Below the pieces are notes generated by a model. That model made no database searches and was not told the origin of the DNA. It worked only from the letters and a program-made list of their open reading frames with translations. Shown here piece by piece: positions 1 to 64,000 of a DNA stretch of 64,000 nucleotides (position 1 is the first letter of the stretch; each line of letters begins with the position of its first letter). Location of the stretch: positions 1 to 64,000 of the forward strand of contig DUBO01000040.1 of NCBI GenBank assembly GCA_012960245.1, in the 5' to 3' direction. The translations under genes and the position numbers were made by a program. Origin of the DNA: Candidatus Binatota bacterium. Lineage in GTDB: Bacteria; Desulfobacterota; Binatia; UBA1149.

Positions 1-180
1 CTGCGACTGCCCCATGCCGTCGCGTATGACCTTGCCGCCGCCGAATTTTACTTCCTCGCCGTAGGTGGTGCGGTCTTCCTCCACCTCGATGATCAGCTCG
101 GTATCGGCCAGCCGCACACGGTCGCCGACCGTGGGGCCGTACATGTCAGCGTAAGCCCGTCTCGAAATCTCGCGCGCCAT
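1..180 (-). CDS. ureC: Urease alpha subunit (UreC), N-terminal part only
   Basis: The catalytic urease subunit, which hydrolyses urea to ammonia and CO2 at a di-nickel site. Only the first 60 codons are present, because the gene runs off the left edge. The visible N-terminus ([20 protein letters not shown], then RVRLADT and [15 protein letters not shown]) is the classic UreC start. The metal ligands and carbamylated lysine lie outside the window. The ATG follows the ureB stop by one base, so the two are translationally coupled. It is the last visible gene of the urtABCDE-ureDABC transcription unit. Confidence 0.97.
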
Positions 181-181
181 G

Positions 182-520
182 TCAGTCGCCTCCCCCGTCG
201 CCACTGCCCTGGACCGACAGCGGCCCCATGACCTTACCGTTAAAACCGTAGACCTCGCGCGAGCCGCGGTAAGGCACCAGGTCTACTTGCCGAGACTGCC
301 CGGGCTCAAAACGCACGGCCGTGCCAGCGGGTATGTCGAGCCGTTGCCCCAGCGCCGCCTCGCGGTCAAAGTCGAGGGCCTCGTTGACCTCGTAAAAATG
401 ATAATGCGAGCCCACCTGCACCGGGCGGTCGCCGGTATTGGCCACCTTCAGCGTGGTGGCCTGCAATCCCTCGTTGATAACGATGCTGCCCTGGGCGGTT
501 ATGATTTCTCCCGGCTTCAC
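182..520 (-). CDS. ureB: Urease beta subunit (UreB)
   Basis: Structural beta subunit of urease, 112 residues, the usual size for the three-subunit bacterial enzyme. It starts [18 protein letters not shown] and carries the family core [19 protein letters not shown] and a conserved [13 protein letters not shown] stretch. It lies between ureA (49-base gap) and ureC (one-base gap). The C-terminal Gly/Asp-rich tail is ordinary for the family. Confidence 0.97.
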
Positions 521-569
521 TGCTCGCCCCCCTCGTCGATTGGTCGCGCAGTCCTTACAACCGGCGCCC

Positions 570-872
570 TCATCGCACTGGCTCGTGCACGGTCACCAGC
601 TTGGTGCCGTCGGGAAAGGTCGCCTCGACCTGTACCTCGGCAACCATTTCGGCCACGCCGTCCATGACCTGCTCTCGCGCGATCACGGTAGCACCCGCCT
701 CCATCAACTCGGCCACGGTGCAGCCGTCGCGCGCGCCTTCGAGCACGAAGTCGGACACCAAGGCGACGACCTCCGGGTAGTTGAGCTTGACGCCGCGCTC
801 CAGCCGGCGCCTGGCCACCATGGCAGCGGTGGCCACCAGCAGCTTGTCGCGTTCCCTCGGTGTAAGATTCAT
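570..872 (-). CDS. ureA: Urease gamma subunit (UreA)
   Basis: Urease gamma subunit, 100 residues, exactly the family length. The sequence begins [20 protein letters not shown] and contains [22 protein letters not shown] and the C-terminal [15 protein letters not shown], all hallmarks of UreA. It sits 31 bases after the ureD stop and precedes ureB. Order A-B-C is typical. The ureEFG accessory genes are not in the window; they may follow ureC. Confidence 0.97.
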
Positions 873-903
873 CGCTTCAGTCTCCTCTTTCGGAACAACC
901 CGA

Positions 904-1812
904 TCAGGCCGACCACACGGTCGGCGTCATCTCTACCAGCCCCGCGAGTCGTTGCCTCAGCGCGGCCCAGCACCTGCCCAGCGCCTCGCGCAAACGGGCC
1001 GGATCCTCGTCGAGCAAGCGCAGCACGAGCAACGGTCCGGGACAGGACACCGATGCCCTCGTTCCCTGCGCGCAGTCTGCTATCACCTGCCTTGCCGTAT
1101 CAAGCTGCCCGGCCGCGTCCGGGGCAAGGTAGAGCAGCGTGGCCAGCGCCCGTGCCCCGCCGAAACCTGCGCGCGTCGAGAGCAACCAGGCCTGCCCCTC
1201 GGGCAGGCGCAGTCGATCGGCCCAGGCCAGTCGGCCGTCGACCTTCACCGTCCAGCTCTCGTTGAAAGCTACGTCGCCCAGCTCCTCGCCCGACGATACC
1301 CTTCCCAGGACCAGCATTTCGCCGACCAGGGCGCGGGCGTCACCCTGTACGCAAACGGTTGTCTGTCGTCGCAGCCGACAACCGTCGAACAGTATGGTTC
1401 CCTGCGGCATGTACTCCAACCAGCCACCCTCGCCCACCTCCAGGCGGGTGTCGAGACTGCAGTGGCTGCCAGGCAGTGCCCGGTACACTTTCTCAGCCGC
1501 CTGCCCCAGCACCAGCGCCCGCGCGCCGGGGCCGAGCTCAACCTTGACCTCGAGGCGGTCGCCACCGACCAGGCCACCCGAAATGTTGGCGACGACGGCC
1601 TGCAGCAGGCCGCTCTCGTCGGAGCGCGGGGTGAAGACACGCAAGGGCGCGCGCTGGTAACGCCGGGTGACAACAGTGTCCGAGCGCTTGACGGCCAGCG
1701 CCAGCGAGACTTCGCCCTCGGTGGCAGCCGCCGGCAGCGGCGCCGTGCTTCCAGGGGACGCGACTACCGAGGGCGCCGGCTGCGTGTTCGGCGCTGTGAC
1801 TGCCGTCGTCAT
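904..1812 (-). CDS. ureD: Urease accessory protein UreD (UreH)
   Basis: Accessory protein that, with UreF and UreG, helps load nickel into apo-urease; 302 residues. Family signatures seen are [15 protein letters not shown] near residue 50, [20 protein letters not shown], and [12 protein letters not shown] followed by [20 protein letters not shown]. The N-terminus has a roughly 40-residue Ala/Pro/Thr-rich extension, so a later start is possible. The ATG overlaps the urtE stop by four bases (ATGA). This shows directly that the urea transporter and the urease genes are one translationally coupled unit. Confidence 0.95.
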
Positions 1813-2504
1813 ACCGTTAGGTGGGCGCGCACCTCGGCCTCGTCCATGTCCTCGCCACGACCCTCAACGACCAGGCGGCCGCCTTCCATCACCGCGTAAC
1901 TGTCGGCCAGGCGGCGGGCGAAATCGAAGTACTGCTCCACGAGCAGTATGGCCATCTCGCCGCGAGAGGCGAGCATGCGTATGACTTCCTCTATCTGCTT
2001 GATAACCGAAGGCTGTATGCCTTCGGTCGGCTCGTCGAGCACGAGCAGCCCGGGCCGGGTAACCAGCGCGCGCGCGATAGCCAACTGTTGCTGCTGCCCA
2101 CCCGACAGGTCACCACCCCGGCGCGAACGCATTTCGTCAAGCACCGGGAACAGTGACCAGACCTCGTTGGGAACGTGCCTGTCTATCTTGTCCATGCCCG
2201 AGTAACCGGTTTGGAGGTTTTCTTCGACGGTCAGGCGCGGAAATATCTCTCGGCCCTGCGGCACCAGAGCCATGCCCGACCGCGCGCGCTGGTATACGGG
2301 CATCCTGGTCACGTCTTTACCACGCCAGCTGATGCTGCCGCGTGCCGTCGACTCGAGCCCGAAAATCGCTCTCAGCAGGCTGGTCTTGCCTACCCCGTTG
2401 CGCCCGAGCAGGCAGGTGACCTCACCCGGCCGAACGTCGAGTGACACACCGCGCAGGCAATGGCTCGCCCCGTAGAACAGGTGCAGCTCTTTTACGCTCA
2501 GCAT
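1809..2504 (-). CDS. urtE: Urea ABC transporter ATP-binding protein UrtE
   Basis: Cytoplasmic ATPase of the high-affinity urea importer, LivF-like, 231 residues. Walker A is GRNGVGKTS (residues about 34-42), the Q-loop region is LVPQGREIFPRLTVEEN, the ABC signature is LSGGQQQQLAIARAL and Walker B is LLVLDEPTEG. The PQGREIFP motif and the urt gene order distinguish it from branched-chain amino acid LivF. It starts 24 bases after urtD and overlaps ureD by four bases. Confidence 0.94.
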   Translation of the reverse strand: MLSVKELHLFYGASHCLRGVSLDVRPGEVTCLLGRNGVGKTSLLRAIFGLESTARGSISWRGKDVTRMPVYQRARSGMALVPQGREIFPRLTVEENLQTGYSGMDKIDRHVPNEVWSLFPVLDEMRSRRGGDLSGGQQQQLAIARALVTRPGLLVLDEPTEGIQPSVIKQIEEVIRMLASRGEMAILLVEQYFDFARRLADSYAVMEGGRLVVEGRGEDMDEAEVRAHLTV

Positions 2505-2528
2505 GGAGCCCGCCTTCCCGTGTTGCGA

Positions 2529-3311
2529 TCAGCGACCAAGATAGACCTCGATTACTTCTTCGTTGGCCTGCACGGTGTCGATGCTGCCCTCGGCCAGCAG
2601 GCGACCTTCGTGGAGAACGCTCACCTTGCTCGCCAGCGCGCGGACAAATTCCATGTCGTGCTCCACCACCGCAACCGTACGCTCGCCGGCTATGGCCGTG
2701 AGCAGCTCCACGGTACGCTCGCGTTCACCGGTGGTCATGCCGGCCGCAGGCTCGTCGACCAACATCAGCTTCTGATCCTGCACCAGCAGCATGCCGATCT
2801 CCAGCCACTGCTTCTGCCCGTGGCTGAGGGTAGCCGCTTCGTCGAAGCGAATGCCGAGCAGGTCGATGGTCTGCAACACTTCTTCTATGCGCTCGCGTTG
2901 CTCCGTGCTGAGCACGGCAGCCAGCGTAGCAAACACCGAGCGGTCGTTCCTGAGCGCCAGCTCCAGGTTCTCGAACACGCTGAGAGCCTCGAACACGGTA
3001 GGCGCCTGGAATTTGCGGCCTATGCCGAGCTCGGCTATCGCGGCTTCGTCGAGTGGCAGCAGGTTGACCCCCCCGTCAAAAATAACCTCGCCCTTGTCCG
3101 GCTTCGTGCGCCCGGTAACCACGTCCATCATCGTGGTCTTGCCCGCTCCGTTGGGCCCGATAATGCAGCGCAGTTCGCCGGGGGCAAGCACCAGGCTCAG
3201 GTTGTCGAGCGCCTTGAAGCCGTCAAAACTCACCGTGACCCCGTCAAGGTAGAGCATAGAGCCGGTGGCGACCGGTTTGACCCTTCCCTGGCTTACGCTG
3301 CCGTCAGCCAT
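2529..3311 (-). CDS. urtD: Urea ABC transporter ATP-binding protein UrtD
   Basis: Second cytoplasmic ATPase of the urea importer, LivG-like, 260 residues from the chosen start. It shows Walker A GPNGAGKTTMMDVVTG, signature LSHGQKQWLEIGMLL, Walker B LMLVDEPAAGMT and the switch region VVEHDMEFVRALA. The start MADGSVSQGRV overlaps the urtC stop by eight bases. An in-frame ATG at 3380 exists, but it would add 23 residues lying wholly within urtC and is unlikely. Confidence 0.94.
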   Translation of the reverse strand: MADGSVSQGRVKPVATGSMLYLDGVTVSFDGFKALDNLSLVLAPGELRCIIGPNGAGKTTMMDVVTGRTKPDKGEVIFDGGVNLLPLDEAAIAELGIGRKFQAPTVFEALSVFENLELALRNDRSVFATLAAVLSTEQRERIEEVLQTIDLLGIRFDEAATLSHGQKQWLEIGMLLVQDQKLMLVDEPAAGMTTGERERTVELLTAIAGERTVAVVEHDMEFVRALASKVSVLHEGRLLAEGSIDTVQANEEVIEVYLGR

Positions 3312-4473
3312 CCTGCGTGTCCCCCTGCTCGCCGGCCACTTCGCTGGTGTCCACGCGAGAGACAGCCCGTCGTTTTTCACGACGGGAGCGCAGGCTGGCC
3401 ACCACTCCCACCAGGCCGCCGGGCATGGCCAGGGTCACCACCACGAACAACGAGCCCAGAAAAAACAACCACGCGTTGGGCATCAACCCGGTAAGCACGG
3501 TCTTGAAACCGTTCACCGCCAGCGCTCCTGCTATCGCACCGTAGAGCGTGCCGCGACCACCCACGGCCACCCAGATGGCTACCTCTATGGAGTTGGCCGG
3601 CGAGAACTCGCCGGGGTTGATGATGCCGACCTGCGGCACGTAGAGAGCCCCCGCTAAGCCGGCCATCATGGCCGAGAGCACGAAGAGAAACAGCTTGAAG
3701 TTTTCCACCCGGTAGCCGAGAAAACGCAGCCTGCTCTCGGCGTCGCGTATACCGGTGGCCACCCGGCCGAGCTTGGACGACACCACCACGCGGCTCACGA
3801 GGTAGCCCCCGGCCAGCGCCAGCAACGAAGCCATGTACAGGCCGGCCCTGGTGGTGGCCAGCTGCAGGTCCATGCCCGCGAGCTCCTTGAAATCGGTCAT
3901 GCCGTTGTTGCCGCCAAAGCCCATGTCGTTGCGAAAGAATGCGAGCAGCAGCGCGTAAGTCATGGCCTGGGTGATGATCGCAAAGTAAACGCCCGACACC
4001 CGCGAACGAAACGCGAACCAGCCGAACACCAGCGCCAGCAGGCCCGGTACAAGCATCATCATCGGCAGGGCGAACCAGAAATGGTCAAAGCCGAGCCAGT
4101 ACCAGGGCAGCTCTTTCCAGTCGAGAAAAACCATGAAATCAGGTAGCAGCGCGTTGCCGTAGACACCGCGCGTGCCGATCTGCCGCATCAGGTACATGCC
4201 CATCGAGTAGCCACCGAGCGCAAAGAAGGCGCCGTGGCCCAGGCTCAGCGCGCCGGCGTAGCCCCACACCAGGTCAAGACTCAGCGCCAGCAGGGCGTAG
4301 CAGAGATACTTGCCCAGCAGGGTCACAGTGTAACCCGACAGGTGCAGGACCGAGCCGTCTTCAAAGGCCAGGTTGAGCGCGGGCACAAGGCAGGCCAACG
4401 CCAACAGGCCGCCAAAGCGGGCCCAGCCGCGCCGATCCATAACCGATACCAACCTGTTCGCCTGCCAGTTCAT
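3304..4473 (-). CDS. urtC: Urea ABC transporter permease UrtC
   Basis: Inner-membrane permease of the urea importer, LivM family, 389 residues. Multiple hydrophobic segments are visible (for example LGGLLALACLVPALNLA and the stretch after HLSGYTVTLLGKYLCYALLA), with the signature WGYAGALSLGHGAFFALGGYSMGMYLM and the C-terminal GGRGTLYGAIAGALAVNGFKT. The tail after the last membrane segment is charged (SRREKRRAVSRVDTSE). It pairs with UrtB to form the channel and is followed by urtD with an eight-base overlap. Confidence 0.93.
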   Translation of the reverse strand: MNWQANRLVSVMDRRGWARFGGLLALACLVPALNLAFEDGSVLHLSGYTVTLLGKYLCYALLALSLDLVWGYAGALSLGHGAFFALGGYSMGMYLMRQIGTRGVYGNALLPDFMVFLDWKELPWYWLGFDHFWFALPMMMLVPGLLALVFGWFAFRSRVSGVYFAIITQAMTYALLLAFFRNDMGFGGNNGMTDFKELAGMDLQLATTRAGLYMASLLALAGGYLVSRVVVSSKLGRVATGIRDAESRLRFLGYRVENFKLFLFVLSAMMAGLAGALYVPQVGIINPGEFSPANSIEVAIWVAVGGRGTLYGAIAGALAVNGFKTVLTGLMPNAWLFFLGSLFVVVTLAMPGGLVGVVASLRSRREKRRAVSRVDTSEVAGEQGDTQDG

Positions 4474-4499
4474 CGTGTCGTTGCGTGGCTCGCCATCGC

Positions 4500-6161
4500 T
4501 CAGTCTTCGGCCGCCCGGCCGCTCATGGCGAACAGTCCGCGCGGGCGTCGCTGTATAAAGATGATGATGAACACCAGCACCAGGATCTTACCCAGCACCG
4601 CTCCTGCCACCGGTTCGAGAAACTTGTTGATCACGCCCAGGCTCATCGCCCCGGTCAGTGTTCCCCACAGGCTTCCCACCCCGCCGAAGACCACTACCAT
4701 GAAGGAATCAATGATGTAGGACTGGCCCAGGTTGGGGCTCACGTTACCAATCTGGCTCAAGGCGACGCCGGCCACACCCGCGATGGCCGAGCCCAGGCCG
4801 AAAGTGAGATAATCCACGCGACCGGTTTTGATGCCCATGGCCGAAGCCATCTCGCGGTTCTGCGTCACAGCTCTCATCTGCAGGCCCAGGGCCGTGTAGC
4901 GCAGCAGCAGGCCGAGCGCGGCCAGCACCGCCAGCGCAAAGGCGATCACGACCAGCCGGTTCCAGGTCAGCGTTACCACGCCAGCCAGTTCAAAACCGCC
5001 GGTCATCCAGAAAGGATTTTCGACGGCGCGGTTGGGCGCCCCGAACACCGTGCGCACCGCCTGCTGCAGGACCAGGCTCACACCCCAGGTTGCCAGCAGG
5101 GTTTCGAGCGGGCGGCCGTAAAGAAATCGTATGATCCCGCGCTCCAGCGCTATACCCACCAGGCCGGTCACGAGAAAAGCCACAGGTACCGCCACCGGCA
5201 GGTAGAGATAAAAGAGGTCGGCGGGAAGGTAGTCGCGAAACAGCTCCTGGACCACGAAGGTGCTGTAGGCACCCAGCATGATCATCTCGCCGTGGGCCAT
5301 GTTGATGACCCCCATCACGCCGAAGGTGATAGCCAGCCCCACCGCGGCGATGAGCAGCACCGAGCCCAGGCTCAGACCCTGGTAGAGCTTGCCCACATTC
5401 TCAAGCATGCGCATCCGGGCCTCCATGTCGGCCATGATGCCTGACGCCACCCCACGCACACGCGGGTCGGGTTCGTAGAACTCGCCGTCGGCGTCGGTTT
5501 CGGTCAGGCGAGAAACCATGGCGCGCACCTCGGAGCCAGTGGATTCCGACAACGTCTCGAGGCCGGCCAGTCTCGTGGCAGCGTCAGTGCTCAGCAGGCG
5601 CGAAGTCGCCAGCGCTATCTCCATGGCGGCCTTGAGATCGGCATCGGCTTCATTGGCCAGCGCCTGAGCCAGCGAATCGGCCATCTCACTGGAAGGATAA
5701 CCGGTAGCCGCCTCCACCGCTGCACGACGACGTTCGAGGTCCTCGCTGAACAGGTCCATGCGGCTCAGAACCGCACGGATTGCGCCACGCAGCGAGTTGT
5801 TGACCGAGATCTTGCGTATGTCGCGCGAGCCGGCCTCGCCCAGGGACTCACCCGTGCTGGGATCGCTGAGCAGGTAGGCGCTGCCCTCGCGACGGGCGTC
5901 GACCAGCCGATCGTCCGACAAGCGTCGGTACAGCCGGCTCTCGAGCATGGAGCCCAACACTCCCGAGGCTCGCGGATCGTCCATGGCACCAAGGGTCTTT
6001 ATGGCCTCCATACGATCGCTGTAGCTCGACGAAGCCAGGCCAGCGGCCGCGGCGTCAAAAGACACGGCTTCGGAAGGAGCAGCCTGCAAGGGTGCCGCCA
6101 CTGCCAGCAACAGCAGGAGGGCAGAAGCTGGGCGCGAGAAGTAGTTGTAGAAGTGTCTCAT
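4500..6161 (-). CDS. urtB: Urea ABC transporter permease UrtB with periplasmic N-terminal domain
   Basis: Second inner-membrane permease, LivH family, 553 residues from the chosen start MRHFYNYFSRPASALLLLLA, which gives a clear signal peptide ending near LQAAPS. About 260 residues of Ala-rich helical-repeat sequence (e.g. DRMEAIKTLGAMDDPRASGV) follow, and then the permease core beginning GLSLGSVLLIAAVGLAITFG with GVINMAHGEMIMLGAYS. This long periplasmic extension is known for UrtB and is the reason it exceeds LivH in size. An in-frame ATG at 6221 is upstream but would precede the signal peptide. Confidence 0.92.
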   Translation of the reverse strand: MRHFYNYFSRPASALLLLLAVAAPLQAAPSEAVSFDAAAAGLASSSYSDRMEAIKTLGAMDDPRASGVLGSMLESRLYRRLSDDRLVDARREGSAYLLSDPSTGESLGEAGSRDIRKISVNNSLRGAIRAVLSRMDLFSEDLERRRAAVEAATGYPSSEMADSLAQALANEADADLKAAMEIALATSRLLSTDAATRLAGLETLSESTGSEVRAMVSRLTETDADGEFYEPDPRVRGVASGIMADMEARMRMLENVGKLYQGLSLGSVLLIAAVGLAITFGVMGVINMAHGEMIMLGAYSTFVVQELFRDYLPADLFYLYLPVAVPVAFLVTGLVGIALERGIIRFLYGRPLETLLATWGVSLVLQQAVRTVFGAPNRAVENPFWMTGGFELAGVVTLTWNRLVVIAFALAVLAALGLLLRYTALGLQMRAVTQNREMASAMGIKTGRVDYLTFGLGSAIAGVAGVALSQIGNVSPNLGQSYIIDSFMVVVFGGVGSLWGTLTGAMSLGVINKFLEPVAGAVLGKILVLVFIIIFIQRRPRGLFAMSGRAAED

Positions 6162-6220
6162 CCTCCCAGCTCGCCCGGTGATTTCCTGAACGCCGGTCAA
6201 TGCACCGGCCTGGAATGTCA

Positions 6221-6252
6221 CCCGGGGAGACGGCGCTTGCCGCCTCCCCGGG
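6221..6252. promoter_or_regulatory. G+C-rich stem-loop between urtA and urtB
   Basis: Arms CCCGGGGAGACGGC (6221-6234) and GCCGCCTCCCCGGG (6239-6252) pair over 14 positions with one mismatch around a four-base loop. It lies in the 142-base gap between the urtA stop and the urtB start. There is no T-run on the minus strand, so it looks more like an RNA-stabilising or partially attenuating hairpin. Such elements commonly keep binding-protein mRNA in excess over permease mRNA. The role is inferred. Confidence 0.6.
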
Positions 6253-6303
6253 CTTTGTTTCTGCAGCCCCCCCCCACGGGGGAGGCATAGTTGAATCGAG
6301 CTT

Positions 6304-7587
6304 CTAGTTGAACTTGGGCTTCGCGCAGTTGCCGCAGACCCAGGGATACGACCAGTCGGCAGTAAGCTTAGCGCTTTCAGGAATGAAAGGGCTCCAGGCG
6401 TCGGCCTTGATCGTCTCGTCGGTCTGCCACACGATGTCGAACTGCCCGTCGGAAGTGATCTCGCCTATCATCACCGGCTTGGACAAGTGGTGGTTGGTGT
6501 TCATCACCACGTCGTAGCCGCTGAGCGAACGTACTTCCTGCCCGTACATGGCCTGCCTGACCGCGTCGACATCGGTCGAGCCAGCCTGGCGAACCGCCTG
6601 CGCCCACATCTTGAAGCCTATGTAGTGGGCCTCCATGGGGTCGTTAGTCACGCGCTTGTCGTTCTTGATGAACTTCTGCCAACTCTTGATGAAAGACTCG
6701 TTCTCGGCAGAATCCACCGACATGAAGTAGTTCCACGAGGCCAGGTGTCCCACGAGGTTGCTCGTGTCTATGCCCGACAGCTCCTCTTCGCCCACCGAGA
6801 AGGCAATGACCGGAATGTCCTCGGCCGAGATGCCCTGGTTGGCCAGCTCCTTGTAGAAGGGAACGTTGGCGTCACCGTTGATGGTGGACACCACCGCGGT
6901 GCGCTTGCCCTCGTTGGCAAACTTTTTCACGCGGCTGACGATGGTCTGCCAGTCCGAGTGACCAAACGGCGTGTACTCTTCCAAGATGTCGGACTCCTTG
7001 ACGCCCTTCTTGCGCAGGAACGCACGCAGGATCTTGTTGGTGGTGCGGGGGTACACGTAGTCGGTCCCCAGCAGTACCCAACGCTCGGCCTCGCCGCCTT
7101 CTTCGCCCATCAGGTATTCCACCGCGGGGATGGCCTGCTGGTTGGGCGCCGCGCCGGTGTAGAACACGTTGCGCGAAGACTCTTCGCCCTCGTACTGCAC
7201 GGGGTAGAACAGCAGCCCGTTGAGCTCTTCGAAAACCGGCAGCACCGACTTGCGGCTCACCGATGTCCAACAGCCGAATACAACGTCGACCTTTTTCTGC
7301 TCGACCAGCTCCCTGGCCTTCTCTGCAAACAGCGGCCAGTCCGATGCCGGGTCAACGACCACGGCCTCCACTTCGCGACCCAGCAAGCCGCCGTTGCGGT
7401 TGAGGTCATCGATCATCATAAGGACCGTGTCCTTGAGCGTCACTTCGCTTATCGCCATCGTTCCCGACAGCGAGTGCAGCACGCCTACCTTTATCGTGTC
7501 TTTCTTTGCCTGGGCTGAACCCGCGGCCACGCCCACGCATATCAAAGCGCCCGCGGCCAGCAGCGCCACCTTCTTGTAGCTGAACAT
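6304..7587 (-). CDS. urtA: Urea ABC transporter substrate-binding protein UrtA
   Basis: Periplasmic urea receptor of the type-I (Peripla_BP_5) fold, 427 residues. The start is fixed by AAAGGAGG placed about eight bases upstream of the ATG at 7587; an ATG at 7611 lies before that site. Signal peptide MFSYKKVALLAAGALICVGV is followed by the AGSAQA cleavage region. The mature protein opens KKDTIKVGVLHSLSGTMAIS and contains FGCWTSVSRKSVLPVFEELNGLLFYPVQYEGEE-type urea/amide receptor motifs. It ends with the CGNC pair found in UrtA/FmdD proteins. It is the first gene of the urea operon. Confidence 0.96.
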   Translation of the reverse strand: MFSYKKVALLAAGALICVGVAAGSAQAKKDTIKVGVLHSLSGTMAISEVTLKDTVLMMIDDLNRNGGLLGREVEAVVVDPASDWPLFAEKARELVEQKKVDVVFGCWTSVSRKSVLPVFEELNGLLFYPVQYEGEESSRNVFYTGAAPNQQAIPAVEYLMGEEGGEAERWVLLGTDYVYPRTTNKILRAFLRKKGVKESDILEEYTPFGHSDWQTIVSRVKKFANEGKRTAVVSTINGDANVPFYKELANQGISAEDIPVIAFSVGEEELSGIDTSNLVGHLASWNYFMSVDSAENESFIKSWQKFIKNDKRVTNDPMEAHYIGFKMWAQAVRQAGSTDVDAVRQAMYGQEVRSLSGYDVVMNTNHHLSKPVMIGEITSDGQFDIVWQTDETIKADAWSPFIPESAKLTADWSYPWVCGNCAKPKFN

Positions 7588-7693
7588 ATTTAGTATTCCT
7601 CCTTTTATCATTTCAAGTTAAGTCCCGGTCATCGCGGGCCTCGGACGAAAGCCCGTCCAGCCCGGCTGTCACACATCTCCCCTCCCCCTGCAG

Positions 7694-7709
7694 AGCAATA
7701 AAGGGGCCA
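7694..7709 (-). promoter_or_regulatory. Candidate sigma-54 promoter of the urea operon
   Basis: Read on the minus strand this is TGGCCCCTTTATTGCT. It has GG at -24 and GC at -12 with the required ten-base spacing, and a full TTGCT -12 element; the -24 box matches TGGCACG at TGGC and one further position. The predicted RNA start, near 7683, gives a 5' leader of about 95 bases to urtA. Sigma-54/NtrC control is the common way of tying urea uptake to nitrogen limitation. No clear NtrC site was found by eye. Confidence 0.55.
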
Positions 7710-7755
7710 ACGGCAGGCCTGCTTTCTGGCTGTTATACGGGCCCGCAGCGGCCCG

Positions 7756-7788
7756 GGCTGCTGGTAACTGCTGCATGCAACAGCAGCC
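7756..7788. repeat. Inverted repeat in the urtA-porin intergenic region
   Basis: GGCTGCTG at 7756-7763 and CAGCAGCC at 7781-7788 form an eight-base inverted repeat around 17 bases. The 389-base divergent gap 7588-7976 otherwise holds the urtA ribosome-binding site, the two sigma-54-like elements and no open frame I would call. A regulator site is possible but unproven. Confidence 0.35.
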
Positions 7789-7879
7789 GACTGCCCGTTC
7801 AACAGGCAATCAGTGCCCCGTTGGCCTCCAGGTGGCCGGCAAAAGACAGCCCGCGGGTGTCGGCGGGCAGGCCGAGAGC

Positions 7880-7893
7880 GGTATCAAAATTGC
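7880..7893 (+). promoter_or_regulatory. Weak sigma-54-like element upstream of the porin gene
   Basis: GG (7880-7881) and GC (7892-7893) are separated by exactly ten bases, and the -12 box TTGCA is perfect, but the -24 box (CGGTATC) is poor. It would place the RNA start near 7905, about 70 bases before the porin start codon. The call rests mainly on the mirror-image candidate in front of urtA. Confidence 0.3.
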
Positions 7894-7976
7894 ACTGCAC
7901 ACGAGTTACCACTACACGCGAGTTATCAGAAAGCACGCCGGGAGACCGGCCACAAAAAAAGGGAGGAAACTCAACA

Positions 7977-9074
7977 GTGAACGTATACAGAAAATCAGCC
8001 GGTACCGGCCTCGCCGTGGCCCTGCTGTTCGGGCTTTCGGTCGTGGCCGCCCAGGCCGGGATCAGCCAGGACGTAGGCGACGGATCCTACAGCCTCGGGG
8101 TGGGATTGAGGGCCAGCTACAACAGCGTGGAAGACGGCGCGCCCAGTGGCGCCGATCGCTCAAACGACTTCAACCTGGAGACCCTGCGCCTGTACGGCTC
8201 GGGATCGTTGAACGACTACATCAGCTTCGAGGGCAACGTGGACGCCACCGAAGACGACGTGAAGCTGCTCGACGCGGTGGTGAAGGTAAAGCTCAACGAT
8301 CTGTTTGAAGTCTGGGGTGGGCGTTTTCTGCCTCCGTCGGATCGCAGCAACCTGAGCGGGCCGTATTTCCTCAATGCCTGGACCTTCCCCATCGCCCAGA
8401 AGTACCCTGCCATTTTTGCCGGGCGCGATAACGGCGTAGCGGTGTGGGGACAGACCGGCGGCGGTGCCTTCAAGTACCAGGTGGGTGCCTTCGAGGGTTC
8501 GCAGGGTGTCAACAACGACGAAGACAACCCTCTGTTTGCCGGCCGTCTCACCTTGAACCTGTGGGATCCCGAGCCGGGCTACTACAACTCGAGTACCTAC
8601 TACGGGTCGAAGGACGTACTCGCGATTGGCCTCGTAGCCATGAGCCAGTCCGACGGCGCGGGTGACGGCATCTCGGGCGGAACGGGTGACTTCAACGGCT
8701 GGAACATCGACGTCCTGGCCGAGAAGAACCTCGAGATGGGCGTAGCCACGCTGGAAGGCGCTTTCTACGACTACGACTCTGACGGTGCCACCGGTGGCAC
8801 GGCCGAGGGTGACGGTTTCTTCGTGCTCGCGAGCTGGCTCTGCCCGGAAACGAGCAGCATAGGCCCGCTTGAGGGCAAGTGGCAGCCGATGTTCCGTTGG
8901 CAGGAGTACGAGAACGAGGCCGACACAGACGCGACCGAGCTATGGGAGCTCGGGGTCAACTACATCATGGACGGCCACAACAGCCGGGTGTCGTTGGTGT
9001 TCGGTGAAGAGGATCCTGCAGGCAGCGGCGACAGCTTCAACAGTGTGCGCCTGGGCATGCAGATCCAGATCTAA
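7977..9074 (+). CDS. Outer-membrane porin-like protein
   Basis: A 365-residue beta-barrel porin-like protein. The GTG start at 7977 follows GGGAGGAAAC and gives signal peptide MNVYRKSAGTGLAVALLFGL ending VVAAQAG; upstream in-frame starts lack this. The mature part alternates short amphipathic strands with Gly/Asp turns (YSLGVGLRASYNS, LETLRLYGSGSLNDYISFEG, VWGGRFLPPSDRS) and ends with an aromatic-poor strand SVRLGMQIQI. It resembles the phosphate-selective/alginate porin type (OprO/P-like). Divergent from urtA, it may serve as the outer-membrane pore for urea, as FmdC does beside the amide/urea genes of Methylophilus; this is inference. Confidence 0.8.
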   Translation: MNVYRKSAGTGLAVALLFGLSVVAAQAGISQDVGDGSYSLGVGLRASYNSVEDGAPSGADRSNDFNLETLRLYGSGSLNDYISFEGNVDATEDDVKLLDAVVKVKLNDLFEVWGGRFLPPSDRSNLSGPYFLNAWTFPIAQKYPAIFAGRDNGVAVWGQTGGGAFKYQVGAFEGSQGVNNDEDNPLFAGRLTLNLWDPEPGYYNSSTYYGSKDVLAIGLVAMSQSDGAGDGISGGTGDFNGWNIDVLAEKNLEMGVATLEGAFYDYDSDGATGGTAEGDGFFVLASWLCPETSSIGPLEGKWQPMFRWQEYENEADTDATELWELGVNYIMDGHNSRVSLVFGEEDPAGSGDSFNSVRLGMQIQI

Positions 9075-9115
9075 GCTCCAGGCTCTGAACTCTGAGGGGA
9101 TTCCCCGATAGGAGT

Positions 9116-9154
9116 GGGGGAGGCGCGGCCACACCGCAGCGCCTCCCCCTTTTT
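9116..9154 (+). terminator. Rho-independent terminator after the porin gene
   Basis: GGGGGAGGCGC (9116-9126) and GCGCCTCCCCC (9139-9149) form a perfect 11-base-pair stem with a 12-base loop, followed by five T residues (9150-9154). It lies 41 bases after the porin stop and just before the end of the convergent gene at 9159. Confidence 0.9.
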
Positions 9155-9158
9155 GTTC

Positions 9159-10730
9159 CTACCACTGGGTCAGGGCGCCGTCGTCTATCCAGTCCTGTAT
9201 GACCTGCTGGTCAGGTGCTGACATGGCCGGCAGCGCAAAGGGCATCTGAAAACCGAAGCCGGGCAACGCCGACGAGATCTTCTCGTAGAGATAGCTGTTG
9301 AGCGAATCGCCCGGCACCACCAGGGTGGATACGACCTGCGTGGAAGCTACCCCGACAAGCGCCGATCCCGCACCACCGGCAGAAAGGTCGAGGCCCTGGA
9401 AGGCCGTGAAGGAATCGTGGCAGCCCGATGTGGCGCAGTTCGTATCCATTATGGCCTGCACGGCGTCGGGCAAGCGCGGGCCGCAGTCCATCGAGCAGTT
9501 GGTGAGATTCTCTCCACCGGCGGCGTCACATGTGCCGTCACCACAGTCGGTGACGGCGGTTATCCAGTCACCGATCGTGGTTATGTCGGAAGCTGACAGG
9601 GCCGCTAATGGTGGCATGGGCAGGCCTAAGGGCGGCGGGTTCTGGGTAATCTTGGTGTACAGCCAGCTGTTCACGAGATCCCCCGGTTCGATCCGGTCAG
9701 TGGCAAGCTGTTCTGTGGAGGCTACGTTTACGGTTTGCGCACCCGAGACGCCCGCCGACAGCACGAGCCCCCCCCCGGGGAGGGAACTGGCCGAGTTGTG
9801 GCAACCGAGCGTGGCACAGCTGTCCGTGAAAATGTCCTGCACTTCTTCGTTTACCTGGCTGCAGTCGACCGGGCAGGTAATGGCGCCCTCGTCGGCGTCG
9901 TCACACGTGCCATCGGTACCGCAGGATCCGGTTATGGTGTGCGCAGAGACGACCGACCCATCCTGGTAGAGCGCCCCCATGCAAGCCTGGGCCAGGGCCA
10001 CAGAGCTGGCCGCGCCCGCGCAAGCATCGAGGGATAACAGGGTGGCGTCGCTACACTTCTTGCTCACACCATCAGCCATCTTGCCGGCGGCCTTGGTGAT
10101 CTTGCCCTTGGAGTCGGCCTGGGCGAGGTCGCTGCAGTCGGCCGAAGACTTTCCCTTATCCACCGACTCGTAGCACTTCGCGATCGTCTTGAGTACGGTT
10201 TTTGCCATCTTACCACCGCCCTTGGACATGGTGTTGAGACAACCCTGCTGGTCCTTGGACAGGCTCGCGCCAGCGCTACCGAAGGTGGCCGCGGTCATGG
10301 CCTCGGCCTCGGTCCTGGCAAGACAGACCTGGCAGGAAGCGAGATCCGAAAAACTCGCTATGGCGCCTACCGAATCGCAGGGCCAGGGGCAGGACGACAG
10401 GGCACCGGTCTCGCCCAGGGTGGTGACGCACTTACCGCCGATGTCGGCCAACGCTTTACCCTCGGCTCCAGAAATCTTGCCCTTCAAGTCACCAGTGGCG
10501 ACGCTCGCACAATCAGAGGCCACGGCGGGTATGCCCTTGCCCATGGCACCCTTGTAGCACTTGCCCAGCTCCTTGAGAGCGGTGGTCATGTACTTGCCCG
10601 CGCTCTTGTTGATAGTCTTGCGGCACTTCTGCGCGTCCTTCGACGGCGAAAAGACATGCGCAGGCAGCGTGGTGGGTACGAGAAACGCCGCCACGGTAAA
10701 AACCGCGACGAGCCTTTGAGCTGACGTCAT
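9159..10730 (-). CDS. Secreted protein with two Cys/Lys-rich repeats and two CX4CH (cytochrome-like) domains
   Basis: 523 residues of unknown function. An AGGAGG site precedes the ATG, and the signal peptide is MTSAQRLVAVFTVAAFLVPT. Residues about 30-270 hold two repeats with the spacing KC..(S/T)..K..GK.....LK...KCY...KGK...DC......KGKI..A.GK......KC. Two related domains follow, near residues 300-390 and 430-520. Each has CAT(L/S)GCH followed by GL.LSAG, a VPGD/EPGD..NS.LY.KI segment, and (L/Q)MP.. LSA.D...I.DWI. That layout matches small c-type cytochrome domains with a CX4CH heme motif and a Met ligand. A CGDGTCD..(E)N...C..DC motif separates them. It may be an extracellular electron carrier; heme attachment is not proven. 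Confidence 0.75.
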   Translation of the reverse strand: MTSAQRLVAVFTVAAFLVPTTLPAHVFSPSKDAQKCRKTINKSAGKYMTTALKELGKCYKGAMGKGIPAVASDCASVATGDLKGKISGAEGKALADIGGKCVTTLGETGALSSCPWPCDSVGAIASFSDLASCQVCLARTEAEAMTAATFGSAGASLSKDQQGCLNTMSKGGGKMAKTVLKTIAKCYESVDKGKSSADCSDLAQADSKGKITKAAGKMADGVSKKCSDATLLSLDACAGAASSVALAQACMGALYQDGSVVSAHTITGSCGTDGTCDDADEGAITCPVDCSQVNEEVQDIFTDSCATLGCHNSASSLPGGGLVLSAGVSGAQTVNVASTEQLATDRIEPGDLVNSWLYTKITQNPPPLGLPMPPLAALSASDITTIGDWITAVTDCGDGTCDAAGGENLTNCSMDCGPRLPDAVQAIMDTNCATSGCHDSFTAFQGLDLSAGGAGSALVGVASTQVVSTLVVPGDSLNSYLYEKISSALPGFGFQMPFALPAMSAPDQQVIQDWIDDGALTQW

Positions 10731-10834
10731 GTTGGGAATTCCTCCTGTTTAGCGAGCCGGCTGACAGATGACAGGCGGTCAGTAATAAATATGTCACCAC
10801 CCGCAACGTTGCGTCAAGGCATAAATAACCGCCC

Positions 10835-10852
10835 CCCCCCCGATCGGGGGGG
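10835..10852. repeat. Perfect C7-GATC-G7 palindrome
   Basis: CCCCCCC-GATC-GGGGGGG lies in the 175-base gap between the di-iron protein gene and the secreted CX4CH protein. It could end transcription of the di-iron gene, although the downstream T-content on the minus strand is low. A similar C-run/G-run hairpin lies at about 6270-6290, after urtA. Confidence 0.4.
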
Positions 10853-10905
10853 CAGGCCTGTGGCAAACTTAGCGCCAGGCAGGCGCTGTTACTGACGAGT
10901 CTCGA

Positions 10906-12042
10906 TCAGCTGGCGATGGGCCGTATTACCGACCGTTTGCCCTCGTTGATCTGCTTGAGTTCGGCGATGCCTTCCTCGGCAATTGCCTGGCCGATGTTCC
11001 ACTCGCCCTCGCCGGCGATCTCGTCCATGTCGACCCACAGGCTGTAGAACGGAATAGTGCGCTCAGTGATCAAGCCGCCGGTGTATAGCGTCTTGATCAG
11101 CGTACGAAAGATATTGCTACTATCACGCATGAAGCTGCGCCTGGTGTCGTCGGTTATGGCCTCCGACATGGCCGCAACCGCAAAATCGGGGTCTATGCCG
11201 CAGCGCTCGTACAGGCCGCGTCGCTGGTCGGCGCCCACGAGGTTGAAGAGCAGGTCCTCGAACATGTTGCGACTGTAGTCCTCGAGCTCGTTGCGTATCT
11301 CGTCACCCACCCCGGGCACGTTGAGGCGAGCCCAGATCTGCCCGAAGCGGTGGTGAAAGGCTTCATCGGTCATCACCAGCTGGGCCAGTCGACGGAGCAC
11401 CGGGTCGTTGGCCTCCTGGTACAGGCCGGCAAAAATACCCATGGCTATGCCCTCGATGACCATCTGCATGCCAATGAGCTTCTCGTAGATAATGTTGCTG
11501 CCAACGATCTGGTTGAGCACGCGATCCAGTGTCTCGGTGGGCGGCGTGACCTCGCCGAAGCGCGAGTGGAGATAACGCGCAAAGCCCTGCACGTGGCGGG
11601 CCTCTTCGCGGGCCTGGTTAGTGGCGTACTCCGCCGCCCCGGCATCGAGCAACATGTCGGCAAGGCCGGTCGAGATACTGAGCGCGCCCTGCTCGCCGTG
11701 AAGCACGCCGCTTATGCGCATGAGCGTGGTCTGGTTGGCAAAATTGATCTGCTGGCCCTCGTCCAGCGTGTCCCATATGGCCGAGTGACGTTCGGGGATC
11801 TGGCTTATGGGGATAAGTGGCAGGTCGGTGGGAGCAGCTATATCAAAATCTATGTAGTCGCGGTCGTCGGGGTTCCAGAAGTGCTCGTGGGTGCGCGCGA
11901 TCAGTGGCTCGAATTCAGGCGCGCGGTCGAGATAACGATCCGAGTTGAGCATGGCCGCGAAATCATCGCGGGCCACGGCATTGAACGCCGGGTTGATGTT
12001 GGTATGCCGGTTACGTTCCCGGTCTTTGTCTGACATGGCCAT
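10906..12042 (-). CDS. Ferritin-like di-iron protein (possible oxygenase/oxidase)
   Basis: 378 residues, cytoplasmic, with no signal peptide. The helical core shows a complete di-iron ligand set: Glu in HGEQGAL, ExxH in EEARHVQGFARYL, Glu in QMVIEGIAMGIF and ExxH in TDEAFHHRFG. This fits the ferritin-like/ribonucleotide-reductase-R2-like superfamily, nearer to N-oxygenase or fatty-acyl di-iron oxidases than to storage ferritins. No radical-relay features can be judged by eye. The start chosen is MAMSDKDRERN; an upstream in-frame ATG at 12114 lies in a poorly conserved stretch. The substrate is unknown. Confidence 0.8.
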   Translation of the reverse strand: MAMSDKDRERNRHTNINPAFNAVARDDFAAMLNSDRYLDRAPEFEPLIARTHEHFWNPDDRDYIDFDIAAPTDLPLIPISQIPERHSAIWDTLDEGQQINFANQTTLMRISGVLHGEQGALSISTGLADMLLDAGAAEYATNQAREEARHVQGFARYLHSRFGEVTPPTETLDRVLNQIVGSNIIYEKLIGMQMVIEGIAMGIFAGLYQEANDPVLRRLAQLVMTDEAFHHRFGQIWARLNVPGVGDEIRNELEDYSRNMFEDLLFNLVGADQRRGLYERCGIDPDFAVAAMSEAITDDTRRSFMRDSSNIFRTLIKTLYTGGLITERTIPFYSLWVDMDEIAGEGEWNIGQAIAEEGIAELKQINEGKRSVIRPIAS

Positions 12043-12132
12043 CGGCAGATTGTGCCAGACACGCCGACCGTTGACCAGTTGACCCGCCCCCCGTCTGCGC
12101 CGGGCGATGTGCAAACGGGGAAACAGCTCAAC

Positions 12133-13137
12133 CTAGAGCAACCAGGTCAGGCCAACTCTCAACCTGTAGTCAGGCACCAGCGAAAGCCCCGAATTGTTGA
12201 GCACAGCGGGCAAATCGAGCGCAAGATGCCCCACCAGCGAAGTACGCCAGGAATACAGAATTCGCGGGCCCAGGTAGAGGGCCGTCAAAGCCGATCCCGA
12301 CACCTTCTCGCCGGCCTGGGTATCCTGCCCCTTGCTCTGCATGGTCGCCATCAACTGCATAGCCACTCGGTGCTCGGTGGGACCGTGGGTAAAGAACACG
12401 CCCGGCCCGCCCGCAATCGTCAGGTCGTCGGCGTGCTGGTAGTCATGATCACCCTCCGTGCGTAAAGCGTAATCAAGGACCAACGAGGCGAACGCGCGGC
12501 CACGACTCGCAAACAGGTCCATGCCTGCCAGGTAGTCAACCGACCCTGTGCCAAGCGCGAGGTCGTGCCCGTGAAGCCCTCCCTCGTGGTCGCCCTCCCG
12601 GGAGACCGATCGCTCTTCATGTCCTATCTCCGGGTCGTGATGCTCCTCAGCCAGGAGATCGCTGTTGCCGGTGGGCAACTTGATGCCTCCTCTCAAGCTG
12701 GCACGCAGCACGGACTGGTTCTCGCCTATGCGATCCAGCGCTACCCAGCGCCCGGTCAGCGCAATGTCGCCCAGGCCGTCCTCGCGGCCGGTGGTCGCGC
12801 TCGGCTCATCTGCCTGGCGAAAGCGCCGATCTATCCACGGAACACTGGCCTGCACGCCCCAGCTGGGGTTGAAGTTGTAGCCGATGAGCAACTGGGTGAC
12901 CGAGCTGCGTAGCATTTCTCCCTCGTCGTTATCGACCTCCTCCCCAGCCTCCTGCAAACTCTTGAAGCTGCTGAACTGGGTGGCCAGCCCTACTCGCGGG
13001 CCGGGCCGAGCCTGCTCCATGGCAACGGTGGTGTACACCGAGCACAGGTCACAGGCGTATGCTCCCGCCGCCGTGGTAAGACCAGCCGCGGTCACCGCCA
13101 ACACGGTCAAAAGCCCTCTCTTCAAAATACGATTCAT
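12133..13137 (-). CDS. Outer-membrane beta-barrel protein with CDLC motif and His-rich segment
   Basis: 334 residues. Signal peptide MNRILKRGLLTVLAVTAAGL ends near GAYA, and the mature N-terminus starts at once with CDLCSVYT, a CxxC pair in position to bind metal or anchor a lipid. The remainder is a barrel: alternating strands (WGVQASVPWIDRRF, VLRASLRGGIKLPTGNS, VSGSALTALYLGPRILYSW) and a terminal strand PDYRLRVGLTWLL. The loop near residues 165-200 is rich in His and acidic residues (EEHHDPEIGHEE, DHEGGLHGHD). The GGIKLPTG motif is common in transporter-like outer-membrane channels. Metal handling is a guess from the Cys and His content. Confidence 0.7.
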   Translation of the reverse strand: MNRILKRGLLTVLAVTAAGLTTAAGAYACDLCSVYTTVAMEQARPGPRVGLATQFSSFKSLQEAGEEVDNDEGEMLRSSVTQLLIGYNFNPSWGVQASVPWIDRRFRQADEPSATTGREDGLGDIALTGRWVALDRIGENQSVLRASLRGGIKLPTGNSDLLAEEHHDPEIGHEERSVSREGDHEGGLHGHDLALGTGSVDYLAGMDLFASRGRAFASLVLDYALRTEGDHDYQHADDLTIAGGPGVFFTHGPTEHRVAMQLMATMQSKGQDTQAGEKVSGSALTALYLGPRILYSWRTSLVGHLALDLPAVLNNSGLSLVPDYRLRVGLTWLL

Positions 13138-13291
13138 TCCGCTCTCCCTATCTATTCACTGCACGCGTGGCTCGCGCTATCACTCGTGAAAAACTCACGC
13201 CGGTTGCGGGGCAACGAATCGCTGCCCCGCACTGGTGCGCCATGTTAATTCCGATCTCCCATGTAAGGCGAAGCGCCAGGTGGCGCGGCCG

Positions 13292-13744
13292 TTAGGAGTC
13301 CAGTCGTGGAGGTGGGTAATCGGGCGACAGGGCCAGTCCCTGGGCCAGCCCGGCAAGCAAGGCCGCGACTTGGCGACTCGCAGGCAGCCCCAGCCCTTCG
13401 CCCTGTTGCCCTGGCAGGGCCGGCTCGGCGGCGGCAACCGCCGGGATTACAGGGGTGGGACAACCCGCCCCACCGGGATTGCGAATGCCCTCGCAGCAGC
13501 AAGCCCGCTCGGCAGAACCCGCGCGAGCCTTCTTCTTGACGTGGCAGGGCATGCGCCCCGGCCCCGTGGCGCAGCTCGCGCGCACGGCCGCCGCGGCCTG
13601 GGCCACCAGCGTGGTGCCGGGCACCGCCGGCAGCAGCAAAATCGCGGTGGCGGTAACCAGAAAGCTACGTTGCCTAAAAGCGTTCACCCTGCGCACAAGT
13701 TTAGTCAAAAACATGAGGGACAACAAGGATAAGAAAGTACCCAC
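13292..13744 (-). CDS. Small secreted or membrane-anchored Cys-rich protein
   Basis: Up to 150 residues; no family recognised. A hydrophobic N-terminal segment (SFLVTATAILLLPAVPGTTL) follows basic residues. It is succeeded by a Cys/His cluster, SCATGPGRMPCHVKKKARAG then ACCCEG and a further Cys, and a Pro/Ala/Leu-rich tail. The true start could be the later ATG near 13712. It lies 154 bases upstream of, and on the same strand as, the CDLC barrel gene, so a joint metal-related role is possible. Open frames on the opposite strand overlap fully, which lowers certainty. Confidence 0.5.
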   Translation of the reverse strand: MGTFLSLLSLMFLTKLVRRVNAFRQRSFLVTATAILLLPAVPGTTLVAQAAAAVRASCATGPGRMPCHVKKKARAGSAERACCCEGIRNPGGAGCPTPVIPAVAAAEPALPGQQGEGLGLPASRQVAALLAGLAQGLALSPDYPPPRLDS

Positions 13745-13874
13745 TGCGCTCGCCGCCGGGTAACCAAGACGAACAAAAGAGGTCTATCCGTTGGCCCCGC
13801 GCCGCATTTTGCTTTATCTGTCAGGTACCCCGGTATGCGACCCCGCGAAATGCACAGCAGAAGCGGGCGCTCAC

Positions 13875-14609
13875 ATGGGGGTGGGCGAGCAGGTGACCGA
13901 AAAGCTGGAACTAATGCTGCTGCTTAAGTCTCCCGGGCGGGCAGGCAACGGTGACAGCGAGGCTATAGGCCGTCGGCTCGCGCCGCTGCTGCAGGGATCG
14001 CCGGGCAGCAGCGACCAGAGAGTACTCGTGGCCACGAGCGACCAAACCCCCACGCCCGAACTCTTCGACGCCCTGGTCTCGGTGGGCGTAGAAGACGAGC
14101 ACCAGGCGCGCAACCTCGCGCAGGCCACCAGGGCAGAGCTGGGCGACGACCCGGACGGCGCCACCGACCTGCACGCGCTGCTCGTCCGAAGCAGATGGCC
14201 GAAACCACGCACGCCGCGTCCTGCTAACGGCAGCCGGGCAGGCGCGGGAGTGGTGATGGTGTCGGCCATGCACCGTATCGCCGAACCTAACCACGAACAG
14301 TTTGACCAGCACTGGCGCGACCGCCACGCACCGCTCGCGCTCGAACACCACCCCGGCATGGCAGCCTACCAGCAGAACGTCGTCGAGGGAGTGCTCACGG
14401 CAAAGACGCCATCCTGGGATGGCGTAGCCGTGCTGTACTTCGACAGCCCTGATGATCTCGCCAACAGATTGTACAACGACGAAGAAAGCCAGCAGATAAT
14501 CATGGACGACGTCGCGCGCTTCGTGGACCTCAAGCACAGCACGACGGTAATCATGACCGAGGCATACTCGGTTTCTACCCAGCCCATCAAATCACGGAGG
14601 AAAGTATGA
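13875..14609 (+). CDS. EthD-domain protein
   Basis: 244 residues with two halves. The C-terminal half (about residues 135-235) carries the EthD signature, a dimeric alpha/beta-barrel fold: MHRIAEPNHEQFDQHWRDRH then APLALEHHPGMAAYQQNVVE. The N-terminal half is a degenerate copy of the same fold (LMLLLKSPGRAG...). EthD-like proteins accompany oxidative degradation of ethers, sterols and aromatics. The start is uncertain: 13875 (ATG) or the nearby GTG before TEKLEL. An AGGAGG-type site inside its 3' end serves the next gene, whose ATG overlaps the stop by four bases. Confidence 0.7.
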   Translation: MGVGEQVTEKLELMLLLKSPGRAGNGDSEAIGRRLAPLLQGSPGSSDQRVLVATSDQTPTPELFDALVSVGVEDEHQARNLAQATRAELGDDPDGATDLHALLVRSRWPKPRTPRPANGSRAGAGVVMVSAMHRIAEPNHEQFDQHWRDRHAPLALEHHPGMAAYQQNVVEGVLTAKTPSWDGVAVLYFDSPDDLANRLYNDEESQQIIMDDVARFVDLKHSTTVIMTEAYSVSTQPIKSRRKV

Positions 14610-15241
14610 GAAGGAATCTATTAGCAGCCCTGCTGGCCTTTATATGCACGGTTGGTGCCACGCCAGGCCATGCAGTTGAGTCGAACCCTGTAGCTGAGCT
14701 TCAACCGAGCAACTTCGCTCACCAGCTTGGAGGCTACTACGGCGTAGCCGAAAAGATCACAGACGAAATTATTCTCCGCAGATTAACGCCGGAATACTAC
14801 AATTTTCCCCAAAAGATTGACGATTCGATCAAGAACCAGAAAGAAGAGGTCTACCTGCTGGCGCGTGCTGACAGCGCGACCGCGTTTGGGCGTAGCAAGG
14901 GCATGGAGCTACGGTTAATAAACGGTACGGAAAACCAGCAGAGTTTCCCCTCGTCCGACCATAGATTGTTTATAGTCCAGGAAGCCATCGACGAGACCGG
15001 GGAATGGAAACCGGTTGAGTATTTCCCGACAAGCTGGTGTGGCAACAGCTATCGCCACGTCCTTCTTGATCCAGGAGAGCACTGGCTGTTTCCAACCCCG
15101 AAATACGAAGGAACTTTCTCGACCACCCTTCGTTTTTCAATGTCGATCGACGGTAACAAGGTTCTCCATTCAAACGAATTCAAGGGATCCGTCAATCCAG
15201 TGCAATTCAAAAAAAACGAGGATACGCCGCTCTGGAGATGA
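14606..15241 (+). CDS. Secreted protein of unknown function, low G+C
   Basis: 211 residues; I do not recognise it. The signal peptide MRRNLLAALLAFICTVGATP ends near GHA. The mature protein is mixed alpha/beta with one Cys (SWCGNSYRHV) and a conserved-looking tail DPGEHWLFPTPKYEGTF. Base composition drops visibly (many AAA, ATT, TTT codons) compared with neighbours on both sides, which suggests recent acquisition. The start is firm: GGAGG eight bases upstream and an ATGA overlap with the EthD gene. Confidence 0.75.
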   Translation: MRRNLLAALLAFICTVGATPGHAVESNPVAELQPSNFAHQLGGYYGVAEKITDEIILRRLTPEYYNFPQKIDDSIKNQKEEVYLLARADSATAFGRSKGMELRLINGTENQQSFPSSDHRLFIVQEAIDETGEWKPVEYFPTSWCGNSYRHVLLDPGEHWLFPTPKYEGTFSTTLRFSMSIDGNKVLHSNEFKGSVNPVQFKKNEDTPLWR

Positions 15242-15297
15242 GCCGACCTGTTTCAATGCCGACGGGATGCTGCGGTTAAAACCATCACCGCCCGCGG

Positions 15298-17601
15298 CTA
15301 CTGCTTGCAACTGAGCTTCGTGGCCGAGCCGTTGTAGCGACAGTCGGCGAGCACGAAAGCGCTCTCGGTGCACAGGCCGGCGGCCGCTGCGGCGGCATCG
15401 CCGAGCACCACGGTAAGCAGCGGCGGTTCATCGCCCTGCTCGAGCGGGTAAGCGCCGTCGCGGGCCTTTACGATCAGCTTGGTTGCGCCGGGGGTTTTTT
15501 TCGATCGATCCACAAGCATGACCTTGTTTATACCGCCCACTGCGCTGCCGGTCTTGTCGGCGTACTTCCACTTCGTGCCCGCGCCGTTCACCCGCCAGCC
15601 CCGCGTACCCGTACCCAGGTACGAACCGGATGGCAGTGCGACCTCAGCCAACGAGCTGCCCCCCTCGGTCTGCACGGTCAGCAGCAGGCCGTCGCTTCCA
15701 AGATTGATGTCCGAAAAGTTCACGCCCGCAGGCAGAACCAGCTCTCCCTTCACCAGCAACCCCTCGTTGCCCGAACTCCCGTCACCCAGCCCTGACAGTT
15801 TAAGACGCGGACGGCCACCGAGATCACGCGAACCGTCGGAATTGGTACAGCTGGAATCCGCCTCGCAGCTGCACTCGCCCGCCTCGCCGGCGGCTATACA
15901 CAAACCCGGGCAAGCCGCGTCATCGCTACCATCACACTGCTCGCTACCCTCGATGAGCCCGTTGCCACAGATCGAGTTCGAGCAGGCCGAGGTATCGAAC
16001 AGGCAGTCACCGCCGCAGGCCAAGGTCCCGGCCAGGTATCCCAGGCCCACGCAGTCCTGCCCTGCCAGGTTCGCGCCGTCGCACTCCTCGCCGGAATCGA
16101 TTGCACCGTTGCCACAGTTGTCGGCCACCAGGGCAATGCTGATCTCGGCCGGCACTGCGCCCACCGCCACCGCCTGCTGCTGGGTGGCATAGCCGGCCGC
16201 CGAGGCCTGCACGGTGTAAGTTGCGTTGGCGGGCAGCATGTAAGTCCAGCGGCCAAAGGGTAGAAAGGTGTTGCGCTCAAGCTCACCCGTATCGAAGACG
16301 TAATCCGTCAGCGTGACCGTGGCCTCCATGGGCAGGCCGGTTGCCGAGTCGGTGGTGTGTACGTCCAGGCGCGCACCGTCCAGGCGACTGTACAGGTACT
16401 GCCAGCCGGCGCGGTTGCGGGACACTATCGCTGGCACATCGGCAAAATTCGGCTCGAAGGAGGTTCCCACCTCCACCAGCATGGCGTAGGTGCCATGGTA
16501 GGCGTAGTACCAGCTGGTGTCGTCACCGCTTATGGGCCCACCCGAGGCCGGCGAGTAGACGTCGAAGCGCGGCGTCGAGTCCACGGCGTCGATGGCGTCG
16601 GCCATGCCGTGCATCATCTCGTGGATGACGTCGTGCTCGGGCATGATCTCGTTGGCCGCGCCGTTGCTGCAGGCGTAGGGGTAGTCGATGAACTGGCCGT
16701 AAGCGTGCCAGCTTATGGCCGTCGTAAAGTGCCACTGGTCGCTGAGAGCAGCCATGGCCGAGCTCTCCAGTTCGGACGAAGCCGACGGCCCGCGGTAGGT
16801 TTCCTGCGAACACGACGCGCCGCTGCCGCAACCCGCCGGCCCCCACAGGTATGAGTAGTTGCGGTTGAGGTCCACGCCCGTACACGAGCCACCGTAGGTC
16901 TGGCGGTTCTTGCGCCACAGCGAATCCACGTCAAACACGTGCTGGGTGCCGTCGGGGTTTACCACCGGCACGACCACGGTCTTGTAGTCGTTGACCCAGG
17001 CGGTAATCGTAGCGTCCACTCCGTAGCCGGCCGTCAAGGTGTCGACCACGTCCATGGCCACGTGAGGAGTGGCAACCTCGCGCGAGTGGTGCTGGCTGTT
17101 GAACAACAACGACGGCTCGTCCTCGTCTGTCCCCGGGTTGTCGGAAATCTCAAGGCCGTAGATGTCGCGTCCCTCCCAGCTCGTACCCACCACGAACAGC
17201 CGGGTGATGGACGGGTAGTTGGCGGCCGCCTGCGTGAGCAGCGCCTGTATCTCCGAGGGATCGTAGTACTGCGACTGCGTGCGACCCGGCTCAAGCGGCG
17301 CGTCGTCAAACGAACGCAGCACCACGAAGCCGGCCTCAACCAGCTCTGCCAACGCGCGCGCGTCGGGCACGTCAACCACGGCGCTGCCGGTGTCGGCGTC
17401 GTAGCCACAGCGGCCCGCGTGCATGCCGTGATCGGTAAGCCAGGCGAACCACGCGCGTCGTTCGGCAGCCGAGTGCTGTTGTCCTGCGGTGGGTAGCGCG
17501 AGCTCCAGGGTCCACGGTTGGGCCGGGGCGGGAGTTGGAAAGACTGCGACCCCGCCCAGGAACAGGGACAACAGCAGGGCCAGAATTATAAGCCGTCTCA
17601 T
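15298..17601 (-). CDS. Secreted M14 zinc carboxypeptidase with Cys-rich repeats
   Basis: 767 residues. Signal peptide MRRLIILALLLSLFLGGVAV. The M14 peptidase domain spans about residues 110-410: zinc motif H172-S-R-E175 (HHSREVATPHV), GVDLNRNYSYLWG, the third zinc His in AISWHAYGQ and the catalytic Glu in LVEVGTSFE. A carboxypeptidase-regulatory-like domain follows (ARLDVHTTDSATGLPMEATV), then two Cys-rich repeats of the CGNG.(I/L)..GE(E)CDG type (DUF4215-like), then an unrecognised beta-rich C-terminal domain. It would act outside the cell on peptides. The repeats are typical of deltaproteobacterial surface proteins. Confidence 0.9.
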   Translation of the reverse strand: MRRLIILALLLSLFLGGVAVFPTPAPAQPWTLELALPTAGQQHSAAERRAWFAWLTDHGMHAGRCGYDADTGSAVVDVPDARALAELVEAGFVVLRSFDDAPLEPGRTQSQYYDPSEIQALLTQAAANYPSITRLFVVGTSWEGRDIYGLEISDNPGTDEDEPSLLFNSQHHSREVATPHVAMDVVDTLTAGYGVDATITAWVNDYKTVVVPVVNPDGTQHVFDVDSLWRKNRQTYGGSCTGVDLNRNYSYLWGPAGCGSGASCSQETYRGPSASSELESSAMAALSDQWHFTTAISWHAYGQFIDYPYACSNGAANEIMPEHDVIHEMMHGMADAIDAVDSTPRFDVYSPASGGPISGDDTSWYYAYHGTYAMLVEVGTSFEPNFADVPAIVSRNRAGWQYLYSRLDGARLDVHTTDSATGLPMEATVTLTDYVFDTGELERNTFLPFGRWTYMLPANATYTVQASAAGYATQQQAVAVGAVPAEISIALVADNCGNGAIDSGEECDGANLAGQDCVGLGYLAGTLACGGDCLFDTSACSNSICGNGLIEGSEQCDGSDDAACPGLCIAAGEAGECSCEADSSCTNSDGSRDLGGRPRLKLSGLGDGSSGNEGLLVKGELVLPAGVNFSDINLGSDGLLLTVQTEGGSSLAEVALPSGSYLGTGTRGWRVNGAGTKWKYADKTGSAVGGINKVMLVDRSKKTPGATKLIVKARDGAYPLEQGDEPPLLTVVLGDAAAAAAGLCTESAFVLADCRYNGSATKLSCKQ

Positions 17602-17692
17602 GAGGGGGGCGCCCCGGTCAGCGCAACTTCAACAATAGGAAACCGGCAGCGGGTTCGTCAAGGTGAATCGCCCTTTTTCGCCGCGAAAAGAG

Positions 17693-18478
17693 CTATTTTG
17701 AGCCCGAAGTGTTGGCCGCAGCACCCAGGAAGGCCGGTTTTTCGCCCCCACCGTGCACGAGCAGACCGGCGCCGCTTATGTAGGCCGCCATCGGCGAGGC
17801 CAGGAACACACAGGCATCGCCTAGATCCGAGGGGTCGGCCAGGCGCCCAAGCGGCACCGTGGCTGCGACCGAGGCGATGCCCTCTTCATCGCCGTAGTGC
17901 AGGTGCGCCTGCTCGGTGCGCACCATGCCGCCGATTACGGCGTTGACCCGCACACGGGGGGCCCACTCAACGGCCAGCGATTCGGTCAGGCTCAACAGCC
18001 CAGCCTTGGCTGCCCCGTAAGCCGCCGTGCCCGGCGAAGGCCTGAGCGCGCTCACGCTGGAAATATTTATGATCGCACCGCCGCCGTCCTGTTGCTGCAT
18101 CACGGCGTTGGCCTGCTGCGCGCAGTTGAGCGCCGCCAACAGGTTAAGGCGCACTATCGACTCGGAGAACCTCGGCGAGGCGGTCGCCGCCTCGGTGGCC
18201 GGGGCGCCGCCGGCGTTGTTGACGAGCACGTCCAGTCGGCCGTGGCTGTCTACCGCAGCCTCGATGACAGCCGCGCTGGCGTCGGGGTCACGGACATCGG
18301 CCTCAACAAACATGGCCTCGCGACCGTCGACCGACGGCAAGACATCGGGCCGGCTGCGACCGCAGATGATGAGCTCAGAGCCCGCCGCGAGAAAGCACTC
18401 GCTGATGCCCCGGCCCACACCCTTACCGCCACCGGTTACGACGACGACCTTGCCACTGAAGTCGAGTTTATCTGCCAT
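17693..18478 (-). CDS. Short-chain dehydrogenase/reductase (SDR) of the steroid-ring operon
   Basis: 261 residues, classical SDR. It has cofactor motif TGGGKGVGRG, NNAG at VLVNNAGGAPAT, catalytic Ser in INISSVSALRPSPG and YGAAKAG (Tyr and Lys). The ATG start MADKLDFSGKVVV is two bases after the stop of the preceding dehydrogenase gene. In mycobacteria SDRs of this kind (Rv3548c/Rv3549c, IpdF) belong to the HIP gene set, but which step this one performs cannot be told. It is the last gene of the twelve-gene unit. Confidence 0.9.
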   Translation of the reverse strand: MADKLDFSGKVVVVTGGGKGVGRGISECFLAAGSELIICGRSRPDVLPSVDGREAMFVEADVRDPDASAAVIEAAVDSHGRLDVLVNNAGGAPATEAATASPRFSESIVRLNLLAALNCAQQANAVMQQQDGGGAIINISSVSALRPSPGTAAYGAAKAGLLSLTESLAVEWAPRVRVNAVIGGMVRTEQAHLHYGDEEGIASVAATVPLGRLADPSDLGDACVFLASPMAAYISGAGLLVHGGGEKPAFLGAAANTSGSK

Positions 18479-18480
18479 CG

Positions 18481-19641
18481 TCAAGCCTCCAAGCCTGCCC
18501 TGTCCGCACATCCTATACCCAACAGGCTGGCTATGCGCTCGCGGTGCCAATCGGGGGCACCCAGCATTGTGCCCCCAGCGCGTGCGCGCTTGAAGTAGAG
18601 GTGACAATCGTATTCCCAGGAAAAGCCCACCCCGCCATGTACCTGTATCGATTCGGCGGCCGCCGAGAAAAAAGACTCGCTGCAGTAACACAGCGCCAGC
18701 GAAGCCGATCGCGGCAAGGTGGGATCTTCTACCGACGCGGCCCAGGCAGCATAGTAAGCAGCCGAGCGCGCGCTCTCGACCTTGACCATCAAGTCGGCCA
18801 GCTTGTGCTTGATGGCCTGGAAACCGCCTATCGGCCGGCCGAACTGGCGGCGTTCTTTTGCGTAGGCCACAGCGGCGTCGAGCACGCGCGTTGCGCCACC
18901 GAGCTGCTCGGCCGCAAGTGCGACCGAGGCGAGGTCCAGCGTGCCTTCGAGCTCGGCCCAGCCACCGACCATGCGCGCCTCGGCCTCCAGCCGCACGCCC
19001 TTGAGCTCAACGCGGGCCAGGCGGCGGGTATGATCCATGCCCGGTGTCTGGACGCAGGCCAGGCCATCAGTGCCGGCCTCGATAAGAAAAAGCGCTATGT
19101 CATCCGGGGAGCTGCCGCCGGCTTCGCGCGCGGCGACCACCAGGAGGTCAGCCGTGGCTCCATCAACGACGAAAGATTTAACGCCGTCAAGGCGCCAGCC
19201 GTCTCCGTCGGTAGTAGCAGTCGCTTGTATTCCACCAGCCTCGCGTGAGCCGTCGTTCTCGGCAAAGGCCAACGCCGCGCTTATTTTGCCCGCGGCTATG
19301 CGCGGCAGCCACTGTTGCTTCTGCTCTTCGCTGCCGGCCAGCAACAAGGCGTTGGCGGCCAGGCAGACCGTCGAAAAAAACGGTGCGCACAACAACGCCG
19401 CGCCCATCTCCTCCATGAGCACCGACAACTCGACCGCACCCAGACCGTAACCTCCGTACTGTTCGGGCAATGCCACGGCCGTCCAGCCCATCTCGCCCGC
19501 TACGCGCTGCCACACGCCCTGGTCCCAACCGCGCTCGCCCTGCATGGCCTCACGAACCTGCTCGGATGAGGACTGGTCGGCAAGAAATTCGCGCGCGCTG
19601 CGGCGCAGTTCCTGCTGCTCGGCTGTCAGTGAAAAATCCAG
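18481..19641 (-). CDS. Acyl-CoA dehydrogenase, probably starting at CTG
   Basis: 386 residues if translation starts at CTG 19641, giving MDFSLTAEQQELRRSAREFL, the standard acyl-CoA dehydrogenase opening. A GGGGGAAGG stretch lies just upstream. The first in-frame ATG (19545) would delete the first N-terminal helix, and no ATG, GTG or TTG lies between that ATG and the upstream SDR stop. The core is normal (YGGYGLGAVELSVLMEEMG, AYAKERRQFGRPIGGFQAIKHKLADL, IQVHGGVGFSWEYD). The C-terminus lacks the YEGT catalytic-Glu motif, as in the small subunits of heteromeric FadE enzymes of steroid catabolism. Confidence 0.85.
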   Translation of the reverse strand: MDFSLTAEQQELRRSAREFLADQSSSEQVREAMQGERGWDQGVWQRVAGEMGWTAVALPEQYGGYGLGAVELSVLMEEMGAALLCAPFFSTVCLAANALLLAGSEEQKQQWLPRIAAGKISAALAFAENDGSREAGGIQATATTDGDGWRLDGVKSFVVDGATADLLVVAAREAGGSSPDDIALFLIEAGTDGLACVQTPGMDHTRRLARVELKGVRLEAEARMVGGWAELEGTLDLASVALAAEQLGGATRVLDAAVAYAKERRQFGRPIGGFQAIKHKLADLMVKVESARSAAYYAAWAASVEDPTLPRSASLALCYCSESFFSAAAESIQVHGGVGFSWEYDCHLYFKRARAGGTMLGAPDWHRERIASLLGIGCADRAGLEA

Positions 19642-19667
19642 TTGCCCTTCCCCCGCTTGTCCTTCAG

Positions 19668-20570
19668 TCAGGTACCGTAGACCTTCTGCGGAAGCTCGCT
19701 CTGCCCTAACAGCCCCGCCACGGCCTCGCCCAGGTCCGAGGGTTCCCAGCGTTGTCCGCAGTCGATCTCAACACCCGTGCGCCAGCCATCGCACAGGCTC
19801 ACGCGACCGCCGTCCACCTCGAACACTCGGCCCGTCACCTCGCGCGACGCCGGGCTCGCCAACCACGCCACCAGCGGCGACACGTTGGCCGGATCCATGG
19901 CATCAAATCCTTCGTCGGGGGCTTTCATCATGTCGGCGAAGGCTCCCTCGGTCATGCGCGTGCGCGCCGATGGCGCGATCGCGTTGGCCGTGATGCCATA
20001 ACGACCCAGTTCAGCCGCCTGCACCAAGGTCATAGAAGCTATGGCTCCCTTGGCAGCCGAGTACACCGACTGCGCGATGCTACCCTGCAGGCCCGCGCCC
20101 GAGCTGGTGTTCACGATGCGTGCGTCGACTTCTTCGCCGGCCTTGGCACGGTCACGCCAGTGGGCCGCCGCGTGGCGCGCCACGCAGAAGTGGCCGCGCA
20201 AGTGCACGCGCAGCACCGCGTCGAACTCCTCTACCGTGGCGTTGGCAAACATGCGGTCGCGGACGATGCCCGCGTTGTTGACCACCACGTCCAGACGACC
20301 GAAACTCTCGAGGGCGGTGGCAAGCAGCGAGCCTGCCCCGTCCCAGTCGGCCACGTCGCCGGCGTTGGCCACCGCCTGGCCACCCGCAGCGCGGATCATC
20401 TCTACGACTTCGCCGGCCGGGCCGGTAGACCCGCCACTGCCGTCGAGTTCGGCTCCTATGTCGTTCACGACCACGGCCGCGCCCTGGCGACCCAGCTCAA
20501 GCGCATGCTCACGGCCCAGGCCACGGCCCGCGCCGGTGACAACGGCCACCCTTCCTTCGCAGATACCCAT
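19668..20570 (-). CDS. SDR dehydrogenase (HSD17B4-like)
   Basis: 300 residues, SDR fold with an extended C-terminus. It has TGAGRGLGREHALELGRQGA, VVNDIGAELDGSG, NNAG in VVVNNAGIVRDRMF, catalytic Ser in VNTSSGAGLQG and YSAAKGA. The pattern TGAG.GLGR..AL and VVVND.G resembles the hydroxyacyl-CoA dehydrogenase part of peroxisomal multifunctional enzyme 2. It therefore plausibly oxidises a 3-hydroxyacyl-CoA. The start at MGICEGRV is 31 bases after the thiolase stop. Confidence 0.9.
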   Translation of the reverse strand: MGICEGRVAVVTGAGRGLGREHALELGRQGAAVVVNDIGAELDGSGGSTGPAGEVVEMIRAAGGQAVANAGDVADWDGAGSLLATALESFGRLDVVVNNAGIVRDRMFANATVEEFDAVLRVHLRGHFCVARHAAAHWRDRAKAGEEVDARIVNTSSGAGLQGSIAQSVYSAAKGAIASMTLVQAAELGRYGITANAIAPSARTRMTEGAFADMMKAPDEGFDAMDPANVSPLVAWLASPASREVTGRVFEVDGGRVSLCDGWRTGVEIDCGQRWEPSDLGEAVAGLLGQSELPQKVYGT

Positions 20571-20601
20571 CTCGTCGTCTTCTCCCCGTCCAGCTGTCCC
20601 G

Positions 20602-21753
20602 TTACACGCGTTCAATTATGGTCACGTTGGCCTGGCCGCCGCCCTCGCACATGGTCTGCAGACCGTAGCGGCCGCCGGTGCGCTCGAGCTCGTGAAGCAG
20701 CGTGGTCATCAGCCGCGCCCCGGTGGCACCCAGCGGGTGACCCAGCGAAATGGCACCACCGTTGACGTTAACCTTGTCCATGTCGGCCTCGAGCTCCTTG
20801 GCCCAGGCCATCACCACCGGCGCGAAGGCCTCGTTGATTTCTACGAGGTCAATATCGTCCAGAGTCATGCCGGTTTTCTCCAGTGCCCAGCGCGTGGCGG
20901 GCATGGGAGCGGTGAGCATCCAAACCGGGTCTGCACCGCGCACGCTCAAGTGATGAATGCGCGCCCTCGGTTTGAGCCCGTGTTCCTTCACGGCGTCTTC
21001 ACTGGCTATGAGCAACGCGGAGCTGGCGTCGGATATCTGGCTGGCCACCGCTGCCGTGACCCGCCCGCCCTCGCTCAGCGTCTTCAGAGTCGCCATTTTT
21101 TCCAGCGAGGTATCTCGGCGCGGTCCCTCGTCGGCGGTGACGCCTTCGAGCGGCACGATCTCGCGATCAAAACGCCCCTCGTCCTGGGCCTTTATGGCGC
21201 GCTGGTGGCTCTGGTAGGCAAACTCCTCCATTTCCTCGCGCGAGCATTCCCACTTTTCGGCGATCATCTCTGCCGAACGAAACTGTGACACTTCCTGGGT
21301 TCCGTAGCGCTCCACCCAGCCCTTCGACTGCGAAAAAGGATCCTCGTGACCATATTCCTGGCCGGCAAGCATCGACGAGGAAATCGGGATCTGGCTCATG
21401 TTCTGCACGCCACCGGCGACCACGAGGTCGCTCGTGCCGCTCATCACCGCCTGGGCCGCAAAGTGCACCGCCTGCTGGGCGCTGCCACACTGGCGATCGA
21501 CGGTCGTGCCCGGCACCTCGTCGGGCAGGCCGGCTGCCAGCCAACAGGTACGCGCAATGTCACCGGCCTGTGGACCGATGGTGTCAACGCAACCGAAAAC
21601 CACGTCTTCGATGGCGGCGGGATCAACGTCGTTGCGATCCATCAACGCGCGCAGGCTGTGCGCACCCAGGTCAGCAGGGTGCACCTGGCTCAAGCCGCCA
21701 CGGCGCCGGCCGACGGGCGTTCTCAGTGCGTCTACTATGTATGCTTCGGACAT
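20602..21753 (-). CDS. Thiolase (acetyl-CoA acyltransferase), FadA6-like
   Basis: 383 residues with a complete thiolase active site: nucleophilic Cys in VDRQCGSAQQAV, GHPLGATGAR with the catalytic His, and the C-terminal CEGGGQANV Cys. It starts MSEAYIVDALRTPVGRRRGG. In the mycobacterial HIP pathway FadA6 thiolyses the open-chain product made by IpdAB. The presence here of IpdAB, IpdC and an EchA20-like protein makes that the natural assignment, but generic thiolase activity cannot be excluded. Confidence 0.92.
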   Translation of the reverse strand: MSEAYIVDALRTPVGRRRGGLSQVHPADLGAHSLRALMDRNDVDPAAIEDVVFGCVDTIGPQAGDIARTCWLAAGLPDEVPGTTVDRQCGSAQQAVHFAAQAVMSGTSDLVVAGGVQNMSQIPISSSMLAGQEYGHEDPFSQSKGWVERYGTQEVSQFRSAEMIAEKWECSREEMEEFAYQSHQRAIKAQDEGRFDREIVPLEGVTADEGPRRDTSLEKMATLKTLSEGGRVTAAVASQISDASSALLIASEDAVKEHGLKPRARIHHLSVRGADPVWMLTAPMPATRWALEKTGMTLDDIDLVEINEAFAPVVMAWAKELEADMDKVNVNGGAISLGHPLGATGARLMTTLLHELERTGGRYGLQTMCEGGGQANVTIIERV

Positions 21754-21828
21754 GTGGTCTCTCCTCTTCTACCCCTCGGGGGTTTCAAGCCTTCAATGTT
21801 TCCCGCCCGCGGTGCCCAGTAAAGCGGG

Positions 21829-22293
21829 CTAGGCAACGTCGTCTTCCAATAAAAGCAGCGGCAGGGCAACGTCGTCGGCTACTTTTTCAAAGGCAACCTT
21901 GAGGCGGGCCCCTATGACCAGCAGGCTGGGGTCAACGGGCTCGCGCGCCTCGCCGCTACCGCCGGCCGCGCCGCCACGAACAACCCTGCCGAATATCCTC
22001 AGCGTGGGCGCTTCGTCGAGCTGGATGACGGCCACGTTGTAGGGCGCGTCTTTTTCAAAGGCCGGCAGCAACGGGGGGTGTGCCACGCAGTACGACCACA
22101 GCTGCCCTCTACCAGACAGTTTCTGCCAACCCGTATCCAGCGACTGGCAGTCGGGGCACATCGGGCGCGGCGGAAACCTCAGGCGCCCACAGTCAACGCA
22201 GGCCTGCACCACGAGTTCGCCGCGCAGAGCGGCCTCCCACATTGGCGCGTCGGCGGGGTCGTCTGTCACCGGCAATGGTCGTTCGTCTATCAT
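21829..22293 (-). CDS. DUF35 (zinc-ribbon/OB-fold) partner of SCP-x thiolase
   Basis: 154 residues. The N-terminal rubredoxin-like zinc ribbon is CVDCGRLRFPPRPMCPDC (two CxxC pairs), followed by an OB fold with CoA-binding character (GRGQLWSYCVAHPPLLPAF, YNVAVIQLDEAPTLRIFGRV). DUF35 proteins form complexes with SCP-x-type thiolases, as ChsH2 does with Ltp2 in cholesterol side-chain retro-aldol cleavage. It lies 15 bases after the SCP-x gene, and the two surely work together. Confidence 0.9.
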   Translation of the reverse strand: MIDERPLPVTDDPADAPMWEAALRGELVVQACVDCGRLRFPPRPMCPDCQSLDTGWQKLSGRGQLWSYCVAHPPLLPAFEKDAPYNVAVIQLDEAPTLRIFGRVVRGGAAGGSGEAREPVDPSLLVIGARLKVAFEKVADDVALPLLLLEDDVA

Positions 22294-22308
22294 CGTAACT
22301 GCAAGTCT

Positions 22309-23460
22309 CTAATTTCTCAGCAGCAAGGCCGAACTCGGCACCACGTGGGCCGAAGTCACCAGGCAGAGGTCGGCGTCTTCGACCTGGGAAGTCGAACTCC
22401 CGCGCATCTGCCGAACGCCCTCGTTGAGCAGGTTCATGCCGTGCACGTAAGCCTCCGACAGGCTCCCGCCCGAGGTATTAACGGGCAGCGAGCCGCCCGG
22501 CCCCAGGGTGCCGCCTTCTACAAAACCCCCGGCCTCGCCCACAGGGCACAAGCCGTAGGTCTCAAGCGATAACAACACCAGCGGACTGAAGGCGTCGTAT
22601 AACTGCGCCACCTTCACGTCGGCCGGCACGGCATCAGCCTGCCTCCACAGGTTGCGCGCGGTTGCCCCCGAGCAGCCGGCCAGCGGGTCGTCGCAATGAA
22701 AGTTAGTCATCACCTGGTACTGCTCGCCCATGCCCTGCGAGGCCGAGTGTATGAACACCGGCCGGGTGCGACAGTCGCGCGCGCGCTCGGCCGACACGAT
22801 GACCACCGCCACCGCGCCGTCGCTCTCGAGGCAGTTGTCGTAGAGGCAAAGCGGCTCACTGATCCAGCGCGCGTCGAGGTAAGTGGCCAGGTCGAGTGGC
22901 TTCTCGTACATGGCCGCGCGGGGGTTGAGGTTTGCGTGTTCGCGCTGGGCCAACGCGACCTCGGCCAGCTGCTCGCGCTTAAGACCGTACTCGTGCATGT
23001 AGCGGCGCGCCATCAGCGCCACCTCGTCCACGGGCCGCAGAAGGCCTACCGGCCGCGAGTACTTCCACTGGTCGGAAATGCGATCGTTGACCTGCGCCCA
23101 GACGCGGCTGCTCTTCGCGCCTCGCTTGCGCGACCGCCACACAACTCCCACCTGCGCCATGCCGCAGGATATGGCCATGGCCACCTGGGCCACCGCCCCG
23201 CAGGCCGCTCCGCCGCCGTGCGCCACCTGCGAAAAGAAATTGAGCTCGCCCATGCCCACTGCGCGCGCGAGCTCGAAGTCAGCCGGACCTTCCATGGTAA
23301 ACGACGCGAGCGCGTCGACCTCTCTGGGATCAATGCCGGCGTCGGCCAGCGCGTCGCGCACCACCCGGCATGACAGCTCCAGCTCGCTGGCCCCGAGGCT
23401 GCGCGCGTACTCGCTTTCGGCCAGCCCCACGATGGCGGTGCTGTCACTCAACGAGCCCAC
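22309..23460 (-). CDS. SCP-x-type thiolase/aldolase (Ltp2-like)
   Basis: 383 residues. It starts at GTG 23460 (MGSLSDSTAIVGLAESEYAR), four bases after the previous stop and about 12 bases from an AGGGAG site; an ATG at 23499 lies inside the neighbour. Thiolase-superfamily features include FSQVAHGGGAACGAVAQVA, YDNCLESDGAVAVVIVSAERA and the C-terminal NTSGGSLSEAYVHGMN. This non-decarboxylating, lipid-transfer-protein-associated group includes retro-aldolases of steroid side chains. It is paired with the DUF35 gene that follows. Confidence 0.88.
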   Translation of the reverse strand: MGSLSDSTAIVGLAESEYARSLGASELELSCRVVRDALADAGIDPREVDALASFTMEGPADFELARAVGMGELNFFSQVAHGGGAACGAVAQVAMAISCGMAQVGVVWRSRKRGAKSSRVWAQVNDRISDQWKYSRPVGLLRPVDEVALMARRYMHEYGLKREQLAEVALAQREHANLNPRAAMYEKPLDLATYLDARWISEPLCLYDNCLESDGAVAVVIVSAERARDCRTRPVFIHSASQGMGEQYQVMTNFHCDDPLAGCSGATARNLWRQADAVPADVKVAQLYDAFSPLVLLSLETYGLCPVGEAGGFVEGGTLGPGGSLPVNTSGGSLSEAYVHGMNLLNEGVRQMRGSSTSQVEDADLCLVTSAHVVPSSALLLRN

Positions 23461-23464
23461 GCCG

Positions 23465-24550
23465 TCAGTTGACTCCCTGCAATTGCAGTTGGCCTTCACG
23501 GGGGTTGTTGTCTACGTCCGCAAGAACGGCGTCCGCCAGGCGGCCGCGGTGCCAGGCCGAGCCACCCCAGGTCATCTCCAAGGCCCAGGCGCGCTTCATC
23601 CACGCGTGCAGGTCGACCTCCCAGGTGTAACCAATGCCTCCGTGCACCTGCAGCGAGGTCCTGGCAGCCAGCAGCGCCGCCTCGTCGGCCATGGCCTTGG
23701 CCTGCGACACGTGCAAGCCGGCGTCAGCGTGACCGGTCGCCAACGAACACGCCGCCCGGTACACGACAGGCCGGGCGAACTCGACAGCGACCTGGGCCGT
23801 GGCCAGGTGATGCTTGACCGCCTGGAAGCTGCCTATGGCCCGGCCGAACTGCTCGCGCTGGCCGGCGTAGTCAACGGCCAGGTCGATAAGCTTCTGCCCG
23901 ATGCCGAGTTGCTGCGCAGCGCAGCCGAAAGCCGCGCGGTCGAAGGCCGCGTCGAGCAGGCGCATGGCCCCGGCAGCGTTGGCCAGCAGGCTGTCGTCGC
24001 CGGGCTTCCAGTCAACGGTGAACAGGCGCCGCGCGGCGTCGTTACAGGGCTGGCGGGTGAGTTCAACGTGGGCGCGCTCAACGGCGTGCAGAGATCCATC
24101 ACCGGCCAGCAACAGCAGCAGCTCGGCCACGTGGGCGTCGGCAACGCAGGGGTTGGCCGGATGCTCCAGGGCCAGCCGGGCCTCGCCCGCGGCCACGCGC
24201 GGCAGCCACTTGCCGGCCACGCTCGCGGCGGAGCCACCCCCGGCGGCCAGTGTCTCGAGCAGCGGCGCTGCGGCCAGCACTGTTTCTACAAGCGGCTCGG
24301 GCAGGCAGGCCCGCCCGCTTTCTTCGAGCGCCAGAACCAGGTCGACCTCGGCCATACCGAGGCCGCCGTGCTCTTCGGCCAGCAGCAGGCCGGTGAGGCC
24401 CAGCTCGGCCAGCCCGCGCCACAGCCCGTCGCTGCGCCCGCTTTCGCCGGCCCACAGCTCGCGCAGAACAGCCGCCGTACAGTCGCGCTCGAGCAGCGCG
24501 CGCACACTGTCGCGAAACATCAGCTGCTCTTCGTTGAAATGAAAATCCAC
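23465..24550 (-). CDS. Acyl-CoA dehydrogenase, small-subunit type
   Basis: 361 residues. It begins MDFHFNEEQLMFRDSVRALL and has the FAD-binding arginine region DYAGQREQFGRAIGSFQAVKHHLA and SLQVHGGIGYTWEVDLHAWM. The middle domain is short and diverged, and no YEGT(N/S) catalytic motif follows. This is the pattern of the inactive or complementary subunit in heterotetrameric (FadE26/27, FadE28/29-like) steroid acyl-CoA dehydrogenases. The neighbouring 388-residue dehydrogenase, 11 bases upstream, is the likely partner. Confidence 0.88.
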   Translation of the reverse strand: MDFHFNEEQLMFRDSVRALLERDCTAAVLRELWAGESGRSDGLWRGLAELGLTGLLLAEEHGGLGMAEVDLVLALEESGRACLPEPLVETVLAAAPLLETLAAGGGSAASVAGKWLPRVAAGEARLALEHPANPCVADAHVAELLLLLAGDGSLHAVERAHVELTRQPCNDAARRLFTVDWKPGDDSLLANAAGAMRLLDAAFDRAAFGCAAQQLGIGQKLIDLAVDYAGQREQFGRAIGSFQAVKHHLATAQVAVEFARPVVYRAACSLATGHADAGLHVSQAKAMADEAALLAARTSLQVHGGIGYTWEVDLHAWMKRAWALEMTWGGSAWHRGRLADAVLADVDNNPREGQLQLQGVN

Positions 24551-24561
24551 GGTTCGCCCAC

Positions 24562-25728
24562 CTAGCCCCTGGGCAGTCCCAGCAGCCGCTCAGCCGCTAT
24601 GTTGCGCTGTATCTCGTTGGTGCCGGCGTAAATCGGACCCGCCAGGGCGAATTGAAAACCGTCGAGCCAGTCGCCGACGTCGCCCGCAGCCCGGGCCGTG
24701 GGCAGCAACTCGGCACGCGGCCCGAGCAAAGCCATCGCCGTCTCGTGCATGGCGAGATCCATCTCCGACCAGAAAATCTTGTTCAAGCTCGACTCGGCGC
24801 CGATGCTGCCGCCTCCGATGATGCGACTGGCCGTGCGGTAGGTCTGCAGGGCGTAAGCCTCGGCCTGCATCCAACCGCGTATCACGCGGTCGCCCAGCGT
24901 AGGGTCGCGTTGGGCCGCCTCGGGATTGTCGCGAAGCAGTGCCACCAGCTTGCGCGCCGTGGCCTGGTAGCGAGCCGGGCTGCGCAGCATGAGTCCGCGT
25001 TCAAAACCGGCAGTGCTCATGGCCACTTTCCAACCCCCGCCCTCTTCGCCCAGCAACTGGTCGACGGGCACGCGCACGTTGTCGAAGAACACCTCCGCGA
25101 AACCGGTCTCCCCGTCGAGTTGTTCGATGGCCCGCACCTGCACGCCCTCGGCGTCAAGCGGTACGAGCATGAAGCTGAGCCCTCGGTGACGCTCGGAGTC
25201 GGGGTCGGTGCGAAAGATACAGAAAATCCAGTCGGCCCACACCGCACGCGAGCACCAGGTCTTCTGGCCGTTAACGACGTAATGGTCGCCGTCGCGAAAA
25301 GCAGTGGTGCGAATGGCCGCCATGTCGCTGCCCGCGTTGGGCTCGCTCCAGCCCTGGGCCCAGACGTCGATACCGGCAGCCATGGGCGGGAGAAAGCGTG
25401 CCTTCTGTTCGTCGCTGCCGAACTCCATCAGCGTGGGGCCGAGCAGGAAAATGCCGTTCTGGTTCACGCGGCCGGGCGCACCCGCGCGGTAGTATTCCTC
25501 TTCGAAGATCAGCCACTCGATGAGATCCACGCCGCGACCGCCGTACTCAACGGGCCACGACACCATCGCCCAGCCGCCCTCGTTGAGCTTGGTTTCCCAC
25601 TCGCGGTGAGCGGCAAAGCCCTGCTCGGTGTCCATCGACTGCAGGGCCTGCGCGGGCACGTTGGCCTCGAGCCACTCTCTTGCCTCCACGCGGAACGCGC
25701 GCTGTTGCTGGGTGTAGTCGAGATCCAA
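24562..25728 (-). CDS. Acyl-CoA dehydrogenase, large-subunit type
   Basis: 388 residues. It has the N-terminal MDLDYTQQQRAFRVEAREWL, the FAD/substrate loop WAQGWSEPNAGSDMAAIRTT, NGQKTWCSRAVWADW, and C-terminal PIYAGTNEIQRNIAAERLLG. At the usual catalytic-Glu position of YEGT the residue is Ala (about residue 368). In the heteromeric steroid dehydrogenases the base is supplied from another position. It precedes the smaller dehydrogenase by 11 bases and follows the crotonase by five, so co-expression is near certain. Confidence 0.9.
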   Translation of the reverse strand: MDLDYTQQQRAFRVEAREWLEANVPAQALQSMDTEQGFAAHREWETKLNEGGWAMVSWPVEYGGRGVDLIEWLIFEEEYYRAGAPGRVNQNGIFLLGPTLMEFGSDEQKARFLPPMAAGIDVWAQGWSEPNAGSDMAAIRTTAFRDGDHYVVNGQKTWCSRAVWADWIFCIFRTDPDSERHRGLSFMLVPLDAEGVQVRAIEQLDGETGFAEVFFDNVRVPVDQLLGEEGGGWKVAMSTAGFERGLMLRSPARYQATARKLVALLRDNPEAAQRDPTLGDRVIRGWMQAEAYALQTYRTASRIIGGGSIGAESSLNKIFWSEMDLAMHETAMALLGPRAELLPTARAAGDVGDWLDGFQFALAGPIYAGTNEIQRNIAAERLLGLPRG

Positions 25729-25733
25729 AAGGG

Positions 25734-26522
25734 TCAGTCCTTGTTGCCCTTGCCGCCGGTCTTTTTGCCGCCATCCGAAAAACTCGCCTCTCGTTTTTCA
25801 ACGAAGGCGTCGCGCGCCTCCTGCGAATCGGACGACGCGTACATCTCGTAGGTAAAGCCCTGCTCAAAACGGTAGCTGCGCTTTATGTCCACCGGCTCTA
25901 TGCCGTTCAGGGCCTCCTTTGCCACGCGCACGGCGCGTGGGCTCTTGGCCGCGATGACGGCGGCCAGCTCGCGGGCGGCGGCGGCCAGTTGATCGCGAGG
26001 ATGCACGCTTTCTACCGCGCCCAGTCGGTAAGCTTCGAGGGCGTCTATGGGCTCGCCGGTAAAAAACATGCGCCGTACTTTCTGCAACGGGAACATGCGC
26101 GCCAGGTGAGTAGCCGCACCCATGGCTCCACGGTCTATCTCGGGCAGACCAAAGGTCGCGTCGTCAGAAGCCAGTATGATGTCGGCCGAGCCGACCATGC
26201 CGATGCCCCCACCCAGGCAGAAACCCGACACCGCCATCACGACCGGCACCGCGCAGTCGTGTATGGCGGCAAAGGTGTCGTAGCAGCCGTGGTTGACCTC
26301 CACTATGCGTGAACTGTCGGCAGCGAGTTCCTTGATGTCCACCCCAGCGCAGAAGCCGCGTCCCTCGTTGCGACAGAGCACCACGTTTACCGACGGATCG
26401 TCGCCCAGTTGCGTAAACAGTCCCGCGAGTTCGTGCCACTCGCCGCTGTCAAAGGCGTTTACCGGCGGCTTGTCCAGCACCAACTCGGCCAGCCCGTCGC
26501 TTATGCTTGTCTTGAATGCCAT
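25734..26522 (-). CDS. echA20: Enoyl-CoA hydratase-family ring hydrolase, EchA20-like
   Basis: 262 residues, crotonase fold. Its start MAFKTSISDGLAELVLDKPP follows GGGAGAAACGCAA. It has the oxyanion-hole motifs RGFCAGVDIKEL and GFCLGGGIGMVGSADIILAS and Glu in TFGLPEIDRG, and the Lys-rich tail GGKKTGGKGNKD is not conserved. In mycobacteria EchA20 opens ring D of the bicyclic CoA ester by a retro-Claisen-type hydrolysis just before IpdAB. Its position between ipdC and the fadE pair repeats that context, and I assign it mainly on context plus sequence resemblance. Confidence 0.82.
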   Translation of the reverse strand: MAFKTSISDGLAELVLDKPPVNAFDSGEWHELAGLFTQLGDDPSVNVVLCRNEGRGFCAGVDIKELAADSSRIVEVNHGCYDTFAAIHDCAVPVVMAVSGFCLGGGIGMVGSADIILASDDATFGLPEIDRGAMGAATHLARMFPLQKVRRMFFTGEPIDALEAYRLGAVESVHPRDQLAAAARELAAVIAAKSPRAVRVAKEALNGIEPVDIKRSYRFEQGFTYEMYASSDSQEARDAFVEKREASFSDGGKKTGGKGNKD

Positions 26523-26572
26523 TTGCGTTTCTCCCGTCAACCCTCGCCTGTTCCCTCGGCCGTCGCCCGCCC

Positions 26573-27628
26573 TCAGCCCGCCAGCGCGGCCAGCCGCACG
26601 CGCGCCTGCTCAACCATTCCTTCTATCAATTGCGCGCAGGTCGGGCGATCACTGATGAGCCCGGCGACCTGGCCGCTGGGCAGCACGCCGTCGGCGGGGC
26701 GGCCGTCTACCATGGCGCGCTGTATGAACACCGGCGCGTTGGCTGCCATAAGCGTCTGCGTGGGGGTAAGCTTGTCGGAGCTTCGCATGGCCAATGCCGA
26801 GCGCAGCAGCTCGGGTATGCTGGCGCCGCTCATCTTGCGATACTCCAGGCCGCTGGCCAGCGCCCGCGCAAGTCTGGTTAAAGAACTACCTCTCTCGAGC
26901 CGGTCGAGAAACTCGTTGCGTATCACCCGCTGGGGCATGCCGTCGACCTCGCGCGTGACGACCACGTCGGCCACCCCGGCCGCAAAGTAGCGATCAACCG
27001 TGGCGTCGGGCACCGGGCTCTCGGCGGTCAGCAGGAATCGCGTACCCATGGCCACGCCGTCGGCACCCCAGGCAAGCGCCGCGGCCAGGCCGCGTCCGTC
27101 GTGGAAACCACCGGCCGCCAGCACCGGTACGTCGACCACGTCCAGTACGGCCGGCAACAGCAGCGAGGTCGGCACCACTCCCGTGTGACCGCCACCCTCG
27201 CCGCCCTGTATGACAACGATGTCGGCTCCCAGCTTGACGGCCTTCTCGGCGTGACGGGCCGCGCCCACCGTGGGCACGCACACGACGCCGGCCTTCTTCA
27301 TGCGCTCGATGAAAGCCGCGTTGGGAGAGCGCGAGTAACTCGCCGCGCGTACGCCGTGCTCGACTATGCTTTCGACGATACGGTCGGCGCCCGGCTGCTC
27401 CATCAAGAAGTTTACGCCGAAGGGCTGGTCGGTAAGCTCGCGCACGCGACGGATGGCCGCGTCGGCCTCGTCGGGATGCATCACGGCACAGGCGAGAAAA
27501 CCCATGCCGCCCGCATTGGCCGTGCCGGCCACCAGCTCTGGCGTGGCGACCCAGCCCATGGCCGTCTGGACGATGGGGTAGCGTACCCCGAACAGGTCAC
27601 AGGCGCGGGTGTGCAGAGGATCACCCAC
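26573..27628 (-). CDS. ipdC: Flavin-dependent enoyl-CoA reductase IpdC (nitronate-monooxygenase fold)
   Basis: 351 residues from GTG 27628, five bases after the ipdB stop. A TIM-barrel flavoprotein: VRYPIVQTAMGWVATPELVA, GFLACAVMHPDEADAAIRRV, FMN phosphate motif VIQGGEGGGHTG and PVLAAGGFHDGRGLAAALAWG. It looks like a nitronate monooxygenase, but the close linkage to ipdA and ipdB matches Rv3553/IpdC (ScdK in Comamonas). That enzyme reduces the hydroxylated bicyclic CoA intermediate so that the last rings can be opened. Confidence 0.88.
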   Translation of the reverse strand: MGDPLHTRACDLFGVRYPIVQTAMGWVATPELVAGTANAGGMGFLACAVMHPDEADAAIRRVRELTDQPFGVNFLMEQPGADRIVESIVEHGVRAASYSRSPNAAFIERMKKAGVVCVPTVGAARHAEKAVKLGADIVVIQGGEGGGHTGVVPTSLLLPAVLDVVDVPVLAAGGFHDGRGLAAALAWGADGVAMGTRFLLTAESPVPDATVDRYFAAGVADVVVTREVDGMPQRVIRNEFLDRLERGSSLTRLARALASGLEYRKMSGASIPELLRSALAMRSSDKLTPTQTLMAANAPVFIQRAMVDGRPADGVLPSGQVAGLISDRPTCAQLIEGMVEQARVRLAALAG

Positions 27629-27633
27629 AGTGC

Positions 27634-28473
27634 TCAGCCTTTTTTTGCGGCGCTGGATTTCGCTGGAGGAAACACTGTCGCGCGAAGGTTGTGGGGGTCC
27701 AGCCGGTCCCTGAGCACCGCCAGCTGTTCGGCGGTGGGCGCCGGGGTCTCGACGATGTTGTCGGCCAGCGCGAGTTCAAAACCCGTGGCCTCCTGCACCT
27801 GCTCAACGCTCACACCGGGGTGCGTGCTCACGAGCCGCATGGTTCTTGCTCCCTGGTCATCGGTGCCTCCGAAATCGAGTACCGCGAGGTTGCTGACCAC
27901 CAGGCGGTAGTCGTGAAATTCGCGCCGGGCACCGGCCGGCCAGCGAGAGGGGTCGTAACTCACGCCCGATAGCATGTCGACGCTCTCTACGAAGCTGCGC
28001 GTGGAGTGACTGGGGATAAAAAAACTACAGGGGTGGTTGATGGTGTTGCCGGGTATGCCACGCACGCCCAGCAGCGCGACTTTCGGATGGTCGTAGTCGC
28101 CGATCACCGAAATATTTGTGCCGCCGTAGCGATCGATCTGCGTGGGCATGGTCATGGCGTGGCGACGGCCGCCGGCAATGAGATCGAAGATCGCGCGAAA
28201 GGGCAGCCAGCCTTCCACCTTCGGGCGATAGTCGCCGCGCGGGCCGGGAGGCACGGGTTCGCCCACGAGCATGCACTCGCTGTCGGTCATCATCAGGTCG
28301 GGGTTAAGCGTGAGCCAGGCCAGGCCGGCCGCCAGCCGCGGTGCCGTTCCCAGTCCCGACGCGAGCAGCTCGCCGTCGTCAGCCCAGGCTCGCGCCGCCG
28401 CCGCAATGCAGAGCTCAGCCAGCGTGGAATCGCCGGGCGCCTGTTCGTCTTTTGCTATCTCGTTTGCTGCCAT
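27634..28473 (-). CDS. ipdB: Steroid C/D-ring hydrolase subunit IpdB
   Basis: 279 residues, type-I CoA-transferase fold, beta-like subunit. It shows GLGTAPRLAAGLAWLTLNPD, MTDSECMLVGEPVP, VEGWLPFRAIFDLIAGGRRH, GTNISVIGDYDHPKVALLGV and RGIPGNTINHPCSFFIPSHS. In mycobacteria IpdAB hydrolyses the last carbocyclic ring of the steroid nucleus as a CoA thioester rather than moving CoA. It starts 16 bases after ipdA and is clearly co-expressed with it. The homologous pair in Comamonas is ScdL1L2. Confidence 0.9.
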   Translation of the reverse strand: MAANEIAKDEQAPGDSTLAELCIAAAARAWADDGELLASGLGTAPRLAAGLAWLTLNPDLMMTDSECMLVGEPVPPGPRGDYRPKVEGWLPFRAIFDLIAGGRRHAMTMPTQIDRYGGTNISVIGDYDHPKVALLGVRGIPGNTINHPCSFFIPSHSTRSFVESVDMLSGVSYDPSRWPAGARREFHDYRLVVSNLAVLDFGGTDDQGARTMRLVSTHPGVSVEQVQEATGFELALADNIVETPAPTAEQLAVLRDRLDPHNLRATVFPPAKSSAAKKG

Positions 28474-28489
28474 GATCAGTACACCGCCA

Positions 28490-29371
28490 TCAATAGATCG
28501 TGGGCGGGATGGCCGTTATGTGATCGCGGCCGCCCGCGTTTTTAATGTACGCGGCGTGGTCCACGTCAAGGTAACGCTCGCGGTAAGCCCCCCAGGCCTG
28601 CTCGTCGGCCGCCGCCGCGGAGTATTCCTTCAAGTGCGCAGCGTCTATGCCGTAGCTGGGTGAGCAGCCGGTGGGATGAGCGCCCAGCGGCACCTCGACC
28701 ACGCCCGACACCTGCGAACGGTTTATAAGCAAACTGTGCACGCAGCCGTCCTTGAGCATCTCGTCGGCCGTGGTGATGCGCTCGCAGCTCAGGTAGGCAT
28801 GATCGGCCGCGGCGCAGAACAGGTCGTCAAAGTAAGGATCGGGCCCCAGCACCTGCCCATTGCCACGGCTGTCGGCCTGGTCCACGTGCACAAGCGCGGC
28901 GTCGAGCCTCAAGGCCGGCATGGCGAGCAGGGTTTCGCCGTCATCGTAGGGCGAGCTGATGGTCTTGAGTTCGGGGTTGCGCGCTTGCACGTCGGTGGCC
29001 AGGCCTGCGCGCGTGGGCAGAAAGGGCAGGCGCATGGCGGCGGCGCGCAGTCCCCACTGGAACATGCCCTCGTCTATCTCGGTGATCTCGAAGTCGCCGG
29101 CCTGGCGGGCGCGACGAAAGTGCGCATCAAGAGCGATGACGTCGAGGGTGACAAAGCCGAACACCAGCCGTCGCACGCGCCCGGCGGCGCACAACAGGCC
29201 GACGTCGGGACCACCGTAGCTCACCAGCGTGAGGTCGGTGAGCGGCGAGCGCAGTATCTCGCGCACGAGCGCCATGGGCTTGCGGCGGGCGCCCCAGCCG
29301 CCTATGCCCAGCGTCATGCCGTCCCGGAGTTGGCCGACGACGTCAGCGGCCGTCATCGTTTTATCGGTCAC
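28490..29371 (-). CDS. ipdA: Steroid C/D-ring hydrolase subunit IpdA
   Basis: 293 residues, type-I CoA-transferase fold, alpha-like subunit. Diagnostic segments are MTLGIGGWGARRKPMALVRE, LTLVSYGGPDVGLLCAAGRV, IDEGMFQWGLRAAAMRLPFL, PALRLDAALVHVDQADSRGN and DPYFDDLFCAAADHAYLSCE, all close to what I know of mycobacterial IpdA. It acts with IpdB on the final ring of the bicyclic CoA intermediate (COCHEA-CoA). It is the first gene of the twelve-gene unit, 92 bases downstream of a KstR-type palindrome. Confidence 0.92.
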   Translation of the reverse strand: MTDKTMTAADVVGQLRDGMTLGIGGWGARRKPMALVREILRSPLTDLTLVSYGGPDVGLLCAAGRVRRLVFGFVTLDVIALDAHFRRARQAGDFEITEIDEGMFQWGLRAAAMRLPFLPTRAGLATDVQARNPELKTISSPYDDGETLLAMPALRLDAALVHVDQADSRGNGQVLGPDPYFDDLFCAAADHAYLSCERITTADEMLKDGCVHSLLINRSQVSGVVEVPLGAHPTGCSPSYGIDAAHLKEYSAAAADEQAWGAYRERYLDVDHAAYIKNAGGRDHITAIPPTIY

Positions 29372-29462
29372 CTGTAACCCTTATCCCCGTTGTCTTCCGC
29401 CGCTTACACTGCTTGGCCGCGCCGATTACCGGCGCTGGTTTCCCGCGCTGAAATCGAGCGGC

Positions 29463-29476
29463 TAGAACACGTTCTA
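29463..29476. promoter_or_regulatory. KstR-type operator palindrome
   Basis: TAGAACACGTTCTA fits the TNNAACNNGTTNNA consensus of the TetR-family sterol regulator KstR, with both arms perfect to the sixth base. It is in the 266-base divergent region 29372-29637, between ipdA (minus) and the VOC gene (plus), where it could control both directions. No regulator gene of this family is in the window. Other TetR proteins bind related palindromes. The rest of the gap shows no open frame I would call. Confidence 0.75.
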
Positions 29477-29637
29477 CTATCAAGTCGCCGCGGTGAAGGA
29501 AAGAGTTAAGCAAAGGAGCCTCGCGACGCGGGGAGCTGCCGCCCCCCGCTACCAACACCCGCGCCGGGGGTGTAGAACTCCGCTTCCCGGCGCGAGATGG
29601 GCGGCGCCCGAGCAACGAGGCGAAGGAGAACAACGCG

Positions 29638-30006
29638 ATGATAGGTTACGTCACCATAGGAACCACCGACATGGAAAAGGCCAAGGCCTTCTGGACCGAG
29701 CTGCTCGAGCCCATGGGCGCCAAGGTCATAATGGACCTCGGACGCATCGCGCTCATCGGCCCCGCGCTCGACCAGCCCATGCTGGCAGTGTGCACGCCGT
29801 TTGACGAAAAGCCCGCCGACCACGGCAACGGCAACATGGTGGCCTTCCCGGCCGGTTCGGCCGAAAAGGTGGACGAGATGCACGCCCGCGCCATGGGCAT
29901 GGGAGCCAGCGACGAGGGAGCGCCGGGGCAACGCATGCCCGGTTTCTACGGCGGCTACTTCCGCGACCTCGACGGAAACAAGGCCGTATTTTTTCACATG
30001 GGCTGA
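29638..30006 (+). CDS. VOC-family (glyoxalase/dioxygenase-fold) protein
   Basis: 122 residues, a single VOC domain. MIGYVTIGTTDMEKAKAFWT gives the first beta-alpha-beta-beta-beta unit, and GFYGGYFRDLDGNKAVFFHM gives the second with the usual (Y/F)xxDPDGN-like end. AAGGAG-like sequence (GCGAAGGAG) precedes the ATG. VOC proteins of this size act as epimerases, isomerases or thiol transferases; the substrate is not evident. It is the first gene of the rightward group opposite ipdA. Confidence 0.88.
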   Translation: MIGYVTIGTTDMEKAKAFWTELLEPMGAKVIMDLGRIALIGPALDQPMLAVCTPFDEKPADHGNGNMVAFPAGSAEKVDEMHARAMGMGASDEGAPGQRMPGFYGGYFRDLDGNKAVFFHMG

Positions 30007-30052
30007 GAGTGCCCAGGAACACCGACACGCGAGCAACAAGGAGCCAACAATA

Positions 30053-30823
30053 GTGGACGAAATCCTGGTCAACCGGAAAGACAACGGCGTGGTGACGATC
30101 TCGTTCAACCGCCCGCAGCGCAAGAACGCCATCATCTACTCCATGTGGGAGGAGATGAGGCAGCTCTTCCATGAGATATCGCAGAACGAAGACGACCGCG
30201 TCGTGATATTTACCGGCGAGGGCGACGCGTTCTGCGCCGGTGCAGATCTCGGAAAGGAGCTTTCCAGGCTGCATCCCCTGCGCTCGATGGACAGCGTTAA
30301 CTCGGCCGTGCTCGCGCTGCACGAGATCACCCGTCCGACCATAGCCAAGGTCAACGGCGACGCGGTGGGTGCCGGCATGAACATCGCGCTGGGCTGCGAT
30401 CTCGTAGTGGCGGGCGAAAGCGCGCGCTTCTCTCAGATCTTTGTACGCCGCGGGCTGTCGGTTGACTTCGGCGGCACCTGGCTGCTGCCGCGCGCAGTGG
30501 GCATGCACAAGGCCAAGGAGCTGGCGATGCTGGGCGAGATACTGAGCGCGCGCGAGGCCGAGCAGATGGGCCTGGTGAACCGGGTCGTGGCCGACAACGA
30601 GCTCGATGACTTCGTGGACGACTGGGCCGATCGCCTGGCCGCAGGGCCACCGTTGGCCCTGCAGATGACCAAGAAGATGCTGTCCAACGCGTTCAACCAG
30701 GGGCTGCCCGACGCGCTCGACGCCGAGGCGACCTCGCAGTCGATAAACCTGGCGAGCGAAGACACCCGCGAGGGCGTGGTGGCTTTTATCGAGAAGCGCG
30801 ACCCCGTGTTCAAGGGGCGCTAG
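30053..30823 (+). CDS. Enoyl-CoA hydratase/isomerase, PaaG-like
   Basis: 256 residues from GTG 30053, with AAGGAG nine bases upstream; longer in-frame starts run into the VOC gene. Crotonase motifs are GDAFCAGADLGKEL and NGDAVGAGMNIALGCDLVVA. The hydratase Glu of the FxQPE motif is replaced (FSQIFVRRG), while GLSVDFGGTWLLPRAVG keeps the Asp of the PaaG/1,2-epoxyphenylacetyl-CoA isomerase type. It is therefore more likely an isomerase than a hydratase. The substrate is unknown. Confidence 0.85.
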   Translation: MDEILVNRKDNGVVTISFNRPQRKNAIIYSMWEEMRQLFHEISQNEDDRVVIFTGEGDAFCAGADLGKELSRLHPLRSMDSVNSAVLALHEITRPTIAKVNGDAVGAGMNIALGCDLVVAGESARFSQIFVRRGLSVDFGGTWLLPRAVGMHKAKELAMLGEILSAREAEQMGLVNRVVADNELDDFVDDWADRLAAGPPLALQMTKKMLSNAFNQGLPDALDAEATSQSINLASEDTREGVVAFIEKRDPVFKGR

Positions 30824-31006
30824 CCGGGTGAGCCCGGGACCGAACGGTCGTAGCGTACGTAGTTCGTGGATAGAGCAGGTTTTCTTCGTCTGAATAGGGC
30901 CCGTCGCCGCAACTTCTATTCAAGCTACGAACGTTGTATAAAAACTCGCTGTTGAGTCCCGGTAAACGCCAATACTGCTACCGCCTGAAGCTGCCAGGTT
31001 GCTGTA

Positions 31007-31963
31007 ATGAGTGAGAGAATACCTTTACCAATTCTTGAGGGCTGGTTCTGCGTACTGGCGTCTGACGAGCTCGAGCCAGGTAGCCTGCAGGCTCTACACT
31101 GTTTTGGACGTGAGATGGTCGCCTTCCGCGGCGAGGACGGGCAGGCCCACGTTATCGACGCCTTCTGCCCCCACCTGGGCGCGCATCTCGGCCACGGCGG
31201 CAGGATAGAGGGCAACAACCTGCGCTGTCCTTTTCACGCCTGGGAGTACGACGGATCGGGCAAGTGCGTCCATATACCCTACTCCAAGCATATTCCGCCT
31301 AAGGCGAGGCTGAAATCGTGGCGGGTGGTAGAAAAAAACGGGCTCATTTTTGTCTGGCACCAGGAACGGGACGACGAGCCTGGCTGGGATATTCCCGATG
31401 TTCCCGAATGGGGTGAAGAGGGGTGGACCAAGCCCGACGCGCGGGTATTCCGAGTTCGCTCACACCCACAGGAAATGGCCGAGAACGTGGTCGACTCGGT
31501 TCATTTTCAATACGTTCACGGCACGCCCGAACGTCCGCGGATGAAAGCGCGCATCGACGGCCACGTACTCGAAGCGTCGCAGGAACTGACGTTCACGACC
31601 CCGCGCGGAGAGGTGAAGGGAGACGTCAAAATCCGCGCCTACGGGCCAGGCTTCTCGGTAACGCGCTTTTCCGGAATCATCGACACGCTTCTCCTGATTA
31701 CGGGCCTGCCCATAGATGACGAACTCAACCAGACCACCATCCGATTCGTCGTAAAGGAGCTGCCCGCGGGAGAAGAAGCCACCCGTAGCGTGGCCAAGGC
31801 TTTCATCGACGAGATCGAACGACAGTACTCGCAGGACGTTCCCATATGGGAGAACAAGCGCCACCTCGCCAAGCCCATACTCTGTGACGGCGACGGACCG
31901 ATTGGCCTACTACGCGAGTTCTACCAGCAGTTCTACCCGGACAGCTGGAGCGCGCACGGGTGA
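31007..31963 (+). CDS. Rieske non-heme iron oxygenase, KshA/DAF-36-like
   Basis: 318 residues. The Rieske [2Fe-2S] ligands are C54, H56, C74 and H77 (CPHLGAHLGHGG and CPFHAWEYDG). The mononuclear iron site N160-VV-D163-SV-H166-FQYV-H171 is of the N/E-x2-D-x2-H-x4-H type. The C-terminal YSQDVPIWENKRHLAKPILC with DGDGPIGLLREFYQQFYPD is characteristic of the branch containing 3-ketosteroid 9-alpha-hydroxylase KshA and cholesterol 7-desaturase DAF-36/Neverland. A steroid or other polycyclic substrate is therefore likely. A reductase partner (KshB-like) is not seen in the window. The upstream 183-base gap holds no obvious promoter. Confidence 0.9.
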   Translation: MSERIPLPILEGWFCVLASDELEPGSLQALHCFGREMVAFRGEDGQAHVIDAFCPHLGAHLGHGGRIEGNNLRCPFHAWEYDGSGKCVHIPYSKHIPPKARLKSWRVVEKNGLIFVWHQERDDEPGWDIPDVPEWGEEGWTKPDARVFRVRSHPQEMAENVVDSVHFQYVHGTPERPRMKARIDGHVLEASQELTFTTPRGEVKGDVKIRAYGPGFSVTRFSGIIDTLLLITGLPIDDELNQTTIRFVVKELPAGEEATRSVAKAFIDEIERQYSQDVPIWENKRHLAKPILCDGDGPIGLLREFYQQFYPDSWSAHG

Positions 31964-31973
31964 GGCCCGGGGC

Positions 31974-33122
31974 GTGACACGAAAAGCGGCCATCGTCGGA
32001 ATTGGTCGATCGGCCTACACCAGGAACTCGGGCCGAACGGTACTGGCCCAGGCCGCAGAAGCTGCCCGGGAGGCTATCGCCGACGCGGGCCTCCAGCCGG
32101 CAGATGTTAACGGTGCGTGTTCGTTCCAGGCAGCCGACTCGGTAATGGGCTACCAGCTCGCCGACGCTATCGGCATCGAGGAGCTGCACTGGAACCTGGA
32201 CGTGTACGGCGGCGGCAACCAGGCAGCGGCGGTCGTAGCTAACGCCGCAACCGCCATCGAGGCGGGTTCATGCGAAACGGCTATTGTTTTTCGCGCCATG
32301 AACGGGCGCTCCAGCTACCGCTTCGGTACCGGCCGCGGTCGCACGATCGAGGCAACCGGCGAGTCCCAGTTCCAGGCACCCCACGGATACCTGGTCCCGC
32401 CCCAGTGGATGGCGATGTGGGCACGGCGACACCAGGAAGTTTACGGAAGCACCTGCGAGGACCTCGGCCAGATCGCGCTCAACGCGAACCGCCACGCCTG
32501 TGCCAACGCCCACGCCCTTACACAAAAGCCTCTCACCCTTGACGGCTATCTCGCGGCCCGCTGGATACACGAGCCCCTGCGGCTCTACGACTGCGCCTAC
32601 GAGGCGGACGGTGCAGTGGCTGTTGTCCTCACGACCGAAGAGCGGGCGCGTGACCTGCCCCACGACCCCATACGTATACTCGCCCACGCCGAGTCCAGTC
32701 GCGGCGGGGGTTCGTGGGACCAGTGGCCCGATACCACGCGAATGTTCTCCGAGGCGGTGGCGCCCCGCCTCTGGGAGCTTTGCGGTCTGCGACCCGCGGA
32801 CATGGACGTGGCGTGCATCTACGACTGCTTCACCTATACCGTGATGGTGGCGCTCGAGGACTTCGGCTTCTGCGAGCGCGGAGAAGCCGGTACCTTCTTC
32901 GCAGAGGGCCGAGGCACCTACGGCGGTGACGTGGTCGTGAATCCCCACGGCGGATTGCTGGCCGAGGCCTACCTGCACGGCATGAACCACCACTACGAGG
33001 CTGTGCTGCAGCTACGCGGTGAAGCCGGACCAAGACAGGTTCCGGAGGCCCGGCTGGCCCTGGTCACTGCCGGTGCCGGGCCGGCGGGCAGCGCACTGGT
33101 CTACACCCGGGAAAACGTATGA
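31974..33122 (+). CDS. SCP-x-type thiolase-fold protein, second copy
   Basis: 382 residues starting at GTG 31974, ten bases after the Rieske gene. Thiolase superfamily: KAAIVGIGRSAYTRNSGRTV, DVYGGGNQAAAVVANAATAI, YDCAYEADGAVAVVLTTEER and NPHGGLLAEAYLHGMNHHYE. The loop that carries the active-site Cys in condensing thiolases reads GGGNQAAAV here, without Cys, unlike the copy at 22309-23460. This favours a retro-aldolase or other carbon-carbon lyase role. It is coupled to the DUF35 gene by an ATGA overlap. Confidence 0.87.
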   Translation: MTRKAAIVGIGRSAYTRNSGRTVLAQAAEAAREAIADAGLQPADVNGACSFQAADSVMGYQLADAIGIEELHWNLDVYGGGNQAAAVVANAATAIEAGSCETAIVFRAMNGRSSYRFGTGRGRTIEATGESQFQAPHGYLVPPQWMAMWARRHQEVYGSTCEDLGQIALNANRHACANAHALTQKPLTLDGYLAARWIHEPLRLYDCAYEADGAVAVVLTTEERARDLPHDPIRILAHAESSRGGGSWDQWPDTTRMFSEAVAPRLWELCGLRPADMDVACIYDCFTYTVMVALEDFGFCERGEAGTFFAEGRGTYGGDVVVNPHGGLLAEAYLHGMNHHYEAVLQLRGEAGPRQVPEARLALVTAGAGPAGSALVYTRENV

Positions 33123-33553
33123 GTACCGACGCCTACTCGCTCCCGCCTCAACCCGCCCCGGACCCGGACTCCGAGCAGTTCTGGGAAGCCACGACCAGGG
33201 GCGAACTGGCGCTGTGCCGCTGCGTGGAGTGCCGAACCTGGATACAACCACCACTGGAACGCTGCCGTCACTGCGCCGGCGAGACACGCTTCGAAAGCGT
33301 CTCGGGCGGCGGCACGATCTACAGCTTCATAGTCGTCAGGCACCCCTGCTGCCCAGGCTACCTGGACGACCTTCCCGGACTTGTCGGTCTCATCGAACTC
33401 GATGAGCAGACAGGTCTTCGCCTGACAGCCCGCCTCGTTGACGCCGAGCCAGGTCAGCTCGCAATCGGCCAGCGAGTCCAGGCAGAGATCGTAGACCTGC
33501 CTGGCGGCGAGTTCCGCGTCCCCGTATTCCGGGTCGTGGACTCCGCGGGCTGA
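33119..33553 (+). CDS. DUF35 zinc-ribbon/OB-fold protein, second copy
   Basis: 144 residues. Zinc ribbon CRCVECRTWIQPPLERCRHC, then an OB fold (GGGTIYSFIVVRHPCCPGYL, LVGLIELDEQTGLRLTARLV). Its ATG overlaps the stop of the SCP-x-type gene by four bases, as expected of an obligate complex. The same pairing occurs on the other strand at 21829-23460, so the window carries two such modules with different thiolase active-site loops. Confidence 0.9.
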   Translation: MSTDAYSLPPQPAPDPDSEQFWEATTRGELALCRCVECRTWIQPPLERCRHCAGETRFESVSGGGTIYSFIVVRHPCCPGYLDDLPGLVGLIELDEQTGLRLTARLVDAEPGQLAIGQRVQAEIVDLPGGEFRVPVFRVVDSAG

Positions 33554-33638
33554 ATTCGCCGGCCTCGGTCAACGATCCAGACAACGCGCGCCCGCCACAG
33601 TCCGTTGACACACGCCCGTTCCTACAGAACACTGCGCC

Positions 33639-34883
33639 ATGGCGTGGACTCCACCGCCCCGGTCGCCTTGGGTTGACCAGGTTAACGGGCTCGCATCGGC
33701 ACTGACCGACGGTGGCCGTTCAATGGTACCGCTCGACGAGGTGCAGGCTATCCAGGCCGCGGTCGACGCGACCGGTCTCGATAATTTTGGAGACGATGGA
33801 TTCCGCGAAGGGCTGGCCATGCTTGTTCGCTCGCTCGAAGAGGAGGCCCAGCTCACGCTCGTCGGCAGGCTGCTGGCGCGCGCGGAGATTGCACGGATTC
33901 TCGAGAGTCGACTCCGCACCGAGAAGATCTTTCACGACCACCCCGAGATAGAAGAAGAAGAAATCATCGCCCCGGTATTCGTAACGGGAATTGCCCGCAC
34001 GGGGACCAGCATCCTCCATGAACTCCTGTGGCGGGACCCGGGTAATCGCGCCCCCATCACATGGGAGATGATGTACCCGGCCGCCGCCGTCGCTACCTCC
34101 GAGATAGACAGCGCCCTGACAATCGAGCTCGCGGAGAACGAAGTCAGGATGCAGGACCATGTCCTGCCGGCCATGAGAACGATGCACGAGCTGGGCGCGG
34201 AGCTTCCAAACGAGTGCATCTACATCTTCGCCCACGAATTTGCCTGCGACATGTTCACGGGGTTCTTCCACGTCCCCAGCTACACCATGTGGAAGGCGGG
34301 ACTCGACCCCCAGCCCGCCTACAGCTACCACCGGCGCTTCCTCAAGCTGTTACAGTGGCGGCAGCCGAAGCGGCGCTGGGTGCTCAAAGCGCCCTCCCAT
34401 ATGAATCAGCTCGTCTGTCTCCTGGACACCTATCCCGACGCACACGTTGTAATCACACACCGTGACCCGCTGCGGGTCCTGGGCTCGATCTCTAACCTGA
34501 TGGCGAGTCTGCAGTGGATGCGCAGTGACCACGTGCATTACGAATCGGTCGTCGAAAGCCTGGCCTTTGGACACGCCTACCTTCCCGAGCGCGTCATGCA
34601 GGCGCGCGACGCGGGGACGCTGGCGACCGAAAGCATCATCGACGTGCGCTACCAGGACCTCATGGCCGATCCGATCGGAACGGTTCGCGACATCTACAAG
34701 CGCTGTGGTTCCCCGCTCACCGGCGAAGCCGAACAGGCCATCGAGGCCTGGATGAAGCAGCGGCCAAAGGATAGACACGGCGTCCACGAGTATACTTTTG
34801 AAGACACCGGGCTCGACCTTGCCACCGAACGCGCGCGCCATAATAAGTACCAGGAGCGTTTCGATATACCTTCCGAAGTCTGA
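33639..34883 (+). CDS. Sulfotransferase-family protein
   Basis: 414 residues. The P-loop-like 5'-phosphosulfate-binding motif VTGIARTGTSILHELLWRDP is near residue 118, and the 3'-phosphate motif VITHRDPLRVLGSISNLMAS is in the second half, the pattern of PAPS-dependent sulfotransferases. The first 100 residues are a helical extension seen in the bacterial Sulfotransfer_3 group. Sulfonation of a hydroxylated steroid or lipid would fit the neighbours, but the acceptor is unknown. No good ribosome-binding site precedes the ATG, and a GTG 12 codons downstream is an alternative. Confidence 0.87.
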   Translation: MAWTPPPRSPWVDQVNGLASALTDGGRSMVPLDEVQAIQAAVDATGLDNFGDDGFREGLAMLVRSLEEEAQLTLVGRLLARAEIARILESRLRTEKIFHDHPEIEEEEIIAPVFVTGIARTGTSILHELLWRDPGNRAPITWEMMYPAAAVATSEIDSALTIELAENEVRMQDHVLPAMRTMHELGAELPNECIYIFAHEFACDMFTGFFHVPSYTMWKAGLDPQPAYSYHRRFLKLLQWRQPKRRWVLKAPSHMNQLVCLLDTYPDAHVVITHRDPLRVLGSISNLMASLQWMRSDHVHYESVVESLAFGHAYLPERVMQARDAGTLATESIIDVRYQDLMADPIGTVRDIYKRCGSPLTGEAEQAIEAWMKQRPKDRHGVHEYTFEDTGLDLATERARHNKYQERFDIPSEV

Positions 34884-34927
34884 GGCCTGCCGGTCGGACA
34901 CCTCCAAACACGGAGTTTTGCTGCCCT

Positions 34928-36052
34928 ATGAAACAACCACCCAAAATCATGGCCAAGGCGTTCGACGAATGGATCGCGGCGCAGCAGACCGCGATCGGGC
35001 TCGTCAACGACGCCGAGCAACCGGGCACGGCCGCCGATTGGGCCGAGGGCTATCGCTGGGTCACGCGCATGGCCAGCATCGCCCTCGAATGGGTGGTCGA
35101 GAAGAACGACCCGCTGCACCCGGTAGTCTTCCTCAACGAAGACGACTACCACAAGTTCATCGTCGATAATCCCGACCTCAACCGATACTTCGCGACCATC
35201 GACGAAAACGAAACCTATCGCTTATTCGGGAAGCGCGGCGAAGCGATCTACATCGGGATTAACCTGGGCAGCGACATCTTCAATTGGGGTTCAGGCGCCG
35301 CGGGAGGAAACCTCGGCCAGTACGACCTTGATAATTTTGAAATCTCGGAAAACGGAGAATTCGAGATCACCCTGAGTCCAGATGAACACGAAGGGAACTG
35401 GATACGACTCGAAAAGGGAACCCAACATGTAACGTTACGTGAAACTTTTTCCGACCTGCGCAAGCAGGAGGCCGCGAAGCTCAGCATCGAGCTCACAGGG
35501 CGAAAGGTCCCACCACCCGAACTCACGCCGGAAGAGTTCGCCGACAAGCTTGCGACCGCGGCAAAGTTTTTCCTGTTCGTGGTGCAGACCAGCATCTCCA
35601 TGTGGTCCGGGTTCGGCTCCCGGGTGAATAATATTGGGGGGGGCTCCGGCCAGCACCACGTCAAGGCGGGCGAAAACGAGATCAACACGCACTGCGATTC
35701 GCAAATGTACTACATGGGCAGCCGGTGGTCGCTCGAAGACGGCCACGCGCTCGTGGTAACGATCCGACCGCCGGAAGGAAACTTCCGGTACTGGGGAATC
35801 ACTCTCGTTAACCCATGGATGGAATCATATGACAGCCGCTACGCGAGACCCTGTACTAACAATCACAAGGCAGATCGGAACGAGGACGGGACCTGGCGCC
35901 TGGTGATCGCGGCCGATGACCCGGGAGTCGCCAACTGGGTCGACACCGGTGGCCGGCTCGAAGGATTCGCGATGCTGCGCTGGGTGACGCACGGCGAGGT
36001 CCCGCCCGACCCCGATTGTGAATTGATGTCGCTCTCGTCACTGCGCCTCTGA
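34928..36052 (+). CDS. DUF1214-domain protein
   Basis: 374 residues, no signal peptide. The C-terminal 100 residues carry the DUF1214 pattern: FRYWGITLVNPWMESYDSRY, the region NEDGTWRLVIAADDPGVANW and VDTGGRLEGFAMLRWV. The N-terminal two thirds are less clear (VTRMASIALEWVVEKNDPLH). The biochemical function of DUF1214 proteins is not established. They often neighbour sulfotransferase and lipid-degradation genes, as here, where it lies 44 bases after the sulfotransferase. Base composition is slightly lower in G+C than its neighbours. Confidence 0.78.
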   Translation: MKQPPKIMAKAFDEWIAAQQTAIGLVNDAEQPGTAADWAEGYRWVTRMASIALEWVVEKNDPLHPVVFLNEDDYHKFIVDNPDLNRYFATIDENETYRLFGKRGEAIYIGINLGSDIFNWGSGAAGGNLGQYDLDNFEISENGEFEITLSPDEHEGNWIRLEKGTQHVTLRETFSDLRKQEAAKLSIELTGRKVPPPELTPEEFADKLATAAKFFLFVVQTSISMWSGFGSRVNNIGGGSGQHHVKAGENEINTHCDSQMYYMGSRWSLEDGHALVVTIRPPEGNFRYWGITLVNPWMESYDSRYARPCTNNHKADRNEDGTWRLVIAADDPGVANWVDTGGRLEGFAMLRWVTHGEVPPDPDCELMSLSSLRL

Positions 36053-36220
36053 CCACCCTGGCCCACCGGCCTCGTTCTGCGTGAAACCGCGAAGCCTCGA
36101 AAACCGGCCGAGAAAAACTCCCCCGAAACTTCCTTCTTCCGCTTTCCCGGTTTATCCCGCTATACCCCGACTCAAGGCAACTGCCACGACCGGCGGCGAT
36201 TCGAAGAGGAGGAGACCCTG

Positions 36221-37105
36221 ATGAATGCGAAAATTGAACGGTTCAGCGTTGCGGGCGACCCCGACAAGATTCACGCCACCATTGAGCGCGACGGCGCGGC
36301 GATCATCGAGAACCTGCTCCCACCGGATGTAATCCGGCGCGTCAACGACGAGGTCGATTCGGCCGTCCTCGCCGCGGACCCTGAAGAGGCGATGCTCAAC
36401 CCGATCATGAAGGCGTTCTATGGCCCCTACACAAAACAGGTGACCGGCGTACCCGGGATCTCACGCACGTTTGCCCTTGAGGTCATGTGCCATCCCATGC
36501 TGATGGCGCTCTGTGACCGCACCCTGTTGCCATCCTGCGCCCGTTACCAACTCAACCTGGGCCACCTGCTGCAGCGCGGCCCGGGCGCCGAGGACCAGTG
36601 GCTGCACCGAGACGAGGCCGTCTGGAGTGACGTGCCCCGCCCGCACCCCGAACTGCAGCTCGCGTCGGTCATAGCCTTCGTCGACTTCACCCATGAGAAC
36701 GGCGCCACCCATGTCGTGCCCGGGAGTCACCGCTGGCCCGACCGTCAGCTCTCTCCAGCGGAACAGGCCGGGCAGCCGGCGCCGACCGCCGACCAGGTCG
36801 CGTGCGCGGAAATGCCCGCAGGTTCTGCCATCGTCTACTCGGGCGGCACCATACACGGGGGCGGGGCGAACACCACGGACCAACCGCGACGGGGTGCACA
36901 CCTGAGTTACTGCCTGGGCTGGTTACGAACCGAGGAGAACAACTACCTGTCAACACCTCCCGCCACCGCAGCAACCTACCCGCGGCTGGCGCAGGAGCTT
37001 CTCGGCTATGCCCTGCATGACAGCATCTCCCGCGGTGGAGGCTACCTCGGTATGGTCCGTATGAAGGACCCGGTTGAACTGCTCGCCAACGGCGAACTCG
37101 GCTGA
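36221..37105 (+). CDS. Phytanoyl-CoA dioxygenase (PhyH)-family Fe(II)/2-oxoglutarate enzyme
   Basis: 294 residues with GAGGAGGAG well placed before the ATG. Iron ligands are His and Asp of QWLHRDEAVW and the distal His of SGGTIHGGGAN; the Arg in QPRRGAHLSYCLGW is the likely 2-oxoglutarate anchor. The N-terminal IERDGAAIIENLLPPDVIRR is typical of PhyH proteins. It would hydroxylate a carboxylate or CoA-linked, often isoprenoid, substrate. It is last in the rightward group and convergent with the next gene. Confidence 0.9.
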   Translation: MNAKIERFSVAGDPDKIHATIERDGAAIIENLLPPDVIRRVNDEVDSAVLAADPEEAMLNPIMKAFYGPYTKQVTGVPGISRTFALEVMCHPMLMALCDRTLLPSCARYQLNLGHLLQRGPGAEDQWLHRDEAVWSDVPRPHPELQLASVIAFVDFTHENGATHVVPGSHRWPDRQLSPAEQAGQPAPTADQVACAEMPAGSAIVYSGGTIHGGGANTTDQPRRGAHLSYCLGWLRTEENNYLSTPPATAATYPRLAQELLGYALHDSISRGGGYLGMVRMKDPVELLANGELG

Positions 37106-37155
37106 TCGAAAGGCGAGCTGCTCCCCTCCCGTCATGCAGGCGTCGCTGCGACCAG

Positions 37156-38067
37156 CTATGTCGCGTCGCCCTCGCCTAACCCCGGGTGGCCCGGAAGCTC
37201 ACGCTCGGTGAACCCGTATACCGCGCCGAAAGTATCCGCAGGATCGAGTTCAACCGTATGCGAGCCCTGTTGAATCACGCCGATCTCGTGGTCGCGGGCG
37301 TGGGCAACCACCCGCTGCAGATCGGCTACCCTGAAGGTGAACGCGTAGACTATGGGTCCGTGTGCCTCAAGGTGGCGCGCCAGTTCCGAGCCCTCGGAGG
37401 TCGGTTCGGCCAACTCGATCAGGGTATCGCCGATCGCGAAAAACAGGCTGTGTGAGCTGCGGGTGGAGTCTTCTTCCTCGTGAACGAGTTCACAGCCCAG
37501 CACGTCCGTGTAGAACCCCGCCGCCCCGGCAAGATCATTCACCGCCACCGTGCAGTGCGAAAGCGCCTCTATCCCCAGGGGATGCCGGTCGCGCCAGAAG
37601 GCCGGTGACCACCACTCCCGGTGCCGCGGGTCGGGAATCACCTGGTCCTCCAGGAATTCCAGGGCAGAACCGTACGTGTCCCGGGGGTGAGCGATCACGT
37701 AGTCGAAGTCCTGGTCCGGGATCTCGTCGACGACCCCCAGCCCTCGTAGTGATACCCGCACCCCGTTCTCCACGAGACGTTGTGCCAGCCCACGGCAGTC
37801 CTTGACCCAGAAGGCGATGTTGTTGAAGTGGTTGCCGTGGCGCCCGAGAAACCTCGCGATGGACGTGGGGGCCTGGCGATCAACGGGAGCAAGCATCTCG
37901 ATCGAAAAATCTCCGCCCAGCAGGTTGGCGCTGTTGCGACTGTCCTCCGCTCCCAGGTGCTGGGCCTCGTATACCCAGCTCCCGAAGAAGTCGTGGTAAA
38001 AACGACCGACCTCGAGAACATCGTGGACGATCTGCGAGCCATGAAACAATCGAACAATCTCGGACAT
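37156..38067 (-). CDS. Tandem VOC-domain protein (extradiol-dioxygenase/glyoxalase fold)
   Basis: 303 residues with two VOC modules. The first starts VRLFHGSQIVHDVLEVGRFY and the second LSHCTVAVNDLAGAAGFYTD. Candidate metal ligands include the His residues in FHGSQIVHD and LSHCTVAV and Glu residues in ALEFLED and TLIELAEP. Two-module proteins of this length include extradiol ring-cleavage dioxygenases and hydroxyphenylpyruvate-type enzymes, but the motifs are not tight enough to choose. GCAAGGAGGC precedes the ATG. It is in operon with the LLM gene upstream (12-base gap). Confidence 0.82.
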   Translation of the reverse strand: MSEIVRLFHGSQIVHDVLEVGRFYHDFFGSWVYEAQHLGAEDSRNSANLLGGDFSIEMLAPVDRQAPTSIARFLGRHGNHFNNIAFWVKDCRGLAQRLVENGVRVSLRGLGVVDEIPDQDFDYVIAHPRDTYGSALEFLEDQVIPDPRHREWWSPAFWRDRHPLGIEALSHCTVAVNDLAGAAGFYTDVLGCELVHEEEDSTRSSHSLFFAIGDTLIELAEPTSEGSELARHLEAHGPIVYAFTFRVADLQRVVAHARDHEIGVIQQGSHTVELDPADTFGAVYGFTERELPGHPGLGEGDAT

Positions 38068-38079
38068 AGAGCCTCCTTG

Positions 38080-38919
38080 CTACTCGAAGACCTGCTCGGC
38101 GAGGCGCCGCATCCCGTCGATGGCCCCGCGCGAACGGTCCCACGGCGCGACTATCAACCGCGTGATTCCAGCGTCTTCCCAGCGGCGAACGTCGTCGAGA
38201 TTCTCGATCCGTCCGGTGCATACCAACTCAAAGGGTTCGTCCTCGCGGCCGTACTGAGCCCGCAGCTGTGCCAGCTTTGCGATCGGCTCGGCGCACGAAT
38301 CGGGCGTGTGATCGAGCCCCACCCAGCCATTCCCCACTCGGGCAGCCCGGCGCAGGGCGGGCGGAGACTCTCCACCGATCAGGATAGGTGGGTGGGGCTT
38401 CTGTACCGGCTTGGGTTCGAACTGCACCGGTTCGAAGTCGTAGAACTCGCCGTGGTGCTCAATAACATCGTCGCTCCAGAGGCGCTTGCAGATCTCGATT
38501 GCCTCGTCCAGGCGACGACCGCGCGTTCGGGGGTCCATGCCGGTGGCGGTCCACTCGCTCAGCAGCCAGCCCGCGCCGACCCCGATTTCGGCCCTGCCGC
38601 CCGAGACCAGGTCGAGGGTCTGGATCGCGCGCGCCGAGACGAATGGGTGGCGCAAACCCAGCAGGTAGACGTGGCTTCCCAGGCGGACACGCGATGTCAC
38701 ACCGGCCAGGTAGTTAAGATAGCCAAAGCAGTCGTACACGGGCGCGTTCGACGGAACCGGCGGATGGTCGGCCCCGGCAAACGGCGAGCCGGCCACGTCT
38801 ACCGGCAGCACCAGGTGCTCGGGCAGCCACACCGATTCAAAGCCCAGGCGATCAGCCTCCAGGGTCACCCTCTCGTAGTACGTCGGGTAGAGACGGCCAA
38901 GTGCGATTCCCAGTTTCAC
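38080..38919 (-). CDS. LLM-class flavin/F420-dependent oxidoreductase
   Basis: 279 residues, luciferase-like TIM barrel. It contains MKLGIALGRLYPTYYERVTL, GFESVWLPEHLVLP, RVRLGSHVYLLGLRHPFVSA, SGGRAEIGVGAGWLLSEWTA and PILIGGESPPALRRAARVGN. The short form with a G(V/A)G.GW motif is typical of F420-dependent members known mostly from actinobacteria, though FMN use cannot be excluded. The divergent region to the right (38920-39163) carries repeated TTCCGC half-sites. Confidence 0.87.
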   Translation of the reverse strand: MKLGIALGRLYPTYYERVTLEADRLGFESVWLPEHLVLPVDVAGSPFAGADHPPVPSNAPVYDCFGYLNYLAGVTSRVRLGSHVYLLGLRHPFVSARAIQTLDLVSGGRAEIGVGAGWLLSEWTATGMDPRTRGRRLDEAIEICKRLWSDDVIEHHGEFYDFEPVQFEPKPVQKPHPPILIGGESPPALRRAARVGNGWVGLDHTPDSCAEPIAKLAQLRAQYGREDEPFELVCTGRIENLDDVRRWEDAGITRLIVAPWDRSRGAIDGMRRLAEQVFE

Positions 38920-38990
38920 TCCGTTACCTACCCGGGCCTCGCGATGCGCCTGTTCTTACCCACACCAATAATTTTCAATTTCGCCGCCTC

Positions 38991-39079
38991 GCGGAAAAGA
39001 CCGTCAAAAGCGGTGGCTACCTGGTTCGTAGTTTATTCCGCGTACATGAGTTTTCCACTCAGCCTTCCGCGCCGCGGAA
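38991..39079. promoter_or_regulatory. Cluster of TTCCGC/GCGGAA half-sites
   Basis: GCGGAA at 38991-38996, TTCCGC at 39036-39041, and a palindrome TTCCGC-GCC-GCGGAA at 39065-39079. All lie in the 244-base divergent gap between the LLM gene and the phosphotransferase-like gene. Four copies in 90 bases suggest an operator for an unidentified regulator. No other feature is seen in this gap apart from an AAAGGAGG-like stretch near 39118. Confidence 0.4.
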
Positions 39080-39163
39080 TAACCACGGCTTGAAGTACAA
39101 TGCCCTCGGGCTTATGTAAAAGGAGGCCGACGGTGAATTGACCGGTGGATCCTCCGGGCTCCG

Positions 39164-40219
39164 ATGAGCAAAGATGATTTAGATTTGTTGCCCCTGGATC
39201 GCCTGGCTCCCTGGCTGGATGCGCAGGATATCGGCAGCGGGGCGCCGATAGAAAGACTGGCCCAACTCGGTGGTGGTTCGTCAAACGCGGTCTTCCGGTT
39301 CCACCGCGGCGATGCTGACTACGTGCTACGGCGGCCACCACGCCACCCGCGCCGCGACAGCAACAAGTCGATAGTCCGCGAGGGCACCCTGCTGCGCGCT
39401 CTTGCGCACACCGACGTACCGCACCCGATGCTCCACGCACTGTGCGACAACACGGATGTGATCGGGGTGTGCTTCTACGTAATGAAGCCGATCGATGGCT
39501 GGAGTCCCGGGAGCCCGCTGAAAGAACCATTCGCGTCGTCCCCGCGGTTCCGCCGGGAGATGGGCTTCGCCCTGGTGGACGCCCTGGCAGCCCTGGCCCT
39601 GGTCGATTATCGTTCGGTCGGGCTGGAGGACTTCGGCAGACCTGACGGCTTCCTGGAAAGGCAGGTCCCACGCTGGCGTGCCCAGCTGGAGAGCTACCGC
39701 GAAATAACCGGCTACCAGGGCCACAAATTACCTGGGCTCGACCGGGTCGCAACCTGGCTGGAGGCCAACCGACCGCGCGACTACCGGCCGGGCATCCTTC
39801 ACGGGGATCCGCAACTTCCCAACGCCATGTTTGCCCATGACCGCCCCGAGCTCATCGCCCTGATCGACTGGGAACTCTCGACACTCGGCGACCCCATGCT
39901 CGACCTGGGTTGGATCCTGGCTAGCTGGTCTGAGCCGGACGGACCGCGAATGCCCACCACGTACATCGAGCCGTGGAACGGTTTTCCCTCGCGAGCAGAG
40001 ATGATCGACCGCTACCTCGCGCGGACCGACCGCACCCCTGAAGCCGTGCGCTATTTCTGCGTTCTGGCCTGCTACAAACTCGGCATTATCCTGGAGGGGC
40101 ACGTGGCCCGTGCCGCAGCCGGAATCGGAGATCCCTCCACCAGTGAAATCATGGCCCGGCTTTCCATGGGCCTGCTCGAAGAAGCCAACGACCTGATAGA
40201 CGGAAAAATATTCGCCTGA
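39164..40219 (+). CDS. Aminoglycoside-phosphotransferase-fold kinase (ACAD10/11 N-domain type)
   Basis: 351 residues. It starts MSKDDLDLLPLDRLAPWLDA. Kinase-like motifs are ADYVLRRPP (ATP Lys region, here Arg-rich), the catalytic loop ILHGDPQLPNAMF and metal Asp in ALIDWELSTLGDPMLDLGW. The LGGGSSNAVFRF glycine loop and the WE(L)STLGDP motif place it with the acyl-kinase-like domains fused to acyl-CoA dehydrogenases in ACAD10/11. Those phosphorylate 4-hydroxyacyl-CoAs. A role in catabolism of hydroxylated acids is thus plausible. Confidence 0.88.
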   Translation: MSKDDLDLLPLDRLAPWLDAQDIGSGAPIERLAQLGGGSSNAVFRFHRGDADYVLRRPPRHPRRDSNKSIVREGTLLRALAHTDVPHPMLHALCDNTDVIGVCFYVMKPIDGWSPGSPLKEPFASSPRFRREMGFALVDALAALALVDYRSVGLEDFGRPDGFLERQVPRWRAQLESYREITGYQGHKLPGLDRVATWLEANRPRDYRPGILHGDPQLPNAMFAHDRPELIALIDWELSTLGDPMLDLGWILASWSEPDGPRMPTTYIEPWNGFPSRAEMIDRYLARTDRTPEAVRYFCVLACYKLGIILEGHVARAAAGIGDPSTSEIMARLSMGLLEEANDLIDGKIFA

Positions 40220-40238
40220 GCCTGAATGCCCGTTCTCG

Positions 40239-40676
40239 CTAACGCTCGCGCACGAAGGAAACGGCGACCTCGCGGCGCGAGAAACGCCAGCCCTCCGATG
40301 TCCTCGCGAACCGGTCCCTGTACTCGCCTATCATGAGAGGGCTCTCAACCGGCGCAGGTTTCTCATCATCGCCACCGTCATGCCGATAAAGAACCAGGTA
40401 TACCACGCCCTCGGCCGTATCCTCGTCGAGCACGTCCAACAGCAGGTTGTTGCACACGTGCCGCGACCTGCGATCGGTACGAGCTTCCCTCTCTCCCAAT
40501 CCCTTCTGCAGCTCTTCGGTGCCGGTCATGGTGACGACACCGGGGGCAGTCCAGACTCCATCGGACGTAAAGAGATCCGCGATGCGCCGCGCCTGTCCGT
40601 GGTCAACGTAGTGACAGTAGGCCGTGACAAGGCGCTCGCACTCTCGCTCGATCAGAAGACATTCGGTTGGGCTCAC
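40239..40676 (-). CDS. SnoaL/NTF2-like protein
   Basis: 145 residues from GTG 40676 (SPTECLLIERECERLVTAYC). It is a cone-shaped NTF2-like fold: CHYVDHGQARRIADLFTSDG with VWTAPGVVTMTGTEELQKGL, then RSRHVCNNLLLDVLDED and the closing strand WRFSRREVAVSFV. This SnoaL_4-type family includes cyclases, dehydratases and small subunits of ring-hydroxylating dioxygenases. An upstream extension to 40937 is open but overlaps the divergent P450 gene and is not protein-like. Confidence 0.8.
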   Translation of the reverse strand: MSPTECLLIERECERLVTAYCHYVDHGQARRIADLFTSDGVWTAPGVVTMTGTEELQKGLGEREARTDRRSRHVCNNLLLDVLDEDTAEGVVYLVLYRHDGGDDEKPAPVESPLMIGEYRDRFARTSEGWRFSRREVAVSFVRER

Positions 40677-40844
40677 GGCGCTACTCCAGCTTGCATACCT
40701 CGACAAAACGTCGCGGCGGCTCTTCGCACTCTTGCGATTGGGGCAAACGTACAATATTCGGAGTCCATTGCCACAGGAAACCACCCCCGGGCAAACCCTG
40801 TCAAGCCTGCCCTGAGCAGGCATTGCCGCAAGAGGACATAAAAC

Positions 40845-42005
40845 TTGATCAACTACGACCCTTACTCGGACAGCTTCCACGAGAACCCCTACCCCGTCTA
40901 CCGCGAACTGCGCGATACAGCCCCTGTCTACCACCATCCCGAACAGGGCTTCTGGGCCATCTCTCGCTACGAAGACGTGGCCGCCGCGCTGATGCGCCCA
41001 CAGGTTTTCTCGTCAAAACGGTTCCTGGGGCCCCCTCCCCCGTCCGACCCGTCATCTCTTATGCCCATCATGGTGGTCCTGGACCCGCCGCGACACGACG
41101 AGCTCCGCTCGCTGGTAAACCGCGCCTTCACGCCACAAAGAATAGCAGCCCTTGAGCCACACATTCGCGACATCACCACCGACCTGGTCGATTCTTTTAT
41201 AGACTCGGGCCACTGTGACCTGTTCCGGGATCTCGCGGCACCACTGCCGACCATCGTCATCGCCGAACTCCTCGGTGTCCCCACCGAGGACCGCGAAATG
41301 TTCAAGGAAAAGTCCATCGCCATCGCGGCCAGCGTGGGCCCGGCGGGGGTGAAGAACACCGACGCGTCCTTCGAACTCGCAGCATACCTGTCGGAGGTCT
41401 TCACCGAGAAACGCAAACACCCTGGCGATGACCTGATGAGCGCGCTGCTCACGACCGAGATCAACGGACGCGCCCTGAGCCAGGAAGAACTGATGGGATT
41501 CGCACTCCTGCTCCTTGTGGCCGGGAACGAAACCACTACCAACCTCATAAGCAACGCGACGATCCTCCTCGACCGCTTCCCGGACCAGCGGGCCCGCCTG
41601 CTGGAAGACCGCTCGCTGATCGGCTCGGCCGTCGAGGAATTCCTCCGTTTCGAGTCCCCCGTCCAGGGCGTTGAGAGATTGCTGACAGAAGACGTCGTGA
41701 TCCAGGGCCAGACGATTCACAGGGGAGAGAAAGTTTTCCTGCTGCTCGGCGCCGCCAACCGTGACGAGAGGGAGATCGAGGATCCCGATCGCTTCGACGT
41801 CGGCCGCGACCCCAATCCTCACCTGGCCTTCGGATTCGGTGCCCACTTCTGCCTGGGATCGAGCCTGGCCCGCCTTGAGCTACGCGTCGTGTGGGAGGAA
41901 ATCCTCGCGCGATTCCCAAAATTTCGCGTTGTGCAACCGGTCGAGCGCCTGCACTCCGCAACCTTCCGTGGCATGCTCAGCGTTCCCCTGGAGTTGGACA
42001 CCTAG
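40845..42005 (+). CDS. Cytochrome P450
   Basis: 386 residues starting at TTG 40845 with AGAGGA eight bases upstream. It is a soluble bacterial class I P450. The I-helix is LLLVAGNETTTNLISNA, the ExxR region EEFLRFESPVQG, and the heme loop FGFGAHFCLGSSLARLELR with axial Cys336. The N-terminal DPYSDSFHENPYPVYRELRD is typical. It needs a ferredoxin partner; the nearest is the small Fe-S protein at 47406-47630. The substrate is unknown, though P450s start steroid side-chain oxidation in cholesterol degraders. Confidence 0.94.
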   Translation: MINYDPYSDSFHENPYPVYRELRDTAPVYHHPEQGFWAISRYEDVAAALMRPQVFSSKRFLGPPPPSDPSSLMPIMVVLDPPRHDELRSLVNRAFTPQRIAALEPHIRDITTDLVDSFIDSGHCDLFRDLAAPLPTIVIAELLGVPTEDREMFKEKSIAIAASVGPAGVKNTDASFELAAYLSEVFTEKRKHPGDDLMSALLTTEINGRALSQEELMGFALLLLVAGNETTTNLISNATILLDRFPDQRARLLEDRSLIGSAVEEFLRFESPVQGVERLLTEDVVIQGQTIHRGEKVFLLLGAANRDEREIEDPDRFDVGRDPNPHLAFGFGAHFCLGSSLARLELRVVWEEILARFPKFRVVQPVERLHSATFRGMLSVPLELDT

Positions 42006-42044
42006 GCAACAGCGCGGGCCCTTGGCGTCCGATCTACGGGGGTC

Positions 42045-43349
42045 TCAGGCGCCGGCAACCGGGCGATCCCGCGCGGCGGCGCCCCCGAGTAATGCCCGTA
42101 CGTCGCCCGCGGCGCGCAGACCACTCACAAAAGCACTCTCTACCGTGGCGGCGATCACCGGGGTGGAGGTAGCCGAACCGGCCCAGAACAGTGCCCCGGT
42201 ATCGGCCGCGGTCAGCTTCACCCTCGACCCAGCACCGCCGGGCCGCACGAGCGTATATCCCCCGCAAGCGAACGGGTCCGCCGCCCAGTCAATCCGGCGA
42301 CGGGCAACCAGCTGGCCGCGAGGATCGGCCTTCGGGAACAGGCGCTCCAGGTCCGAGATGCAGATCTCGGTGGCTTCGTCCTCGCTGACCTCCGACAGGC
42401 GGGCTGCCCGGGGGCCGGTCGCGTAAGCCGTAAGCACGGCCTGGGTCTCGTACTTGGCTCCGTAAAAAACCGGCCAGTAAAGGGTCACCGGACCCGTTCC
42501 ACACGGCAGGTTGGCGAGCCACCTGGGCCAGAACCGCTCCTTGAAGTGCAACAGCACCTTGACGACCGGCCCGGCCACCAGGCCCTCGAACGCCTCGTGT
42601 TTGCCAGCCGGCAGCTCGGGCTTGAAGCGCACCTTACCCGACTTGAGCACCCCCAGGGGTAGCGTGGTGATCGCGGCACGGGCAGAGAGCTCCTCGCCGC
42701 CGGTCGAACGGATCACGACGCCATCACCGCTCCAGTCTATGGACTCGACACCAAAACCGAGGCGCACATCAAGATCCCTGGCGATGTGCGAGACCACCGA
42801 GTCGTAGCCTTCAACTATGCGATGATTGAGACCGGTCTCGAGCTTGAGAACGTTGTCCTCCAGCAAACCGAGCAAGCCGACCTCGTCGACACTACCCGGC
42901 AAATGGGCAGTAAGTACCATCTGGGCCATGACACGCGCGTGGCCGCGGTATCCCTGCTTGTCGATGAACTCCCGCGCCGACATGTCGGGCGGCTTGAAAC
43001 GGGCGACCTTCATCAGGATGGGAAAGCTGGGCCAGACTCCGGGGTGGAGCAGGATCCACGGTAACCAGCGCGGTCGACCGCCCAGGCTGAACATCGTGTG
43101 ACGGGTCAGGGGACAGGGCCGAGCCTCCACGCCAGCTGCCATCGCGTCAGGCCACGTCGCGGCACCGACCCCGTGTATAAACTCGGCTCCGCCCTCTACC
43201 GGCTCGTCACAGAAATCGCGTACCGAGTAGACCCGGCCACCGATCCGGTCGCGCGCCTCTACAACACACACCGACAGGCCCGACGCGGCCAGGTCCCTGG
43301 CCGCCGTGATCCCGGCCATGCCAGCTCCTATTACAATCGCGTCGAGCAT
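42045..43349 (-). CDS. FAD-dependent amine-oxidase-family protein
   Basis: 434 residues. The ATG at 43349 follows AAGGGAG. It has FAD-binding DAIVIGAGMAGITAARDLAA and VVEARDRIGGRVYSVRDF with GGAEFIHG, and the C-terminal WAGSATSTPVIAATVESAFV loop. The fold is that of monoamine oxidases and phytoene-desaturase-like enzymes. Amine oxidases, sterol oxidases and ring desaturases all occur in the family, so the substrate is open. It ends 39 bases from the convergent P450 gene. Confidence 0.87.
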   Translation of the reverse strand: MLDAIVIGAGMAGITAARDLAASGLSVCVVEARDRIGGRVYSVRDFCDEPVEGGAEFIHGVGAATWPDAMAAGVEARPCPLTRHTMFSLGGRPRWLPWILLHPGVWPSFPILMKVARFKPPDMSAREFIDKQGYRGHARVMAQMVLTAHLPGSVDEVGLLGLLEDNVLKLETGLNHRIVEGYDSVVSHIARDLDVRLGFGVESIDWSGDGVVIRSTGGEELSARAAITTLPLGVLKSGKVRFKPELPAGKHEAFEGLVAGPVVKVLLHFKERFWPRWLANLPCGTGPVTLYWPVFYGAKYETQAVLTAYATGPRAARLSEVSEDEATEICISDLERLFPKADPRGQLVARRRIDWAADPFACGGYTLVRPGGAGSRVKLTAADTGALFWAGSATSTPVIAATVESAFVSGLRAAGDVRALLGGAAARDRPVAGA

Positions 43350-43419
43350 CGTCCGAACTCCCTTGTCTTTTATCGCGGTCCCCACGGGGCGTAGCAGACC
43401 AATATCCGGATATTCAGTC

Positions 43420-44529
43420 TCACGAATCGCTCCTGTTAGCGAGCCAGTCATTGACCAGGGGAAATATCTCAGTTGGTGACGCGTACCCGGCAAGCAGGTC
43501 GTCGTGTCCGAAGTCCACGCTGAACCCATCGCTTACGCCAGCGTGCAGAAATGTTTTGTCCGTGCTCCCGAAAGCGTCGTACGCCGCGCGAACCGATTCG
43601 GCAGGTCGCTGCAGGTCACTCCCCGCCGCCATCACGAGCAGCGGCAACTTAACCTCTTCCAACCGGTCCGAGTACACCACCGAGCCGTCAAGGTTGCGCA
43701 TGGTGCCCTCGTCGATCCAGGTCTTAAACTGGTCGACCAGGCTGGCAGCTTCGTCGGGAATCCCGTTGCGAAAGTAACGAGCGGAAACCAGCGGGGCGGT
43801 ATTACAGGACCGAAAGCTGCTCTCGAGCGCATGCGAGCGGCCGTAGGCAAGAATCGGCCCAGCCATGCGCGCGCCCGAGCGAAACGGCACGCGCCCTCGA
43901 ACGCTCATCCTCGGGGCAGCGGTCACGCCGGGCACCAGGGCCGCGGAATCCGTCAGCACCGGTGAGCCACAGGTCACCGCACCGCGCACCAAGCCGGCCT
44001 TGCCCTGTATAGCTGCCGCGTAGAGAGCCTGGCCACTCATTTCCATGCCTACCCAGAACGCTTGCGGCGCGCCGGTTATCTCGCACACGCGCGCGACCGC
44101 CGCCGGCAGATCGCGCTCGGCCAGGTCATCGAACGTCCATTGCAAGGCGCGGTCGGGCCCCGCTTCGGGCCAGCTTTCTCCACGGCCCCGCAAGTCGACC
44201 AGCCAGGTGTCGAAGCCGCGCCCGCTGAGATATCTCGCCAGCGAGTAGTCGGGATGCAGGTCGTATATGAAACGGCTGCCTGCCATCCCGTGGCTGCACA
44301 GAACGGGGTAGGGATGGGCGCGGCCACGGGCGCGATAGCGGTACAGCGCGAGCTTCCAGCCATCGGACGTAACGGCCGTGTGACGCTCGTCCTCGCCCGT
44401 ACTCCAGTCGAAGCGACGGTAGGAATAGCCCAGGGTAAGCGCTGCGGCCGTAAGCGTCCGTGCACCCGCAGCCAAGCCCTCCAGTCTCGCGGGCTTGCCC
44501 GCACCAGCACCATTCCCGCAAGTACTCAC
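43420..44529 (-). CDS. Alpha/beta hydrolase-fold protein with Glu at the nucleophile position
   Basis: 369 residues if it starts at GTG 44529, seven bases after the LLM stop. The fold is clear: VLCSHGMAGSRFIYDLHPDY (oxyanion hole), WLVDLRGRGESW, FDDLAERDLPAAVARVCEIT, and late His in DFGHDDLLAGYASPTEI. The nucleophile elbow, normally GHSMGG, reads VGMEMSGQAL, so Glu163 (GAA at 44041-44043) stands where Ser is expected. The protein may be catalytically altered or a binding protein. It is co-directional with the LLM gene upstream and the flavoprotein downstream. Confidence 0.82.
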   Translation of the reverse strand: MSTCGNGAGAGKPARLEGLAAGARTLTAAALTLGYSYRRFDWSTGEDERHTAVTSDGWKLALYRYRARGRAHPYPVLCSHGMAGSRFIYDLHPDYSLARYLSGRGFDTWLVDLRGRGESWPEAGPDRALQWTFDDLAERDLPAAVARVCEITGAPQAFWVGMEMSGQALYAAAIQGKAGLVRGAVTCGSPVLTDSAALVPGVTAAPRMSVRGRVPFRSGARMAGPILAYGRSHALESSFRSCNTAPLVSARYFRNGIPDEAASLVDQFKTWIDEGTMRNLDGSVVYSDRLEEVKLPLLVMAAGSDLQRPAESVRAAYDAFGSTDKTFLHAGVSDGFSVDFGHDDLLAGYASPTEIFPLVNDWLANRSDS

Positions 44530-44536
44530 GCGTAAA

Positions 44537-45760
44537 CTACTCGTCGCCGACCAGCAGGTCGCTGCCATCGCCCCAGGCCACGCCACTGCCACGCTCGCGT
44601 CGCTCGTCTTCGTGTTCCCCGATCGCACTGACGATAGCGTTCTGCAGGTCACCTATCACCTGCGCGCTGTTGCGATTGCACCAGTCGAGGCTGTCCTCGC
44701 GCGTGCGGTTGGCACCGTTGACGGCCGGCATCACGTAGCGGGCAAACAATTCGTAGCTGTTCGCCGTGCGCTGCGGATCGGCGCAGTCGTGGGCGATCAT
44801 CATGAAGGTACCAAAACCACCCGAGCGCTCGCGTAGTTGCTCGATCTGCTCGATGGCGTCGTCCGGCGTACCGATGATCGCACGGCCCAGCACGGTCAGG
44901 CCCCGCTCCGTCCACTCCTCGACGGCAGCCTCGGTGCTGCTGCTGTAGTCCAGCTTGTTGCCTCCCAGTTGCTCGAAGTAGTGTACGAGCTTGAGTAGAC
45001 CGTGTTCCATGTCGGCTCGGGCCTGTTCTCTTGTCTCGGCCAGGTGCATGGGCGCCACCAGCCGCCAGTTGCGGCGGTCGACCACGTGCCCGTGCTCGGC
45101 GGCCAGTTGCTCGCACAACTGCCAGTGGGCGGGCAACAGGTCGAAACCCTCGGCGCTGCTGGCAGCCATCGACAGCATCCCGATGCCGTGCTTGCCGGCA
45201 GCACGCGGACCTGACGGCGAAATCGCGGCGGCCACGGCCACCTCGACCGACGGATGGGTATGCGGTGCCATCTGCACGCGCGCATCCCTGAGTTCAAACC
45301 AGTCGGTCTTGCGCGTAACGGTCTCGCCGCGGAGCAGCGGGATCAACACCTCCAGCGCCTCGTCCATGCGGTGACGCTGAGACGAAACGTTGATACCCAT
45401 CATGTGTGCGTCTGACGGTAGCTGTCCCGGCCCCACCCCGAACATCACCCGGCCGCGGGTCTGGTGGTCGAGCTGAACGATGCGGCCGGCTACCATCAGC
45501 GGGTGGTGATAAGGCAACGACACCACGCCGGTACCCAGGCGTATGTTGCGCGTGCGCTCGGCGGCCGCGGCTATGAAGAGTTCGGGCGACGATATGGTTT
45601 CGTAAGCACCCGAGTGGTGCTCGCCTATCCACAACTCGTCGTAGCCTAGTTGGTCGAGTTGCTCGGCCAGCTGCAGGTCGCGGTGCAACTGCAGGGTTGG
45701 ATTCTCGTCGGTGGGATGAAAGGGCGCCAGGAACACCCCGAAACGCAGCGGTTCATTCAT
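44537..45760 (-). CDS. LLM-class monooxygenase, long form
   Basis: 407 residues, bacterial luciferase-like barrel. It has FGVFLAPFHPTDENPTLQLH, LAEQLDQLGYDELWIGEHHSG, IRLGTGVVSLPYHHPLMVAG, MFGVGPGQLPSDAHMMGINV and GRAIIGTPDDAIEQIEQLRE. The EHHSG and GP.QLPSD motifs are those of FMN-dependent limonene-1,2-monooxygenase-like and related terpenoid monooxygenases. A terpenoid or cyclic-ketone substrate is plausible. The C-terminal tail is acidic and variable. Confidence 0.88.
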   Translation of the reverse strand: MNEPLRFGVFLAPFHPTDENPTLQLHRDLQLAEQLDQLGYDELWIGEHHSGAYETISSPELFIAAAAERTRNIRLGTGVVSLPYHHPLMVAGRIVQLDHQTRGRVMFGVGPGQLPSDAHMMGINVSSQRHRMDEALEVLIPLLRGETVTRKTDWFELRDARVQMAPHTHPSVEVAVAAAISPSGPRAAGKHGIGMLSMAASSAEGFDLLPAHWQLCEQLAAEHGHVVDRRNWRLVAPMHLAETREQARADMEHGLLKLVHYFEQLGGNKLDYSSSTEAAVEEWTERGLTVLGRAIIGTPDDAIEQIEQLRERSGGFGTFMMIAHDCADPQRTANSYELFARYVMPAVNGANRTREDSLDWCNRNSAQVIGDLQNAIVSAIGEHEDERRERGSGVAWGDGSDLLVGDE

Positions 45761-45836
45761 CGGTGGATCTTACAACCCGGCGCCAACTCTCGCCAGCGGT
45801 CCCGGGTCTCTCCGCGAGAACGACTGCTCGTTTTAG

Positions 45837-46946
45837 TCAGTCGCCCGAAAGTTCCGGTATCACGTGCTTCCCCAGCAGGTCTATCGATTTCAGGACCTGC
45901 TCGTGGGGGATATCGTAGGGATTGAGCAGGCACAGCAGCAGGTCGCAGCCGGCGTCCTTGTAGCGGCGCGCGATTTCAATGCAGCGGTCGGGGTCACCCA
46001 CCATGGCCGCACCGCTTTCGCGTATGTAGTCAAAGTCGAGCTGGTCAAGTGAGCCCGCTTCGTCGAGTTGCTTGATGTCTTCGGCGTAGCCGTAGCTTCC
46101 CAGGTCCTCGTTGAAGCGCCGGGCGTAGTCGGCCACCGTCGCCACCTGCCGCGCGCCCGCCCTGGGGTACCAGGTCATCGATTCGGCGGCCTCTTCGAAG
46201 GCCTGCTCGTTGGTCTCCGCGCAGTGGCCCATGGTAAACGTGGCCACGCGTTCGTTGCGCACCCTGCCCTTGGGCTGTGTGCATTCGGCCAGGCCTTCAC
46301 GGTAGGCCGCCACCCGCGGCAGGAGGTCTTCGGGCGGCACACCAACGGCAAAAGACAACAGGCCCACGCCCATGCGACCCACGCCGCGGTGTCCGTCGAG
46401 GCTGGTCGTGGCTGACCACAGCGGCGGGTGCGGCTGCTGCACCGGACGCGGCAACACGCGCCGGGCCGGCATGCTCCAGTGCGTACCGTTGAACTCGTGC
46501 AGGTCGTCGGTCCAGCAACCCACGATGTGGTCGAGCGCCTCGGAGAGCATCTCGCGCGTCACCTGCGGGTCGATGCCAAATCCTTCCAGCTCGGCGGCAG
46601 TGGCCGAACGGCCCACTCCGAACTCGACGCGCCCGTTCGACAGGTTGTCGAGCATGGCCACGCTCTCGGCCGTTCGCACCGGGTGGTTGTATGGTTTGGG
46701 CGTGAGCCGAACTCCGTAGCCGATGCGCAGGCTGCTGGTTCGCGCCGCCACGGCCCCGTACAACACCTCGGGGTTGGAGCAGTGGGAAAACTCCTCGAGG
46801 AAGTGATGCTCCACGGTCCACATGCTGTCGAAGCCGGCCTGCTCGCCAGCCACGGCCTGGTCGACCACGTTGACTATGGCCTGTTGCTCCTTGCCCGCCG
46901 TCCAGGGCCGTGCCACCGGGATCTCGTGAAAAAGCGCGAATTTCAT
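45837..46946 (-). CDS. LLM-class monooxygenase, second long form
   Basis: 369 residues with GGGAGAACAACC before the ATG. It has MKFALFHEIPVARPWTAGKE, AGFDSMWTVEHHFLEEFSHC, LRIGYGVRLTPKPYNHPVRT, NGRVEFGVGRSATAAELEGF and GAAMVGDPDRCIEIARRYKD. It is in the luciferase-like family and similar in design to, but clearly distinct from, the neighbouring 407-residue enzyme (76-base gap). The substrate is unknown. Confidence 0.88.
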   Translation of the reverse strand: MKFALFHEIPVARPWTAGKEQQAIVNVVDQAVAGEQAGFDSMWTVEHHFLEEFSHCSNPEVLYGAVAARTSSLRIGYGVRLTPKPYNHPVRTAESVAMLDNLSNGRVEFGVGRSATAAELEGFGIDPQVTREMLSEALDHIVGCWTDDLHEFNGTHWSMPARRVLPRPVQQPHPPLWSATTSLDGHRGVGRMGVGLLSFAVGVPPEDLLPRVAAYREGLAECTQPKGRVRNERVATFTMGHCAETNEQAFEEAAESMTWYPRAGARQVATVADYARRFNEDLGSYGYAEDIKQLDEAGSLDQLDFDYIRESGAAMVGDPDRCIEIARRYKDAGCDLLLCLLNPYDIPHEQVLKSIDLLGKHVIPELSGD

Positions 46947-47031
46947 GGTTGTTCTCCCTGCGGGCGCCCGCTGTACTGGCTTCTATACCAGCGGCGGGCA
47001 AGATGGGAGCCCCGGGGAGAGAGAAAACACC

Positions 47032-47418
47032 ATGACGAGATTATTTCTTGCCGCCAACGCGCTGCTGTGGCTGCCCTACGGCCTTTACTGTTTCCTGGTG
47101 CCGGAGTTCCTGGTCGAGGCCGCCGCCGTGTCGGCCACCGCCTCGACCGGCACCATTGAACTACGGGCTATGTATGGGGGCCTGCAGGCAGGCATCGGCG
47201 CCCTCTGCGCCGCCGGCGCGATGCGAGAGGAGTTGGAGCGACCGGCGTTGTTGCTGTTGCTCTTTCTTGCCTGCGGCCTGGCCCTGGCGCGCAGCGCGGG
47301 CGCCGTGATGGCGGCCGAGCTGTCTTCGTACACGGGCTCTGCGCTGTTGCTCGAATACACGCTCGCCGCTGCAAGCGCGTGGCTGTTGCGGAGTGGGTCC
47401 GGCGCTCAGTCTTCGTAG
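47032..47418 (+). CDS. Small four-helix membrane protein, DUF4345-like
   Basis: 128 residues, almost wholly hydrophobic with four predicted membrane helices: LFLAANALLWLPYGLYCFLV, ELRAMYGGLQAGIGALCAAG, LLLLLFLACGLALARSAGAV and ALLLEYTLAAASAWLLR. The ELRAxYGGL.(A/G)G motif is that of DUF4345 proteins. The start ATG 47032 is preceded by GGGGAGAGAG. Its last 13 bases overlap the convergent ferredoxin gene. Function unknown. Confidence 0.75.
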   Translation: MTRLFLAANALLWLPYGLYCFLVPEFLVEAAAVSATASTGTIELRAMYGGLQAGIGALCAAGAMREELERPALLLLLFLACGLALARSAGAVMAAELSSYTGSALLLEYTLAAASAWLLRSGSGAQSS

Positions 47419-47630
47419 AGCTTGACGATAGACACCGAGCCCTCGGGTCCTTGCAGACACAGGTCGCAGAGGGTGCACTCGTCTACGTTGTCTTCCACCA
47501 CGGCGACCGAACCAGCGTCGGCGCCGGCCTTGAAGATCTTGACCGGGCACACCTCGATCAACTTGGCCGCCAGTCCGTCGGTGGCGGCCACCAGTTCGTC
47601 GTTTACATCCACGCGTATGAACATTGCCAT
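47406..47630 (-). CDS. Small 4Fe-4S ferredoxin-like protein
   Basis: 74 residues. Cys positions are CPVKIF in the first half and DECTLCDLC in the second, giving one CxxCxxC cluster motif plus a remote CP, which is enough for a single [4Fe-4S] cluster. It starts MAMFIRVDVNDELVAATDGL after CAGGAGAAC. It lies 27 bases after the SucD-like gene, so it is probably co-transcribed with the ligase and lyase genes, an unusual companion for them. Confidence 0.82.
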   Translation of the reverse strand: MAMFIRVDVNDELVAATDGLAAKLIEVCPVKIFKAGADAGSVAVVEDNVDECTLCDLCLQGPEGSVSIVKLYED

Positions 47631-47657
47631 GTTTACGTTCTCCTGCTGCCCTTATGC

Positions 47658-48563
47658 TCAGGCGGCGCCGTCGAGGCGCTCCTGCACGAGGCGCGGAATG
47701 TCCCCGATCTCGTCTGCCACCGAAATACCCGCGTCGCGCATGCGACGGATCTTATCGGCCGGTGAATCCAGTTTCTTTTCAACGATGGTACCGGCGTGGC
47801 CGAAGCTCATGCCGTGCATATCGTCCATGAAGCGTCCTGCCACGAAAGCAACGATAGGCAGGCGGCTGTTGTTTTCCTTGGCCCAGCGCGCCAGTTCCGC
47901 CTCCGACGAACCACCCGGCTCGGAATAAATGACAACGGCCTTGGTATCCTCGTCGGCTTCGAAGTAGGGCATCAACTCGGCGTAGGTCGAGCCGATGACC
48001 GGGTCGCCGCCTATCGAAATTGCCGTGCTCTCGCCCAGGCCCGCCTGGCTCAGGGCGTTGCAGATCTCGGTGGTCATGCCACCCGAGCGCGACATGACGC
48101 CAACCACCCCGGGCTTGAAAGCCTTGCGACAGTCGACGGCCGGACCGCCAAGGCTGCCGAACCTGCACACGTCGGGGATGATGACTCCCAGGCAGTTGGG
48201 CCCGATCACGCGGGCGTCGTGCTGGGCCGCGTACTCGATGAACGCCGCCGCGTCGCGACGACAAATGCCCTCGGTGATAATCACCAGCAGCTTGACGCCG
48301 GCGTCGATGGCCTCGTAGGCCGCGTCGGCAGCAAAGGCCAGGGGCACCGTAATCACGGTGCCGTCTACCTTGCGCTGCTCGGTGATCTCGCGAACCGTGT
48401 TGTACACCGGCACGCCGTAGACCTCGCGACCACCCTTGCCGGGTGTCACCCCACCGACGATCCTGGAGCCGTACTCCAGGCACTCGCGGGTAAAGTTAAC
48501 CGCCTCGCGCCCGGTGATGCCCTGGACGATAAAATCAAAATCCTTGTGAACCAGAACTCCCAT
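47658..48563 (-). CDS. Succinate/malate-CoA ligase alpha subunit (SucD/MtkB-type)
   Basis: 301 residues. It has VLVHKDFDFIVQGITGREAV, the CoA-binding Rossmann part GGVTPGKGGREVYGVPVYNT, VIGPNCLGVIIPDVCRFG, and the phosphohistidine loop MSFGHAGTIVEKK with H256. The segment GVMSRSGGMTTEICNALSQAG is the SucD signature. The immediate presence of a SucC-like gene and, upstream, a malyl-CoA-lyase-like gene suggests malate thiokinase (MtkB) rather than TCA-cycle succinyl-CoA synthetase. Sequence alone cannot decide. Confidence 0.88.
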   Translation of the reverse strand: MGVLVHKDFDFIVQGITGREAVNFTRECLEYGSRIVGGVTPGKGGREVYGVPVYNTVREITEQRKVDGTVITVPLAFAADAAYEAIDAGVKLLVIITEGICRRDAAAFIEYAAQHDARVIGPNCLGVIIPDVCRFGSLGGPAVDCRKAFKPGVVGVMSRSGGMTTEICNALSQAGLGESTAISIGGDPVIGSTYAELMPYFEADEDTKAVVIYSEPGGSSEAELARWAKENNSRLPIVAFVAGRFMDDMHGMSFGHAGTIVEKKLDSPADKIRRMRDAGISVADEIGDIPRLVQERLDGAA

Positions 48564-48598
48564 CGCTTTCCTCTTCTCGCTCTCTGCTCGCCAGCCGC

Positions 48599-49807
48599 TC
48601 AGCCGTTGATCTTGTCGACGGCGCGCTTGGCCGCCTCGCTGATCGACACCGAACGGTCGCAGTATTCCACGCCGTACTTGTCCAGTATCTTCACCGCGTC
48701 GGCCTCCCACGCACCGGGCACGCGAAAAATAGTGATCTTGTCGGCGGGCTCGAAGCCCATCTCGATCACGCCTTTTATGACGCCGCGGGCCACCAGGTCG
48801 GCGCGGGTGTTGGACACCACGTTGGACATCACGGCTATCTTGTCGACGCCCGACTTGCCCAGCACCAGCTTGGTGAGCGCCACCGCCTTGGCGACGCTGG
48901 GGTTGCCGCCTATGGCCGCGTAGTTGGCCGGATCACCGCCTGCCTTGCGCACCGCATCGGTAAGCGTCAGCGAACCACCGCCAGCACCGATGACCAGGCC
49001 CACGTTGCCGCCGAACTCGACGACCGGACCGATGATGCCACGCGGGTCGTCGTCGTCGATCTTCTTGCCGGCCAGCTCAAACTCGGTAGGCTCGCGCACC
49101 GAGCGGGTGTCTTCCTCGCCCACGCCGAACTCGGCAAGCAGTTCTTTCTGCCGGTACTTGGCCTCGACTTCCATGTCCGAAAAACAATCGACCGCCAGCA
49201 GGCTGCCGTCTTCGAGCCGGGCCAGGGTCTGGATGTCGGCCTGGGTAAGATCGTAGTCGAGAAACAAGCGCGCGAGGCGAGCAATAACGCCGGCCATGCG
49301 GTTGAGTTCCGAACCGTTCAGGCCCAGGCCCGCGGCTACTTCCTTGGCGACGTAATCCGAGAACGGCACCAGCGCTGAAAAGTGTCTCGAGACCACGCGG
49401 TCGGGATGCGCCTCGGCGATGTCCTCGATGTTACCCGCGATGTCGGCTGCGAGCAGAAGCGGCTGCTTGGCCGTTCCGTCGTAACTTATCGACAGCGAGT
49501 ACTCGGCGGTGGCCGCTTGGACCTTCTCAACGAGCACGCCCCTGGGACCACGTCCGCCGTCGTCGATCTTGAGCAGTTCCTCGGTGGCGGTGGCCGCCTG
49601 CTCGGGGCTATCGACCGCCTGCGACTCGTCGGACCTGCTCGCGCCGCCCTTAGAGCCCACCAGCAGCTGGGCTTTTACGATTACCGCGCCGCCCAGTTCC
49701 TCGGCAGCACTGGCTGCCTCCCCGGCGTTGGCAGCCCTGCTGCCCTCGGGCACCGCGATACCTCGCCTGGCCAAAATCGTCTTGGTTTCAAACTCGTAAA
49801 AACGCAT
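48599..49807 (-). CDS. Succinate/malate-CoA ligase beta subunit (SucC/MtkA-type)
   Basis: 402 residues with GGAGGTGG before the ATG. ATP-grasp N-terminal part: MRFYEFETKTILARRGIAVP, GGAVIVKAQLLVGSKGGASR, ARLEDGSLLAVDCFSDMEVE. The C-terminal ligase part carries VIGAGGGSLTLTDAVRKAGG with GDPANYAAIGGNPSVAKAVA. It diverges noticeably from housekeeping SucC (for example GGNPS in place of GGGA), which supports a specialised substrate such as malate or a methylated dicarboxylate. It pairs with the following SucD-type gene (35-base gap). Confidence 0.87.
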   Translation of the reverse strand: MRFYEFETKTILARRGIAVPEGSRAANAGEAASAAEELGGAVIVKAQLLVGSKGGASRSDESQAVDSPEQAATATEELLKIDDGGRGPRGVLVEKVQAATAEYSLSISYDGTAKQPLLLAADIAGNIEDIAEAHPDRVVSRHFSALVPFSDYVAKEVAAGLGLNGSELNRMAGVIARLARLFLDYDLTQADIQTLARLEDGSLLAVDCFSDMEVEAKYRQKELLAEFGVGEEDTRSVREPTEFELAGKKIDDDDPRGIIGPVVEFGGNVGLVIGAGGGSLTLTDAVRKAGGDPANYAAIGGNPSVAKAVALTKLVLGKSGVDKIAVMSNVVSNTRADLVARGVIKGVIEMGFEPADKITIFRVPGAWEADAVKILDKYGVEYCDRSVSISEAAKRAVDKING

Positions 49808-49943
49808 ATCAGAAAACCACCTCCTGGGTCGTGGCCAGTCGTAGGGTCGGTCGAGCTGTCAGTCAGTCCAGCGCTCAAAATCAACGGGATTTCTAACCTT
49901 TCCACCCGCGCATTTCAACGTCAGCAGCCCCGTCGCAGCCGCT

Positions 49944-50993
49944 TCAGAATCCGTAGGCCTCGGTCAACTCCTCGTCGCCCTCGGCCAGCGAGCGGGCAAG
50001 ATCGACCATCACCTGGCACTGCTTGAAGGTCGCGTCGTCTTGCATCTTGCCGTCTATCATGACCGCGCCCGTGCCGTCGCCCATCTCGTCGATGACCCGG
50101 CGCGCCCACTTCACCTCGTCGGCCGGCGGACTGAACACCTTGCGGGCTATACCAATCTGCACCGGGTGCAGGCTCCACGCGCCCACGCAGCCCATGAGAA
50201 AAGCGTTGCGAAACTGGTCCTCGCAGGCGACGGTGTCCTTGATGTCCCCGAAAGGACCGTAGTAAGGAAGTATGCCGTGCGCGGCGCAAGCGTCGACCAT
50301 GCGCGCGATGGTGTAGTGCCACAGGTCCTGCTGCGCGGTCGTGCGCGGCGCGTCCTCGTTGGCCGCGTCGGGGTCGGCCCTCACTATGTAACCGGGGTGT
50401 CCTCCGCCCACGCGAGTGGTCTTCATGCGCCTGGAAGCGGCAAGATCCGCCGGGCCCAGCGACAGCCCCTGCATGCGTGGGCTGGCTCCGCATATCTCTT
50501 CGACATTGGCCACACCGGTGGCCGTCTCGAGTATGGCGTGAAACAGTATGGGACGCTTGAGCCCCGCGCGGGCTTCGAGCTGGGCCACCAGCCGGTCCAT
50601 GTAGTGAATGTCCCAGGCACCCTCGACCTTGGGAATCATTATGACGTCGAGCTTGTCGCCGATCTCGCCGACAAGGCGGGTCACATCGTCCAGGGCCCAG
50701 GGCGAGTCGAGGCTGTTGATGCGGGTCCACAACTGGCAGTTGCCGAAGTCGGTGTCGCGCGCGATCGAGACCAGGCCTTCGCGGGCGGCTTCCTTGTTGT
50801 CGGCCGCTATCGCGTCTTCGAGATTGCCGAGCACGACGTCGCACTTTTTCGCGATGTCGGGCACCTTGGCCGCCATCTTAGGGTTGCTCGGATCAAAAAA
50901 ATGTATCATCCGCGAGGGACGAAACGGCACTTCGCGCAGCGGCTCGGGCGCGCCGAGGGCCAGTGGCTGAAAAAAGTCTTTTGCGCTGCGCAT
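49944..50993 (-). CDS. HpcH/CitE-family lyase, malyl-CoA-lyase-like
   Basis: 349 residues with GGAGGATACT before the ATG. TIM-barrel features: [40 protein letters not shown], the Arg in [16 protein letters not shown], metal Glu in [18 protein letters not shown], Asp in [14 protein letters not shown]. Length and the ILET/GPADLA motifs fit malyl-CoA or beta-methylmalyl-CoA lyase better than citrate lyase beta. Followed by the ligase pair, it would split malyl-CoA to glyoxylate and acetyl-CoA, as in the serine cycle. Citramalyl-CoA cleavage is the main alternative. Confidence 0.85.
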
Positions 50994-51180
50994 AGGCAGT
51001 ATCCTCCTGCAAACGACCCGTGGTGGTCGACCTGAACCTCTCTAACTACCCCGTTTATCGTGTATTTTACAATCGCCGGTTAGAGCCCGGCCGCAACGCT
51101 CCTTTACTGACGCGAGCGCACCAGCGGCTCGCTTCCACCAACTCAAGCGCAACGCTAGCTTGACCGCAGAGGCCTGCACC

Positions 51181-52086
51181 ATGAAATTTGAAAGCCTGAT
51201 CTACGAAACCGAAGGGGCTGTTGCCGCCATTACCCTGAACCGCCCCGACGAGCTCAACACCATCGTCCCGCCCATGCCCGACGAGATCGAACAGGCCGTA
51301 GCGTGCGCCAACGCGGACCCCGACGTGCGCGTGATCGTGTTGCGCGGCGCTGGGCGCGCCTTCTGCGCAGGCTTCAACTTCGCTGACAACATGGCTGCCT
51401 GGGAAGGCCTGGTGGGCACGGGCGGCAGCTGGGACCCAGGCCGCGACATGATAGGCGTGACCAGCCCGCACACCGGACCCGTGCCCAAGTTCATGAGCCT
51501 GTGGCGCAGCCCCAAGCCCGTGATCGCGCAGGTACACGGCTGGTGTGTCGGCGGCGGCTCGGACATGGCCCTGTGCGCCGACCTGGTGATCGCCAGCGAC
51601 GACGCGCGCATCGGCACACCCTACTCGCGCGCGTGGGGCTGCTACCTCACGGGCATGTGGATCTACCGGCTGGGCCTGACCCGCGCCAAGGAACACGCGC
51701 TTACCGGCAGACCGTTGTCGGGCAGCCGGGCGGCCGAAATCGGCCTCATCAACCGCGCGGTACCCTTTGCCGATCTTGAAAAAACCGTCATGGACGAGGC
51801 CCGCGCGATCGCCGCGCTGCCGCCGGCGCAACTCGCGGCCATGAAGATGGTCGTCAACCAGGCCTACGAAAACATGGGCCTGGCCGGCACGCAGCTGCTC
51901 GGGCCTATATTGGATGGCTACATGCGCAATATTCCCGAGTCGCTCGACTTTATCGAAACCGCCGCCCGCGACGGCGTGGGCGCAGCGGTGGCTGAGCGCG
52001 ACGGACCCTGGAGCGACTACAGCCAGGCCGCCGCTGAGGACAAGCCGAACCCGAAGAACACAGTGTCGCCGAGAGCGTTCGGCTGA
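51181..52086 (+). CDS. Enoyl-CoA hydratase/isomerase-family protein
   Basis: 301 residues from ATG 51181 (AGAGG eight bases upstream); an in-frame TTG seven codons earlier is possible. Crotonase motifs are GRAFCAGFNFADNM and HGWCVGGGSDMALCADLVIA. The usual PE.G catalytic region reads RIGTPYSRAWGCYLTGMWIY, so the hydratase Glu is absent and ordinary hydration is unlikely. The long C-terminus (YMRNIPESLDFIETAARDGV) is shared with a branch of uncharacterised crotonases. It stands alone, divergent from the lyase gene; the 187-base gap 50994-51180 shows no clear operator. Confidence 0.85.
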   Translation: MKFESLIYETEGAVAAITLNRPDELNTIVPPMPDEIEQAVACANADPDVRVIVLRGAGRAFCAGFNFADNMAAWEGLVGTGGSWDPGRDMIGVTSPHTGPVPKFMSLWRSPKPVIAQVHGWCVGGGSDMALCADLVIASDDARIGTPYSRAWGCYLTGMWIYRLGLTRAKEHALTGRPLSGSRAAEIGLINRAVPFADLEKTVMDEARAIAALPPAQLAAMKMVVNQAYENMGLAGTQLLGPILDGYMRNIPESLDFIETAARDGVGAAVAERDGPWSDYSQAAAEDKPNPKNTVSPRAFG

Positions 52087-52095
52087 AGGACCAGC

Positions 52096-52986
52096 TCAGG
52101 CCAGGCCACCGTCGAGCGGCAGGCCGGCTTCGCGCGCGGCCGAAAGCGCGGCCTGCATAGCGCTGCTCGCGGCGTCGAGTTCGGGCACGAGGCAGGCCAC
52201 CACGGTGCGATGAACACCAGCCTCGGCGTATGCCGACAACAGCGCCGGGTCGGCCGCTCCCACGCAGGTGATCTCCACGCGGGCCGGGTCGCGGCCAGCC
52301 GCTTTGGCGGCATCGTTCAAGACCTCGCGCAGTTCGGCCAGGCGCTGCATCGAAACGCCCAGGGGGAAAAACCCATCGCCGTAACGACCGGCCCTGCGCG
52401 CAGCCGCCTCGCTGTGACCGCCGATGATCAGCGGTACACCGCCTTCCTGCAGCGGACGCGGACGGCTCACCACCCGCTCGAAGTCGTAGAAACTGCCGTG
52501 GTAAGACGCCGTTTCCTGCTCGCTCCAGAGTTCACGCATGACCTCGATGCACTCGTCGGCGCGACGCCCGCGGCTGCCGAAGTCACACCCCAGGGCCTCG
52601 GCCTCTTCGCGCACCCAGCCCACGCCGAAGCCGGCCACCAGGCGGCCGCCCGACAGCCGGTCGAGCGTGGCAAGCTCCTTGGCAAGTACGAGTGGATTGC
52701 GCTGCGGCAGTATCATCACGCCGGTGGCCAGGCGCAGGGTCTCGGTGTGCGCGGCCGCCCAGGCGAGCCAGAGCAACGGATCGGGTTGCGGCACGTTCTC
52801 GTTAAAAGGCGAGCGGCCCGAGCGATCGTAGGGGTAGCGCGAAGTGTAGTCGGGGCACATCACCGTGTGCTCGACCACCCACACCGACTCCATGCCGGTC
52901 TGCTCGGCCGCACGACAGAAATCGCCCGCGAACACTGGATCCTCGACCGCGGCCATACCGTAAGGCGGAATCACTCCAAACTTCAT
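52096..52986 (-). CDS. LLM-class F420-dependent-type oxidoreductase
   Basis: 296 residues. It has MKFGVIPPYGMAAVEDPVFA, GMESVWVVEHTVMCPDYTSR, LRLATGVMILPQRNPLVLAK, SGGRLVAGFGVGWVREEAEA and VPLIIGGHSEAAARRAGRYG. The GFGVGW.(R)EE motif and length match the F420-dependent TIGR03619-type group. Convergent with the crotonase gene (nine bases between stops). This is the fourth luciferase-like enzyme in the window. Confidence 0.88.
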   Translation of the reverse strand: MKFGVIPPYGMAAVEDPVFAGDFCRAAEQTGMESVWVVEHTVMCPDYTSRYPYDRSGRSPFNENVPQPDPLLWLAWAAAHTETLRLATGVMILPQRNPLVLAKELATLDRLSGGRLVAGFGVGWVREEAEALGCDFGSRGRRADECIEVMRELWSEQETASYHGSFYDFERVVSRPRPLQEGGVPLIIGGHSEAAARRAGRYGDGFFPLGVSMQRLAELREVLNDAAKAAGRDPARVEITCVGAADPALLSAYAEAGVHRTVVACLVPELDAASSAMQAALSAAREAGLPLDGGLA

Positions 52987-53100
52987 GCCCTACTACAGGC
53001 CACCCCCGCACCGGCCAGTCAATACGGAGGATGCACGCCAACCAGCTTAATAGTACCGGGGCTGCCCTCTAGCTTTTGGCTGATTGCAACGTATCCCGCT

Positions 53101-53841
53101 TCAGGAGAGACCGCCGTTGAGTGGCAGCACCTGGCCGGTCATCCACGCGGCCTCGTCCGAGACGAGGTAGAGCAACAGCGCCACCACGTCGTCGGCGCTG
53201 CCCGCGCGCGCCACCGGGTAACGCGCAAAGTAGTCGTCGGGCAACGGCAGGTTGTCGAGCTCTCCCAACGATATGCAGTTCGCAGTAACACCGTCGCGTC
53301 CCAGCTCACTCGCCAGTTGGCGCATGAAACCGATGGCCCCCGCCTTGCCCGCGGCGTACATCGAAATGCCGTAGTCGGTGCCCATGCGCCAGGCCTCCGA
53401 CGAGATGGTGACCACGCGTCCCCAGCCCCGTTCTTTCATTGCCGGCGCAAAAGCGTGGCAGCAGTGCAGTACACCGTAGAGGTTCACGCGCAGAAAGGGC
53501 TCCCAGTCGGAGGGTTGGCTGTCAACGAACTTGAACGCCGGAAAGCTACCGGGGATGCCCGCGTTGTTGACCAGCAGGTCGGCCGGCCCCAATTCTTTTT
53601 CGACGGCAGCCGCCATCTCGAGCACGGCAGCGTGCTGGCCCACGTCGGCGGCAAAGGCCGCGGCCCGGCCGCCGGCGTCGTTGATCAAGGCCGCGGTTTC
53701 TTCGGCGCGCTCGGCCACGATGTCATTCACCGCCACCGAGGCCCCCAGTCGCGCGAGCGCCTCGGCCATGGCGCGGCCTATTCCCCGGCCGGCCCCGGTA
53801 ACCACTGCTGTCCTGCCGTCAAGCGTGCCCATAATGGGCAA
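53101..53841 (-). CDS. Short-chain dehydrogenase/reductase
   Basis: 246 residues, classical SDR. It has [24 protein letters not shown] in [14 protein letters not shown], Ser in [12 protein letters not shown] and Tyr/Lys in [12 protein letters not shown], then a C-terminal [19 protein letters not shown]. It resembles 3-oxoacyl-ACP reductase-like SDRs; the substrate is unknown. The Tyr-Lys motif is YAAGK, a small variation on YxxxK. Divergent from thrH with an 83-base gap. Confidence 0.9.
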
Positions 53842-53924
53842 TGCTAACGGCGGCGGGCAGCTGTAGCCACCATTCGTTCGCGGCCCGCGTTGAGCCTTGC
53901 CGCTGGCTGGGCTAACTTGCGCGC

Positions 53925-54533
53925 ATGATCGCCTGTCTCGACCTCGAAGGGGTGCTGGTGCCCGAAATCTGGATCAACGTTGCCGAGCGCACCGGTATCG
54001 ACGAGCTGCGGCGCACCACCCGCGACGAGCCCGACTACGACGTACTCATGCGCTACCGGCTCGACATTCTCGACCGCGAGGGGATCACCCTGCCCCAGAT
54101 ACAGGAGGTGATAGCCGGCATGGGGCCGCTCGAAGGCGCCGGCGAGTTCGTTGACTGGCTGCGCGAGCGCGCGCAGGTCATCATCCTGTCGGACACCTTT
54201 TACCAGTTTGCGCAGCCGCTGATGCGGCAGCTCGATTTTCCCTGCCTGTTCTGCCACCGGCTGGAAGTGGAGCCCGAAGGCCGCATCTCGGGCTACACCC
54301 TGCGCCTGGACGACGGCAAGCGACGCGCCGTAAGGGCGCTGCGCGAACTCAACTTTCGCGTGGTGGCGGCCGGTGATTCATACAACGACACCACGATGCT
54401 CACCGAGGCCGACGCAGGCATACTCTTCTGTCCACCGCAGAACGTGGTCGACGATTTCCCGCAGTTCCCGGTCACCAGCGACTATCAACAACTGCGCGAA
54501 GCCTTCGTGGCCGCTTCCGCTGACGAACTCTGA
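53925..54533 (+). CDS. thrH: ThrH-type phosphoserine phosphatase/homoserine kinase
   Basis: 202 residues, HAD superfamily. Motif I is [20 protein letters not shown], where the usual DxDxT is DLEGV as in ThrH. Motif II is [16 protein letters not shown], and the motif III/IV region is [20 protein letters not shown]. It closely follows the known Pseudomonas ThrH, which moves phosphate between phosphoserine and homoserine. It appears to be monocistronic, convergent with the D-threonine-aldolase-like gene. Confidence 0.92.
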
Positions 54534-54552
54534 AAAAGGGGGTCAGGCCCCT
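54533..54552 (-). terminator. Short hairpin plus T-run at the end of the aldolase-like gene
   Basis: Read on the minus strand, AGGGG, a six-base loop and CCCCT are followed by TTTTT (54533-54537). The hairpin overlaps the stop codon region of the 54551-55579 gene and sits directly after thrH. The stem is only five base pairs, so efficiency is uncertain. Confidence 0.45.
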
Positions 54553-55579
54553 ACCAGCTGCGCAGGTCGATGGCCCAGCAATCGACAACCTCGTCGCCGC
54601 TGACCAGGTAGGCCCGTTCGTGGCAGGCCATGGTGGGGTCCACGTGGGCGGGAAGCACCCGCACCCGGTCGCCGACGACGGGTAGCCTGGAGCCCGCGGC
54701 GGCATCGGGCGAAGCCGGGTCCGGCGAAAACGTGACGTGCTCATCCGAGCAGAACCACACCCGCGCCTCTTCAATCGAGGGATCCCCGTGATCCATGCCC
54801 AGGGCCTTGAGGCCACAGTCGGCCACCGCATAGCCACTCGCCTCGGACACCGACACCACCGTGCTCAGGATCGACACGGCCTGCGTAAAAGGCAGGCCCA
54901 TGCGCGTATACGCCGTGTCCATGAGTGCGTACGAGCCGGCCTGGATCTCGGTGGCAAGCTTGTTGAGATCCCAGGTGGTGGTACCACCAGCCGAAACCAG
55001 CTCGCCGCCGACGTCCGCGTGGGCGGCAGCCAGCAACTGCATGGATACCTCGGTCGCGACGCGACGCTGCTCGCGGTCTTCCAGACCCACCGCGTGCCCT
55101 TCGTAACCCATCACCCCGCGCACCTGCAGTCCGGCCGCCCTCGCGCTGTCGGCCAACCGGCCAGCATCGGCGGGCAGGCAACCGCAGCGCGGCAAGCCCA
55201 CGTTAACGTCGATGAGTACCTCGGCGATGCCGGCGGCCGCGGCAGCCGATACGGTGGAGGCCGAATCAACGGCCACCGTCACCCGCGCATCCAGGTCCGC
55301 CAACATCGACAGGCGGGCCGTGTCGAGGAGTTCGTTGGCCAGCAGCAAATCGTCGCCCAGTCCCGCGGCTGCCATTCCCGCCATCTCGCGCGCGGTGGCG
55401 CAGGTAAACGAACAGTGTCCACGCGCGGCCTGCTCACGCGCCAACGCCGTCGACTTGTGCGCCTTGACGTGCGGGCGCAAGCGATCACCGGGCAGCGACG
55501 CGGCCATGAAGTCCAGGTTCTGCCCGAGAGCATCGCGGTCAATAAGCAGCGCGGGCGTGGCGAGGTCGAGGAGCTTCAC
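54551..55579 (-). CDS. D-threonine aldolase-like PLP enzyme (fold type III)
   Basis: 342 residues from GTG 55579. The alanine-racemase-type N-terminal barrel has the PLP Lys in RLRPHVKAHKSTALAREQAA, and DVNVGLPRCGCLPADAG and VRGVMGYEGHAVG follow. The C-terminal domain holds the metal-binding region VRVLPAHVDPTMACHERAYL. The layout is that of D-threonine aldolase/D-serine dehydratase (DSD1) proteins, which cleave or dehydrate D-3-hydroxyamino acids. Exact activity is unresolved. Confidence 0.86.
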   Translation of the reverse strand: MKLLDLATPALLIDRDALGQNLDFMAASLPGDRLRPHVKAHKSTALAREQAARGHCSFTCATAREMAGMAAAGLGDDLLLANELLDTARLSMLADLDARVTVAVDSASTVSAAAAAGIAEVLIDVNVGLPRCGCLPADAGRLADSARAAGLQVRGVMGYEGHAVGLEDREQRRVATEVSMQLLAAAHADVGGELVSAGGTTTWDLNKLATEIQAGSYALMDTAYTRMGLPFTQAVSILSTVVSVSEASGYAVADCGLKALGMDHGDPSIEEARVWFCSDEHVTFSPDPASPDAAAGSRLPVVGDRVRVLPAHVDPTMACHERAYLVSGDEVVDCWAIDLRSW

Positions 55580-55651
55580 GACACCATCCTGCCAACCGCG
55601 CGTCGCGGTGGCCAGCGCATCGAGAAATAGAGCCAGGCACCCTTGGGCCTT

Positions 55652-55695
55652 AAGGTAGCAGGGCTGCTCGGCTGGCGAAGATGCCCTGCTACCTT
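55652..55695. promoter_or_regulatory. 13-base perfect inverted repeat in a divergent promoter region
   Basis: AAGGTAGCAGGGC (55652-55664) and GCCCTGCTACCTT (55683-55695) are exact reverse complements around an 18-base spacer. They lie between the aldolase-like gene (minus, start 55579) and the acyl-CoA ligase gene (plus, start 55720). The right arm ends 24 bases before the ligase start. An operator is more likely than a terminator because both flanking genes point away. No poly-T follows on either strand. Confidence 0.6.
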
Positions 55696-55719
55696 TAACA
55701 TAAAAAGAACGTATCCCCC

Positions 55720-57237
55720 TTGTTGTATGAGCTTGCCAGGATGCGCGGCGACGAGGCCGCGCTCGACGATCTGACGGTCACCCGCTCCTGGGCCGAACTG
55801 GCCGACAGGGCCACGCGCATGGCCCGCCTGCTGAGCAGCGAGCTGGGCCTCGAGCCCGGCGACAGGGTGGCCACGCTGATGTACAACCGCGGCGAGTGCC
55901 TCGAGCTTGTGCTCGCCTCCTGGCTGGCCGGCCTGTGGCTGACCCCCATCAACCATCACCTGCTGGCCGACGAGATCGACTACGTGCTGACCGACAGCGG
56001 CGCGCGCGTGGTGATCTGCGACGAGCAACATAGAGATGCCGCCTCGGCGGGCTGCGTTGACGCAGCCACCCTGCTGGTCGCCGGCGACGAGCTGGACGGG
56101 GCCATCAGCAGCGCCCCCGCCCAGCCCTACCCGCCCGACTCGCCGATGGGCGGCACCATGATCTACACCAGCGGAACCACTGGCCGCCCACGCGGGGTAA
56201 AACGCCATCGTCCTTCTACGCTGGCCGCGGGGCTGGAGGCGGCCGCGGCCTACGGACGACGCATACAGATGGACGGACGGGGCCGACACCTCATCACCGG
56301 GCCTGCTTACCACGCGGCACCGTTGCTGTTTGCCGTCTACGACCTGCTCAACGGTGCTGCCGTGACCATGATGCCGCGATGGAACGAGCAGCGTTTCTTC
56401 GACCTGGTCGGCGAGCAGCAAGTGACCCACACCCACCTCGTGCCCACCATGTTCGAGCGCCTGCTCGGCTTGCCCGACGAGCAACGCGCGGCCTTCGATC
56501 CAACGCCGCTGGTCACGGTGCTGCACGGCGCCGCCCCGGTGTCGCCTGCCAGCAAGCAGCGCATGATCGCCTGGTGGGGCCCATTGCTGGTGGAGTACTG
56601 GGGCGCCACCGAAAGCGGCGTCGTCACCCTGGTCGACTCATCCGACTGGCAGCTCAAGCAGGGCACCGTCGGACGCACGGTAGAGGGCTGGCAGATCTTC
56701 GCGGGCAACGAGCAGGGCACGCCCCTGCCCGCCAACGAAGAGGGCATACTGTACTGTCGCCGCCCCGATACCCCCCACTGGTTCGAGTACCACGGCGACC
56801 CCGACAAGACGCGCGCGACCTTCGTTGACGCGCACACCTTTCACCTGGGCGACATCGGCCTGGTCGACGAAGACGGCTACGCTTTCCTCCGCGACCGGCT
56901 GTCGAACACCATCATTTCAGGGGGCGTGAACATATACCCCGCCGAAATCGAAAAGGTGCTGATCACCCACCCGCAGGTGATCGACGTGGCGGTGTTCGCC
57001 GTACCCGACCAGGAATGGGGCGAAGCCGTAATGGCTGCCGTGCAAACTCGGACCGGCACAAACGAAAGCCCGCAACTGGCCGCCGAGCTCATAGATTTTA
57101 CCCGCGAAAGACTGGCCGCCTACAAGCTGCCGCGCAGAATCGAGTTCCACGACGAGTTGCCCAGGACCGACAGCGGCAAGCTCTACGTGCGCCGTCTGAA
57201 AGAACGCCACTGGAAAGACAGCGGCCGCAGGATATAG
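55720..57237 (+). CDS. AMP-forming acyl-CoA synthetase (FadD-like)
   Basis: 505 residues if the TTG at 55720 is used; ATG 55741 is the alternative start. ANL-superfamily motifs are MIYTSGTTGRPRGVKRHRPS, VEYWGATESGVVTLVD, DIGLVDEDGYAFLRDRLSN with IISGGVNIYPAEIEKVL, and the catalytic C-terminal Lys in LPRTDSGKLYVRRLKE. It activates a carboxylic acid to its CoA thioester. Given the steroid-ring genes it could be a steroid-acid or HIP-CoA ligase (FadD3-like), but nothing in the sequence proves this. Confidence 0.92.
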   Translation: MLYELARMRGDEAALDDLTVTRSWAELADRATRMARLLSSELGLEPGDRVATLMYNRGECLELVLASWLAGLWLTPINHHLLADEIDYVLTDSGARVVICDEQHRDAASAGCVDAATLLVAGDELDGAISSAPAQPYPPDSPMGGTMIYTSGTTGRPRGVKRHRPSTLAAGLEAAAAYGRRIQMDGRGRHLITGPAYHAAPLLFAVYDLLNGAAVTMMPRWNEQRFFDLVGEQQVTHTHLVPTMFERLLGLPDEQRAAFDPTPLVTVLHGAAPVSPASKQRMIAWWGPLLVEYWGATESGVVTLVDSSDWQLKQGTVGRTVEGWQIFAGNEQGTPLPANEEGILYCRRPDTPHWFEYHGDPDKTRATFVDAHTFHLGDIGLVDEDGYAFLRDRLSNTIISGGVNIYPAEIEKVLITHPQVIDVAVFAVPDQEWGEAVMAAVQTRTGTNESPQLAAELIDFTRERLAAYKLPRRIEFHDELPRTDSGKLYVRRLKERHWKDSGRRI

Positions 57238-57570
57238 CGGCCGGCAAAAAGAATCCGGCCCGTCCGCCGTGGCTACCGCAAGGACCAGCTGAACGGTAAC
57301 CCAGCGACGGACGAACCGGAAGGGGGAGCCTGCACACGGTTTCCCCACCCTGGATAAAGCAATCGGCGTGCCACCTGCCGCCAGCCTTGAAGCCGGCCAA
57401 CAAGCGCCCGTTACCCCTTGCAAAACCCGTGTTTCGCCTCCGCTCCCCGAGGGGAGCAGCCAACGGCACCGCAAAGCTGGGTTTGCGCCACACGCGCCTA
57501 CCGCATACCGCTCTTAGCGGGAGCGTGGCCGAGCCCGGAACACGGGCCGACCACACAGGGGAGTAGTACA
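57238..57570 (+). other. Non-coding leader before the cyclase gene, with hairpins
   Basis: This 333-base gap contains a small inverted repeat right after the ligase stop (GGCCGG 57239-57244 with CCGGCC 57255-57260). It also has a strong hairpin GCTCCC-CGAG-GGGAGC at 57442-57457 and a shorter CCGC-TCTTA-GCGG at 57508-57520. An AGGGGAG site lies at about 57558. In-frame TTG 57418 would make the second half coding, but the predicted protein there looks random. No known riboswitch pattern was recognised. Confidence 0.4.
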
Positions 57571-60500
57571 CTGATCGAACTCGAGGCCACCATTGTATGC
57601 GCCGACCTTTCGGGGTTCACGCTTGCAGCGCGCGACCTCGACCCCGAGCAGGTAACCGAACTGGTCAACGGTTGTTTTGCTGGCATGGAAGACATCGCCA
57701 GCGCCCACGGCGGCACCCCGCTGCAGTTTCTCGGAGACTGCATGCTGGCCGCTTTTCCCCACGCAGAACAGGCCGAGGCCGCCAACCGTCATGCGCTGGC
57801 CGCTGCCCTCGGGATGCTTGAGTGGATAAAACAATCCGCGCCCCTGTTTCCCGGCAGCAAAAGACCTGGCCTGCACATAGGTGTCGAGGCTGGACAGTTG
57901 CAGCTGGGGCGACCGCCGACCGGCGGCCTGCTGCCCGCCGGTCGGTGCACGACAGCGGCCATGCGCCTGGAAGCGGCAGCTGAGACCGGCTCGGTGCTCG
58001 TTGGCTCAACGGCCCGGCAACTGGCGGGCCGGGGTTTCAGTTTTTCACAGGCCGCCGACGACGCGCCGCAGGGCTCGGCGCTGCTGGCGTCCGGCCGAAC
58101 CAACGACCACGATACCCTGCCCGCTGGCATACCCCGCCTGGCCGAGTCCACGCCCGGCGAGGAATTGCAGTACCAACGGCTGCAACAACGCCAACCCGAA
58201 CGTCGGCAGGTGACCGTGCTGTTCGCTGAACTGTGCCAGGCTCCCGCGCCCAGCGACGCGCAGATGCAGGCACTCAGCCTGGCCGTACAGGCCGAGGGTG
58301 GTTACGTGGACAAGTTTACCGGCCGCACCATGATGGCCCTGTTCGGGGCACCCGATGGACTCGAAGAAGCGCCTGCCCGCGCCGCGGCCGCGCTTGCCCG
58401 CCTGCTCAACAACGACGGCGCCGATGCCATCAAACCCGGCGCCATCCGAGCGGGCATGAACAGCGGACTGGTCGTGGCCGGGTTGGTGGGGGGCAACAAC
58501 AGCCGCCAGTACACGGTGATAGGCGACGCGGTCAACCTCGCTGCCCGGCTCAAGGACGCGGCCTCACCCGGCGAACTCTACCTCGGAGAGCAGACCGCCT
58601 ACCGGCTGTCCGACCGTTTTTGCGTGAGCGCGCTCGCACCCTTGTCATTGCAGGGACAGGGCCGGGCCGTGCAGGCCTACGCGCTCGACCCCTTGCGACC
58701 GCCGGGCAAAGGCAACGACGCTGGACCTCGCAGGCGCAAGCTGCGCGCTCCGCTGGTGGGCCGCGACCGGGAACTCGCCGCCCTGCTCGGTGGAGTAAAG
58801 CAGGCCCACGCGGGCGAGGGCTCTGTGATGGTGGTGAGCGGTGAGGCGGGCCTGGGAAAGTCGCGCCTGATCGAAGAGTTCAAGAGCGACCCCTCGCTGT
58901 CGGATTGCCTGCTGCTCGAAAGCCAGGCATCGCAAGGCAACTCGCGACCCTTTGCGCTCGCGGCCGACCTGCTGCGCCAATGGTGTCAACTCAGCGGTAA
59001 CGAGAGCAACGACGACGCGCTCGCCTTGCTGCGCGCCGCGGTCGAGCGCAGCGATGGCCAACTCGAAACCGAACTGCCCTCGCTCGCGACACTGCTGGGA
59101 ATACAGCACGCCGACGACAACTCGCCGGGCTCGTCGCAGCCGGGTTCGTCAACACCCACGGGCGACGCGCTGAGAAAACGCCTGCAACTGGCGCTTACAC
59201 GACTGGCCACCGTACTGTCGGCGCAACGGCCACTGGTCATCGTCCTCGAGGACCTGCACTGGGCCGACCAGTCGAGTATCGAAATACTTGGCGGGCTGTC
59301 GTCCGCGAGCCAGCGGGCTGCCGTGGTCACGATCATAACTACCCGCGAAGATTCGGCCGCTGCGCTCACTGGCAGCAAAACCCACGAGCGCAGCTCGCAG
59401 CTTGCCCTCTCACCGCTCGACGACAACGACCTCGACCGACTGGTCACGGGCCTGCTGGGGACAGCCGGCCTGCCGATAGCCCTGCGCCGACGAATTCGCG
59501 CCAACGCCGAGGGCAACCCCTTCTACGTCGAAGAGGTACTCAGGTCGTTCATCGACCAGGGCGCGCTCGTGCAATCGCGCGACGGCTGGCAGACCACCGC
59601 GGCGATTAACGAAGTAGACGTTCCCGATACTGTCCAGGGAGTGGTGCTCGCCCGCGTAGACGCCATGGACGACCAGGCCCGCGAGATACTGCAGGCCGCC
59701 TCGGTGATCGGCCGCCGTTTCTACTACCGGCTGCTTCTCGGCACCGTCGATGACTCGGGCGAACTCGACACTGCCCTCGCCCGCCTCGAGGACATGCAAC
59801 TGGTGAGCAGCAGCATGTCATCTCGTACCGGCAGCGTTGCCCGGCAGGCCGAGGCCGCTGAGCGCGAGTACCATTTCCACCACCAGGTCGCGCAGCAGAC
59901 CGTGTACCATTCCCTGCTCAAAGGCCGGCGGCGCGACATGCACGCCCGCGTGGCCAGCGCCATCGAAAAAGCTTTCGAACAACGGCTCGACGACTTCGAA
60001 GCCGAGCTCGCTTTTCACTGGGGCCAGGCCGAACAAGCTGACAAGGCCGAGTACTACCTGTTTCGAGCGGGCGACAACGCCGCCCGCTCGGCCGCCTCGG
60101 CCGAGGCGCTCGCCCATTTTCGCGAAGCGTCGCGGCTGTACCTGCAACAACACGGCAAGGGTGGCGATCGCGCACGCAAGGCGCTACTCGAAAAGAACAT
60201 CGGGCTGGCGCTGCTCAATACCGGCGACCATCACGAGTGCATAGAGCACTTTGACGCATCGCTGGCGTGGCGGGGTCGTTCTTCTTCGCTGCGAACCGGT
60301 ACTGCAGGCCTTCTGCAGGCCGGCGGTGCCCTGGCCCGCACCTGGCTGGCCCTCGGCCGTCGGCGCAGCAGCGCAGCGGCCGACAAGAAAGGATCCGCGA
60401 CTCCCAGCGCGGCCGAACTCGAAGGACTTGAAGCCGAGGTCATGCGCGCCCAGGCCCTGGCCAACGTCGACCCGCAGCGGGCGTTTACCGCTGCCCTGTC

Positions 60501-61563
60501 GGTGGTCGGAAGACTCGAGCACATGAACGCAAGCGGGGTCGAACGGGCGGCCGAACTCTACGCCGACGCTGCGGGCTTCGTGGCCTTTTCGGGCACCTCC
60601 TTCTCGCTCTCGCGCCGGCTGCTCGAGCGTGGGGAAGGCCTGCTCAGCGACGACAACTTGGCCGGCGACTTTGCCTGCAGGGCCATGCGTTTTATTGCCG
60701 ACTACTTCGAGGGAGACTGGAACGACAGCCCGCTGCCCGCCACACGCGACCTCGAAACCGCCATGGAACACGGCCAGCTGGTACTCGCGAGCAACTACTT
60801 CGGCCTGGCCGCCGAGCGATCCACCTGGCAGGGCCACTGGCGCAACAGCGCGCGCATGCTCGACGCGGTCAAGCGACTGGTCGATCTTTACGGATACGAC
60901 TTTGCCGTCTCCTGGCGCGACGCCATTCCCCTTTACGTGGCCGTGCAACAGGACCGCCCCTTCGACGCCATCGAGGCTGCCAACCGCTACTTGTCCGCCC
61001 GCCACGAAGATAACCTGCTGGCCTTCGGCCACGCCATGAAAGCGCGAGCCGAGTGCGCGGCCGGTTATCTCGACGAAGCTGCCCATTCAATCGAATTGTC
61101 TGCCGCGGACGCTTCGCGGGCCGGTGCGCTACCTCCCTACCACGCGGCGCCGCTGGCGGTGGCAAGGTTTGAGCTGGGCCTCACGGCCCACGAACAGGAG
61201 CACGCCGACAGTCCATCGCGGTGGACGGTGGAGAGAGATTGCAGGCGGGCACTCAGGGCCACGCGGGCGCTGGCCCGCGAGCGCCCCGACCTCTACCGGG
61301 CCGTGGGGCGCTGGAACCAGCTCTGCGGCCGGCGGCAGGTAGCACTCACCTGGTACCGCCGCAGCATCGACGAGGCCCGCCGCCTTGGCGCGCTCCCGGC
61401 GCTGGCCCGCACGCTGGCGCTGTGCTCGAGACTGGCCTGGACGGGCGACCCACTGCCCAGCGCCGAGCAGTGCCGTGAGCAGTCGCTGTCGTTGGCAGAG
61501 TGCCTGCGCAGGAACGATGATCGCGACGCCTGGCCCCCGCCTGGGCAGAGCGACGCGAGCTGA
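57571..61563 (+). CDS. Tandem class III nucleotidyl cyclase with AAA ATPase and helical-repeat domains (soluble adenylyl cyclase architecture)
   Basis: 1,330 residues if the CTG at 57571 is the start (AGGGGAG seven bases upstream, first residues IELEATIVCADLSGFTLAAR); TTG 57418 is the alternative. Domain order: cyclase C1 (about 1-190), cyclase C2 (about 210-375), AAA/STAND-type ATPase (Walker A GEAGLGKSR at 424-432, Walker B LVIVLEDLHWAD near 555-564), then TPR-like helices to the end. C1 keeps both metal Asp residues (D12, D56) but has Gln at the adenine-Lys, Arg at the Asp and Thr at the Asn positions. C2 has Glu and Arg at the metal positions (220, 252) but keeps K248, D319, N322 and R326. 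One composite site should form between them, as in human ADCY10. cAMP production is predicted, not shown. Confidence 0.88.
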   Translation: MIELEATIVCADLSGFTLAARDLDPEQVTELVNGCFAGMEDIASAHGGTPLQFLGDCMLAAFPHAEQAEAANRHALAAALGMLEWIKQSAPLFPGSKRPGLHIGVEAGQLQLGRPPTGGLLPAGRCTTAAMRLEAAAETGSVLVGSTARQLAGRGFSFSQAADDAPQGSALLASGRTNDHDTLPAGIPRLAESTPGEELQYQRLQQRQPERRQVTVLFAELCQAPAPSDAQMQALSLAVQAEGGYVDKFTGRTMMALFGAPDGLEEAPARAAAALARLLNNDGADAIKPGAIRAGMNSGLVVAGLVGGNNSRQYTVIGDAVNLAARLKDAASPGELYLGEQTAYRLSDRFCVSALAPLSLQGQGRAVQAYALDPLRPPGKGNDAGPRRRKLRAPLVGRDRELAALLGGVKQAHAGEGSVMVVSGEAGLGKSRLIEEFKSDPSLSDCLLLESQASQGNSRPFALAADLLRQWCQLSGNESNDDALALLRAAVERSDGQLETELPSLATLLGIQHADDNSPGSSQPGSSTPTGDALRKRLQLALTRLATVLSAQRPLVIVLEDLHWADQSSIEILGGLSSASQRAAVVTIITTREDSAAALTGSKTHERSSQLALSPLDDNDLDRLVTGLLGTAGLPIALRRRIRANAEGNPFYVEEVLRSFIDQGALVQSRDGWQTTAAINEVDVPDTVQGVVLARVDAMDDQAREILQAASVIGRRFYYRLLLGTVDDSGELDTALARLEDMQLVSSSMSSRTGSVARQAEAAEREYHFHHQVAQQTVYHSLLKGRRRDMHARVASAIEKAFEQRLDDFEAELAFHWGQAEQADKAEYYLFRAGDNAARSAASAEALAHFREASRLYLQQHGKGGDRARKALLEKNIGLALLNTGDHHECIEHFDASLAWRGRSSSLRTGTAGLLQAGGALARTWLALGRRRSSAAADKKGSATPSAAELEGLEAEVMRAQALANVDPQRAFTAALSVVGRLEHMNASGVERAAELYADAAGFVAFSGTSFSLSRRLLERGEGLLSDDNLAGDFACRAMRFIADYFEGDWNDSPLPATRDLETAMEHGQLVLASNYFGLAAERSTWQGHWRNSARMLDAVKRLVDLYGYDFAVSWRDAIPLYVAVQQDRPFDAIEAANRYLSARHEDNLLAFGHAMKARAECAAGYLDEAAHSIELSAADASRAGALPPYHAAPLAVARFELGLTAHEQEHADSPSRWTVERDCRRALRATRALARERPDLYRAVGRWNQLCGRRQVALTWYRRSIDEARRLGALPALARTLALCSRLAWTGDPLPSAEQCREQSLSLAECLRRNDDRDAWPPPGQSDAS

Positions 61564-61736
61564 GGCGCGCGCAACCGGTCTCCATGAACCGGCAGCGCAG
61601 CCGCCAACCCGGGTTTACACACAAGCCCATGGGCGCTACCCAGACTTGGCACTGGCGACGCACCCCCGATCGTGCAGCTGGCAAAACAGCCTGTAGAATC
61701 AATGGACTCAGCCTCGTTTACACGGCCATACCGCTG

Positions 61737-61753
61737 TGGCACGGCGGTTGCTT
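61737..61753 (+). promoter_or_regulatory. Consensus sigma-54 promoter
   Basis: TGGCACGGCGGTTGCTT matches the TGGCACG-N4-TTGCW consensus at every defined position, with GG (61738-61739) and GC (61750-61751) exactly ten bases apart. The predicted start of transcription is near 61763, leaving a leader of about 175 bases before the secreted-protein gene. It lies in the gap 61564-61938, which otherwise holds only a palindrome (61859-61875). Confidence 0.8.
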
Positions 61754-61858
61754 GCTTGCAGCTTGGAGAAAACCGAGAGGGGCCAGCCGCGGCAAACCCG
61801 GCTGACCAGGAAAGCAGCGTGCAAGGACCAACTGCAAAACTACAAGACAAAAGTTTTT

Positions 61859-61875
61859 TACCCACTTGGGGGGTA
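61859..61875. repeat. TACCC-N7-GGGTA palindrome in the leader
   Basis: TACCC (61859-61863) and GGGTA (61871-61875) flank ACTTGGG, after a T-rich tract (61854-61859). Located about 100 bases downstream of the predicted sigma-54 transcription start and 64 bases before the likely coding start, it could be a repressor site or a leader structure. Confidence 0.35.
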
Positions 61876-61938
61876 GTCAGCGATAGCCCGCCTGATAGTC
61901 TTGTTCCCTGGGAGTCCACGGGTTCCCGGGGGTCTGTT

Positions 61939-64000
61939 CTGCGGCTGTTAAATACAACTACTTATACTGCCCGCCACCGGCCGGGTGACAGGGCAGGCGC
62001 GGGCAATGCCATCGCGCTGGCGGCGCTGGTCCTGTCGATTGCGCTGGCGCTGGCGCCCACGGTTTCGCAGGCCGCCTGCAACCTCATCCCCCAGGCGACG
62101 CGTAGCTTTCGCGGAGAGCTGGGCCAGGTCGACAGGCCCTGGGCCACGCCCGGCGACTGGGTAAGCGTGTCGTTGGACAGCGGCTGCCACACCGACAGTG
62201 ATTTTTCGGCCTCGGGCTTCACGGGCACCGCCGGCGACTACGTTGTAACCGTGGTCGATACCCCAGGCACCGGCAAACTGTCGGCCGTGGTACTGGCGGA
62301 GAACTGCGCTGCGCTGGCCACCACGCCATCGACCTGCGTTGGCGGCAACATCGTCGCAAGCGAATGCCGCCAGATCAGTGATAGCGGAGGTGTCATAGAG
62401 TTCCAGGTCCTTGCCTCGGCGTTGCGCTTCGTGTTCCCCGACACCGACAACCTTCTGCCTCCCAGCGGGGCATCGTGCATCGGGGGACTGAACTCAGGGA
62501 CCGCCTGCACCAGCAATAGCGAATGCCCGGCCAGTAGCTGCGGCAGCACCGATGGATTAACGCTGGCCGGACCAGCCCGCATAGTCGTGACACACGCGAC
62601 TACCGATACCTGGACCTGCAGCAACATCAGCACCGACTGCGCGAATTACGGAAGCAGCGACGTGGCGGCCTGCGTTGATTCGCTTTATACCGACGACGGC
62701 AGCTGCAACACCACGACCAACCACGACGTGTTCCCCAGCTTTGTCGGCCTGCCACACACCAATGACTTTGCCCAACTCTGCACCCCCGAGGACCCCACCG
62801 ATCTGAATGATCCGTGTACGGAATCTGAAAACGAAGTAGTTATGGCCGTCGACGAGGACGGTAACCTTCTGATTCCGGTGGACTGGACTAACATATTGAT
62901 CGACGGAGAAGTGCCGACCCCGATACTGCTCAACGGTGCCAGTGCGATAGACAATTACAGCGGTTCTGGGGACCCGGTTGTCCTGCCCAACGAAGACTTC
63001 GTAGACTCCTACACTCTCGAGGGGGCTATACTCCCACCGGTCTTGTCACCTTTGACCAACGAGGAAAACAGTACCGAGATCGCGCTGTTCGGCTCGGCCG
63101 ATGCCCCGGTTACCGTTCTGCGCCTGGCCGCACTGAGTCCTGATGACACCGTCTGCTCAGCCGTAGACCCGTTGCTGGAAGATGTCCCCTGCACCGAAAA
63201 TACTGCGTGCGGTGGTGGTACCTGCGGGAGCGCCAAGTGCGTAGGCGGAAGCAACGCCGGCTTGGCCTGCACGGATTCTTCCGTGTGCACCGGCGGCGGA
63301 ACATGCGGCATCCCGCTTTTCGATTTCAGCGACCGAATGTACAACTCGGCCACCAACGGCGCCGTGGTCATAGATAAATCAGATCTGCTGGCCAAGATCG
63401 CCGGCGTAGAAGAGGGGGCATGCTCCATTTCCGGAGACCCATGTGACCTGGCCAATCCCTGCCTACCGGGCGAAAGCTGCGTTAATTTTCGGATGTCGAT
63501 AGCGGGCTCGGCGCCACTTGAAGGTATCTACTCGACCGACACCCTGTATGCTTTCGTAACGGAAGAAGAAGTCGAAGACGATCAACTCAACGACGACTCT
63601 GACAAGATCGACAGGGTACTGGTCCTGCGTAACAGGGATACCGCCGAGCTTCTACAAACCGGCAACAACTTGGCAGACGGTCGCGCGATTACATACGCAA
63701 CGGATTCTCCTTTCTCCTGGCCAGTTATCGCCCTTGAGGGAGATATCGTCGCCATGACCGAGCCCGAGTGGGCCGAGGGCGATTGCTCCGTTTCCAATTG
63801 CGATCGCAACGGTGACTACGACATAGCCGACAGCATTCTCCGCGTTTTCAGGCGGGACGACACCGGTAGCCCGATCGTGGCCGAAGACCAAACCGTGAGC
63901 GGGGGACTGCCCCTGCAGATACCGGTAGGTATCGGAAACCTGATAGACGGTCGCAGCCTGGCCGTGAGCAATAGCCTGGTATTCTTCGGCAGCTCGGAAT
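61939..64000 (+). CDS. Large secreted Cys-rich surface protein, 3' end outside window
   Basis: At least 687 codons, open to the right edge. The N-terminal hydrophobic stretch IALAALVLSIALALAPTVSQ ends at AA and is followed directly by CNLIPQATRSFRGE, a convincing signal peptide. The start codon is unclear: the frame is open back to 61588, no good ATG/GTG lies close to the signal peptide, and CTG 61939 is my tentative choice (ATG 61702 would precede the sigma-54 promoter). The mature chain has beta-rich segments and repeated Cys motifs of the C.GG.N.G.AC(T).(S)..C.(G)G.(C)G type (near 62480-62550, 63205-63310). Asp-rich DRNGDYDIADSILRVF stretches near the end may bind calcium. Function unknown; probably a surface adhesin or sensor. 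Confidence 0.8.
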   Translation, partial: MRLLNTTTYTARHRPGDRAGAGNAIALAALVLSIALALAPTVSQAACNLIPQATRSFRGELGQVDRPWATPGDWVSVSLDSGCHTDSDFSASGFTGTAGDYVVTVVDTPGTGKLSAVVLAENCAALATTPSTCVGGNIVASECRQISDSGGVIEFQVLASALRFVFPDTDNLLPPSGASCIGGLNSGTACTSNSECPASSCGSTDGLTLAGPARIVVTHATTDTWTCSNISTDCANYGSSDVAACVDSLYTDDGSCNTTTNHDVFPSFVGLPHTNDFAQLCTPEDPTDLNDPCTESENEVVMAVDEDGNLLIPVDWTNILIDGEVPTPILLNGASAIDNYSGSGDPVVLPNEDFVDSYTLEGAILPPVLSPLTNEENSTEIALFGSADAPVTVLRLAALSPDDTVCSAVDPLLEDVPCTENTACGGGTCGSAKCVGGSNAGLACTDSSVCTGGGTCGIPLFDFSDRMYNSATNGAVVIDKSDLLAKIAGVEEGACSISGDPCDLANPCLPGESCVNFRMSIAGSAPLEGIYSTDTLYAFVTEEEVEDDQLNDDSDKIDRVLVLRNRDTAELLQTGNNLADGRAITYATDSPFSWPVIALEGDIVAMTEPEWAEGDCSVSNCDRNGDYDIADSILRVFRRDDTGSPIVAEDQTVSGGLPLQIPVGIGNLIDGRSLAVSNSLVFFGSSE

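Follow-up and report, generated by a model that had tools for sequence, protein, structure and literature searches.

The window, that is, the whole stretch of 64,000 nucleotides that was analysed, comes from a Binatota genome of the order UBA1149 and contains one long open reading frame at 57571-61563 (+) encoding a cyclase-cyclase-ATPase-TPR protein of 1330 amino acids; all features described below lie on the same strand. The start codon at 57571 is CTG in the window and GTG in both sister species, with the same Shine-Dalgarno-like GGGGAG 7 nt upstream (57558-57563; conserved in sister species L004/L005/L033). Orthologues were found in L033 (93%) and L034 (96%), and the presence of the same gene in sister-species genomes excludes an assembly or fusion artefact. 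Coding on the opposite strand of 57571-61563 was rejected as well, since translation of the minus strand runs into stops and purifying selection is seen in the plus-strand frame.

Two PF00211 domains were detected, both above the curated cut-off (E 1.6e-8 and 3.1e-10). The first, C1 (approximately residues 5-165, 57583-58065), is delimited by the PF00211 match, a family HMM and alignment and is the putative metal-supplying half; the second, C2 (approximately residues 207-372, 58189-58686), placed by its PF00211 match and alignments, is the putative base- and transition-state-binding half and is shortened past its first strand. Between them lies a fast-evolving linker (approximately residues 166-206, 58066-58188). 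An AAA_16/STAND-type ATPase domain follows (residues 394-586, 58750-59328; PF13191, E 4.5e-23), with an intact Walker A motif GEAGLGKS (residues 424-431, 58840-58863) and an intact Walker B region IVLEDLHWAD (residues 557-566, 59239-59268). Weak TPR matches lie further downstream, where a helical TPR-like tail (residues 871-1330, 60181-61560) is common to Binatota single-, split- and tandem-cyclase proteins. The low-confidence model of the ATPase-TPR part (pLDDT 70, pTM 0.53) matches a STAND-TPR protein and MalT domain III, which is supportive only. Human soluble adenylyl cyclase, ADCY10, likewise carries a P-loop STAND domain and a long C-terminal region after its cyclases; the C1-C2-AAA-helical order that the sequence-only reading likened to that of ADCY10 is borne out. 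Assignment to the kinase/cyclase fusion family TOMM_kin_cyc (TIGR03903) was rejected, the score being 252.9 bits against a cut-off of 705.75 with only profile positions 327-925 matched.

Catalytic residues and predicted pairing of the two cyclase domains

Residue calls for C1 and C2 were made from domain alignments together with tandem alignments. C1 has both metal-binding aspartates, D12 (57604-57606; aligned with ADCY10 D47 and invariant in A1, A3 and A4) and D56 (57736-57738; aligned with D99), and carries Q52 (57724-57726) at the Lys position, which corresponds to the bicarbonate-binding K95 of ADCY10. Its substrate-side motif LPAGRCTTAAMR (57931-57966) is degenerate: L121 replaces Thr/Asp and T128 replaces Asn, while R132 is retained. 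C2 has E220 (58228-58230) and R252 (58324-58326) at the first and second metal positions, and it keeps the base-pocket K248 (58312-58314) and an NxxxR motif (58534-58548) whose N322 and R326 align with N412 and R416 of ADCY10. The base-selecting residue is T315 (58513-58515), aligned with ADCY10 T405; Thr or Ser in place of Asp at this position is the feature of class IIIb, and the nearby D319 aligns with ADCY10 Q409. The sequence-only reading had described the retained and lost residues of C1 correctly, and its account of C2 stands for the lost metal aspartates and the kept Lys, Asn and Arg; the adenine-binding Asp that it also assigned to C2 does not, the position being occupied by T315. Jointly, C1 and C2 supply the full residue set for one site (two metal Asp, base residues, Asn and Arg). 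All residues needed for the mirror-image site are gone except one Arg, and that site is predicted to be dead.

This partition recurs across the class. C1-C2 tandems occur in 12 of 148 class genomes, and all 10 Binatota tandem lineages aligned have the Asp pair in C1 and the Asn/Arg pair in C2, while none of the 10 has Asn and Arg in C1 or the residues for the reverse site. Among single-domain relatives, 46 of 57 have both residue sets in one domain. The complementary split is therefore more than chance, because every tandem lineage shares it while most single domains are complete. Among three sister species, C1, C2 and the ATPase are under purifying selection (pairwise dN/dS 0.10-0.24), the linker gives pairwise values of 0.38-1.07 (residues 176-206), and the residues needed for one site are all unchanged.

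These observations bear on the suggestion that C1-C2 is a pseudo-cyclase module that binds ATP or nothing and whose sole role is to regulate the STAND ATPase or bring about its dimerisation. The long branches of the fast-evolving cyclase domains would suit such a module, as would a sister genome with no detectable cNMP-binding protein and the appearance among the fold matches of 6yii, a class III cyclase-like ATP-binding protein of Pseudomonas aeruginosa. We regard it as unlikely, however, because decay would not respect a division in which the metal pair and the Asn/Arg pair persist in all ten lineages and the other site is freely lost.

The AlphaFold model pairs C1 with C2 in one chain (pLDDT 85, pTM 0.84). 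Its best fold match is human ADCY10 with AMPCPP (TM 0.78 of query), both domains fitting in one superposition, although the structures on which AlphaFold was trained include ADCY10. A tandem profile search of the PDB likewise returned ADCY10 as the top match (4e-54), covering profile positions 9-381 of 393 with both domains together. ADCY10 forms a single site from C1 and C2 together, to which D47/D99 and N412/R416 belong (PMC4506562). Its structures (PDB 4usu, 4clf and others) show the same C1-C2 arrangement in one chain with one composite site, and its polarity is that of the window protein: metals from C1, and Lys, Thr, Asn and Arg from C2. The composite active site and the mutual degeneration proposed from sequence are thus upheld by the residue alignments, and the proposed check that C1 should face C2 came out in its favour. 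The mammalian transmembrane cyclases ADCY1-9 also take their metals from C1 and the base and transition-state residues from C2, yet their fold match to the C1-C2 model is clearly weaker than that of ADCY10; they are membrane proteins and have Asp in C2.

Homodimers are the usual form of class III cyclases in bacteria, STAND proteins oligomerise, and tandem linkage alone does not force pairing in cis. A site formed between two chains, with C1 of one and C2 of another, or a nucleotide product other than cAMP, might therefore be considered; we hold either to be improbable, since C1 and C2 come together in the single-chain model as they do in ADCY10, and the Lys and Thr of C2 fit adenine in the manner of class IIIb.

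Proposed mechanism and genome context

Taken as a whole, the protein is in our judgement likely a pseudo-heterodimeric class IIIb cyclase with a STAND ATPase and a TPR-like sensor, its tandem being of separate origin. It is proposed that C1 and C2 of one soluble chain fold against each other, that D12 and D56 of C1 would bind two metal ions, that the base would be held by K248 and T315 of C2, and that N322 and R326 would stabilise the transition state. By analogy with STAND proteins, the ATPase and helical tail would probably switch the cyclase on or off upon ligand binding. The product is most likely cAMP, which would make the protein an adenylyl cyclase. What the analysis shows are the domains, the residues and their conservation, the purifying selection, the predicted pairing and the tree placement; activity, product and regulation are inferred. 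Regulation by bicarbonate as in ADCY10 is not indicated by the residues of C1: the ADCY10 pair is Lys95 and Arg176, of which the first is Q52 here and the second lies near R132 in a stretch where the alignment is uncertain by one residue, so the pair is not reproduced.

In favour of this reading, no other class III cyclase was detected in the genome of the window protein, and a search for a CYTH protein found none. Only two cNMP-binding proteins were detected there, neither CRP-like, and the CRP-type partner that was looked for was not found; the sister genome G002 has the tandem protein and no detectable cNMP-binding domain. For these reasons no cAMP receptor is established, which counts against the reading.

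Bacterial relatives and origin of the tandem

The shared domain order and polarity, the Thr in C2, and the standing of ADCY10 as both best profile match and best fold match raise the question of whether ADCY10 has in the window protein a genuine orthologue from bacteria or an ancestral relative, the C1-C2-ATPase-TPR design having arisen once and been inherited by Binatota, Chloroflexota and eukaryotes. The trees and AU tests point elsewhere. ADCY10 C1 and C2 are placed with C1 and C2 of Chloroflexota tandems, whereas Binatota C1 and C2, which in the window protein form long branches, fall inside a Binatota clade with single-cyclase proteins (98/96). AU tests reject the grouping of ADCY10 C1 with Binatota C1 (p 3e-8), that of ADCY10 C2 with Binatota C2 (p 0.011) and a single clade of all C2 (p 0.0008); a single clade of all C1 is rejected only marginally (p 0.043). 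A 4-residue hairpin extension of ADCY10 C2, inserted between Lys and Gly and occluding the second site, is present in every Chloroflexota/Actinomycetota tandem read and absent from the window protein and all other Binatota tandems aligned. Kinship with ADCY10 is accordingly rejected on trees, AU tests, the C2 insertion and the Binatota-type tail, and common inheritance seems very improbable to us. The sequence-only reading had expected the protein to inform the origin of soluble adenylyl cyclase and had named separate phylogenies of C1 and C2 as a check; that expectation is not sustained.

sAC-like Chloroflexus cyclases were reportedly described by Kobayashi et al. in 2004. The Chloroflexota/Actinomycetota tandems (e.g. 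L051, L049, L064 and L159) have the same polarity as the window protein and, in their large members, the order C1-C2-AAA-TPR; they carry the ADCY10 insertion and group with ADCY10, and the tail of the window protein matches that of no Chloroflexota tandem at E 1e-3. Enzymes of this sAC-like kind had thus been known from Chloroflexus before, as cited in PMC11006738. A literature search for Binatota together with adenylate cyclase gave no match.

The cyclase domains, ATPase and tail of the window protein each have their closest counterparts among Binatota proteins. The single-cyclase STAND proteins of Binatota (L010, L015 and L017) have the ATPase, the C-terminal half and the cyclase clade in common with it, but they differ in having one cyclase domain with the complete set DDKTNR and are expected to act as homodimers. 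We propose that the tandem would have formed when the cyclase domain of such a protein was duplicated. On the strength of the trees, the AU tests, the absent hairpin insertion and the Binatota-type tail, the Binatota tandem probably arose separately from the Chloroflexota/ADCY10 tandem and reached the same polarity, with the caveat that homogenisation of the domains inside Binatota could give the same picture as a separate origin. The window protein thus appears not to be ancestral to the human enzyme but to have reached this design on its own, and the C1-C2-ATPase-TPR layout alone is no mark of an ADCY10 orthologue.

The best-known asymmetric cyclases, in which one site is live and the other dead, are eukaryotic; in these the dead site has become a regulatory pocket, for forskolin in the membrane cyclases and for bicarbonate in ADCY10. 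A partition reached separately in a bacterial lineage would be an independent replicate of this design, which raises the questions of whether a regulatory pocket has again formed from the dead site and whether polarity is dictated by domain order. A further group, the Binatota split tandems (L018-L022, Cyc-AAA-Cyc-AAA), belongs to the same clade as the window protein and also shows complementary degeneration, but with opposite polarity: Asn and Arg are kept in the first cyclase and one or both are lost in the second, the metal Asp being retained in both where readable. We lean somewhat towards the view that single-site pseudo-heterodimeric cyclases evolved more than once in bacteria, namely in the Chloroflexota/ADCY10 line, in the Binatota C1-C2 tandems and in these split tandems. 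In that case, the half that retains the metals may be set by the order of the domains and the geometry of the linker.

The gene and its predicted composite catalytic site

The reading frame at 57571-61563 on the forward strand is a single open frame of 1330 codons, and Pfam recognises in its product two Guanylate_cyc domains (C1 and C2), an AAA_16 ATPase domain and weak TPR matches. Its orthologues in two sister species are 93% (L033) and 96% (L034) identical. The phylum Binatota corresponds to UBP10, and UBA1149 is one order within it (PMC8262859). The window has CTG at 57571-57573 where both sister species have GTG, with an identical Shine-Dalgarno-like GGGGAG upstream in all; the CTG either serves naturally as a non-canonical start or reflects a sequence error or recent change. 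Across the three species, dN/dS values of 0.10-0.24 for C1, C2 and the ATPase indicate purifying selection, and values of 0.38-1.07 mark the C1-C2 linker as nearly unconstrained. Downstream, a large open frame with Cys-rich repeats and without a Pfam match (61672-63999) runs off the end of the window.

Catalytic residues were assigned by family-profile alignment and by direct alignment. C1 has the metal residues D12 and D56; its Lys position holds Q52, its base-selecting position L121, its Asn position T128 and its Arg position R132. In C2 the metal positions are occupied by E220 and R252, and the substrate-side residues are K248, T315, N322 and R326; T315 aligns with T405, and N322/R326 with N412/R416, of human soluble adenylyl cyclase (ADCY10). 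The complementary degeneration proposed in the sequence-only reading holds overall, except that the Asp it placed at the C2 base-selecting position is Thr (T315), the residue of the class IIIb type. Given these residue sets, one full site can be built with the metals from C1 and the rest from C2, and its mirror image cannot.

When a profile of the tandem region, built from 13 proteins of Binatota and other groups, is searched against the PDB, human ADCY10 ranks first, aligned over both domains at once (E 4e-54). AlphaFold modelling of C1-C2 with nine relatives (pLDDT 85, pTM 0.84) yielded a fold closest to that of ADCY10 bound to an ATP analogue (query TM 0.78, both domains together), followed by the membrane cyclases. 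C1 and C2 are thus predicted to lie face to face, in agreement with the pairing first suggested. ADCY10 has a single site formed by D47 and D99 from C1 and N412 and R416 from C2, its second site being blocked by the C2 hairpin M337-G341, and it binds bicarbonate through V167, R176 and K95 (PMC4506562). In the window protein the K95 position is Q52 and the hairpin is absent, so ADCY10-like bicarbonate control is not expected.

Division of labour between the domains

Tandem proteins, with C1 and C2 in one chain, occur in 12 of the 148 class genomes; these 12 belong to seven families, and each carries a single tandem. All ten distinct Binatota tandem lineages aligned have both metal Asp residues in C1 and the Asn and Arg of the transition-state motif in C2; in none of the ten does C1 hold the Asn-Arg pair or can the reverse site be built. 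Both residue sets lie within one domain in 46 of 57 single-domain relatives. Among Chloroflexota and Actinomycetota tandems, both Asp residues are present in C1 of 38/38 and in C2 of 0/38 (six of them gapped at one position), and C2 carries the Asn-Arg pair in 37/38. Since the sequences are related, these lineage counts are not independent trials; the same division is nevertheless observed throughout.

Five split Binatota proteins (L018-L022), of the order Cyc-AAA-Cyc-AAA (as in L019:25-4896), show complementary loss reversed relative to the tandems: the first cyclase keeps the Asn-Arg pair, which is incomplete or absent in the second, and the metal Asp residues are kept in both where readable. 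As these proteins degenerate in the opposite direction, polarity is not fixed within the phylum.

In bacteria, sAC-like cyclases that carry a P-loop NTPase have been known for twenty years (Roelofs and Van Haastert 2002; Kobayashi et al. 2004, cited in PMC6660944), and a Chloroflexus enzyme is reported to be activated by bicarbonate (cited in PMC11006738). Tandems are common in Chloroflexota: with a cut-off of E 1e-50 they are detected in 32 of 151 genomes. Kobayashi et al. reportedly found that the Chloroflexus enzymes contain two catalytic domains. Our literature search found no paper on Binatota and adenylate cyclase, which is weak evidence of novelty. What is new is the probably separate tandem of Binatota, equal in polarity to that of Chloroflexota, together with a split form of opposite polarity. 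Six Chloroflexota loci (L151, L152, L154, L155, L157 and L160) encode stand-alone tandems of ~520 aa without an ATPase, with Asn at the C2 base-selecting position.

Descent relative to ADCY10

The sequence-only reading had held that the window protein informs the origin of ADCY10, a proposal that the domain phylogeny does not support. Each ADCY10 domain groups with its Chloroflexota counterpart and not with Binatota: C1 in a clade of 18 rows (100/100), and C2 in another of 18 rows (99/87) that adjoins L125/L159 (99/88). Binatota C1 and C2 are placed in a Binatota clade that also holds single-cyclase and split proteins (33 rows including MAG L038, 98/96). A quick tree of 138 rows gave the same placements. 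AU tests rejected the union of ADCY10 with Binatota for C1 (p 3e-8) and C2 (p 0.011) and a single clade of all C2 (p 0.0008), and rejected a single clade of all C1 marginally only (p 0.043). Neither Binatota C1 (p 0.36) nor Binatota C2 (p 0.51) was rejected as a clade, and one duplication inside Binatota is therefore compatible with the data.

All Chloroflexota/Actinomycetota tandems read share with ADCY10 a four-residue C2 insertion, excluded from the tree columns, that every Binatota tandem lacks. For the C-terminal 460 residues of the window protein, matches occur in Binatota proteins of the tandem, split and single kinds and in MAG L038, weakly in two Bacteroidota proteins, and in none of the Chloroflexota tandems compared at E 1e-3; some of the latter cover the front part of the gene only (L049, L051 and L122-L128 are nearly whole). 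Three lines of sequence evidence, namely trees, insertion and tail, set the Binatota tandem apart from ADCY10. In the simplest history, a Binatota STAND protein with a single cyclase domain would have given rise to the tandem by duplicating that domain; alternatively, homogenisation of both domains within Binatota could mimic such a separate duplication. The Binatota tandem is of interest as a probable convergent replicate, not as an ADCY10 ancestor.

Predicted function

The window protein is a real and conserved cyclase with one site, probably active, and we think that it makes cAMP under the control of its STAND ATPase and TPR-like tail. The intact composite site, the purifying selection, the intact Walker motifs of the ATPase and the finding of neither another class III cyclase nor a CYTH protein in the genome favour cAMP synthesis. 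Counting against a cAMP role, the same genome has no CRP-like receptor, its only two cNMP-binding proteins not being CRP-like, and the sister genome G002 has no detectable cNMP-binding protein. Of the two in the window's genome, L112:1432-2802 (minus strand) encodes a putative sulfotransferase with a C-terminal cyclic-nucleotide-binding domain bearing a canonical GEL...PRTATV cassette, and L113:652-1920 (minus strand) joins such a domain to a different C-terminal part, which, judged by eye, has a haem-oxygenase/TenA-like all-helical look.
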